This document shows, piece after piece, positions 1 to 30,780 of a stretch of DNA of 30,780 bases; the first letter of the stretch is position 1, and the number at the start of each line of letters is the position of its first letter. The DNA is from a virus, in the IMG/VR virus record IMGVR_UViG_3300027754_000027, positions 1 to 30,780 of that record. The stretch is one strand, 5' to 3'. Position numbers and translations under genes: made by a program. A model generated the notes under the pieces. That model had not been told where the DNA came from. It saw only the letters and a list, made by a program, of their open reading frames with translations, and did no database searches.

Positions 1-127
1 ATTAGACACAATACGTGATAGTGAATTATCAAGAATATCAGAAATCCATCCAATCCCGAATGAGTATGGGTATAATAAAAAGTTATTAGTACCAAATGTC
101 GTATAACAACCATATACCGCATTATGA
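1..127. repeat. Direct terminal overlap, left copy
   Basis: These 127 bases are identical to 30654-30780. A reading frame passes from base 1 into base 30653 without interruption, so this is best explained as the assembly overlap of a circular or circularly permuted genome. A biological terminal repeat is possible, but 127 is a common maximum k-mer length of short-read assemblers, which favours the overlap explanation. Confidence 0.95.
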
Positions 128-531
128 AATATAGAAATATTAGCCCTTAAATAAAATGATTGATGTGCACTATTTGCTGTTAAAGATGATGATGGAATAA
201 GTTTTGTGTCAGCAAAAGCGGTTGTCCCATTTGGCAAAGCTCCTGTACTTGAATGTGTCCACCCACCACTAAAAACTAATCTATAGGCTGCATCCAAATC
301 TCTAGGGTCTTTCAAATTCCATTTGTGACTTGATGCAGTGCCACCTACAAATGGATAAAGTGCTTTCATTTTAGTCCAAATGTTGTAAGTTTTTAAATCA
401 GTTACAAGCGTGTTAATCGCTGTTTTTTGTGTGTTATCTGTAATGCTTGCCGCTGTTATGAATGAAAGTGCATCCGCGTCAAACGAAACACCACCACTAC
501 TACTTACTATTCCGTAATTTGCTAATATCAT
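1..531 (-). CDS. LamG-like tail fibre/adhesin, N-terminal part (continues at 30653)
   Basis: This is the first 177 codons of a protein that continues across the circular joint to a stop at 30369-30371, giving 271 residues. The start is ATG at 529-531. Residues about 60-177 (DPRDLDAAYRLVFSGGW, then ADTKLIPSSSL and later GIGW) resemble the concanavalin/LamG-type beta-sandwich modules of flavobacterial phage fibres. The gene is last in the virion-gene series and just before the lysis genes, which fits a receptor- or glycan-binding structural protein. The fold and role come from family resemblance; the host ligand is unknown. Confidence 0.7.
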   Translation of the reverse strand, partial: MILANYGIVSSSGGVSFDADALSFITAASITDNTQKTAINTLVTDLKTYNIWTKMKALYPFVGGTASSHKWNLKDPRDLDAAYRLVFSGGWTHSSTGALPNGTTAFADTKLIPSSSLTANSAHQSFYLRANISIFHNAVYGCYTTFGTNNFLLYPYSFGIGWISDILDNSLSRIVSN

Positions 532-595
532 TTAAGTATATTTTAAGTTTAATTATATTTTCTTCTTTTGGTTTATACTCTTTTTTCTTTTTCAT
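500..595 (-). CDS. Small basic hypothetical peptide, 31 aa
   Basis: This frame begins MKKKKEYKPKEEN and ends ISKLRNSK. Its ATG overlaps the TGA of the upstream connector gene as ATGA, a typical translational-coupling junction in this genome. It overlaps the first 32 bases of the fibre gene in another frame. It is very rich in lysine and has no recognisable domain. The junction supports a real gene, but the short length and AT-rich composition leave room for a chance ORF. Confidence 0.4.
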   Translation of the reverse strand: MKKKKEYKPKEENIIKLKIYLNDISKLRNSK

Positions 596-1092
596 AAATA
601 CCAATTAGTTAAATAGTTATTATGTTGAGGGTATACATCACCGTTCTCATTAGTTGTATACTCAGGAAACAAACTATTATTTTTACAAATGTAGTCTAAA
701 AACCTTTGAGAATACGATTCGGCTATGCGTTTTTCTTTTTCAATTAAGTAGTCAACTTCTTCTTTCGATACTATTTCGCTATTCTCTGATTGGTGCTTAT
801 AAATCCCTTTGTTACTAATTGTGTAAGCGCAAAAAGGCAAATATTCCACCATAGTAAAATGTATGAGCATAGGCTTTAAATACGACCTTACAAGCGTTAT
901 ATAGTTACCTGCAAGCGTATTGTTGGTAATATCCGTTTTAATCTTATCCAATAGCTTACTACCTGTGTATTGTTGAATCCAAATGTTTTGAGCAACCAAC
1001 ACAAATTGAATCACTTTGTCAACGTCAGTATTTGCGTTTAAAGAAGTATATTCTTGTAAGTCTTTTTTTGATATTAATAATGCTTCTGCCAT
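592..1092 (-). CDS. Putative head-tail connector / head-completion protein
   Basis: A 166-residue protein starting MAEALLISKKDLQEY. The opening (set up to residue ~45, IWIQQYTGSKLLDKI) has the pattern of Bacteroidota phage connector-like proteins (DUF6712/gp6-like): a short N-terminal segment, then helices with a conserved tyrosine and 'G..L...I'. It lies directly downstream of the portal gene, 9 bases away, where connector genes are expected. It would act in the virion neck, closing the capsid and joining it to the tail. The family assignment is from memory of the pattern; the location is the stronger argument. Confidence 0.5.
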   Translation of the reverse strand: MAEALLISKKDLQEYTSLNANTDVDKVIQFVLVAQNIWIQQYTGSKLLDKIKTDITNNTLAGNYITLVRSYLKPMLIHFTMVEYLPFCAYTISNKGIYKHQSENSEIVSKEEVDYLIEKEKRIAESYSQRFLDYICKNNSLFPEYTTNENGDVYPQHNNYLTNWYL

Positions 1093-1101
1093 GTCTTAAA
1101 A

Positions 1102-2793
1102 TTATTTAGGTAAAAACCCCTTGTTAGGCATATCAATCGGTCTTGTATAAACTTTTTTGTCGTTTGTCGGCGCAATTTCTCCTTGTTTACGAGTTTGCGA
1201 CGGTGTAAACTTTTTAGCTAATGGGTTGTTAACATCTGACTTTCTCAAATAAGTTTCACGCACCCATTTATGGTGGCAAGCTCCTCCGCCTTTGTATAAC
1301 CAAATAGAATAATTATCAGATCCTTTTGGTCCCCATCCTTTATTGACCGCTTCAGATTCCATTCTAATAATATCTTCCTTACGATAAACTTTATTCGCTT
1401 GAGTCATCTTTTTACAGAATAATCTTGAGTCATCCGAAGTGTCACCTGTATATCTGTAACGATGCTTAAAAAGTTTACCGTCTTGTATTGATGTTGCGTT
1501 TGGTCTTGCCGTACCCGTTTTGACAAAATTAAAAACCTTAGAAAGTGTTGTAGGTTCGTTTAGTTTTTCAAGCTCTGCATCCAACTCATCCTCTAAATCA
1601 TAATCAACCTCACGGCTATCAACTAACACCCATTCATCTAAATCAATATCCTCACCATATTTCGCAACGTCTAATTCGTCTTGTGCACTCATTTTAACAT
1701 CTTGTACGGGCTGTGGCTCATCCCCTTGTAAAGGATTCAACGTTTTAAATTTAAGATTTAAAGATACACCGTTAAATGACAATACTTTTTTAAGCATTTC
1801 AACAATCATTTGTTGCTTTGGCTTTATCACCATGTTTTCAAACAACAACGCCCCAGTTTTCATCTCATCTGCATTTGAACTGAACCCACTTGCTGAAGTA
1901 ACCCCAAACAACAAAGGTGTAGTTACATTGTGACTACGTAATATCTTAGCAGTTGACTCATCTGATAAATAAGAATAATGGTCAGCAGCGTCTTGCAATG
2001 GGATAGTGTCAACCGTTGTTTTTGTATTTTCGTTATCATTAAATGATATTACAACTTTCTTACCTTTTGAGCCTGTTAACTTACCAATTACTTGAGCTGA
2101 AATTTCATCCTTTTGTTCGTCCGTTGGTGAACCATTGTTAAAATTTACGATAGTCGTGGGAGCAAAAGAGTTACTAACCTCATTTATAAGGTATTCAGCA
2201 ATTTTTTCTTCAAGTAACGCGTAATCAATACCGCCTTGATAATCTACATTTGAAAAGTATTTCATCCCAGCTGTGTAAGGAGCTAGATATAAAATCTCTA
2301 CTTCTTTTTTAGATGTTCCAAAAGAATCAAATCTTTTAGGCACATACTTCTTTGGATCAGTCCAATTGTCTGAATAGAAATATCCTACAATATCACCATC
2401 CTTATTGCATTTCTCAGGTCTTAATAATTGAATAGGTGTATGAAAAACCCTTGTAATCGCTTTATGTCCTTTGTCGTAATGAATCTGTAATGCACACTGC
2501 CCAAGTGCGTACAAATCAAAGATTATACGTCTTAAATCGTCTTCTTTAAGAATAGATAATAGTTGCGCCCATTCGTTTGGCTTCATCGCGCTATCCGTAG
2601 CTGTTAAGCCTTGACCGTATATTAGTCGACAAATATTATTTATTACAGCGTTATTCGTTGCTGAATTGCTGTAACGGTCAATTAAAAACTGATAGTAGTT
2701 ATTATCTGCTCCATATTCTACCCATTCGTTTTTGTTATTTTCAACAATTACGGGGGCTGTATAGGATGATAGTTGTATAATGTTATTATTCAT
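1102..2793 (-). CDS. Portal protein with C-terminal Cys/His domain
   Basis: A 563-residue portal protein forming the dodecameric DNA entry vertex of the capsid. The N-terminal region (about 26-62, including YGADNNYYQFLIDRYSNS and NICRLIYGQGL) and the middle (VVNFNNGSP-like, then GVTSASGFSSNADEMKTGALLF) match Bacteroidota phage portals. After an acidic linker (about 380-420) there is a separate C-terminal segment, residues about 440-520, with C460, YRKEDI, YSIWLYKGGGAC and C506-H507-H508. Its function is unknown; similar tails occur in related portal or XkdF-like proteins as I recall them. The start overlaps the previous gene by 8 bases. Portal genes usually follow the large terminase, but here 14 kb separates them. 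Confidence 0.85.
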   Translation of the reverse strand: MNNNIIQLSSYTAPVIVENNKNEWVEYGADNNYYQFLIDRYSNSATNNAVINNICRLIYGQGLTATDSAMKPNEWAQLLSILKEDDLRRIIFDLYALGQCALQIHYDKGHKAITRVFHTPIQLLRPEKCNKDGDIVGYFYSDNWTDPKKYVPKRFDSFGTSKKEVEILYLAPYTAGMKYFSNVDYQGGIDYALLEEKIAEYLINEVSNSFAPTTIVNFNNGSPTDEQKDEISAQVIGKLTGSKGKKVVISFNDNENTKTTVDTIPLQDAADHYSYLSDESTAKILRSHNVTTPLLFGVTSASGFSSNADEMKTGALLFENMVIKPKQQMIVEMLKKVLSFNGVSLNLKFKTLNPLQGDEPQPVQDVKMSAQDELDVAKYGEDIDLDEWVLVDSREVDYDLEDELDAELEKLNEPTTLSKVFNFVKTGTARPNATSIQDGKLFKHRYRYTGDTSDDSRLFCKKMTQANKVYRKEDIIRMESEAVNKGWGPKGSDNYSIWLYKGGGACHHKWVRETYLRKSDVNNPLAKKFTPSQTRKQGEIAPTNDKKVYTRPIDMPNKGFLPK

Positions 2794-3103
2794 ATATAAT
2801 AAATTCGTTGGTTGTTACCGTTTGAGTGAAGTTTGAGCTTGGATTATTCGTGCAAAATATACGACCGTAAAATCGGATGTCGTTTGTTTTGCCAATTTTA
2901 CAAACATAAGTATGTCCTTCTATTAATCCAAAGGTAGCGGTCGCAGTATGGTAATAGTCACCCGTTGCGTATGAACTAATATTAATCGTTGTAGTAACGT
3001 TTGTCTGTTCGTCTGTTAAGAATATCTTATCGGAGTTTCCCGAGCCTTCACGTGGCACGAAGTAAACTATTTGAGGGCTTGTGGATGTCGTTAATACTAT
3101 CAT
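2786..3103 (-). CDS. Small virion-associated protein, ~105 aa
   Basis: I place the start at ATG 3101-3103, giving MIVLTTSTSPQIVYFVPRE. The frame can be extended to a TTG at 3139, but that extension runs into the U-tract of a terminator. The protein is rich in threonine and beta-strand-like segments and ends TNEFIIYE, a pattern I associate with small structural proteins of flavobacterial phages. It sits between the tail-tube-like genes and the portal gene and overlaps the portal start by 8 bases. A minor virion role is likely; the exact function is unknown. Confidence 0.55.
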   Translation of the reverse strand: MIVLTTSTSPQIVYFVPREGSGNSDKIFLTDEQTNVTTTINISSYATGDYYHTATATFGLIEGHTYVCKIGKTNDIRFYGRIFCTNNPSSNFTQTVTTNEFIIYE

Positions 3104-3137
3104 TAATAGTATAACTAAAAAAGAGTGTTTTTGTTGC

Positions 3138-3166
3138 AAAAAAAAGAGGGGTGTTTTAAGCCCCTC
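3138..3166 (-). terminator. Intrinsic terminator after the second tube-like gene
   Basis: On the minus strand GAGGGG (3166-3161) pairs with CCCCTC (3151-3146) across a 9-base loop, followed by eight T (3145-3138). It lies between the stop at 3173 and the next ATG at 3103, so transcription of the portal region probably depends on partial read-through. Confidence 0.8.
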
Positions 3167-3172
3167 CGTGTA

Positions 3173-3760
3173 TTAACTTGTTACAATTGTCGATGCTGCT
3201 GATAAAGGTAGGGTAGAAGCCTGTCCAACTCTAAATGAATTAGTGCCATTTATTACAAAAGGCGATGGTAATAACTCTTCACTTTGGAAGGTTAAGGAAT
3301 ATCCATTAAAATCACCCAAAGCACCACCATTATTAATGCTTCCAGCTGTTACATCACAACCTCTGTACATACCAACTAAGAAAAATTGTCCTTCGTTGTT
3401 TTCAACTAAAATTCTTGGTTTTGCATACGCTAAAGTCTTAACAGCGTTGTGTGTTGCAATGTCTTGTTTTTTTAGTTTGATAGTCAATGTTTGCCTAAAG
3501 AACGTTGTACCGTTTTCACGTGAAGTAACAATCTCTTGGTCGTAAACATTTTCGTTAGATTTTAGTTCATATTTGTAAATAGAATTGACAAAATTTACAT
3601 ACCAAACATTATCAGTATTTACAAAGGGCGGTGTACTTGAAGGGTCGTAAAATATAACACTTCCTAATTGTAAATCTTGATTGATAAAGTAAACGTTTTT
3701 AAGCCCTGCAAGTGAATCCTTACAAGGCTCAATACGTCCTGCTGTTATTAAACAAGGCAT
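3173..3760 (-). CDS. Tail tube-like protein, copy 2
   Basis: A 195-residue protein starting MPCLITAGRIEPCKDSLAGL. It is clearly paralogous to the gene immediately upstream (3763-4305): both contain YKYELKSNENV, DQEIV.SRE.GTTFFRQTLTIKLKKQD and SINNGGALGDFNGYSLTF. The short N-terminal 'C.....R.E.CK' pattern followed by GLK.VYFIN is typical of a Bacteroidota phage family that I take to be the major tail tube protein. It differs from copy 1 by an insertion of about 12 residues before YKYELK and by a longer C-terminus. It could instead be a capsid decoration protein. A terminator follows the stop. Confidence 0.6.
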   Translation of the reverse strand: MPCLITAGRIEPCKDSLAGLKNVYFINQDLQLGSVIFYDPSSTPPFVNTDNVWYVNFVNSIYKYELKSNENVYDQEIVTSRENGTTFFRQTLTIKLKKQDIATHNAVKTLAYAKPRILVENNEGQFFLVGMYRGCDVTAGSINNGGALGDFNGYSLTFQSEELLPSPFVINGTNSFRVGQASTLPLSAASTIVTS

Positions 3761-3762
3761 GT

Positions 3763-4305
3763 TTAGGCAGTTGTTACTGTTGCACCTGTGAAACAGTCAG
3801 AAACAATTGTTGTTGAACTTGTTATGTCTGTGAATGGTGCAGGTAAAGCCTCTTCCGCAACGAAAGTCAAACTGTATCCATTAAAATCACCCAAAGCACC
3901 ACCATTATTTATACTTCCTGCCGTTAAATCAGCACCTCTAAACAATCCCATAACAAAGAATTGACCGTTGTTATTTTCTATAAGGACGTGAGGTCTTGAG
4001 TAAGCCAATAATTTGACTTCTTTGTGAGTTGTAGCATCTTGTTTTTTTAACTTAATTGTTAACGTTTGACGAAAAAATGTCGTGCCAGCTTCACGGCTCG
4101 ATACGATTTCTTGGTCAAATACATTCTCATTAGATTTTAACTCATACTTATACAAGTTATCAACGTTTATAACCGCTGTTATTAAGTCATTTGAAAATGT
4201 TACGTCAGAAGGTAGTATCTGATAATTAATGAAGTACACCGCTTTGAGTCCTCCGATTGCTTCTTTGCACGCCTCAGCGCGTCCTATACTTAAATTACAA
4301 GCCAT
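3763..4305 (-). CDS. Tail tube-like protein, copy 1
   Basis: A 180-residue protein starting MACNLSIGRAEACKEAIGGL. It is the upstream member of a tandem pair; the copies share an identical 18-residue stretch (SINNGGALGDFNGYSLTF) and several shorter blocks. The protein would polymerise into the tail tube if the family reading is right. It follows the major capsid gene, separated by a terminator at 4319-4345, as for a heavily transcribed structural gene. Its stop and the start of copy 2 are only 2 bases apart. Confidence 0.65.
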   Translation of the reverse strand: MACNLSIGRAEACKEAIGGLKAVYFINYQILPSDVTFSNDLITAVINVDNLYKYELKSNENVFDQEIVSSREAGTTFFRQTLTIKLKKQDATTHKEVKLLAYSRPHVLIENNNGQFFVMGLFRGADLTAGSINNGGALGDFNGYSLTFVAEEALPAPFTDITSSTTIVSDCFTGATVTTA

Positions 4306-4318
4306 AAAAATAAAGTTT

Positions 4319-4345
4319 AAAAAAAAAGGAGGGAATATACCCTCC
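4319..4345 (-). terminator. Intrinsic terminator after the major capsid gene
   Basis: On the minus strand GGAGGG (4345-4340) pairs with CCCTCC (4333-4328) over a 6-base loop, with nine T following (4327-4319). The stem can be extended by G-U and A-U pairs to about ten base pairs. It lies in the 66-base gap between the capsid stop (4372) and the next ATG (4305). Confidence 0.85.
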
Positions 4346-4371
4346 CCTTAATTGGTTAATTGATTAGTTAA

Positions 4372-5325
4372 TTAGTTAGCTGAATTTGTGATTCCGTAAG
4401 TAACGATGTCAGATACTGAATGGTAATTTACAGCCATTCCTGCACGTAATACAAAACGTACATTTTGTGACCCGTCCAATGGACTCATGTCCAAAAGCGC
4501 GATTTCATTTGTATCGTTTAATAAACCGCAACCGAAGAACAAGTTCGAAGTTTCAGCAGCAATAGCAACGTTTGAAGATAATCCGTTAGCAACAAATAAT
4601 GGGATACCATCGAAAGTAACATCACCACCATTGTACCATTGTGTTCCTTTAGCATCAGTACCATTGTTAGATGTAGCAGCAACTGAGAAACCACCTAATG
4701 CTCTTACATAAGCTTTAAAAATGTTTTGAGCAACATAGATTTTCAAGTCTGGTGAACCGTACAATGCAGCAGGAATAGCATCTACAATTTTACCTAATTC
4801 AGCAATAACGTTAGAAGATGTTACAGTAGTACCAGCAACCTCGTTAGCAGTTGGTAAAGAAGCATCAGCAGCCAATAATGTAGCGATACCATCAATTTGA
4901 CCTGCTGTCGCGTTAACACCTCTCCAAATAGACACTTCAACAGAAGCAGCAACCTTATCAGTGATGTAAGCTAACAAGTAGTCAACAAATGATTTTGCCA
5001 AAACTTTGTTTGCACTGAATCCCATCTCTTCAGCTTGATATGTTGGCAAAAAGTCTTTTTTACACAATTGTAAATTTACTTGAAACTGCTCTAAAGTCAA
5101 ACTTCTTTCAGAAAGTGTTACAGTAGAAGTCGCATCAAAATCACACGTTGCGTTCTTTAAAAGTTCGTCCGTTCCGATTTTAAACATTGTTGTTTTGTAA
5201 GCAATATTCGGAATGATAGTCATCCCTCCATTTGCCAAAGTGTTACCGCTTAATAAAGCAGCTTTTACCCATAATTTGGAATCTTGCCCAGCATATGATG
5301 TAGTGATTGTTGCAGTTGTAGCCAT
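4372..5325 (-). CDS. Major capsid protein (HK97-like)
   Basis: A 317-residue protein starting MATTATITTSYAGQDSKLWV. Length, position after the scaffold-like gene, and the segments VLAKSFVDYLLAYITDKVAAS, GVNATAGQIDGIATLL, PDLKIYVAQNIFKAYVRAL and GIPLFVANGLSSN (E-loop/A- and P-domain-like order) match HK97-fold capsid proteins of Bacteroidota phages. There is no obvious N-terminal delta domain, so the separate upstream gene probably supplies scaffolding. The gene ends with several in-frame stop codons and a strong terminator, as expected for a highly expressed gene. Confidence 0.8.
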   Translation of the reverse strand: MATTATITTSYAGQDSKLWVKAALLSGNTLANGGMTIIPNIAYKTTMFKIGTDELLKNATCDFDATSTVTLSERSLTLEQFQVNLQLCKKDFLPTYQAEEMGFSANKVLAKSFVDYLLAYITDKVAASVEVSIWRGVNATAGQIDGIATLLAADASLPTANEVAGTTVTSSNVIAELGKIVDAIPAALYGSPDLKIYVAQNIFKAYVRALGGFSVAATSNNGTDAKGTQWYNGGDVTFDGIPLFVANGLSSNVAIAAETSNLFFGCGLLNDTNEIALLDMSPLDGSQNVRFVLRAGMAVNYHSVSDIVTYGITNSAN

Positions 5326-5337
5326 TTTTTATTTGTT

Positions 5338-5901
5338 TTATTTGTTGTTGTATACTTGTTCTAAAATCTTATCCCTTGTTGATTTCCCTGTATTAGTAGC
5401 TAAATCCATGTGTTCAATTGGTTTTGCGTTTTCAGGGTTGTACTGAATTGGTTTCGGCTCTTCAGTCAACTCGATTACTTCGGGAGTCATTGCAGCTAAC
5501 TTAGTTTCAAGTTCAGCAATCTTTGATTCCATTTCAGCAAAATGTTGTTCAGTAATTGATACAACTTTTTTAGGTTGTTTAACCTCTGGAGTTGCATCAG
5601 CTTCAACAGGTACTTCTGTTTGAGCTTCTGATGGGTTTTCTTCCATTACAGGCTCACCAATTGCTGCTATAATTCCAACTTCTTCAACAGTTAATACCAT
5701 ACCGTTTTCAAGTTCGTACTCACCAACTTCTAATGGTACAGGAGTTCCATCAGGAACTATAATCATAACACTTGCACCCGGCTCGAATGAATCGGCTTCG
5801 ATTACCGTGTTACCATCTACTAGCTTCATTTGCTCTAACTTCACTTCCATTCCTAGGAAAGTCTTGATAGTTTTTAACGCGTCTTTTATTTCTTTAGTCA
5901 T
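5338..5901 (-). CDS. Putative capsid scaffolding protein
   Basis: I start at ATG 5899-5901 (MTKEIKDALKTIKTFLGMEV, 187 aa) rather than an upstream TTG at 5928. The N-terminal ~85 residues look like a small beta-rich domain (DGTPVPLEVGEYELENGMV), followed by an acidic, Pro/Glu-rich linker and a helical coiled-coil-like stretch near 'EQHFAEMESKIAELETKLAAM'-type heptads (given here only in part: AEMESKIAELETKLA). Acidic, coiled-coil proteins directly upstream of the capsid gene are usually scaffolds, chaperoning procapsid assembly and then removed, possibly by the XkdF-like protease. Known as 'hypothetical' in many relatives. Confidence 0.55.
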   Translation of the reverse strand: MTKEIKDALKTIKTFLGMEVKLEQMKLVDGNTVIEADSFEPGASVMIIVPDGTPVPLEVGEYELENGMVLTVEEVGIIAAIGEPVMEENPSEAQTEVPVEADATPEVKQPKKVVSITEQHFAEMESKIAELETKLAAMTPEVIELTEEPKPIQYNPENAKPIEHMDLATNTGKSTRDKILEQVYNNK

Positions 5902-5924
5902 AGCTTTTTTCTTTAATAACTTTA

Positions 5925-6086
5925 TCAACCTCTTTCTGTTGTAATTTGCCTTACCTCTATGGTGTGGTTTACTATCGCAATTGACTGTTGATTAGTATTT
6001 CCAACTCCTTGAGAGTTACCATCGCAACACTCTTTTGAATACGTGCCGTCTTTACACTGGCAACCTTTTTTTCCTCCTTTTCTCAT
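5925..6086 (-). CDS. Cys-rich small hypothetical protein, 53 aa
   Basis: The frame starts MRKGGKKGCQCKDGTYSKEC and has four cysteines within the first 21 residues (C9, C11, C20, C21), which could bind a metal or form disulfides. Its ATG overlaps the stop of the GAF-like gene as ATGA, and its stop is just ahead of the scaffold start, so it fits the tightly packed operon. I recognise the 'GCKCKDGTYS..CCDG' style from other flavobacterial phage genomes but know no function. Confidence 0.6.
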   Translation of the reverse strand: MRKGGKKGCQCKDGTYSKECCDGNSQGVGNTNQQSIAIVNHTIEVRQITTERG

Positions 6087-6697
6087 AACATTAATAAATT
6101 ACCGATTTCATTTGTGAAACTTTTAAACTCTTTAAAATCCACTTCATTACATTTTTGACCCTTAACATAATCTACACCAATGTAAGCCACAAAATTACCG
6201 CTCTTGAAATATGGTGCAATACAAATAGATTCAACCCCTTGTCTTATTAATTCAAACCGTGTTGTTTGTTCTTTAATGTCGTTAACATCGCAGTAGTTCA
6301 TTTTCTCTAACATTATTTGTTGTAAGAATAATGGGTATAAGCTAACAGGAATGTTTTGTAAATTTTGAGCCTCCGAACTAATACCCTTCTCACATACTTC
6401 AAAAGTCATAGATTGTTTATTTCTATGCGTCCCATCGTAGTACTTAATCGAGTTATGAAATTGAAATATATAAGCCCTATCAGCATTATATTTTATCATC
6501 AATTCATTTAACATCTGTTGAATCAAAACATTGTTGTTAATGTCTCTTTTCACTTCGTCAACATTTTCAATTTTCTTTGTCACTACTTCAGTAACCAATG
6601 ACTTATAATAAAAAAGAATGAAAGCAAGCAGAATTATAATTAGCACTATTGTTTTCGTCTTCCTGATTTGCTCTAAAATGTACTTGATTTCATTCAT
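6083..6697 (-). CDS. Membrane-anchored GAF-like domain protein
   Basis: A 204-residue protein. Residues about 17-31 (IVLIIILLAFILFYY region) form one hydrophobic segment after a short basic N-terminus, so a cytoplasmic or periplasmic domain is anchored at the N-terminus. Residues about 60-180 resemble a GAF sensor fold: ADRAYIFQFHNS (72-83), GISSEAQNLQNIPVS, then SICIAPYFKSGNFVAYIGVDYV (157-178). GAF folds bind small ligands or mediate dimerisation; the ligand here is unknown. It lies between fibre-like genes and the Cys-rich/scaffold genes, an odd place for a sensor. It could act in lysis timing, host-membrane sensing, or as a virion-associated membrane protein; all are inference. Confidence 0.55.
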   Translation of the reverse strand: MNEIKYILEQIRKTKTIVLIIILLAFILFYYKSLVTEVVTKKIENVDEVKRDINNNVLIQQMLNELMIKYNADRAYIFQFHNSIKYYDGTHRNKQSMTFEVCEKGISSEAQNLQNIPVSLYPLFLQQIMLEKMNYCDVNDIKEQTTRFELIRQGVESICIAPYFKSGNFVAYIGVDYVKGQKCNEVDFKEFKSFTNEIGNLLML

Positions 6698-6733
6698 AAT
6701 TATATAACCTTGATTTAGGAGTGTTGTTGTAAA

Positions 6734-6883
6734 TTAGATGTAGTCATTTATGATAGTTTCCTGTGCCGTTATTTCGGTTGTTACATCAGCATTTAAAACC
6801 TCATTTCCTACTCTGATTATATTTAAGTAGGTGCTTTCTACATAAGTATATGCTCCCCTTACTTCTTGATATACCTCTATCAT
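6734..6883 (-). CDS. Small hypothetical protein, 49 aa
   Basis: The frame starts MIEVYQEVRGAYTYVESTYL and ends IINDYI. The ATG overlaps the stop of the preceding fibre-like gene as ATGA. Composition is acidic with beta-branched residues (VTTEITAQE). There is no known domain. The coupling junction and filling of an otherwise empty 180-base gap support it as a real gene, perhaps a small structural partner of the fibre-like protein upstream. Confidence 0.5.
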   Translation of the reverse strand: MIEVYQEVRGAYTYVESTYLNIIRVGNEVLNADVTTEITAQETIINDYI

Positions 6884-7908
6884 GCCCCACAATTTAAAGT
6901 TAATTGACTAATATCAAAACTACAAGCGTTTGATGTCGCGCCCGAAGTTCTAACCGCTTGAATCGTTATCGGTGTGGTATCGTTTGGCAGGTTAGTTGTT
7001 ATTGACCCCTCAACCGTTACGTTGTTTTCCAACGAAGTGACTTTATAAAATACGGTCATTGAATTAAACGGGTTGTAAAGCTCAAACACAAAGAAATCAG
7101 TAGCGGCACTTCCTGTTCTATTTGCAAGAAAATTAGAACCTAAATCTATTTTTGTAGCCGTTCCCGTTGCATCGTTATGGAATATCTGTAAATTTGTGTC
7201 CAAGGCATCTGAACCAATACCAATTATATTTGTCAAACTATCAACGAAAACAGTAGACGAAATTCCTAATAAAGTAGTTGCCGATGTCATCCCATAGAAT
7301 TGGCGCGCGCCTGTATTTAAGGCAGTATCTGATACACCAAATCCAACGCAAAACCTCCAACCCATGTCTATAATATTAAACGCACTTGTTGACCTGTAAC
7401 CGCAAACACCGTTAGCTGCAGGAGTCGAAACACCAATTTTTAAACGTGTTTTTTTCGTTTGCATGGAAGTTGTTGACACCGCCACCGCTGTTGCCGTTCC
7501 TTGTAAAGTACCAACCGCAATGTTTTCAGAAAAGACCGTTGTTGAGTTGTGTTGTGCCCTGTAGCCACGTGCAATTTCTGAACTTGCAACATTCCAATAG
7601 CCAGTCGAAATAAGTTTAGCGTCAATTTGATTTTCGACCGCTTGAGTCGTGGGGTATTTAGTGTTATTTAAGGTTGTGAAATTTGTCGCTTTATTTGCTA
7701 ACACTTCGAAAGCCGCAACATCATAAATTATTTCTGAAATCCCACTTAATGTACGTGTGTATATCTTACCGTTAGCAGTGTTCATGTAGAACTCACCAAT
7801 ATACAAGTCAGTGTACAACCATGTTCCATCCCTATGGTCTGATGTTGCAGGAATAGTTGCAATGCCTGCTCCCTTTTTAATTACAATCCTCTTTGTTATA
7901 TCACTCAT
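6880..7908 (-). CDS. Putative tail fibre / appendage protein, 342 aa
   Basis: Starts MSDITKRIVIKKGAGIATIP. Residues about 25-60 (DGTWLYTDLYIGEFYMNTANGKIYTR) are a short motif common near the N-terminus of phage fibre and appendage proteins. Then comes a helical linker (NTKYPTTQAVENQIDAK), and the C-terminal ~230 residues are Ser/Thr/Gly/Ala-rich with alternating beta-like segments, consistent with a jelly-roll or other carbohydrate-binding fold. Its start overlaps the stop of the 81-aa gene as ATGA. I infer host recognition or an appendage role; no precise family is recognised. Confidence 0.55.
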   Translation of the reverse strand: MSDITKRIVIKKGAGIATIPATSDHRDGTWLYTDLYIGEFYMNTANGKIYTRTLSGISEIIYDVAAFEVLANKATNFTTLNNTKYPTTQAVENQIDAKLISTGYWNVASSEIARGYRAQHNSTTVFSENIAVGTLQGTATAVAVSTTSMQTKKTRLKIGVSTPAANGVCGYRSTSAFNIIDMGWRFCVGFGVSDTALNTGARQFYGMTSATTLLGISSTVFVDSLTNIIGIGSDALDTNLQIFHNDATGTATKIDLGSNFLANRTGSAATDFFVFELYNPFNSMTVFYKVTSLENNVTVEGSITTNLPNDTTPITIQAVRTSGATSNACSFDISQLTLNCGA

Positions 7909-8150
7909 AAATTATATATATCTGAATTAATACTCGCACCAACGCCACCTATTAAGCTGTAAACATCTTCATCTGCACCAACTCCACCAAATAAAATACC
8001 GTTATCCTCATCACTTAAATTTGTAATCAGTATTTTTTTAGGCACGCCACTATTGTAAGGTTGTATAAATAAATAGTCACTATCCAAAGCGGTAGTGACT
8101 TCTTTAAATCTTATAAATGAAGGTGTTAAATTTCCGTTAAACTCAGTCAT
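7905..8150 (-). CDS. Small structural-region hypothetical protein, 81 aa
   Basis: Starts MTEFNGNLTPSFIRFKEVTT. The C-terminal half has two copies of a 'GGVGA' element about 19 residues apart (FGGVGADEDVYSL and IGGVGASINSDIYNL), a short internal repeat with similar flanks. Packed between two fibre-like genes, with 1-base spacing upstream and an ATGA overlap downstream, so probably part of the same appendage module. No function is known. Confidence 0.5.
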   Translation of the reverse strand: MTEFNGNLTPSFIRFKEVTTALDSDYLFIQPYNSGVPKKILITNLSDEDNGILFGGVGADEDVYSLIGGVGASINSDIYNL

Positions 8151-8151
8151 T

Positions 8152-8868
8152 TTATAGTGCTAAATTACCAAACACATACGCTTCAGTAGCTGATATAAAC
8201 AGAATTGTAGCACTTGAATACTGAGTATTAATCTTAAGTTCGCCACCGTCTGAACGTAACGTTACGCCTGATCCAGCAATTGTTGTTTGACCTGCTCCAT
8301 ATTGTGTAATTAATACTTGTTGACCTGCTGTAAAAACTCCTGAAGGCACCGTCAAAGTGTTGGCAGTTGCCTTGTTCATTTCAACTACTTGCCCGTTATC
8401 AGCAGCTACAAGCGTGTAACTATCTGTTTTACGTGCTAATGTTAAATCGATAACAGATTGGCGGCTATAAGTAGCCCAATTTGTTCCATTCCAACGATAA
8501 ACAGTGTCCGTTTTAGTGTTATTTACTAATGTTCCAACTGTTGCGGTTGTGTTTTGAAATATGTAATTCCAAAATGTACCATCCCATTCAATTACACCTG
8601 CATATGTTCCACTTGGATACAAGTATCTATCTCCAATAGTTGGAGAACTTGGTAACGCTGAAATCAAGTCTAAAACAGCGATAGTATAATCTTGCCCTAT
8701 TCCAACTTCTTTAATCACTCCATTTGCATGGTACTTTAAACGCCCATCAATGTAGTGGATTGTTGCATCTTCCTTTACTATACCACTTTCTGAAGTTAAA
8801 ACGTCAGGTTGCACCTTCCAAGTAGCGTTGTTAATCGTTTGCGTGTTGTCAATTATTGTTACTCCCAT
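8152..8868 (-). CDS. Putative fibre / appendage protein, 238 aa
   Basis: Starts MGVTIIDNTQTINNATWKV. The middle has GDRYLYPSGTYAGVIEWDG and YRWNGTNWATYS, the W-rich repeats seen in phage tail and appendage proteins (DUF2793-like). The C-terminal ~85 residues (YTLVAADNGQVVEMNKA, TLTVPSGVFTAGQQVLITQ, TTIAGSGVTLRSDGG) resemble a small beta-helix-type module common at the ends of phage structural proteins. It lies 1 base downstream of the protease gene stop. A virion appendage is the likeliest role. Confidence 0.55.
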   Translation of the reverse strand: MGVTIIDNTQTINNATWKVQPDVLTSESGIVKEDATIHYIDGRLKYHANGVIKEVGIGQDYTIAVLDLISALPSSPTIGDRYLYPSGTYAGVIEWDGTFWNYIFQNTTATVGTLVNNTKTDTVYRWNGTNWATYSRQSVIDLTLARKTDSYTLVAADNGQVVEMNKATANTLTVPSGVFTAGQQVLITQYGAGQTTIAGSGVTLRSDGGELKINTQYSSATILFISATEAYVFGNLAL

Positions 8869-8869
8869 T

Positions 8870-9436
8870 TTATATTGATTTTAAAAGTTCCTTAATTTCG
8901 TTTATTGTATCTTCATGGCTTTCTGCTTCAAGTTGGTCTAACCCGTCAAATTTTCCCTCGATACTAAACCCCTTGAATTTACCGTCTTTGATTTGTTGCC
9001 AAACCTCCTCGTTGTAAACTTTCATTTTAACTACCCATGAGCCTTTAACAGCATCTAATTTATAAATGTTGGATTTATCGTGTTTTTCGTCTTCAACTAT
9101 CCAACTTTCGATTAAGCTAACACCCTCAACATTATGGTCGTGGTCAACTGTTACGTTGTTATTGTAATTCTTTTTTAAGTAAAGTTCTTGAACCTTTGCG
9201 ATTGTTTCCTCACTAAATGAAATAGTAAACTCTTTATCCTTAATACGTCTTAATATCTGTTTGTTAGGCACCAATGCAAGCCCCACAACTTCGCGTTTTT
9301 CATCGTTGGTTACCTTTAGTTCAACACTAATCTCACTTAAGAAAATAAACGTCTCTTCTATGGCAGGACGGTCTACAAGTGAAATCGCAAATACCCCTTG
9401 GTCATCGTCTTTAATTGTTAGCTCTATATTCTGCAT
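8870..9436 (-). CDS. XkdF-like prohead protease
   Basis: A 188-residue protein matching the XkdF-like putative serine protease family (Peptidase_S78_2 type). Seen are VDRPAIEETFIFLSE near residues 21-34, VTVDHDHNVEGVSLIESWIVE (about 95-115, with H99/H101 and S111 as candidate catalytic residues), WVVKMKVYNEEVWQQIKDG and GFSIEGKFDG (156-165). Such proteases cleave scaffold and capsid proteins during prohead maturation. The gene is placed right after the tape measure rather than between portal and capsid, and lacks the long C-terminal extension seen in some relatives. Confidence 0.8.
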   Translation of the reverse strand: MQNIELTIKDDDQGVFAISLVDRPAIEETFIFLSEISVELKVTNDEKREVVGLALVPNKQILRRIKDKEFTISFSEETIAKVQELYLKKNYNNNVTVDHDHNVEGVSLIESWIVEDEKHDKSNIYKLDAVKGSWVVKMKVYNEEVWQQIKDGKFKGFSIEGKFDGLDQLEAESHEDTINEIKELLKSI

Positions 9437-9457
9437 ACTTTTATAACTTAATTTATA

Positions 9458-11173
9458 TTAAAATGTTGCATTTCTTACTCTATTACGGTCTAATGCTTGC
9501 GCTGTCGACACTTCACCGCTTACTACATAGGCTTTAATAGGCTGCTGTTGTAACGCTCCTAACTGCATTTGTGGTTGTGCTTGTATAATGTCAAAGGATG
9601 GAGTACGTGGTGCGCTTGGTGTACTTGTTGCTGTATCTCCACCACCTCCTCCACCTTGAAATTGTGTGTTAGCTATCTTTGCGATGTTCAAAGCTCCTAA
9701 CGTACCCACCAAACCAGCTTGTATGATTTGCGCCCCGGGGAATAAAGGCACTTGAGTTAATGCGGCTGTAACACCTTGAGCAGTGTTGACAATAGCTTGA
9801 CCTAAACTTGCCGCTTTGTTTATTTGAAATGCTTTACGTTGGTCTGCTTCGTTTCCTTGTGCGAATAAATCTGCAACACTTCTAATTACATCAAAAGACA
9901 TTGATGTTAATTCTTGTTTCTTTCTATTTTTATCCTCTTCTAATTTTAACTCAGCTTCGTTGTGCGCTTCAATCTGTTTTACTTTTGCATCATTAATAAC
10001 ATTTTGAGCTGCCATCATTTTCTCAGCGTCTGAGATTGCTTTTTTAACAGGGTCTCTAAATCCTTTTTTCTTTAATGTGTTTTTCTCCGCCTCCTCAAGC
10101 ATTTCAGATTGTGCTTTGTAGAAGTCTTTTTCCGCTTGAGTTCTTTTTTCAAGTGCTGCTTTTTCTGCGTCTGCTCTTTCTTTTGCTCTTGCTTTTGCTT
10201 CTTCAACTGCTGCCTTCCCTTCTTCATTTTCCTGCCTTAACAACATTTTTCTCTGTTTGTTAAGTTTTATTCCTGTCATTGCGTTTTCTGTTTCCGCTTC
10301 ATTTAGGGCAACCGTCGCATCCCTAATTTCTTGCTTCATTTTCTTTTCAGCTTGACCCCCTAATGCTTTTGCTTTTTCTTCTAATATCCTTAAATCTGTA
10401 GCGGCTGTTCTTACTTTTTCCTTTGATGATTCTTTTTCAGCTTTTGTAACTTCTTCTAATGCTTTCTTTTTAGCTTTTATAGTTTCGTTTTCATCTGTTA
10501 AAACCTCACGAGATTGAACTAATAATTTATTAATTTCTGACTGTCTAACCGCTTGCTCTTTTTTAGCTTTATTGTTTGCTTGTTGTTCTTTTTCTAACTT
10601 TCTAATAGTAGCAAAGGTTGTGCCGTCAATCGCTTTTGATAATTGATTATATGAAGTTGTAGCTTCTTTGTTTGCGTTCTTCATTGCTTCTCCTGCTCCT
10701 TTAAAGTCTAGTGTTATAAACTTATACGCTGCTTCAACTGCATAAGCTAATGACCTTGTAAGCCCAAAAATTGCATCCTTAACCTGTGTCCCCACGGCGT
10801 TCAATCCTTCCCAAACCGCTGCTATTTCCTTGCCTATCTTTACATTTGATTGAAATGCTTCATAAACAAATTTTAAAGCTCCTACAATCGCCGTAATAAT
10901 TAATATAATAGGATTTGCGAGTAACATTTTAAATGAGTTACCTAACGCATTTACACCACCCTCAGCAGATTTTAACCCCGGCACTAAGTTAATAACCGTG
11001 TCTTTTATAGCTTTTAAACCGCTGCTTTTAGCCCCTGTTTCTGCGGTTGCTTGATTTAAGTTTTGTGTTGCTACGGTCGCTTCTTTTGTTTGCTTAACAA
11101 CATCCTTCATGTCAAGGTTTACACCTTTGATGTTGGTTTTTACCTCTAATTCAATTATTTTCTTTTCGCCCAT
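9458..11173 (-). CDS. Tail tape measure protein
   Basis: A 571-residue protein starting MGEKKIIELEVKTNIKGVNL. Residues 83-105 form a hydrophobic segment (LLANPIILIITAIVGAL), and about 190-430 is a long, highly charged helical/coiled-coil region rich in K, E and A. The C-terminal third holds another hydrophobic helix (QAIVNTAQGVTAALTQVP, LVGTLGALNIAKIA) and then a Gly/Pro/Gln-rich tail. This organisation is diagnostic of tape measure proteins, which set tail length and are ejected during DNA entry. Its moderate length suggests a rather short siphovirus tail, below 100 nm, if the usual residue-to-length relation holds. It follows the distal-tail genes, the reverse of the usual order. Confidence 0.85.
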   Translation of the reverse strand: MGEKKIIELEVKTNIKGVNLDMKDVVKQTKEATVATQNLNQATAETGAKSSGLKAIKDTVINLVPGLKSAEGGVNALGNSFKMLLANPIILIITAIVGALKFVYEAFQSNVKIGKEIAAVWEGLNAVGTQVKDAIFGLTRSLAYAVEAAYKFITLDFKGAGEAMKNANKEATTSYNQLSKAIDGTTFATIRKLEKEQQANNKAKKEQAVRQSEINKLLVQSREVLTDENETIKAKKKALEEVTKAEKESSKEKVRTAATDLRILEEKAKALGGQAEKKMKQEIRDATVALNEAETENAMTGIKLNKQRKMLLRQENEEGKAAVEEAKARAKERADAEKAALEKRTQAEKDFYKAQSEMLEEAEKNTLKKKGFRDPVKKAISDAEKMMAAQNVINDAKVKQIEAHNEAELKLEEDKNRKKQELTSMSFDVIRSVADLFAQGNEADQRKAFQINKAASLGQAIVNTAQGVTAALTQVPLFPGAQIIQAGLVGTLGALNIAKIANTQFQGGGGGGDTATSTPSAPRTPSFDIIQAQPQMQLGALQQQPIKAYVVSGEVSTAQALDRNRVRNATF

Positions 11174-11327
11174 TTGTAGCTTGTTTTAAGTATAACTCCC
11201 TTTTAGCCTGTTTGTAGCTTTCGCGAATAGAATTAGTAAGTTTATATTTCCCTTTAGCGATGTCTATTATTTCGCTTTGACCGTAAAAATCATTAGACTT
11301 CAATAGTTGTATAATTGTGTTAAGCAT
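11151..11327 (-). CDS. Small hypothetical tail-region protein, 58 aa
   Basis: I choose ATG 11325-11327 (MLNTIIQLLKSNDFYGQSEI) over an upstream GTG because the ATG overlaps the preceding stop by only a few bases. The protein is basic and helical, ending KQATNGRKENN. It overlaps the tape measure start by 23 bases, so its translation is probably coupled to it. A tape-measure partner is plausible by position only. Confidence 0.5.
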   Translation of the reverse strand: MLNTIIQLLKSNDFYGQSEIIDIAKGKYKLTNSIRESYKQAKRELYLKQATNGRKENN

Positions 11328-13536
11328 CTTGGTAAATTGTTGTGTATGGTATTCCGTCACGTGTTAACGATGTTGTAACAGGTACACCAGACGTGTTAGT
11401 TGGTAATGTAACTGATATTAATTGCTCCGATGTGTAAGTTGTGCAAGTAGCACCCACGCATATCTCTGTTGATGTTTGACCATTCTCGATGAATACAGGC
11501 ACTTCAACCGTTGTTGTTGCTGCTGTTTGAATAGGTAAATTAACATTTGCAACTGCTCTAAAATCATTGATTAAAGACAAATCAACTTCACCACTTGTAA
11601 GGTTTACTTTCATCTCATTAATTACATAACGTTTGTCTCTAATTATCAAACGGTCGTTTAGCTTTAAACTTGTAAGTAGTGAAATTGGAAATAACGCTTT
11701 AACGTTTGTAAGTCTGTTTTTTTTATTGAATAAGTTTTGTAAGTATTCAGCGTAATACTGAGAGTACAAAGTATTTGTTATTGTCACACCATTAAATGCA
11801 CTACCTTCTACTGAAAAATGATTTGAATAAATAACATTGTTATATGTTATCTGATTGCATAGAGGTCTATATGCTGTAATTAAAACTTCCGAGCTTCCAT
11901 CGTCAAAATAAAATGAAGTGCTTTGATATGAATCTAAATATAGCAATATTGGTTTATTGTCATAGCTTTCAGTTGCTGTATCTTCATTTAATAAATATGC
12001 TTTTGGTGGCTCGTCTGCATCTGTTATGTCTTCTTTTGCGAAGTAAATATTTTCAAACGGAACATCTATTTTATAATCTCCTCCATCGTAATTAGCGAAC
12101 GACTCCTTAACATTTCCAAACTCTCTTGTTGCGTTTGTTGTTTCGTTAAAATACTTTTCGTTCAAATAACTTTCTGACTTTTCGTAATCAAAAGATATTT
12201 CTTTGTAAAGTTTGTGGCGTTCAATTGTAAATTCATCCGTGTCAACATATTCTGTAATATCAACAACTGCACCCTTTGAATACCAATCATCTAAAGGCTC
12301 TACTTGAAAGTTGTCTACAGATGTAGCATAACAAGTAAGATTAAACATTTTAAACACACCACTAACAAAGTCGCTAATCTTCATGTTAGGAGCGTACACC
12401 GATGGGTCAACATAAGGGCTTGAAAAAGTAACGGCTCCACTGCTCGCGGTGTTTGTTACATATCCCGAAAGTATTACACCGCTATATGTGTTTTGGTAAT
12501 ACTGATATTTAAAGCCAAACGATACCGTTGCTGTACCTGCTGTTGAAGCTCTTAATCTAAACTTTACATCATAAGCTGTAAATGCAGAAGTATTACTAAA
12601 AACATTTTCTGAACTTCCTGTTTTTATTTCTGTTGTCTTTACAAGTTTACCGTCTTGAATTGCATCTACAAATAACCTTATCCCAGCAGTTGCACTTGTA
12701 AAAGATGCTGTAATTGTTAGGTTTTGAGTTAGATTTATATTTACTTTTGTAGGGTCTTGTAGTATGTTATTAGTACCTGTAATACTTGAAAACGTTACGT
12801 CTTCCGACTCACTATAAGCCAAAAAGTCTTTTGCGTTCTTTAACCATAAAAACAACTCAGTAAATAACTTTTGATTAAAGAAATTAGAGTTAAACGACAC
12901 ACCGAAATCTGTTTGTATTGCTTCAAAAATACGTTTAACCTTCAAAGCAGGAAATAACTCATTGTAAACAATAGCTCCAGCAGTTGTATCGATGCAAGTA
13001 CTCGTACCTAACCCATAGGTCCAATGTCTTTTAGAGGTAATTAATGGAAATTCTAAATCGTTTGATACCGTATTTATGATTCGACCTCTAACATTTGAAC
13101 CGCTGTAATTCATACCGTATGAACGTAAATCTAAATCCTTTAAGGTCTTATCTCCAAACTTATCTTTAAGGCTCGTTAAATCACCGTAAAAAGTTATTGA
13201 ATAGCTCTCAACACGTCCTTTAACAACGTTTGAACTTTCGATTGATATTTTCCCACTCCTAAATGGTATTGTACCTATTTCTATAAATCCGTTGCGCTTA
13301 ATGTTAGGGTTGTCGTTTGCGTCAACATCCGATTGATAAAAATGTTCGAATAGCCTATTATTACGTGGTGATGCAGGAATAGTAAACGACTGCGTAAAGT
13401 CAGTGTACACCTTTGCTAAGTCCTGAACGTTTTGAATCGAACTATTAATATGAATTTCTTCATCGTTAAATAACTCTAACTTTTCATAGTTATTTGAATC
13501 CGTAATAACTTCTATATATACGTCTACCTTTCTCAT
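11320..13536 (-). CDS. Large distal tail / baseplate hub-like protein
   Basis: A 738-residue protein starting MRKVDVYIEVITDSNNYEKL. The N-terminal ~150 residues (DLAKVYTDFTQSFTIPASPRNNRLFEHFYQ, FRSGKISIES, SYSITFYGDLTSLKDKF) match a conserved Bacteroidota phage tail protein often annotated only as 'tail protein' or 'Tal-like'. The C-terminal part (LNDRLIIRDKRYVINEMKVNL followed by EVDLSLINDF) looks like a baseplate-hub beta domain. The extreme C-terminus is Thr/Val-rich. It is adjacent to a second large tail gene upstream and the tape measure downstream, so I infer a tail-tip hub. Enzymatic motifs were not seen. Confidence 0.65.
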   Translation of the reverse strand: MRKVDVYIEVITDSNNYEKLELFNDEEIHINSSIQNVQDLAKVYTDFTQSFTIPASPRNNRLFEHFYQSDVDANDNPNIKRNGFIEIGTIPFRSGKISIESSNVVKGRVESYSITFYGDLTSLKDKFGDKTLKDLDLRSYGMNYSGSNVRGRIINTVSNDLEFPLITSKRHWTYGLGTSTCIDTTAGAIVYNELFPALKVKRIFEAIQTDFGVSFNSNFFNQKLFTELFLWLKNAKDFLAYSESEDVTFSSITGTNNILQDPTKVNINLTQNLTITASFTSATAGIRLFVDAIQDGKLVKTTEIKTGSSENVFSNTSAFTAYDVKFRLRASTAGTATVSFGFKYQYYQNTYSGVILSGYVTNTASSGAVTFSSPYVDPSVYAPNMKISDFVSGVFKMFNLTCYATSVDNFQVEPLDDWYSKGAVVDITEYVDTDEFTIERHKLYKEISFDYEKSESYLNEKYFNETTNATREFGNVKESFANYDGGDYKIDVPFENIYFAKEDITDADEPPKAYLLNEDTATESYDNKPILLYLDSYQSTSFYFDDGSSEVLITAYRPLCNQITYNNVIYSNHFSVEGSAFNGVTITNTLYSQYYAEYLQNLFNKKNRLTNVKALFPISLLTSLKLNDRLIIRDKRYVINEMKVNLTSGEVDLSLINDFRAVANVNLPIQTAATTTVEVPVFIENGQTSTEICVGATCTTYTSEQLISVTLPTNTSGVPVTTSLTRDGIPYTTIYQDA

Positions 13537-14567
13537 TATACAACGCTATTAATTAAATCATACGCAAATTCAAACTCCAAACTATAATTTATTTGTTTTG
13601 TGTTTAGCGACTTGTTTAGTTCAATTGATTTAGTTTTAAGGATAGCAGGCTTTTCATCTACTAACACCTTTTCACTAAGCATCAATTGTTTTAAGTTATC
13701 CTTAAAATCTTCCTCTACCCATCCTGAATTGACCTTTATACTTTGTTTTCCGTTTTGGTTATACGTTGTTCTTTGACCACCTGTTAAGCTATAATCATAC
13801 GGTTGCATTAAATTGTAATCTTTATTAGTGACTTCGATATTATCGTTTGACGCTTTGAAAAAGAACTCACGTTGGAATGCTCCGTGTTTGTTTATGAAAT
13901 CAACCTTTACAGGTGTATGCAAACATTCCTCAACAGGCTTGAACGTCCATGTCGCTTGAATTACGTTTGAACTATTTATAACCTCAACTATCCACGGTTC
14001 TGTAAATCTACTATTATAGCAACGTGGCACGTAATACCATGAGTTACCCAACGATGAACTAAGGTAAGTTAAACCCTCTGAATCAATCCATCTTATTTTA
14101 TCATTTGCTGCTGCGTAAAGCATAATAAAACCAGCGTTTGAACCACTATGGTAGTAGTAAGTCTTTTGGTCTAACAAGTAATTGCCACCGTTATAATTAA
14201 CACTATCGGCAAAATCTGAATATCCATCCGTAGCAATATAATCAGTTGTGTCTACTAATGTTTCTGTTACTCCTACAGTCTTGTATCTCTTTACTCTAAC
14301 ATTAAGTTTGTCAACACACGTATAACTAACTGCTGCGGTCAAACTTGTAACGTTACTATATGCCGTGTGGTCAAAGTATTCACGAATGTAAGGTGCAATG
14401 TCATAATAAGTTGTTGGTGCATTCGATGCAGGAATTGCTTTGCTAAGTGTATAGCTTAAAGTAGGAGTTGAACCTAAAGCACCGAAGCTAATAAACAATT
14501 CAATCTTTGTACTTACTTGGCTTGCTTCATTGATACTAATAATATAAGGTGACCTTGCTCTAATCAT
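13536..14567 (-). CDS. Distal tail protein, 343 aa
   Basis: Starts MIRARSPYIISINEASQVST, with SPY..I near the N-terminus and YDIAPYIREYFDH (about 54-66), features of a conserved flavobacterial phage tail protein that precedes the large hub-like gene. Around residue 220, KPVEECLHTPVKVDFINKHGAFQREFFF is another conserved-looking block. The order (this gene, then the 738-aa gene, one-base overlap) suggests a Dit-like or tail-tip adaptor role. No catalytic motif is visible. Confidence 0.6.
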   Translation of the reverse strand: MIRARSPYIISINEASQVSTKIELFISFGALGSTPTLSYTLSKAIPASNAPTTYYDIAPYIREYFDHTAYSNVTSLTAAVSYTCVDKLNVRVKRYKTVGVTETLVDTTDYIATDGYSDFADSVNYNGGNYLLDQKTYYYHSGSNAGFIMLYAAANDKIRWIDSEGLTYLSSSLGNSWYYVPRCYNSRFTEPWIVEVINSSNVIQATWTFKPVEECLHTPVKVDFINKHGAFQREFFFKASNDNIEVTNKDYNLMQPYDYSLTGGQRTTYNQNGKQSIKVNSGWVEEDFKDNLKQLMLSEKVLVDEKPAILKTKSIELNKSLNTKQINYSLEFEFAYDLINSVV

Positions 14568-15142
14568 TTCGGTTGTTTAATTGAATAGTTAAAAATCTTT
14601 TCTAAATCTATTTTTAAATCATTTACTAATTCTTGCGGTAAACGCTTGTAAGCCGCTTCAAATGGCTTAGTAAAAAACAAAGTTGGTCTTATACCTTTAG
14701 CATAGATTGACCGTGTTATTATCCACGCTGTTGCATCGTACGATAAGAATTTACCCGTTGACTTCTTTGTTTCGGGGTCACGTTGTCTAAACTGAAATTT
14801 GCGAGCTTTAACCCATCTTTGCATTCCCTCCGTTAATCCTCCTTTTGCTCCCGTTCCGCTCCCAAACTTATAAGGTGAGTCAGGAGCTTTAGAACTTGAA
14901 CGTTTACCCTTTACTCCTTTGTCTTGATAGCTACCGTATTCCTCCATCTGGAAATTCAAGAAGTAACCCTTAGCGTAAACTTTAGCTTCACCTTTCAATG
15001 AGTTGTATAGCTTTCGTGTGTTGTTGTGGCTGCCAAAAGGTGCGCGTCCCTTTGTTAAGTTAGTACGAGCCTGTTTGATTACTGATGCTTTGAACTTATC
15101 CAATGCGGCTTGTAAGCCTGACTCCCTTAAATCTGCTAACAT
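14564..15142 (-). CDS. Putative tail-completion / neck protein, 192 aa
   Basis: Starts MLADLRESGLQAALDKFKAS. It is strongly basic with an HK97-gp10-like feel: helical N-terminus, a TRKLYNSLKG segment (about 43-52), a Gly/Ser/Lys-rich central loop (GVKGKRSSSKAPDSPYKFGS) and a C-terminal helix. It sits between the tail-chaperone/terminator-type genes and the distal-tail genes. Such proteins usually complete the tail or neck. Assignment rests on size, charge and neighbours. Confidence 0.5.
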   Translation of the reverse strand: MLADLRESGLQAALDKFKASVIKQARTNLTKGRAPFGSHNNTRKLYNSLKGEAKVYAKGYFLNFQMEEYGSYQDKGVKGKRSSSKAPDSPYKFGSGTGAKGGLTEGMQRWVKARKFQFRQRDPETKKSTGKFLSYDATAWIITRSIYAKGIRPTLFFTKPFEAAYKRLPQELVNDLKIDLEKIFNYSIKQPK

Positions 15143-15594
15143 ATAGTCATTTCATTAGGTGCTAATATGTCAAAGGTCATAGTCCACCCAGCAACCGCAT
15201 CCGTAAACCTATCAACAAACGGTTCACAACTTGCAGTATCGTCTAACACTTCATAGCCTAAATCATAAATATCTCCTCTTCTTACCCTCTCAAATATTCT
15301 ATTAAGTATGCTTAATGTAGTGTTTAACACATCATCCTCATTGTCATTGCCCTTATAAATATCCGTTACATCATCTTTACTAATGTCAACTATGCTCATC
15401 ATAACTAATGACACATTGTACACCGTTGTATTACCTCTAAATGCTACATCATTGAATATAATATGACACAATGGGTACATGTCTTGCTTTGCATTTGTGA
15501 TTTTATCAAGGCTGCCCTTCGTTACTCGATTAACTAAAGGGTCTGCAAGTATAGAGTCATGCAATAATGTAGATAAGTTATAATAGTTTTTCAT
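15136..15594 (-). CDS. Putative tail terminator / head-tail joining protein
   Basis: A 152-residue protein starting MKNYYNLSTLLHDSILADPL. The segments DVLNTTLSILNRIFERVRRGDIYDLGY and CEPFVDRFTDAVAGWTMTFDI (ending NEMTIC) closely match a small protein conserved in Bacteroidota siphoviruses and annotated near tail-joining genes. It overlaps the end of the frameshifted chaperone product by 17 bases. A tail terminator (tube-capping) role is inferred from size and neighbours. Confidence 0.55.
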   Translation of the reverse strand: MKNYYNLSTLLHDSILADPLVNRVTKGSLDKITNAKQDMYPLCHIIFNDVAFRGNTTVYNVSLVMMSIVDISKDDVTDIYKGNDNEDDVLNTTLSILNRIFERVRRGDIYDLGYEVLDDTASCEPFVDRFTDAVAGWTMTFDILAPNEMTIC

Positions 15595-15844
15595 GTGATC
15601 GCTTTAATTGTTTAACCTCGATTCTACTTTTTTGTTGTTCGAACGTTAAAAATGTTAAGCACTGATGAAGCCCGAGCCCTGTAACTTCGTCAAATCTTCT
15701 AATATCTCCCTGAGCGACGTGATAGATTGAGCTATACCATCCCCATTGTTTTGAGAATTGAACATTTTCGCTATACGGGTTTTGCTCTTCATTTTCTCCA
15801 AAGAGGATAGCGTACTGCTTATTAATTCTATTCCTAAAGTCCAA
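15578..15844 (-). CDS. Tail assembly chaperone, T extension (reached by -1 frameshift)
   Basis: An 88-codon frame with no upstream ATG; it opens at TTG exactly at the slippery run and reads DFRNRINKQYAILFGENEE. The block QWGWYSSIYHVAQGDIRRFD, followed by LGLHQCLTFLTFEQQKSRIE, is the typical C-terminal half of Bacteroidota tail assembly chaperones (lambda gpT equivalent). A -1 shift from codon 163 of the upstream frame gives a fusion of about 251 residues. It overlaps the 3' end of the zero-frame product by 190 bases, so both frames are coding there. Independent translation is unlikely because of the missing start. Confidence 0.8.
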   Translation of the reverse strand: MDFRNRINKQYAILFGENEEQNPYSENVQFSKQWGWYSSIYHVAQGDIRRFDEVTGLGLHQCLTFLTFEQQKSRIEVKQLKRSHEKLL

Positions 15845-16332
15845 AAAAAAACAGATGCAGGAAGTACAACATCCAACGGTGCGTATTTAAGAACCTCTGA
15901 GTAGCTTAAATCACCCTTGTAAGGCTCTATTTCATATTTGCCTTTAACTTCTTTTACAATCGGTCTGTACATTACAGCAAGTGCTTTATGTATGTTTTGA
16001 AAATCTCCAATGTTAGATTCAATGTCGATGTACTCACCCCATGATATTTCCTCTAAGTCTGGAATAAAACCAAACTCCACACCGTTCAATTTAAACCTAT
16101 TCTTGAACTTTGTTTTCTCGTTAAACAATTTATCAAAGTGTTGCACCAACTCGATAACGGTCGATGCTTTCATTTTAACAACTTCCTTCAATTCAAGACC
16201 ACAAAATATTTCAATCATTTTTTGAAAAACAAACTCCTTATCATCTGAGTTGTTTAAAGTAACCATATACTTTTGGTACCTATCTAAACTTATTTCGGAT
16301 AGGTTGGAAGGAATATCTATTTCAATCTTCAT
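15655..16332 (-). CDS. Tail assembly chaperone, zero-frame (G-type) product
   Basis: A 225-residue protein starting MKIEIDIPSNLSEISLDRYQ. The N-terminal 'IP.NLSEI.L..YQKYM' and HKALAVMYRPIVKEV patterns match the conserved first half of Bacteroidota tail chaperones. At codons 161-164 it reads GTT TTT TTT TGG inside a run of nine T, where a fraction of ribosomes should shift to -1. Zero-frame translation continues for 62 further residues with a plausible helical sequence. The chaperone pair coats the tape measure and recruits tube subunits. The start overlaps the preceding stop as ATGA. Confidence 0.75.
   Translation of the reverse strand: MKIEIDIPSNLSEISLDRYQKYMVTLNNSDDKEFVFQKMIEIFCGLELKEVVKMKASTVIELVQHFDKLFNEKTKFKNRFKLNGVEFGFIPDLEEISWGEYIDIESNIGDFQNIHKALAVMYRPIVKEVKGKYEIEPYKGDLSYSEVLKYAPLDVVLPASVFFWTLGIELISSTLSSLEKMKSKTRIAKMFNSQNNGDGIAQSITSLREILEDLTKLQGSGFISA
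15844..15850 (-). promoter_or_regulatory. Programmed -1 ribosomal frameshift site (T TTT TTT)
   Basis: In the zero frame (16332 start) the minus strand reads GTT TTT TTT TGG, part of nine consecutive T at 15851-15843. The heptamer T TTT TTT fits the X XXY YYZ rule; slipping back one base gives TTG GAC TTT, the first codons of the T extension, whose frame then stays open for 88 codons. I did not identify a clear downstream stem or pseudoknot by eye. Confidence 0.8.
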
Positions 16333-16520
16333 TTTGCTATCATTACTTTAGCTCTTACACCTTTCCAATATTTCAATGACGCTTCAGCTTTCGCTACTTC
16401 ATTGTCGATTGACTCAACACATTGAAATTTCCAATTATCCCCATACTCATCTTTGTAAGCATCTACAACCTTTGCGCTACTTTCATTAATCATTTGTCTT
16501 AAACTTTTACCTGATTCCAT
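16329..16520 (-). CDS. Small hypothetical protein after the large terminase, 63 aa
   Basis: Starts MESGKSLRQMINESSAKVVD and ends GVRAKVMIAK. Predicted all-helical with mixed charge; no motif is recognised. It overlaps the terminase end by 14 bases and the tail chaperone start as ATGA, so it is embedded in the late operon. Function unknown. Confidence 0.6.
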   Translation of the reverse strand: MESGKSLRQMINESSAKVVDAYKDEYGDNWKFQCVESIDNEVAKAEASLKYWKGVRAKVMIAK

Positions 16521-17670
16521 ATTTACCTTTATTTCGTTTTAAACCTATTGTTTCCATTTCGTGATATCTCGCACTATCAATTATGTGATTGAAAGAGTCT
16601 ATTGGCTTATTTAATTTAGCCCCTGTTTTTTTATCTTTATCCCACGCATATTTACGTAATTCATTTACCAAATTTAGTGATTTACTTGTTACCAAATAAC
16701 TTTCTTCTTGCATTATTTGTATACCAAAATTAATACTGTCAGCCCCCTTGGTAACACCGTAAGCATTTACTCCGTACATTCTTAATTCTGCAATTGATTT
16801 TGGCTCTGCTGAATCACAATAGCAAGGCAGCTTAGTTGTAATATACTTTGCAATTTGAGAGTTACTTAACCCTTTGTTATAGCATATTTCATTTAATATC
16901 CTATTGTCGTTGTACTTGTATACTTCTACTATTGCGGTCGGGTCATTGGTATACCCAAAATCAAGCCCGTAACCTATCAACCGAGCTTCATCGGGTATTG
17001 TATCAATAGTTTTCCAATTATTGAATATAACACCTTCTAAATTTCCTATTTGACCTAACCCATAAACATCATACCAATTCTGCCAATAGCTTGATGTCTT
17101 AGCTTTCTCTTTTGCCTTTAAGATGAAATTTAAAGCACTTTCTGGACATGCCTCATTATCTTGATAGGTTACCGTAATAAAATCAACGTCACTATCGTTT
17201 TGTAATTCTGAATGAAACCAAAACTCATTAACAGGATTCCAATCTAAATACACACCTTTCTTTGTTCTTGATGCTAGCTCAGTGTAAGCATGAAATGTCA
17301 TGTTGTTAGCTTCGTTCATGTACAGATAGTCACGTCTTGCACCTCTTAACTTAGCATCGTTATCAGCACTAAAAAACTCTATTTGTGAACCATTCGCAAA
17401 GTTATATTTGAAATCTGTTGCATTCCATCGAGCATCCACAAAACGTCCTGTTTCAATCATTATCTTTTTAAAGTCTTTCATTGCTCCACGTTTCAAATGT
17501 GGTATACTTTCAGCAACAATTGAAATCTCAGTCAATGGATTCTTAGCAGCTATATCAATCAAAACAGGAAGAACACCAAACGTTTTACCCGCTGATGTCC
17601 CACCTTGAATCCCTTTAACAAATTTAGTTAAGCCCTTAATTTTATTTATAACTGTTGTTCTTACAAACAT
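16507..17670 (-). CDS. terL: Terminase large subunit
   Basis: A 387-residue DNA-packaging motor. The ATPase has a Walker A at 23-30 (GGTSAGKT) and a Walker B-like DYLYMNEANN around 114-123. The C-terminal RNase H-like nuclease shows GLDFGYTNDPTAIVEV (first acidic residue), CDSAEPKSIAELR (second) and DSFNHIIDSARYH (third). It translocates DNA into proheads and cuts concatemers. It is of the PBSX/Terminase_3-like type common in Bacteroidota phages and begins one base inside the small-subunit stop. Because of the short N-terminus, the Walker A lies unusually near the start, which is normal in this subgroup. Confidence 0.93.
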   Translation of the reverse strand: MFVRTTVINKIKGLTKFVKGIQGGTSAGKTFGVLPVLIDIAAKNPLTEISIVAESIPHLKRGAMKDFKKIMIETGRFVDARWNATDFKYNFANGSQIEFFSADNDAKLRGARRDYLYMNEANNMTFHAYTELASRTKKGVYLDWNPVNEFWFHSELQNDSDVDFITVTYQDNEACPESALNFILKAKEKAKTSSYWQNWYDVYGLGQIGNLEGVIFNNWKTIDTIPDEARLIGYGLDFGYTNDPTAIVEVYKYNDNRILNEICYNKGLSNSQIAKYITTKLPCYCDSAEPKSIAELRMYGVNAYGVTKGADSINFGIQIMQEESYLVTSKSLNLVNELRKYAWDKDKKTGAKLNKPIDSFNHIIDSARYHEMETIGLKRNKGKYGIR

Positions 17671-18068
17671 TAATCAGGAAATAAAGGTTGTTCAGATATT
17701 ATTGTTGTTTCTTGTTTCTCCGTAAGTCCGTTAAGTCTTTGAGTAATAGATGCATTGTACTGTCCTACCATTCCCCCCTCGATTTGGTCTGCTTGTCTTT
17801 CCATTCTTATATGCGAACAGATGGCAATATAATCATTATATAATTTATCTTGATTATCAAAATACTGCCCTATTGTCCACCCATACTTTTGCTTAACGTA
17901 TACCTCAAATCTTTGTTGTGTTAGAGGTGTTTCGTGAGGCACAGGAACTAAGCTACCGTTTCGGTCTAATTGATAAATTAATCTTGGATTCCCTTTTACG
18001 TGTGCTTTGTATTCATCCCAAAGATCTAATAATTTCTCAGGTGTTTCTATGTATTTATTTTTCCCCAT
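17670..18068 (-). CDS. terS: Terminase small subunit
   Basis: A 132-residue protein starting MGKNKYIETPEKLLDLWDEY. The pattern 'I.TPEKLL.L...Y', then TPLTQQRFEVYV and the C-terminal YNASITQRLNGLTEKQET are typical of Bacteroidota phage TerS proteins. It recognises the packaging signal on viral DNA and loads the large subunit. Gene order TerS-TerL with a one-base overlap supports the call. Confidence 0.85.
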   Translation of the reverse strand: MGKNKYIETPEKLLDLWDEYKAHVKGNPRLIYQLDRNGSLVPVPHETPLTQQRFEVYVKQKYGWTIGQYFDNQDKLYNDYIAICSHIRMERQADQIEGGMVGQYNASITQRLNGLTEKQETTIISEQPLFPD

Positions 18069-18150
18069 TATCTATTAAATAAAAATAGGCAGTCCAAAAA
18101 ATCAAACTACCTAATGTTATAAGTCCAACAAATTTAGCTATTGTAATCAT
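18055..18150 (-). CDS. Small single-pass membrane protein, 31 aa
   Basis: The frame begins MITIAKFVGLITLGSLIFW and ends YLIDNGEK, with one hydrophobic segment covering residues about 3-26. It starts 4 bases inside the end of the Cys-containing 131-aa gene and ends 14 bases into the terminase small subunit. Its location between two overlapping neighbours and its clean hydrophobic profile suggest a real membrane peptide. Function unknown. Confidence 0.45.
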   Translation of the reverse strand: MITIAKFVGLITLGSLIFWTAYFYLIDNGEK

Positions 18151-18542
18151 CCTAAAAATCCGCCTTGCCCTTCGGGAAAAGACTCTTTGTTATATTCATT
18201 AAAAACTATTCTTGTTTTACGTAACATATCGTTAAGACATGAAGCACATGAAGTTGGTCGTTCGTTTGTTTTAAAGACTCTATTGTAAACCTTTAAAAAT
18301 TCAATTTGTTGTGATGGTTTAATCTTAACAGATATTTGAGGTAACAGCTCTTCCAACAATTTATACTCAGGTTCTGTTAAGCATTCTGGTGTCTTGTAAG
18401 GAAACAACTTGTTTAATACTTCTTTACGTTTATTGCATCCACAATCCTCTCCAGCGATAAAATTAACTACTTTGTCAATTCCTGTTACTTCAGTAAATTT
18501 TGCTACTGTATCTCCAAATCCTTTTGATACTCTTTTTGCCAT
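18147..18542 (-). CDS. Conserved Cys-containing hypothetical protein, 131 aa
   Basis: Starts MAKRVSKGFGDTVAKFTEVT. It carries CGC around residues 34-36 (EDCGCNKRK), 'LFPYKTPECLTEPEY' and later CASCLNDMLRK, so four or more cysteines could bind zinc. The combination of an N-terminal 'SKG.GDT..K.T..TGI' and CxC/CxxC is recurrent in Bacteroidota phages just upstream of the terminase genes. A role in packaging or late gene control is plausible, but unproven. It overlaps the end of the sigma-like gene by 40 bases. Confidence 0.7.
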   Translation of the reverse strand: MAKRVSKGFGDTVAKFTEVTGIDKVVNFIAGEDCGCNKRKEVLNKLFPYKTPECLTEPEYKLLEELLPQISVKIKPSQQIEFLKVYNRVFKTNERPTSCASCLNDMLRKTRIVFNEYNKESFPEGQGGFLG

Positions 18543-18985
18543 ATTTTTAATTTTCGTTTACATTTTTTAATAGTGTGAAAAATAGAAGTAAGACTAATCT
18601 TGGTATCCTTTTCAAGTTCACGCATACTTTTTCCGCTTCGTAAATATAATAAAAATAGTTGTTGGTCGAACCATTCCCATGTTTTTATTTGTTCTTCAAC
18701 GCTCTGATAGTATAACTCTATTTCATACGTTTTGTTGTTTTCGTCCTCTGATAGGTCAACAAGAAGGTCAATGTCGACTGTTGAAACATTACGCTTGCAA
18801 GAGTCATAAAAAGAGTTACGCAGCATTATCCAGATGAATGATTTGGTTACTACTTGACCTTTACCGTATTTGTGAAAACGAAGATACATATCTTGTACAA
18901 TGTCTTCAGCATCGGTCTTGGCTCCGAATCTTTTTACTATTCGTACCCATTCATCATGATACTGCGCGATCTCTTTTAAATTCAT
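18503..18985 (-). CDS. RNA polymerase sigma-70-like (ECF-type) factor
   Basis: A 160-residue protein with sigma region 2 at about 4-60 (HDEWVRIVKRFGAKTDAEDIV, QDMYLRFHKY, IMLRNSFYDSCKR) and region 4 at about 103-150 (FDQQLFLLYLRSGKSMREL, TSIFHTIKKCKRKLK). This is ECF/RpoE-like and would redirect host RNA polymerase. It is the last gene before the packaging block, so I infer a middle/late transcription switch. The late promoter it recognises was not identified. Confidence 0.75.
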   Translation of the reverse strand: MNLKEIAQYHDEWVRIVKRFGAKTDAEDIVQDMYLRFHKYGKGQVVTKSFIWIMLRNSFYDSCKRNVSTVDIDLLVDLSEDENNKTYEIELYYQSVEEQIKTWEWFDQQLFLLYLRSGKSMRELEKDTKISLTSIFHTIKKCKRKLKIWQKEYQKDLEIQ

Positions 18986-18986
18986 G

Positions 18987-19271
18987 CTACTCTTTTATGA
19001 ACGTTCCTCCTTCGGTTTTGCCTTTTCGGTATTCAATAACTTTAAAGGCTCTCTTTGCACAATCTTCAAGTGAGTAACCCATTTGATTAGCTAATATAAC
19101 AAGTGTAATGTAAGTGTCTCCAAGAGCATCTATTGTCTCGGTGATGTCTTTCTTTAGTATTGCAGAGGATAACTCTCCAGTTTCCTCAAACACCTTTGCT
19201 AATTGTTGAAATTTATTATCTGGGTTATCTAACTTCCTTGCTTTAGCCCAGTTGATTATTTCTCTTTCCAT
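18987..19271 (-). CDS. MazG-like nucleotide pyrophosphohydrolase
   Basis: A 94-residue protein with the all-alpha NTP pyrophosphatase signature: E29-E30-T-G-E33 followed by D42, E45, D48 and D52 in ITETIDALGDTYITLVILA. These acidic residues bind magnesium in the MazG/dUTPase-2 superfamily, which hydrolyses (d)NTPs to monophosphates. In phages such enzymes adjust nucleotide pools or stress alarmones. It sits among small accessory genes just upstream of the sigma factor. Confidence 0.8.
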   Translation of the reverse strand: MEREIINWAKARKLDNPDNKFQQLAKVFEETGELSSAILKKDITETIDALGDTYITLVILANQMGYSLEDCAKRAFKVIEYRKGKTEGGTFIKE

Positions 19272-19606
19272 TCTTTTAAGTATAAATCAATTAAAAATTT
19301 TGTCTTTTCTAAATCCTGTACAAAGTTACCTTTTTTTCTGCATCTTACAATCCTTTTTATTTGGTCAAATTCGTATGTGTTTAAATCATGGTCTTCTGCA
19401 AACTTGTATAAACTACCTTTCTCATTATTGTAATAGCTTGGCGCGTTATCGGTAACCACTTCAAAGTAGTTCTCGAAAGTATCAAACTGATGATCTTGAC
19501 CTTTGTCGTTAATCACCCAAATATAGCTCTTTGTTTGCCCTACAACTTCGTAGACTTTACCATAAGTAAAATTAGCAAAGTATTTTTCTATACATCTTAA
19601 TTTCAT
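19256..19606 (-). CDS. DUF3310-like two-part protein
   Basis: A 116-residue protein. The N-terminal ~50 residues (MKLRCIEKYFANFTYGKVYE) form a small beta-rich module of the kind seen in phage accessory proteins. The C-terminal part (YYNNEKGSLYKFAEDHDLNT, IKRIVRCRKKGN, DLEKTKFLIDLYLKEW) matches the DUF3310 pattern: a conserved 'R..KK....DLEK...L' helix pair. DUF3310 proteins are sometimes labelled nucleotide kinases, but activity is not established. It overlaps MazG by 16 bases. Confidence 0.65.
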   Translation of the reverse strand: MKLRCIEKYFANFTYGKVYEVVGQTKSYIWVINDKGQDHQFDTFENYFEVVTDNAPSYYNNEKGSLYKFAEDHDLNTYEFDQIKRIVRCRKKGNFVQDLEKTKFLIDLYLKEWKEK

Positions 19607-19824
19607 TTTAAAAAATATTTTATTATTTCAAATTTACTCATTTCTATTGTTATAAACTTCCCATCTACCCTTGCAAAGATACTATTTGTTTTTAAACTTC
19701 GCTTAATATTACACAATCTACATACTTTTGTTTTGCCTTTTTCGGCTTTGACTTGGTATTTGGAATTGTCTTTTAAAAACAAAAACAAGGGTAGATTTCG
19801 CTTGCAGCTAAAACACTTTTTCAT
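19603..19824 (-). CDS. Small zinc-ribbon-like protein, 73 aa
   Basis: Starts MKKCFSCKRNLPLFLFLKDN. Two CxxC pairs, C4-C7 and C35-C38 (CRLC), with a basic KRSLKTNS segment after the second, form a probable zinc ribbon. The type is common in phage genomes and may bind nucleic acid. It starts immediately after the stop of the 58-aa gene and overlaps the following gene as ATGA. Confidence 0.65.
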   Translation of the reverse strand: MKKCFSCKRNLPLFLFLKDNSKYQVKAEKGKTKVCRLCNIKRSLKTNSIFARVDGKFITIEMSKFEIIKYFLK

Positions 19825-20001
19825 TTACGATCCACAAAAAATACAGCCGTCTTCGTCATCATCCAACTCAGGATTTTCCACTATTTCGGGATTTAGCTCT
19901 TTTTTTAGCTCATAAATCTTTTGAAGTATATCTCCATCGGCAAACAAATCACCTGTTAAGAATGATTTTAGTTCTTCTATTTTTTCTTTAATTGTTGTCA
20001 T
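19825..20001 (-). CDS. Acidic small hypothetical protein, 58 aa
   Basis: The frame starts MTTIKEKIEELKSFLTGDLF and ends DDDEDGCIFCGS. It is helical at first and very acidic at the end, with a terminal CxxC. Its stop abuts the ATG of the zinc-ribbon gene and its start lies 14 bases inside the upstream 50-aa gene. Function unknown; the CIFC tail could bind metal. Confidence 0.55.
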   Translation of the reverse strand: MTTIKEKIEELKSFLTGDLFADGDILQKIYELKKELNPEIVENPELDDDEDGCIFCGS

Positions 20002-20140
20002 CGTATTTGTTATAAAAGGCTTTTCTAATCATTCTGCCTACGTTAATTACTCCTTTTCGGTTCTCTCTAAACTTCCATCTGCAGATGTCAAACTCTATTG
20101 CTATCATCCAACGATTCCTGTTCTTGTTGTCCTTTTTCAT
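19988..20140 (-). CDS. Basic small hypothetical protein, 50 aa
   Basis: The frame starts MKKDNKNRNRWMIAIEFDIC and ends AFYNKYDDNN. It is highly basic in its first 40 residues with 'RWKFRENRKGVINVGRMIRKAF'-type content (quoted in part: RWKFRENRKG), suggesting nucleic-acid contact. It overlaps the upstream 53-aa gene by 53 bases in another frame, so one of these two may be spurious; both fit the packed style of the region. Confidence 0.4.
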   Translation of the reverse strand: MKKDNKNRNRWMIAIEFDICRWKFRENRKGVINVGRMIRKAFYNKYDDNN

Positions 20141-20249
20141 ATCCTTTTTTAAATCCTGCTTTAAAAGCCTGTGAGTATAAACATTGTGTTGTTGATTGAT
20201 AAGTAAAATCCATCCATGCGTCGTGAGCTGATTCTTCTAATTCTGTCAT
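20088..20249 (-). CDS. Small hypothetical protein, 53 aa
   Basis: The frame starts MTELEESAHDAWMDFTYQST and ends GQQEQESLDDSNRV. The ATG overlaps the stop of the 78-aa gene as ATGA. The middle (YSQAFKAGFKKGYEKGQQEQ) is a common 'F..GYEKG..EQ' helix seen in small phage and bacterial proteins. Its first 16 bases are identical to the start of the upstream gene. Function unknown. Confidence 0.5.
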   Translation of the reverse strand: MTELEESAHDAWMDFTYQSTTQCLYSQAFKAGFKKGYEKGQQEQESLDDSNRV

Positions 20250-20482
20250 AATTTTTTTAGTTCTTCTTTAACTTCTTGCCAATATTCAGACGCGCCGCAA
20301 TTCTCATATAAATCTTTATCCCAACTTTTTATGATTTCATCAACTGCAATTAAGGCGCACAATTTAGCAGCCTTCTCACTCATTCCACATTCATCGCAAA
20401 ATAAATCTTCATTGTCATCTACACATAAAAATTTTTCTAATAATTCTTGCGCTTGTTCTTTAGTTCCTTCTAATTCTGTCAT
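20246..20482 (-). CDS. Acidic hypothetical protein with Cys pair, 78 aa
   Basis: Starts MTELEGTKEQAQELLEKFLC. It has a CDEC pair (LFCDECGMSEKAAKLCALIA) plus further cysteines, so metal binding is possible. Mostly helical and acidic. It overlaps the upstream gene by 4 bases and the downstream gene by 4 bases. No known function. Confidence 0.55.
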   Translation of the reverse strand: MTELEGTKEQAQELLEKFLCVDDNEDLFCDECGMSEKAAKLCALIAVDEIIKSWDKDLYENCGASEYWQEVKEELKKL

Positions 20483-20787
20483 TGTATCTGTACTTTAATG
20501 TTTTCTTTGAATTCGTCAATCTGTTTGATTATGTTTGAATAAGTCTGAGCCATTGTCTCGTTGTTATTCTCTACAAATGTAGTCGCAAATCTTTCAACTC
20601 CATTGATGAATTGGTTAATTGTACGTTTAATTTCGTGCTTGTGAAACATATTATCTGACACATCATCAAGGGAATGTAGTGCTGATTGGCAAAGCATCAT
20701 TGCTCGTGCTATGTGTTGGTAATATTCTATCGCCCTTAGGCGTTTAGCCTCACTTAAATCAGCAAGGCTCTTAACGTCTTTTTTCAT
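20479..20787 (-). CDS. Helical hypothetical protein, ~102 aa
   Basis: I choose ATG 20785-20787 (MKKDVKSLADLSEAKRLRAI) rather than an upstream ATG at 20832, because the latter would overlap the DUF3127 gene by 44 bases. The product is predicted all-alpha with SLADLSEAKRLRAIEYYQHI and a His/Met-rich central helix. It lies in the recombination/replication cluster next to an OB-fold protein; a partner role is only a guess. Confidence 0.5.
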   Translation of the reverse strand: MKKDVKSLADLSEAKRLRAIEYYQHIARAMMLCQSALHSLDDVSDNMFHKHEIKRTINQFINGVERFATTFVENNNETMAQTYSNIIKQIDEFKENIKVQIQ

Positions 20788-20788
20788 A

Positions 20789-21082
20789 TTAAAATGGTTC
20801 TGTTGATTCAACTTTATTAACTCTCCACGCATCTATTGACGTGAAGTATTTACCTTGCCATTCGTTGGTCTTAAAGTTAAACAGTACTTCAACTTCTTGG
20901 TCTACCTTGTTGTATTGGATAAACTTATCTACTTTGTCCGTGCCAAAAATTCCAAACTTCACTGCTTGAGGATATTGCACTTCCGTTTCTGTCACTACAA
21001 ACTCTACTTTTTTGTTTGCTCCTACTTCAATCACTTCTAAAATGTTGGTGATTTTTCCGTTAAATTTCATTTCGTTTTTCAT
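20789..21082 (-). CDS. DUF3127 OB-fold-like protein
   Basis: A 97-residue protein. The core MKFNGKITNILEVIEVGANK, FVVTETEVQYPQ, KVDQEVEVLFNFKTNEWQGKYF and SIDAWRV matches DUF3127, a family found mainly in Bacteroidota and predicted to have an OB fold. Translation may start at M1 (21082) or M5 (21070); the domain begins at M5. Because of the ERF and exonuclease neighbours, a single-stranded-DNA-binding role in recombination or replication is likely. That role is inference, not family fact. Confidence 0.75.
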   Translation of the reverse strand: MKNEMKFNGKITNILEVIEVGANKKVEFVVTETEVQYPQAVKFGIFGTDKVDKFIQYNKVDQEVEVLFNFKTNEWQGKYFTSIDAWRVNKVESTEPF

Positions 21083-21221
21083 CTTCTTTTATTTTATTAT
21101 TTGCTATTTTAAATGCTTCCTTTACACATTCTGTTACGCTGTACTTTTTCTTTTGGTACTTTAACCGCATCCTTATCTCATCGATAGGTATGTCACTAAA
21201 GTCAACTATACTTCTTTTCAT
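21060..21221 (-). CDS. Small basic hypothetical protein, 53 aa
   Basis: The frame starts MKRSIVDFSDIPIDEIRMRL and ends KEDEKRNEI. It overlaps the exonuclease end by 20 bases and the DUF3127 start by 23 bases, filling an otherwise empty gap. One beta-strand-like start followed by two helices (TECVKEAFKIANNKIK) could fit a ribbon-helix-helix fold, but the pattern is weak. Function unknown. Confidence 0.45.
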   Translation of the reverse strand: MKRSIVDFSDIPIDEIRMRLKYQKKKYSVTECVKEAFKIANNKIKEDEKRNEI

Positions 21222-21828
21222 TGATTTGATTTATGTATTGTTTATAATATTCAATTGCTACCGCTGAACGCTCTAACATTTTCTGTTCAAGTTCTAAGTC
21301 ACGTTCAATGGTTAACATCGTTACAAGGCTTTGAATTGGTGTATCTCGCACACGGTGTAACTCTTCGCTTTCGTACCCGATTAAGTCGCTTGGTGTGTTG
21401 ACCATACAGTATGCAAGTGTAGCACGTTCTACATTGTAAAGATACATATATCCACGTAATTGGCATTCGTAATCTTTGATGTTAATATCACTTGGCGTTG
21501 CAGGGAACGTGTCAAAGCTCCATGAAGTTTTAATGTCGATTATTAAATCAGGTGTAACTATGTCCGCTTCCCCTGTTAGTAACTCGGTTGTTTTACGTTC
21601 CGTGTTCTTTTCATAGTTAGTAAATAAAACATCATTAAGTAGCTCAATAGATTGCTCCTCGCATTGTATACCCTTAGTTACATACTTGTTGTTTAACTCA
21701 GTAGTATAACCGAAGTAATCTTGCTTAGCAATTGACTTGATGTATGACTTTGCTGTTTCGGACAGTGCCTCACTTTTACTTCGTGAGGCTGTCATGATTT
21801 TTGGTAGTGAACTGCAACGTATTAACAT
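21202..21828 (-). CDS. YqaJ-like PD-(D/E)XK exonuclease
   Basis: A 208-residue nuclease of the YqaJ/lambda-exonuclease type. Motifs: KGIQCEEQSIEL (about 52-63, with E57/E58), GEADIVTPDLIIDIKTSW (86-103, giving E87, D89, D98 and K100 of the PD-(D/E)XK core) and the following QLRGYMYLY (123-131). It probably resects double-stranded ends 5' to 3' and hands single strands to the ERF annealing protein, whose gene overlaps its start by 7 bases. Together they form a recombination pair like lambda Exo/Beta. Confidence 0.85.
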   Translation of the reverse strand: MLIRCSSLPKIMTASRSKSEALSETAKSYIKSIAKQDYFGYTTELNNKYVTKGIQCEEQSIELLNDVLFTNYEKNTERKTTELLTGEADIVTPDLIIDIKTSWSFDTFPATPSDINIKDYECQLRGYMYLYNVERATLAYCMVNTPSDLIGYESEELHRVRDTPIQSLVTMLTIERDLELEQKMLERSAVAIEYYKQYINQINEKKYS

Positions 21829-22331
21829 AGCTCTAATTGTTTAGGTGTTAATTCAAACTTCTCTTTTAGCTTTTCCATTGTGTAAGACCCATCTTTGATT
21901 TTAGCAAGTGCAGCAGCCAAACGCTCATCTGTAATTGTTTCTTTACGTTTTGGTGTTGGTGCTTTAGAGTCAGGGTCGCTTTCTGTTTCATCAATTAAGA
22001 ATAAACCGTTAAGCGCATACTTTCGTGCGTAACTTGATGCTGTCCCTGTTGTCTGTTCTGAACTCATTCCTTTGTGTTCTCCCATTTCAGCAAATCCAAA
22101 TACTTCAATAGATTCTCCTTCATGTTTAAAGGTTGCTGTTGCTTTTAAAAAAAGCTTATTACCTATTTCAACTATTGAATCTGACATCAATAATAATGAG
22201 TCGTACTTGTTAAGCAAAGGTTTTAAAGCCTCTAATATTTGTTCCGCACTTCTATACTTGTACTTTCCAAATGCGTTGAATGAACCTTTTGGACATTTCA
22301 ACTCTTCCTGTATTTTAATTAAATTTTTCAT
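21822..22331 (-). CDS. ERF-family single-strand annealing protein
   Basis: A 169-residue protein of the ERF superfamily. Diagnostic is GTASSYARKYALNGLFLIDE (about residues 95-115), preceded by EMGEHKGMSSEQTT; the N-terminal KYKYRSAEQILEALKPLL is also typical. It anneals complementary single strands during recombination-dependent replication and is followed by its exonuclease partner. The C-terminal ~50 residues carry a basic linker and a helical segment (ERLAAALAKIKDGSYTMEKL). Confidence 0.9.
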   Translation of the reverse strand: MKNLIKIQEELKCPKGSFNAFGKYKYRSAEQILEALKPLLNKYDSLLLMSDSIVEIGNKLFLKATATFKHEGESIEVFGFAEMGEHKGMSSEQTTGTASSYARKYALNGLFLIDETESDPDSKAPTPKRKETITDERLAAALAKIKDGSYTMEKLKEKFELTPKQLELC

Positions 22332-22540
22332 GATACAATTAGTTTAACGTTGTTTTTCTTAAAGATTGTCATTTCTAAATCGTATTCAACCGAATCCCAA
22401 TTAATGTTTAAATGATCAATTAATACGTCTTGTTCAAAAGCTCCGAGTACTATCGACCCGTTGTAAATGCTAATTGAAAAGAACTTTGAAGCGTCTACCT
22501 TCCGAAGGATCAACGCTAATTTTCTGAGGTTTGTTTTCAT
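22328..22540 (-). CDS. Hypothetical protein preceding the ERF gene, 70 aa
   Basis: Starts MKTNLRKLALILRKVDASKF, followed by a mainly beta C-terminal part (GSIVLGAFEQDVLIDHL, WDSVEYDLEMTIF). It is the first gene after the 22.57-kb promoter, with ATG 24 bases downstream of the -7 box, and its stop overlaps the ERF start as ATGA. No function is recognised; position suggests an accessory role in recombination. Confidence 0.6.
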   Translation of the reverse strand: MKTNLRKLALILRKVDASKFFSISIYNGSIVLGAFEQDVLIDHLNINWDSVEYDLEMTIFKKNNVKLIVS

Positions 22541-22564
22541 TGTGTGTTTTGTTTAGTTATGTTA

Positions 22565-22594
22565 CAAATATAATCATTAATAATTAATCTGAAA
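22565..22594 (-). promoter_or_regulatory. Bacteroidota-type promoter before the 70-aa/ERF operon
   Basis: The minus strand has TATATTTG (22572-22565), a match to the Bacteroidota -7 box TAnnTTTG, with TTTC (22594-22591) at -33 and an 18-base spacer containing ATTAATTATTAAT. Its -7 box lies 24 bases upstream of an ATG, exactly as in the promoter at 29.17 kb. The -33 box is one base off TTTG and lies inside the end of the VRR-NUC gene. Confidence 0.7.
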
Positions 22595-22850
22595 CTACTT
22601 CTTTAAATTTTTCTAAACTTTTTATTAAATAATATTTGAAGCCTTGGTCAATCAATTGTTTTTCAACGTATTTCTGCAATTCAGATTGGATGCCTTTTTC
22701 ACTTTTAAACTCAACAAATATTGTTTGACCGTCTTTGAATAGAGTGCAATCAGGGTATCCACTAACGTTACAACGTATAACTTTTAAAACAAACCAACCC
22801 TGAGCTTTAGCATACTTAATACATTTACTTTGTAGTTCTTGTTCGCTCAT
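22584..22850 (-). CDS. VRR-NUC domain nuclease
   Basis: An 88-residue minimal VRR-NUC domain: LQSKCIKYAKAQGWFVLKV, then GYPDCTLFKDGQTIFVEFKSEKG with the catalytic D34, E47 and K49 of the PD-(D/E)XK core, and 'Q.ELQKYVEKQL' after it. Phage versions are Holliday-junction- or branch-cutting endonucleases. It follows the helicase gene with a 26-base overlap, consistent with resolving replication or recombination intermediates before packaging. Confidence 0.85.
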   Translation of the reverse strand: MSEQELQSKCIKYAKAQGWFVLKVIRCNVSGYPDCTLFKDGQTIFVEFKSEKGIQSELQKYVEKQLIDQGFKYYLIKSLEKFKEVVSD

Positions 22851-24039
22851 ATTGTTTAAGTGTGAAGTTTTTCTTTTGTGAAACTGTTTTATAAATCTTT
22901 TCGGTTAACGAATCTTTTCCAAATATAAAAAACACATCGTTTTCTTTTCGCTCTTTAGTCGTTAGCCTGTCAATTGCTTGAATAAACATTGTTCCTGAGA
23001 AACCGAAGTTGTAAAATACTAAGCAATGAGCATTACTTAAATTCACACCTAATGCACTCGAATATTGTTGTCCAATGTAATGTTTACCTGTTGTGTTAAA
23101 CTCATTTAAATCGCTTGTGGAGTTAGGGAAAACTAACTTTAATAATTCTAACTCTTCAACGTAATAGTAAAATATAGCCAACTTTTTGCCTTCAAAATAA
23201 TCTCTAATAAATTCAGCTTTGCGAGAGTTAAGAATCATTGATTTTCCCGACTCAAATTTAATCGTACCGTTCTCTAATTGGTGAACTTTCTGCATTAATT
23301 TTGATCCCGAATCTGCTAATATTACGTTTTCTTTGCCCTCAATAATTAAGTCTTTTTCTAAACGTTCTATTAAGTTTCTGCATAATGTAGGGTAATAGAT
23401 CACGTGTTCTTTTACTTTGCTTTCAAATCCACTTTGTTCTTGAGTAAACTTAATAATATACGGTTGAATAACTTCGTCAATCAATGCAATTTTTGCATCT
23501 GAATAGTCGTTAATCATTGCATAGCCCATGTTCTTTTGTTTCACGTTTACGAATGTTTTTGACCACTTGTAAAAATTAACATCTTTAAATGGTGAATAAG
23601 AACTCACCCCAAACTGATGGTACATTTGAGAATAAGATTCGGACGCTGGTGTACCGCTTAAAAAAATCATTGGTACACGTGAATATTTAAGTTTAAATTC
23701 TTTCACTCGTTTTGATGGTTTTGGGAATGCTCCGAACCGATGATGCTCGTCATGGATTATTAAATCATAGTTTCCTTCGATATTAGCTAATTGCTCATCG
23801 TTTGTAACAGTTAGATTAAAAGTATACCCAAAGTTAGCATAATCACTTTCAATCGAGCTTATAGCTTTCTTTTTCGTTAAGAATAGAACGTTGTTAGCTC
23901 CGTATAGTTTAGCGGTTTCTAAAGCGGTCAAAGTTTTTCCGCAGCGTGGTTCCATCATTAGGTAAACTATTCGCTTTTCTTTAAGTATAATATTCGCTTT
24001 TTGCGATATCTCAGTTTGGTAATCTCTTAAAATGGGCAT
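22825..24039 (-). CDS. Snf2/SF2-type DNA helicase
   Basis: A 404-residue SF2 ATPase. Motifs: Walker A PRCGKT (31-36), DEHH (97-100) as Walker B, SGTPAS (128-133) as motif III, YYYVEELELL near the middle of the C-terminal RecA lobe, and QAIDRLTT (354-361) as motif VI. The DEHH box and compact length resemble phage Snf2-like helicases. It probably remodels or unwinds DNA during replication or recombination. The gene overlaps the primase gene by 13 bases. Confidence 0.85.
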   Translation of the reverse strand: MPILRDYQTEISQKANIILKEKRIVYLMMEPRCGKTLTALETAKLYGANNVLFLTKKKAISSIESDYANFGYTFNLTVTNDEQLANIEGNYDLIIHDEHHRFGAFPKPSKRVKEFKLKYSRVPMIFLSGTPASESYSQMYHQFGVSSYSPFKDVNFYKWSKTFVNVKQKNMGYAMINDYSDAKIALIDEVIQPYIIKFTQEQSGFESKVKEHVIYYPTLCRNLIERLEKDLIIEGKENVILADSGSKLMQKVHQLENGTIKFESGKSMILNSRKAEFIRDYFEGKKLAIFYYYVEELELLKLVFPNSTSDLNEFNTTGKHYIGQQYSSALGVNLSNAHCLVFYNFGFSGTMFIQAIDRLTTKERKENDVFFIFGKDSLTEKIYKTVSQKKNFTLKQYERTRTTK

Positions 24040-26372
24040 TCTTCTGATGGTTTAGTTAGTTCGTCAATGACTTCTATTTTTATTTTTCCAATTCCCCCAC
24101 TGTAAGAGCTTTCAAAATTAAAATCGTAAAACTCGCAAAATTTCTTTAGGTTCCTTGTCATTATGTTTTGTGAAATATTTCGTTTTCTTAATTCAGGGAA
24201 TGAGTCAAGTAAATTATCATAAACAGTTTTTACTTTTAACCATTCGTTTTTGTCAATTGAATTAAAGAAAATCAACATTTCATCTGAAATCTCATTAACT
24301 AATTTTCTATAAGCTAAATTAAACAAAGGCATTTCAATCAATCCATTCTCTAAATATATTTGCACACATTCCATCATGTAGTTGTCAAAACGTGACCATT
24401 CTTCTTGATTCCAGTCATTAAACAACTGATGACCAAATTCATGTAAAGGTGTATACTTATCATTAAAATAGCTGCTCATTTCTACCTCGTATTTACGTGC
24501 TAAAAATGAAGCTGAATCTCCGTTGATAGTATAGTTAGTTGTGATAATAATTTTAGGTGATTCTGTAACATCTAATTTTATAGAGTCTTTTCCTTTATAC
24601 TCAATTGTTATTCCCTCTGTAATAACACTGAATAGATTCTCAAAATTAAAGTTTTTTCTAACGTCATCAAATACTAATACTTGGCAATCTGTTGATACAT
24701 TCTGATAAGGAAATGACTTGTTAAAATCAAATGTTTTCCCATCCAATGATTGAACTTTACGCAAATGTTTTAACGCATTCCAAAATACACCTTTTCCACT
24801 CCTTCCGTTTGGATTCTCTGAAATCACCTCGTCATTAAATACTATCGCTTTATTGTTAGAATTCGTTTTGTGAGAATGTAATAAGTAGCCTATAACAGTT
24901 TGAAATGCTTTGTATTTTTGTTCATTTTGCCCTGATATTTTCCAAATAAACTGCCTGTATTCTGATGGGTGGTGGTCGATAGGGAAGTAGTCTCTATTAA
25001 TTACTTGGTCTCTCCATACTCCTGAGTCAATCTCAGAATAACTCAGAACTGACCTACCTTGTTTTGTTATGTTTACAATGCAGTTTTGATAATAAAGAAA
25101 ACAATTATCTTTTGTATCTTTTAAAGTTTTTATTGGTTTAGATTTTAATAAAGATAAATAGTCACGTTTAAAAAACTTTAAGTTTCCTGTAATCAAATTG
25201 AACACACCTTCATCACATTTATTTCGCTCTACCCAATCAATAACAAAATCCTTCATGTCTTTTTCGTAAACAATTTTTAAGAATATACCATCTTTATGTA
25301 TAAAATCAAATGTACTCCCCTCGTTAGGTGAGTTTTTAAAGAAATCGTTTGACTCTAAAAAATCCTTAAATCGCTTGTTATTAAGTGAGTAGTTTCCTTT
25401 TTCTGTTGTCGACCAAAACTCTTCATTGTCGACCATGTTAAACCGCTTTCTTAAATCGTCTTTTGCTCTTTTCCAATCACCATCGTACTTTAATTCAGTA
25501 AGTATATTGAATGGGCTATATGCTTGTCTTGATTTAAATGGTTCACAACTTGCATCTTCAGAAAAAATATAAAACATACTTTTAAAATGTCCAAATGTTG
25601 CACTAAAACCATCTTTTGCGTCTTTGTTTGGTCTTGTCCAATATTCAACATTATCTTGTTTTACCGTGCTTAATTGCCATCCTGATTTCAATAATAATTC
25701 TTTTGACTCTTCTTCAAACTCTAAATTGTATTTTCCATCAGGTGTGTCATTTTTCCATGACTCCGCCCATTTCTTATCGTTAGATGAAATCTTTGTTCTA
25801 CTAACTATCTCTTTATATCTGTTAAATGAATGAGCATAATCTTTAATCGCTAACCATTCTTTTTCAGTTTCAATTTCAGTTAGTTTTAAATATTCAACTC
25901 CTGTTAAATGAGTATATCCCTCACTTGGATAGCAAGCACAATATTGACCGTTTCCACGTATTTCAATCATTACAGATTTAGTTTCCCAATATGAAAAAAC
26001 ATCACCTTTTAAAACGTCTTTTGTATATCTGAAATAAACGTGAAATCCTCCACCCATTGTTTTATAAACCGAAAGTTTGCCCTCTTCAAGTAATGAATAA
26101 ACAAAAGGTATATCTATAAAATCAGAATATATCGCTCCAACGTCCTCTCCGTTATGACAGTCAAAATCAATACAGTAAAACCCATCAGAAACTAAACCGC
26201 AAGCAATTCCAATCTTCTCAGCTTGTTTAAATAGTTTTTCAACGTCATCTTCTTTTACTTTTTCATATAAATAATTATGTCCTTTAGGTAGTTTTGGAGA
26301 TTTATTACTATTCAATGGTAAAGGATTCAATCCCTCGTTAAGAAGGTCATAAGCTGATTCTATTAAACTCAT
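24027..26372 (-). CDS. Primase-helicase (AEP primase + SF3-like helicase)
   Basis: A 781-residue fusion. N-terminal primase-polymerase domain: CIDFDCHNG (D69, D71), GGGFHVYFRY (H111) and EIRGNGQYCACYPS (from E137), the three motifs of archaeo-eukaryotic primases. The C-terminal helicase has a Walker A-like NPNGRSGKG (520-528), VLVFDD (Walker B, about 565-570) and PKIIITTNY (sensor 1, 606-614), as in D5/DUF5906-type SF3 enzymes. It would prime and unwind at the phage origin. No phage DNA polymerase was seen, so elongation likely uses the host replicase. Confidence 0.9.
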   Translation of the reverse strand: MSLIESAYDLLNEGLNPLPLNSNKSPKLPKGHNYLYEKVKEDDVEKLFKQAEKIGIACGLVSDGFYCIDFDCHNGEDVGAIYSDFIDIPFVYSLLEEGKLSVYKTMGGGFHVYFRYTKDVLKGDVFSYWETKSVMIEIRGNGQYCACYPSEGYTHLTGVEYLKLTEIETEKEWLAIKDYAHSFNRYKEIVSRTKISSNDKKWAESWKNDTPDGKYNLEFEEESKELLLKSGWQLSTVKQDNVEYWTRPNKDAKDGFSATFGHFKSMFYIFSEDASCEPFKSRQAYSPFNILTELKYDGDWKRAKDDLRKRFNMVDNEEFWSTTEKGNYSLNNKRFKDFLESNDFFKNSPNEGSTFDFIHKDGIFLKIVYEKDMKDFVIDWVERNKCDEGVFNLITGNLKFFKRDYLSLLKSKPIKTLKDTKDNCFLYYQNCIVNITKQGRSVLSYSEIDSGVWRDQVINRDYFPIDHHPSEYRQFIWKISGQNEQKYKAFQTVIGYLLHSHKTNSNNKAIVFNDEVISENPNGRSGKGVFWNALKHLRKVQSLDGKTFDFNKSFPYQNVSTDCQVLVFDDVRKNFNFENLFSVITEGITIEYKGKDSIKLDVTESPKIIITTNYTINGDSASFLARKYEVEMSSYFNDKYTPLHEFGHQLFNDWNQEEWSRFDNYMMECVQIYLENGLIEMPLFNLAYRKLVNEISDEMLIFFNSIDKNEWLKVKTVYDNLLDSFPELRKRNISQNIMTRNLKKFCEFYDFNFESSYSGGIGKIKIEVIDELTKPSEECPF

Positions 26373-26869
26373 AATGTTATTTCTTTTAATTTGTTTTGAT
26401 ACACTAATGCTGCTTTTAATTCACAATCAAACATCCCTAAATGAATCCTTTTTTTGTCTAATAAAATTCTTGACACCCATTTATTACTCCGCTTATGCCA
26501 CGATACACCTTTAAATTCTGAACTGCAATTTACTTTAATTTTAAAAACATTAAATCTATTGGTTACTATTTGTAAATTTTCTAAACGGTTATCTGTTTTA
26601 TTATTATTTACATGGTCAATTAATAATTCATGCCCACAAGGTTCGTGACCTAAAAAAGCCATTGCTACTAATTGATGAACGTTTAATCTTGAGGGTTCAT
26701 TAACCTTTGATAAAAAAACATCATAATATCCGTTTTTATTTAATCTTAGCTTTAATAATCTTTCTTTTTTTGTTTTGTTATAACTCAAACTTTTTACATT
26801 ACCTAAATTAGATACCTGATACAATCCTTCATATCCAATTACATCTCTAAACTCTTCCATAATTACCAT
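26369..26869 (-). CDS. HNH homing endonuclease (NUMOD4-HNH-AP2-like)
   Basis: A 166-residue protein with three modules: NUMOD4 at about 4-45 (FRDVIGYEGLYQVSNLGNVK), an HNH core at about 62-104 (HQLVAMAFLG, then DHVNNNKTDNRLENLQIVT) and an AP2-like DNA-binding end (SEFKGVSWHKRSNKWVSRI). Such enzymes cut an intron-less or intron-bearing site to copy themselves. M4 (26860) may be the true start since it directly follows the lipoprotein stop. It interrupts the step from the lipoproteins to the primase gene, so it is probably a mobile insertion in the early operon. Confidence 0.88.
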   Translation of the reverse strand: MVIMEEFRDVIGYEGLYQVSNLGNVKSLSYNKTKKERLLKLRLNKNGYYDVFLSKVNEPSRLNVHQLVAMAFLGHEPCGHELLIDHVNNNKTDNRLENLQIVTNRFNVFKIKVNCSSEFKGVSWHKRSNKWVSRILLDKKRIHLGMFDCELKAALVYQNKLKEITL

Positions 26870-27087
26870 TCTGTTGTGTTAGTTATACAATAATTATCTC
26901 CCGGGTGTGCATTCATCCAATCTCCCTCTGTTAGATAAAATGTTTTTAAATTATTAGTATTTGAATTTCTAATTGTAATAGAGTACTCATGTACATTATC
27001 ACTTACTATTCTACCACACGTTGATGGTTCTTTTGAACAGCTTAACATTGTTAATACTGTTGCTACTGCTAACATTACTTTTTTCAT
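26863..27087 (-). CDS. Small lipoprotein 2, 74 aa
   Basis: Starts MKKVMLAVATVLTMLSCSKE. Residues 1-17 form a type II signal peptide with lipobox L-S-C17, so the mature protein should be lipid-anchored with S18-K19-E20 next to the cysteine, like surface-export signals of some flavobacterial lipoproteins. The mature part is about 58 residues, with two more cysteines (C24 and C68). It starts 3 bases after lipoprotein 1. A role in superinfection exclusion or outer-membrane remodelling is inference. Confidence 0.75.
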   Translation of the reverse strand: MKKVMLAVATVLTMLSCSKEPSTCGRIVSDNVHEYSITIRNSNTNNLKTFYLTEGDWMNAHPGDNYCITNTTEW

Positions 27088-27089
27088 GA

Positions 27090-27251
27090 TTACTTGTTTA
27101 ATGAAGGGTTGTGAACTACACTTAAGGTTGTGCCGTCTTTTAATACTGTCGTTTCAATTGTGTAAACCACATTTTTAAACGATCTTGTTTGTTCTTTTGT
27201 CGAACAACTTGCTAAAGCTAACAAGCCTAAAGCAATTACTAATTTTTTCAT
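27090..27251 (-). CDS. Small lipoprotein 1, 53 aa
   Basis: The frame starts MKKLVIALGLLALASCSTKE and ends VVHNPSLNK. Residues 1-15 are a classical lipoprotein signal ending in lipobox A-S-C16; a short mature part of 37 residues follows. It is the first gene after the structured leader (27271-27366), and the leader's loop can pair with the bases just before its ATG. Along with the next gene it forms a tandem lipoprotein pair at the head of the early operon. Exact function unknown. Confidence 0.7.
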   Translation of the reverse strand: MKKLVIALGLLALASCSTKEQTRSFKNVVYTIETTVLKDGTTLSVVHNPSLNK

Positions 27252-27270
27252 ACTGTACTTATGTTAAATT

Positions 27271-27323
27271 AAAAAACCCACATTGTGCTTTCGGAGTACA
27301 GCCTACTAACACAATATGGGTTT
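27271..27323 (-). terminator. Long hairpin with U-tract in the early leader
   Basis: On the minus strand a 14-position stem pairs 27323-27310 with 27287-27274 (AAACCCAUAUUGUG with CACAAUGUGGGUUU) over a 22-base loop, then a run of six T from 27276. The one non-Watson-Crick position is G-U on the minus-strand RNA but C-A on the plus strand, so the structure is specific to minus-strand transcripts. It could terminate a short RNA or attenuate the lipoprotein operon. Confidence 0.75.
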
Positions 27324-27366
27324 ACAAATGTCTTTTGTTTTACGATGCCTGTACTTCATCTTAACA
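27271..27366 (-). ncRNA. Candidate short leader RNA / attenuator
   Basis: A transcript starting just after the -7-like box at 27379-27372 and ending in the U-tract near 27271 would be about 95 nucleotides. AGTACAG occurs at 27355-27349 and again at 27259-27253, directly before the lipoprotein ATG (27251), while its complement CTGTACT is in the hairpin loop (27301-27295). The RNA could thus sequester either copy. Existence as a free RNA is inferred from promoter plus terminator only. Confidence 0.4.
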
Positions 27367-27371
27367 CTCTA

Positions 27372-27379
27372 CAAATATA
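27372..27379 (-). promoter_or_regulatory. Probable early promoter -7 box
   Basis: Minus-strand TATATTTG fits TAnnTTTG and is embedded in GATTATATTTGTA, the same context as in the 22.57-kb promoter. No clear TTTG is found at the expected -33 position, so activator dependence or a weaker promoter is possible. Confidence 0.45.
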
Positions 27380-27690
27380 ATCAATTATTTTAATTAAATA
27401 CACTATTATAAAAAATAATGTTAATTTATATTCATTCCAAATAAGAAAAATTAGAAATATTTAAAAAGTAAAAAGTGACGGTTTTTTTCTGTGTTAAAAT
27501 ATTGTTGTTTAGAGTGTTATAATCAAAAAGTCACTTTGTCAACTTTTTTTCAGAAAAAAAAATAAATGTTTTACTACTACTACTAAGGGCGATGTAACTT
27601 GGATATTTTATTTTTTATTTCAAAATACTGATAATGAAAGGATAAAAGCCGAAATAATTATTTATGTAATTTTTACTTTTTTACAGATAA
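27380..27690. other. Gene-free AT-rich control region, possible origin
   Basis: About 310 bases without a credible ORF on either strand. It contains an 8-base inverted repeat (AAAGTGAC at 27472-27479, GTCACTTT at 27530-27537), four TAC repeats (27572-27583), and long A/T tracts (27481-27488, 27543-27561). It lies between the terminator at 27.70 kb and the early promoter box and is the largest non-coding stretch of the genome. A replication origin or regulatory hub is plausible, but no iterons with clear periodicity were seen. Confidence 0.45.
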
Positions 27691-27691
27691 C

Positions 27692-27717
27692 AAAAAAACC
27701 GACTTGTTAGGTCGGTT
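27692..27717 (-). terminator. Intrinsic terminator at the end of the 29.15-27.75 kb operon
   Basis: On the minus strand AACCGAC (27717-27711) pairs with GTCGGTT (27703-27697) over a 7-base loop, followed by more T (to 27692; seven consecutive T in all). It separates the small operon ending at 27755 from the early control region. Confidence 0.85.
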
Positions 27718-27725
27718 AATTATTC

Positions 27726-27751
27726 ACAGAGGGAAATCGATTTCCCTCTGT
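27726..27751. repeat. Perfect 26-base palindrome
   Basis: The half-site ACAGAGGGAAATC (27726-27738) is followed directly by its exact complement, centred on ATCGAT. It begins 4 bases after the stop of the 76-aa gene and lies 8 bases upstream (in transcript order) of the terminator. It may be a dimer-binding operator or an RNA hairpin with a UCGA loop that stabilises the transcript end. Confidence 0.85.
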
Positions 27752-27754
27752 TGG

Positions 27755-27985
27755 TTATAAAACTTTTTTTAACAGGTAAAACAACTCTTGAGCTTCGTCG
27801 TAATCTAATCTGTTTTTATTACGTTGTGTGAATTCTATTCCATTACCTGTGTCTTCTATTTTAAAAATTGCTTGTCCTTTTAAATCATCATGCCAACCTT
27901 CATCTTTCGGGTCTGCTATTAACGTATGTTTACTTTCTGTTTTTTGGTATAAATAACCACAACCTCCTAATTTTATCTTTTTCAT
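27755..27985 (-). CDS. Hypothetical protein, 76 aa
   Basis: Starts MKKIKLGGCGYLYQKTESKH and ends ELFYLLKKVL. It has one N-terminal Cys-Gly pair and a mixed beta/alpha pattern; no domain is recognised. It is the last gene of the short operon and is followed by a palindrome and a terminator. It begins 1 base after the glucosaminidase stop region. Function unknown. Confidence 0.6.
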   Translation of the reverse strand: MKKIKLGGCGYLYQKTESKHTLIADPKDEGWHDDLKGQAIFKIEDTGNGIEFTQRNKNRLDYDEAQELFYLLKKVL

Positions 27986-27986
27986 T

Positions 27987-28355
27987 TTAAAACTTTTTTA
28001 ACATTTCAATATAACCTTCCTCTTCCGCGTATCCTATCTTTTGCAAGAATACGTAATAATCGCCTCTAACGTATCTTTTATCCTGCCACGTCTTGTAATA
28101 CTCCACGCAGGCTTTAACACTCTTAAAACGCATTAAACGACCCTTATAAATGAATCCAAACGCGTTGTTATACTCGGTGAACGCTCTACTAACTCCATTA
28201 CCTGTTTCAAGGCGATATTGTGCGTAAACAATTTCAGGATGTTTTATCCCTTTGTCCTTGATTTGCTGTAAAGTCAATTGACCGATAGATATACTGCTCA
28301 TCATCAGAAAGCTCGTCATAAGTAGGGGTTTGATAAATGTAATCTTCTTGTTCAT
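27987..28355 (-). CDS. Exported glucosaminidase-like lysin
   Basis: I choose ATG 28353-28355 (MNKKITFIKPLLMTSFLMMS), because the longer frame begins with TTG. Residues 1-25 are a Sec signal peptide ending ISIGQ, so the enzyme should be exported. The mature part matches the glucosaminidase family (FlgJ/Mannosyl-glycoprotein GH73 type): KHPEIVYAQYRLETG with the probable catalytic Glu at residue 50 (new numbering), NNAFGF, then a C-terminal 'W..KRY.....Y..FL' region. It would cut cell-wall glycan strands from the periplasm. Its signal region overlaps the putative HTH gene by 122 bases. Confidence 0.75.
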   Translation of the reverse strand: MNKKITFIKPLLMTSFLMMSSISIGQLTLQQIKDKGIKHPEIVYAQYRLETGNGVSRAFTEYNNAFGFIYKGRLMRFKSVKACVEYYKTWQDKRYVRGDYYVFLQKIGYAEEEGYIEMLKKF

Positions 28356-28542
28356 ATGCTTGGTTTTTATGCCCAAAATATAGGCTTGTTATGTACTTTT
28401 TTCCTTCCCATGTTGCGATTGCGTGACCAACAACTGCAATTGGTACTTTTAAATGTTTAGCGATGTCCAACTGAATCCATCCAGCTTCGAGCATGTTACG
28501 TACACGCTCGTAAATATATTCATAACTCGAAGGGCTTTTCAC
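28234..28542 (-). CDS. Putative HTH DNA-binding protein, 102 aa
   Basis: The frame begins at GTG 28540-28542 inside the preceding gene's end. Residues about 10-40 (VRNMLEAGWIQLDIAKHLKV, then PIAVVGHAI) read as a helix-turn-helix, which suggests a regulator of a neighbouring promoter. The C-terminal ~50 residues are acidic with many tyrosines (DYIYQTPTYDELSDDEQYIY). The final 122 bases also encode the signal peptide of the lysin in another frame, so the C-terminus may be weakly constrained. A start at M17 (28494) is an alternative. Confidence 0.5.
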   Translation of the reverse strand: MKSPSSYEYIYERVRNMLEAGWIQLDIAKHLKVPIAVVGHAIATWEGKKYITSLYFGHKNQAYEQEDYIYQTPTYDELSDDEQYIYRSIDFTANQGQRDKTS

Positions 28543-28849
28543 AATAACAGTTTATTAGAATGTTTTGGAACGGTGCGTCTTGGTCGTAATCCGTAACCAT
28601 GTATTCACCACTTCCACCACATATGATACATTTGTTTATTTCTTTAAAGTTGTCGAACTGTTCTAATTCCATCGTTGTACAGATGCGGTTGCCAGGTTCA
28701 TCATAAACTAAACCGTCATTGATGTATAAACGCTCTCTAAGCTCTTCAAACGTTGCCCATACACTATCGCTGTCAATCTTTGTAAATTCAACGTCTGAGG
28801 GTATAATTAACGTGTCTACCTTGAATATTTTTTTAATTAACGTCTTCAT
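28520..28849 (-). CDS. Hypothetical protein with Cys motifs, 109 aa
   Basis: Starts MKTLIKKIFKVDTLIIPSDV. Near the C-terminus it has CIICGGSGEYMV and, about 20 residues later, CYC (INCYCEKPFEL), a possible four-cysteine zinc-binding site of the Gly-rich knuckle type. Upstream is a helical section (WATFEELRERLYI). It overlaps the preceding small membrane protein by 17 bases. Function unknown. Confidence 0.6.
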   Translation of the reverse strand: MKTLIKKIFKVDTLIIPSDVEFTKIDSDSVWATFEELRERLYINDGLVYDEPGNRICTTMELEQFDNFKEINKCIICGGSGEYMVTDYDQDAPFQNILINCYCEKPFEL

Positions 28850-28985
28850 AACTTCTACCTATTAAATAACAACCTAATAATCCAAATGCAATCCATATTG
28901 CTGTGGATGTGTTCCAATACTGATTTACAAATCCTACTGAAATAATACATATTAAAATGTAAAGTAAAGTTCTAGCGTGCTTCAT
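28833..28985 (-). CDS. Small two-pass membrane protein, 50 aa
   Basis: The frame starts MKHARTLLYILICIISVGFV and ends LIGRSYEDVN. Two hydrophobic stretches, about residues 7-20 and 29-43, are separated by NQYWNTS; the profile fits a small holin-like or accessory membrane protein. It overlaps the genes on both sides by 14-17 bases and belongs to the operon that includes the exported glucosaminidase. A holin role is only a possibility. Confidence 0.55.
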   Translation of the reverse strand: MKHARTLLYILICIISVGFVNQYWNTSTAIWIAFGLLGCYLIGRSYEDVN

Positions 28986-29145
28986 GACCCATGATTTTTA
29001 AAATGAATAAATAATTTTCTCCAATAAGTTTTTGCGTTTCTGTTACTAGCTCCTTTGAATAAGGAATTTTGTCGAATCTATTACCATAACCTAACGCCGC
29101 GCGTATTTCGGTAATTTGACTTTCAATTAAATCTGCTGTTTTCAT
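28972..29145 (-). CDS. Hypothetical protein, 57 aa, first gene of the short operon
   Basis: The frame starts MKTADLIESQITEIRAALGY and ends FILKIMGHEAR, almost entirely helical and moderately charged. Its ATG lies 24 bases downstream of a clear promoter -7 box (29176-29169), the best start-site evidence in this region. It overlaps the following membrane-protein gene by 14 bases. No domain is recognised. Confidence 0.65.
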   Translation of the reverse strand: MKTADLIESQITEIRAALGYGNRFDKIPYSKELVTETQKLIGENYLFILKIMGHEAR

Positions 29146-29168
29146 GTTGTATGTTTTTAATTATGTAG

Positions 29169-29199
29169 CAAATATATATATTAATAATTAATACGCAAA
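29169..29199 (-). promoter_or_regulatory. Bacteroidota consensus promoter
   Basis: On the minus strand TTTG (29199-29196), a 19-base spacer and TATATTTG (29176-29169) match the TTTG-N17-23-TAnnTTTG promoter of Bacteroidota at every defined base. The ATG of the 57-aa gene is 24 bases downstream. It immediately follows the lysis-operon terminator and shares spacer sequence with the 22.57-kb promoter. Confidence 0.85.
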
Positions 29200-29208
29200 C
29201 TTTTAAGC

Positions 29209-29238
29209 AAAAAAAAAGCGATTTATTTCTAAACCGCT
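29209..29238 (-). terminator. Intrinsic terminator of the virion/lysis operon
   Basis: A 9-base stem (29238-29230 with 29225-29217, one G-U pair on the minus-strand RNA) encloses a GAAA tetraloop and is followed by eight T (29216-29209). It lies directly downstream of the L,D-transpeptidase-like lysin stop (29261). Confidence 0.9.
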
Positions 29239-29260
29239 CCAAAACACACGTATAAAGATA

Positions 29261-29848
29261 CTAAAATTCTTCTAATAAACAGTATGTTATCCTATTTTGA
29301 TTTTTAATTAAATTTATAATCATGCTGTATTGTTCAACATTATTGCACACTTGGCAACCTGCTGAATACCCTCCAATGTTTTCACCAATCTTTTTTACTG
29401 ATAAATCATTTGAAATGCTATGGAAGTTGATCCCGTAACCACTTCCCTTGATAGGAACTCCGATTTCCTCACTTTTACCATCGCGGTCTCCGTCACGGTA
29501 AACTATAAAGTTTCCAACTTGTCTAAGCGCGGGCATTTTCCCTTGGTGTAATCCATAAGCCCAAACATCGTAATACCATTCGTTTGATTTAACAACCGCA
29601 GCACCTACTTTGTTATACTTTAGAAATCCTCCTTCCAATATTGGTGTACCAGGGTTCGTTGTGCCTGTAACAACTTTAACAAATTGTTCATTATTGAATA
29701 AGTAAAACTTATCGTCATACTTGTTTGGGGCATCCTCGTTTGATCTAACACCAAGGATCCAATATCCTAATGGAATAGTTTTGAATGATTTTAACTCTTC
29801 TACTCTATCGAGTAGTTGGTCTGTTGTGTAATTTCTAACGTTGCTCAT
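29261..29848 (-). CDS. L,D-transpeptidase-like endolysin
   Basis: A 195-residue protein. GYGINFHSIS (138-147) with H143 and IGGYSAGCQVCN (158-169) with S162 and C165 resemble the HxG...SxGC active-site pattern of L,D-transpeptidase (YkuD-fold) enzymes; phage relatives would cleave or remodel peptidoglycan cross-links. RDGDRDGK (118-125) may be an Asp-rich loop. There is no signal peptide, so access to the wall would need the overlapping holin-like gene upstream. It could instead be an L,D-carboxypeptidase-type lysin. Confidence 0.7.
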   Translation of the reverse strand: MSNVRNYTTDQLLDRVEELKSFKTIPLGYWILGVRSNEDAPNKYDDKFYLFNNEQFVKVVTGTTNPGTPILEGGFLKYNKVGAAVVKSNEWYYDVWAYGLHQGKMPALRQVGNFIVYRDGDRDGKSEEIGVPIKGSGYGINFHSISNDLSVKKIGENIGGYSAGCQVCNNVEQYSMIINLIKNQNRITYCLLEEF

Positions 29849-30041
29849 CTACTGTAAGTTGTGATAATACTCCAGCTACCGAACCAACCGCAACCATATA
29901 AGGCGCAATTGCAAAACTAAACGGTGGAGCGATTAATACCGCTCCTATTCCTCCGATTGCTATTCCAACACTTTGTACTTTTTTCCAGAACAAGGGAGTT
30001 GGTGCATTCCATCTATTTTTTAATAACTTCAAAACTTCCAT
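29835..30041 (-). CDS. Holin-like membrane protein, 68 aa
   Basis: Starts MEVLKLLKNRWNAPTPLFWK; a basic amphipathic head precedes one or two hydrophobic segments (about 24-42 and 46-60: VGIAIGGIGAVLIAPP, AIAPYMVAVGSVAGVL). This 'LLKNRWNAPTP.F.KK' opening is common in small membrane proteins next to lysins in flavobacterial phages. It should form the membrane lesion timing release of the lysin. It overlaps the lysin start by 14 bases. Confidence 0.75.
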   Translation of the reverse strand: MEVLKLLKNRWNAPTPLFWKKVQSVGIAIGGIGAVLIAPPFSFAIAPYMVAVGSVAGVLSQLTVDEQR

Positions 30042-30135
30042 CTGTATATTTTATCATGTAATTACTTGAGTCGCTCCAAACCGTTTGAACGACTTTGTTG
30101 TTGATTATTTGTCCCTCGTAGAACTTACGCTTCAT
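30013..30135 (-). CDS. Small hypothetical protein, 40 aa
   Basis: The frame starts MKRKFYEGQIINNKVVQTVW and ends GSFEVIKK, predicted as a small beta barrel or ribbon ('F.EGQII....VQTVW...Y.IKYTDGSFEV'). Its ATG shares a base with the stop of the 68-aa gene, and its end overlaps the holin-like gene by 29 bases. The tight packing makes it likely real. Function unknown. Confidence 0.5.
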   Translation of the reverse strand: MKRKFYEGQIINNKVVQTVWSDSSNYMIKYTDGSFEVIKK

Positions 30136-30341
30136 TACGGTAATTCATTTACAACAGGGTTGTAGTCTATTTCGGGTAATGTCCAACCAAATAGTATATC
30201 CGTTGTGCAATTGAAAAATTCTTCATTGGAAATAAACCAATTTCCATCCGCATCTAATGTAGGATTAAAAAATTGAACACCGTCATAGCTTTGCCCTACT
30301 AATTGGTCTTTTTGTTCTGTTGTTAATTGTCTTACTTTCAT
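30135..30341 (-). CDS. Conserved small phage protein, 68 aa
   Basis: Starts MKVRQLTTEQKDQLVGQSYD, followed by GVQFFNPTLDADGNWFISNE and a C-terminal Pro/Asn-rich end (IDYNPVVNELP). The 'QL...Q.D.LVGQ.YDGVQFFNP..DADGNWFISNEE' design (quoted in short pieces: DGVQFFNP, DADGNWFIS) is familiar from flavobacterial phages downstream of fibres. It may be a fibre-associated or chaperone protein. Function unknown. Confidence 0.6.
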   Translation of the reverse strand: MKVRQLTTEQKDQLVGQSYDGVQFFNPTLDADGNWFISNEEFFNCTTDILFGWTLPEIDYNPVVNELP

Positions 30342-30368
30342 TATACTTATATTTTTTTATTTTAATTA

Positions 30369-30780
30369 TTATACGTTTCTGCTTAATGTAGTTTGGTATG
30401 TTTGAACTGCTGTGTATAAATTAGCTGCTTCAGTGTCTGTTAAACCGTCTCCGATTGATGCGAATGCATGTTCATTAGAATCATATGTTCCTGAGCTACC
30501 ATTTTGGTTAGCAGCACCTATATAATAATTAACTGTTGGGTAATTACCGTTTGTCGCATTATTAGTTGACGCTATTTGAGTATTATTTCTGAATATTTTA
30601 TGTGAATTCGAGCTTGAACGAGTAGAAATAACATACCCTGTTGAATTTCCAGTATTAGACACAATACGTGATAGTGAATTATCAAGAATATCAGAAATCC
30701 ATCCAATCCCGAATGAGTATGGGTATAATAAAAAGTTATTAGTACCAAATGTCGTATAACAACCATATACCGCATTATGA
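30369..30780 (-). CDS. LamG-like tail fibre, C-terminal part (continues from base 1)
   Basis: This is the continuation of the frame at 1-531; bases 30654-30780 repeat 1-127, and the non-redundant part is 30369-30653 (94 residues and the stop). It contains STGYVISTRSSSNSHKIFRN and ends with DGLTDTEAANLYTAVQTYQT and TLSRNV, a C-terminal helix typical of flavobacterial phage LamG-type fibres. An internal GTG at 30660-30662 is not needed, since the frame is open through the joint. Confidence 0.7.
   Translation of the reverse strand, partial: HNAVYGCYTTFGTNNFLLYPYSFGIGWISDILDNSLSRIVSNTGNSTGYVISTRSSSNSHKIFRNNTQIASTNNATNGNYPTVNYYIGAANQNGSSGTYDSNEHAFASIGDGLTDTEAANLYTAVQTYQTTLSRNV
30654..30780. repeat. 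Direct terminal overlap, right copy
   Basis: Exact copy of 1-127. It closes the contig into a circle of 30,653 bases, consistent with a circular or terminally redundant phage genome. Confidence 0.95.

Follow-up and report, generated by a model that had tools for sequence, protein, structure and literature searches.

The virus record analyzed here (30,780 bases, the minus strand carrying its main genes; "the window" below means this whole stretch) raises the question of whether a seven-letter element, present twice in front of a replication operon and complementary to a hairpin loop between the two copies, is a coincidence or part of an RNA regulator, and if so of what kind. The window phage is a Bacteroidota phage. 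The gene order 3' of the leader is two small lipoprotein-like genes, an HNH endonuclease and a Prim-Pol primase, followed by a helicase, an ERF recombinase and structural genes. Since the genes upstream of the leader end in their own terminator (27717-27697) and the primase operon lies downstream, we place the leader at the head of the replication operon (Table 1). The weak PHROG match of the second lipoprotein gene is perhaps caused by its signal peptide alone. A 13-base inverted repeat with perfect arms and no spacer (ACAGAGGGAAATC/GATTTCCCTCTGT, 27726-27751) lies behind the gene at 27755-27985 and is followed by the upstream terminator.

Table 1. Features of the leader and of the operon that it precedes (window coordinates)
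Feature	Coordinates	Strand	Remark
Promoter -7 box TATATTTG	27379-27372	-	Predicted; fits the Bacteroidota consensus TAnnTTTG
Hairpin 1, GATG[AAGTACAGG]CATC	27344-27360	-	Presents loop A; stems covary among relatives
Element A, AGTACAG	27355-27349	-	Complementary to loop B; covaries
A/T-rich linker	27324-27343	-	20 nt; about 15-25 nt in relatives of the window scaffold
Terminator hairpin	27274-27323	-	14-bp outer stem, internal loop, GG/CC pairs, 7-nt apical loop
14-position outer stem	27323-27310 with 27287-27274	-	Part of the terminator hairpin
Element B, apical loop CTGTACT	27301-27295	-	Terminator loop
U-tract	27271-27276	-	Expected 3' end of a putative ~95-nt RNA
Element C, AGTACAG in CATA[AGTACAG]TATG with the start codon	27259-27253	-	15-nt frame shared by 7 leaders
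First gene, 53-aa lipoprotein-like protein	27090-27251	-	Variable cargo, not conserved at this place
Second small lipoprotein gene	26863-27087		Weak match to PHROG 1119 (Cor superinfection exclusion), E 1.4e-4
Prim-Pol primase/helicase	24027-26372	-	Conserved operon core

A preliminary description of this DNA had reported a promoter-like box, two copies of AGTACAG, a stem, the loop CTGTACT, a U-tract and an ATG, and each is present where Table 1 places it, as is the G-U pair ascribed to the minus RNA: one position of the outer stem is U-G in the minus RNA and A/C in the plus RNA (I15; 93%). Loop B is closed by GG/CC above the GUUAGUAGG/CCGAAAGC internal loop; the internal loop of the terminator reads UUAGUA/GAAAG, and its AGUA/GAA resembles, by inspection, a bulged-G motif. 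The stem runs directly into the U-tract, as in an intrinsic terminator, and this arrangement is kept in relatives. Compared with shuffled versions, the 93-nt leader RNA folds better (z -3.14; 1 of 200). A single T separates the downstream AGTACAG from the ATG (27251-27249, minus strand). Drawn as a hairpin, CATA[AGTACAG]TATG has a predicted minimum free energy of 0, and because it is not stable alone, C may be a single-stranded target.

TAnnTTTG is the -7 promoter consensus of Bacteroidota (PMC7366714); no convincing -33 element accompanies the box. The -7 box lies 59-72 nt upstream of the GTTAGTAGG scaffold in most relatives of the window scaffold. The motif TAGAGTGTTA occurs once per strand, at 27510-27519 (+) and 27362-27371 (-), 140 bases apart; situated at the expected start of the leader transcript, it may be a protein site or mark a divergent start. 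Because the window shows only a mild excess of AGTACAG (6 occurrences versus 3.3 expected) and TAnnTTTG boxes are at chance level (54 versus 50 expected), the window sequence alone is suggestive and not proof. A further AGTACAG at 20494-20488, 6 nt before an ATG, was considered as an additional trans target and taken as chance, since L004 keeps the site despite a different leader B and L003 differs by one base.

Relatives, all of them metagenomic contigs, were collected by a primase-based scan of viral contigs, which gave 72 loci. In most of these a terminator lies either ~940 bases before the primase, with cargo genes between, or 15-34 bases before it; this position indicates that the leader belongs to the operon and that the lipoprotein gene is inserted cargo. 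The metagenomic phage contigs share one layout (TAnnTTTG box, 5' hairpin with loop A, A/T-rich linker, terminator with loop B, and U-tract). Leaders of this kind head replication operons with differing first genes, and the layout is kept before primase, HNH, ParB-like, GIY-YIG-like and unknown genes. A role specific to the lipoprotein, as first envisaged, is not borne out, since C, like the leader itself, precedes not only lipoprotein genes but also HNH, primase and other genes.

In the primase-locus leaders, two segments, one ~66-85 and the other ~19-30 bases upstream of the U-tract, are complementary to each other, and the letters of this A/B match vary widely (AGTACAG, GATACAG, GTGGTAG, GGCTTCAC, GGTCTGAC, AGATCTCA, GAACAGCCAA, AATCACCCT and others). 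Permutation tests used one representative per specificity, because related sequences are not independent. Across 17 specificities the self match was 6-10 bp versus a mean cross match of 4.5, and the observed sum was reached in none of 100,000 re-pairings.

Scanning for the frame that defines the window scaffold, GTTAGTAGG[B]CCGAAAGC, gave ~20 phage leaders with this architecture, and in ~20 window-scaffold phage leaders the loop of hairpin 1 equals or contains the complement of B (for example, GATACAG in AGTT/AACT, ATTGCGC in GTTATTA/TAATAAC, and GTGCAT in GAATT/AATTC). The hairpin 1 stems themselves differ (GATG/CATC, AGAG/CTCT, GGTT/AACC, AGTT/AACT, GAATT/AATTC and more), with 4 of 4 pairs changed on both sides, and pairs of the outer terminator stem have also changed on both sides. 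In the constructed alignment of these leaders (A4), A was picked as the match to B, which biases its A-B counts; the unbiased measure is the cross test, which gave 65, a value reached in none of 200,000 re-pairings. A second leader group (16 leaders) was aligned by sequence only, without structure. Helix A-B was paired in 92% there and 4 of its 8 pairs had changes in both partners, counts that are lowered by MAFFT splitting loop B in L142, L145 and L152. The covariation score of the whole structure was reached in 0 of 500 shuffles and collapsed when the partners were slid by several columns. RNAalifold independently recovered the terminator of this group, with six pairs changed on both sides.

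Element C behaves in the same manner in a subset of leaders. Seven window-scaffold leaders, the window included, have the start region CATA[seven letters]TATG, and in six of these the seven letters are the exact complement of the leader's own B (AGTACAG, GGTACAG or GATACAG, hence three specificities); the remaining one, L249, has one B-C mismatch in this frame. On another scaffold, CATCCAC before the ATG of L029 matches its own B. In class II leaders, GGGGTTTGCGGTTAGCTGCCCAGTAAAAGG is followed by the terminator loop; they carry B without hairpin 1 and usually have two full or partial B-complementary copies between the U-tract and the start codon. Their 28-base core, GGTTTGCGGTTAGCTGCCCAGTAAAAGG, is nearly unchanged with different primases (L021, L030, L169, L172 and L186), and the loop behind the core and the downstream copies change together: with five specificities there are 120 pairings, and the true one alone ranks first. 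Most leaders with A-B have no C.

Together, these comparisons show that A-B complementarity is kept by selection in a large family and B-C complementarity in a subset of its leaders, and that the window leader is a member of a family of phage "kissing-hairpin" leader RNAs. The loop had been proposed to pair with either copy, and covariation in relatives was named as the check; that proposal stands, as the loops stay complementary despite changed letters, A-B in the large family and B-C in the subset.

The family extends over several unrelated scaffolds. An architecture-only scan of 3.3 million bases returned 52 matches versus 8 in reversed sequence. Among the further scaffolds, one precedes HNH genes and has GTCGCTG or GTGGACG, a second has GTTGCAG and a third GGTTACG; in another, the letters are GGCCTGA, GGCTGAACA or GGGCGTA. 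Over all scaffolds the A/B specificities number ~29 (hand count). Seven genomes carry two such RNAs, and in all seven the mutual match is at most 2 bp. In the closest relative of the window (the 34,963-base contig of L191 and L373) the second RNA precedes an HNH-like gene; in the window, this leader alone scores at least 7 bp. HNH homing-endonuclease-like genes at L249:3982, L121:6555, L148:2696 and L373 have their own kissing-hairpin leader, with a specificity unlike that of the operon leader. L324, L339 and L342 contain a second kissing-hairpin RNA, in three specificities, with no ORF directly behind it, so this RNA is possibly a free small RNA and not a leader.

Our preferred reading, held with somewhat less than even confidence, is that the leader is self-attenuating and that a short RNA pairs through B with A and C to lower expression of the replication operon. 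Most transcripts from the operon promoter would stop at the terminator and yield a stable RNA of ~95 nt, whose loop B would pair with the A of leaders still being transcribed and with the C of those few mRNAs that read past the terminator. As it accumulates, the short RNA would lower translation of the replication operon and perhaps read-through. Because the pairing is specific, the brake would be limited to the same phage or to phages of the same specificity, as with the P4 CI RNA, and could provide feedback or control of superinfection coded by that specificity. Contact between A and B may also arise inside a single molecule, stabilising the RNA or tuning the amount of free B. Promoter use, termination, the short RNA, its action in trans and its biological role are all inferred from sequence; it is plausible that a short RNA ends at the terminator and acts on the start region. 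Two features favor short-RNA feedback: neither A-B nor B-C pairing disrupts the terminator stem, which leaves loop-loop contact, within one RNA or between RNAs, and C lies behind the terminator, so that for B to meet C either the RNA must be a read-through product or the short RNA must pair with the mRNA.

The main rival, which we regard as a real though minority possibility, is that hairpin 1 and the terminator loop kiss within a single molecule, giving a compact terminator or a leader that is stable, and thereby set a fixed level of read-through, with no action in trans and with C as a minor tuner of translation. The A-B contact could be purely intramolecular: it is present without C in most leaders, the fairly constant linker (about 15-25 nt) fits a fold-back, and covariation by itself cannot tell cis from trans. 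What such a fold leaves unexplained are the C copies that track B and the class II leaders, which have B and C without hairpin 1.

A classical read-through switch, in which alternative pairings make or break the terminator, is improbable. The preliminary description had considered such switching between termination and release, and A and C do both compete for B. All three elements nevertheless lie outside the terminator stem, B being apical, so that A-B and B-C pairing leaves every stem pair intact and does not compete with the terminator; this leaves a terminator/antiterminator flip unsupported, and no antiterminator stem is seen in the window leader. Still less credible is a leader-peptide attenuator: the window does contain a 17-codon ORF (ATG 27359 to TAG 27306) that would be translated into the terminator stem, but by inspection it is absent from same-scaffold relatives such as L335, L009 and L253, and what is conserved is the loop complementarity. 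We give almost no credence to a reading of the AGTACAG/CTGTACT copies, three in all, as operators bound by a protein at the DNA level; they are short inverted copies near a promoter, yet the RNA hairpin loops that hold them have covarying closing stems, close relatives differ in the letters of the copies, and the stem pair changes include G-U. A plain terminator of the upstream genes accompanied by chance 7-mers, equally hard to credit even though the 7-mer is not rare in the window, is refuted by the covariation; those genes, moreover, already have a terminator of their own.

The short-RNA feedback that we prefer has parallels in known phage and plasmid systems. The operon of P4, an enterobacterial satellite phage, is of the primase type. 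Its CI RNA pairs with seqA upstream and seqC downstream and thereby stops transcription of the replication genes (PMC4825925). Like the window leader, it is a small RNA from a replication-operon leader with one loop complementary to one upstream and one downstream site; this combination within a single leader is found in the window, L335, L366, L336, L338, L009 and L029. Unlike that of P4, the window RNA is expected to have its 3' end at an intrinsic terminator immediately after the B hairpin, which suggests that it would be made by direct termination rather than by P4-style processing of a longer transcript. The family also departs from P4 in that A and B lie in facing hairpin loops, C overlaps the start region, many relatives lack C, and an integrase shows in hardly any of the records, many of them fragments.

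The c4 antisense RNA of P1/P7 gives heteroimmunity through loops that pair around a ribosome-binding site (PMC12197685). It (RF01695) resembles the leader as a phage RNA acting by loop pairing; the leader differs in having its target in the same transcript, an additional upstream partner and no Rfam match. In ColE1 RNAI/RNAII and pT181 attenuation, fully complementary loops of 6-7 nt kiss, replication genes are controlled and specificity groups exist, with the partner RNA coming from the opposite strand; A, B and C, in contrast, lie on one strand of one transcript. The leader reads as a variant of phage RNA regulators of the P4 CI/c4 sort, with a real chance that it forms a separate class.

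Searches of Rfam 15 gave no family match, only noise below threshold for the window region and no c4 match even at an E value of 5; among 19 loci compared with Rfam, nothing reached the gathering score, RF01695 included. Literature searches, covering open-access papers, found no such leader in Bacteroidota phages. Among named phages, six concatenated leaders found no leader DNA match, and close relatives of the primase were not present. Blast matches to Tenacibaculum phage JQ and Elizabethkingia phage TCUEAP2 were rejected as promoter-like AT-rich stretches without hairpins. In host genomes, a scan of 395 from the phylum to which the Saprospirales record belongs gave no occurrence of the scaffold pattern, and the primase occurred in one MAG contig only. 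Integrase PF00589 was present in 1 of 31 records and resolvase PF00239 in 0 of 17 records tested, many of the records being fragments. Because nearly all records are without an integrase, a role in lysogenic immunity is doubtful for the window phage. The exception, the 41,397-base contig of L340, is the sole family record in which a tyrosine integrase was detected (E 9.8e-16), and some carriers are thus probably temperate.

RNA-coded phage immunity and attenuation are known from few systems, mainly enterobacterial (P4, P1/P7). The family described here heads replication operons of aquatic Bacteroidota phages, mostly without a visible integrase, and a match kept through changed letters suggests that these RNAs are phage switches or brakes of a family not described before. 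The family also shows one leader position being taken over by RNAs that are unrelated in structure but share their logic. If action in trans is true, specificity groups would be predictable from seven letters, phage-phage exclusion could be tested with reporter plasmids, and the loops would provide a natural set of orthogonal RNA attenuators. The broadest version of this view, which we consider less likely than not, is that of an undescribed and widespread class of Bacteroidota phage RNAs providing RNA-coded copy control and superinfection exclusion on replication operons and homing-endonuclease genes, with several unrelated scaffolds and dozens of orthogonal loop specificities, in phages that mostly show no integrase.

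The scaffold frame also turned up outside this family. An initial, looser scaffold pattern gave mostly chance matches, and the stricter pattern also finds reverse-transcriptase leaders: GTTAGTAGG[short loop]CCGAAAGC stands just before genes starting MKRHGNLY... (L343, L349, L350, L353, L359, L364 and L320), which by eye resemble diversity-generating-retroelement or group-II-like reverse transcriptases. There the frame may be a shared structural motif, of the AGUA/GAA bulged-G type, of a retroelement RNA.
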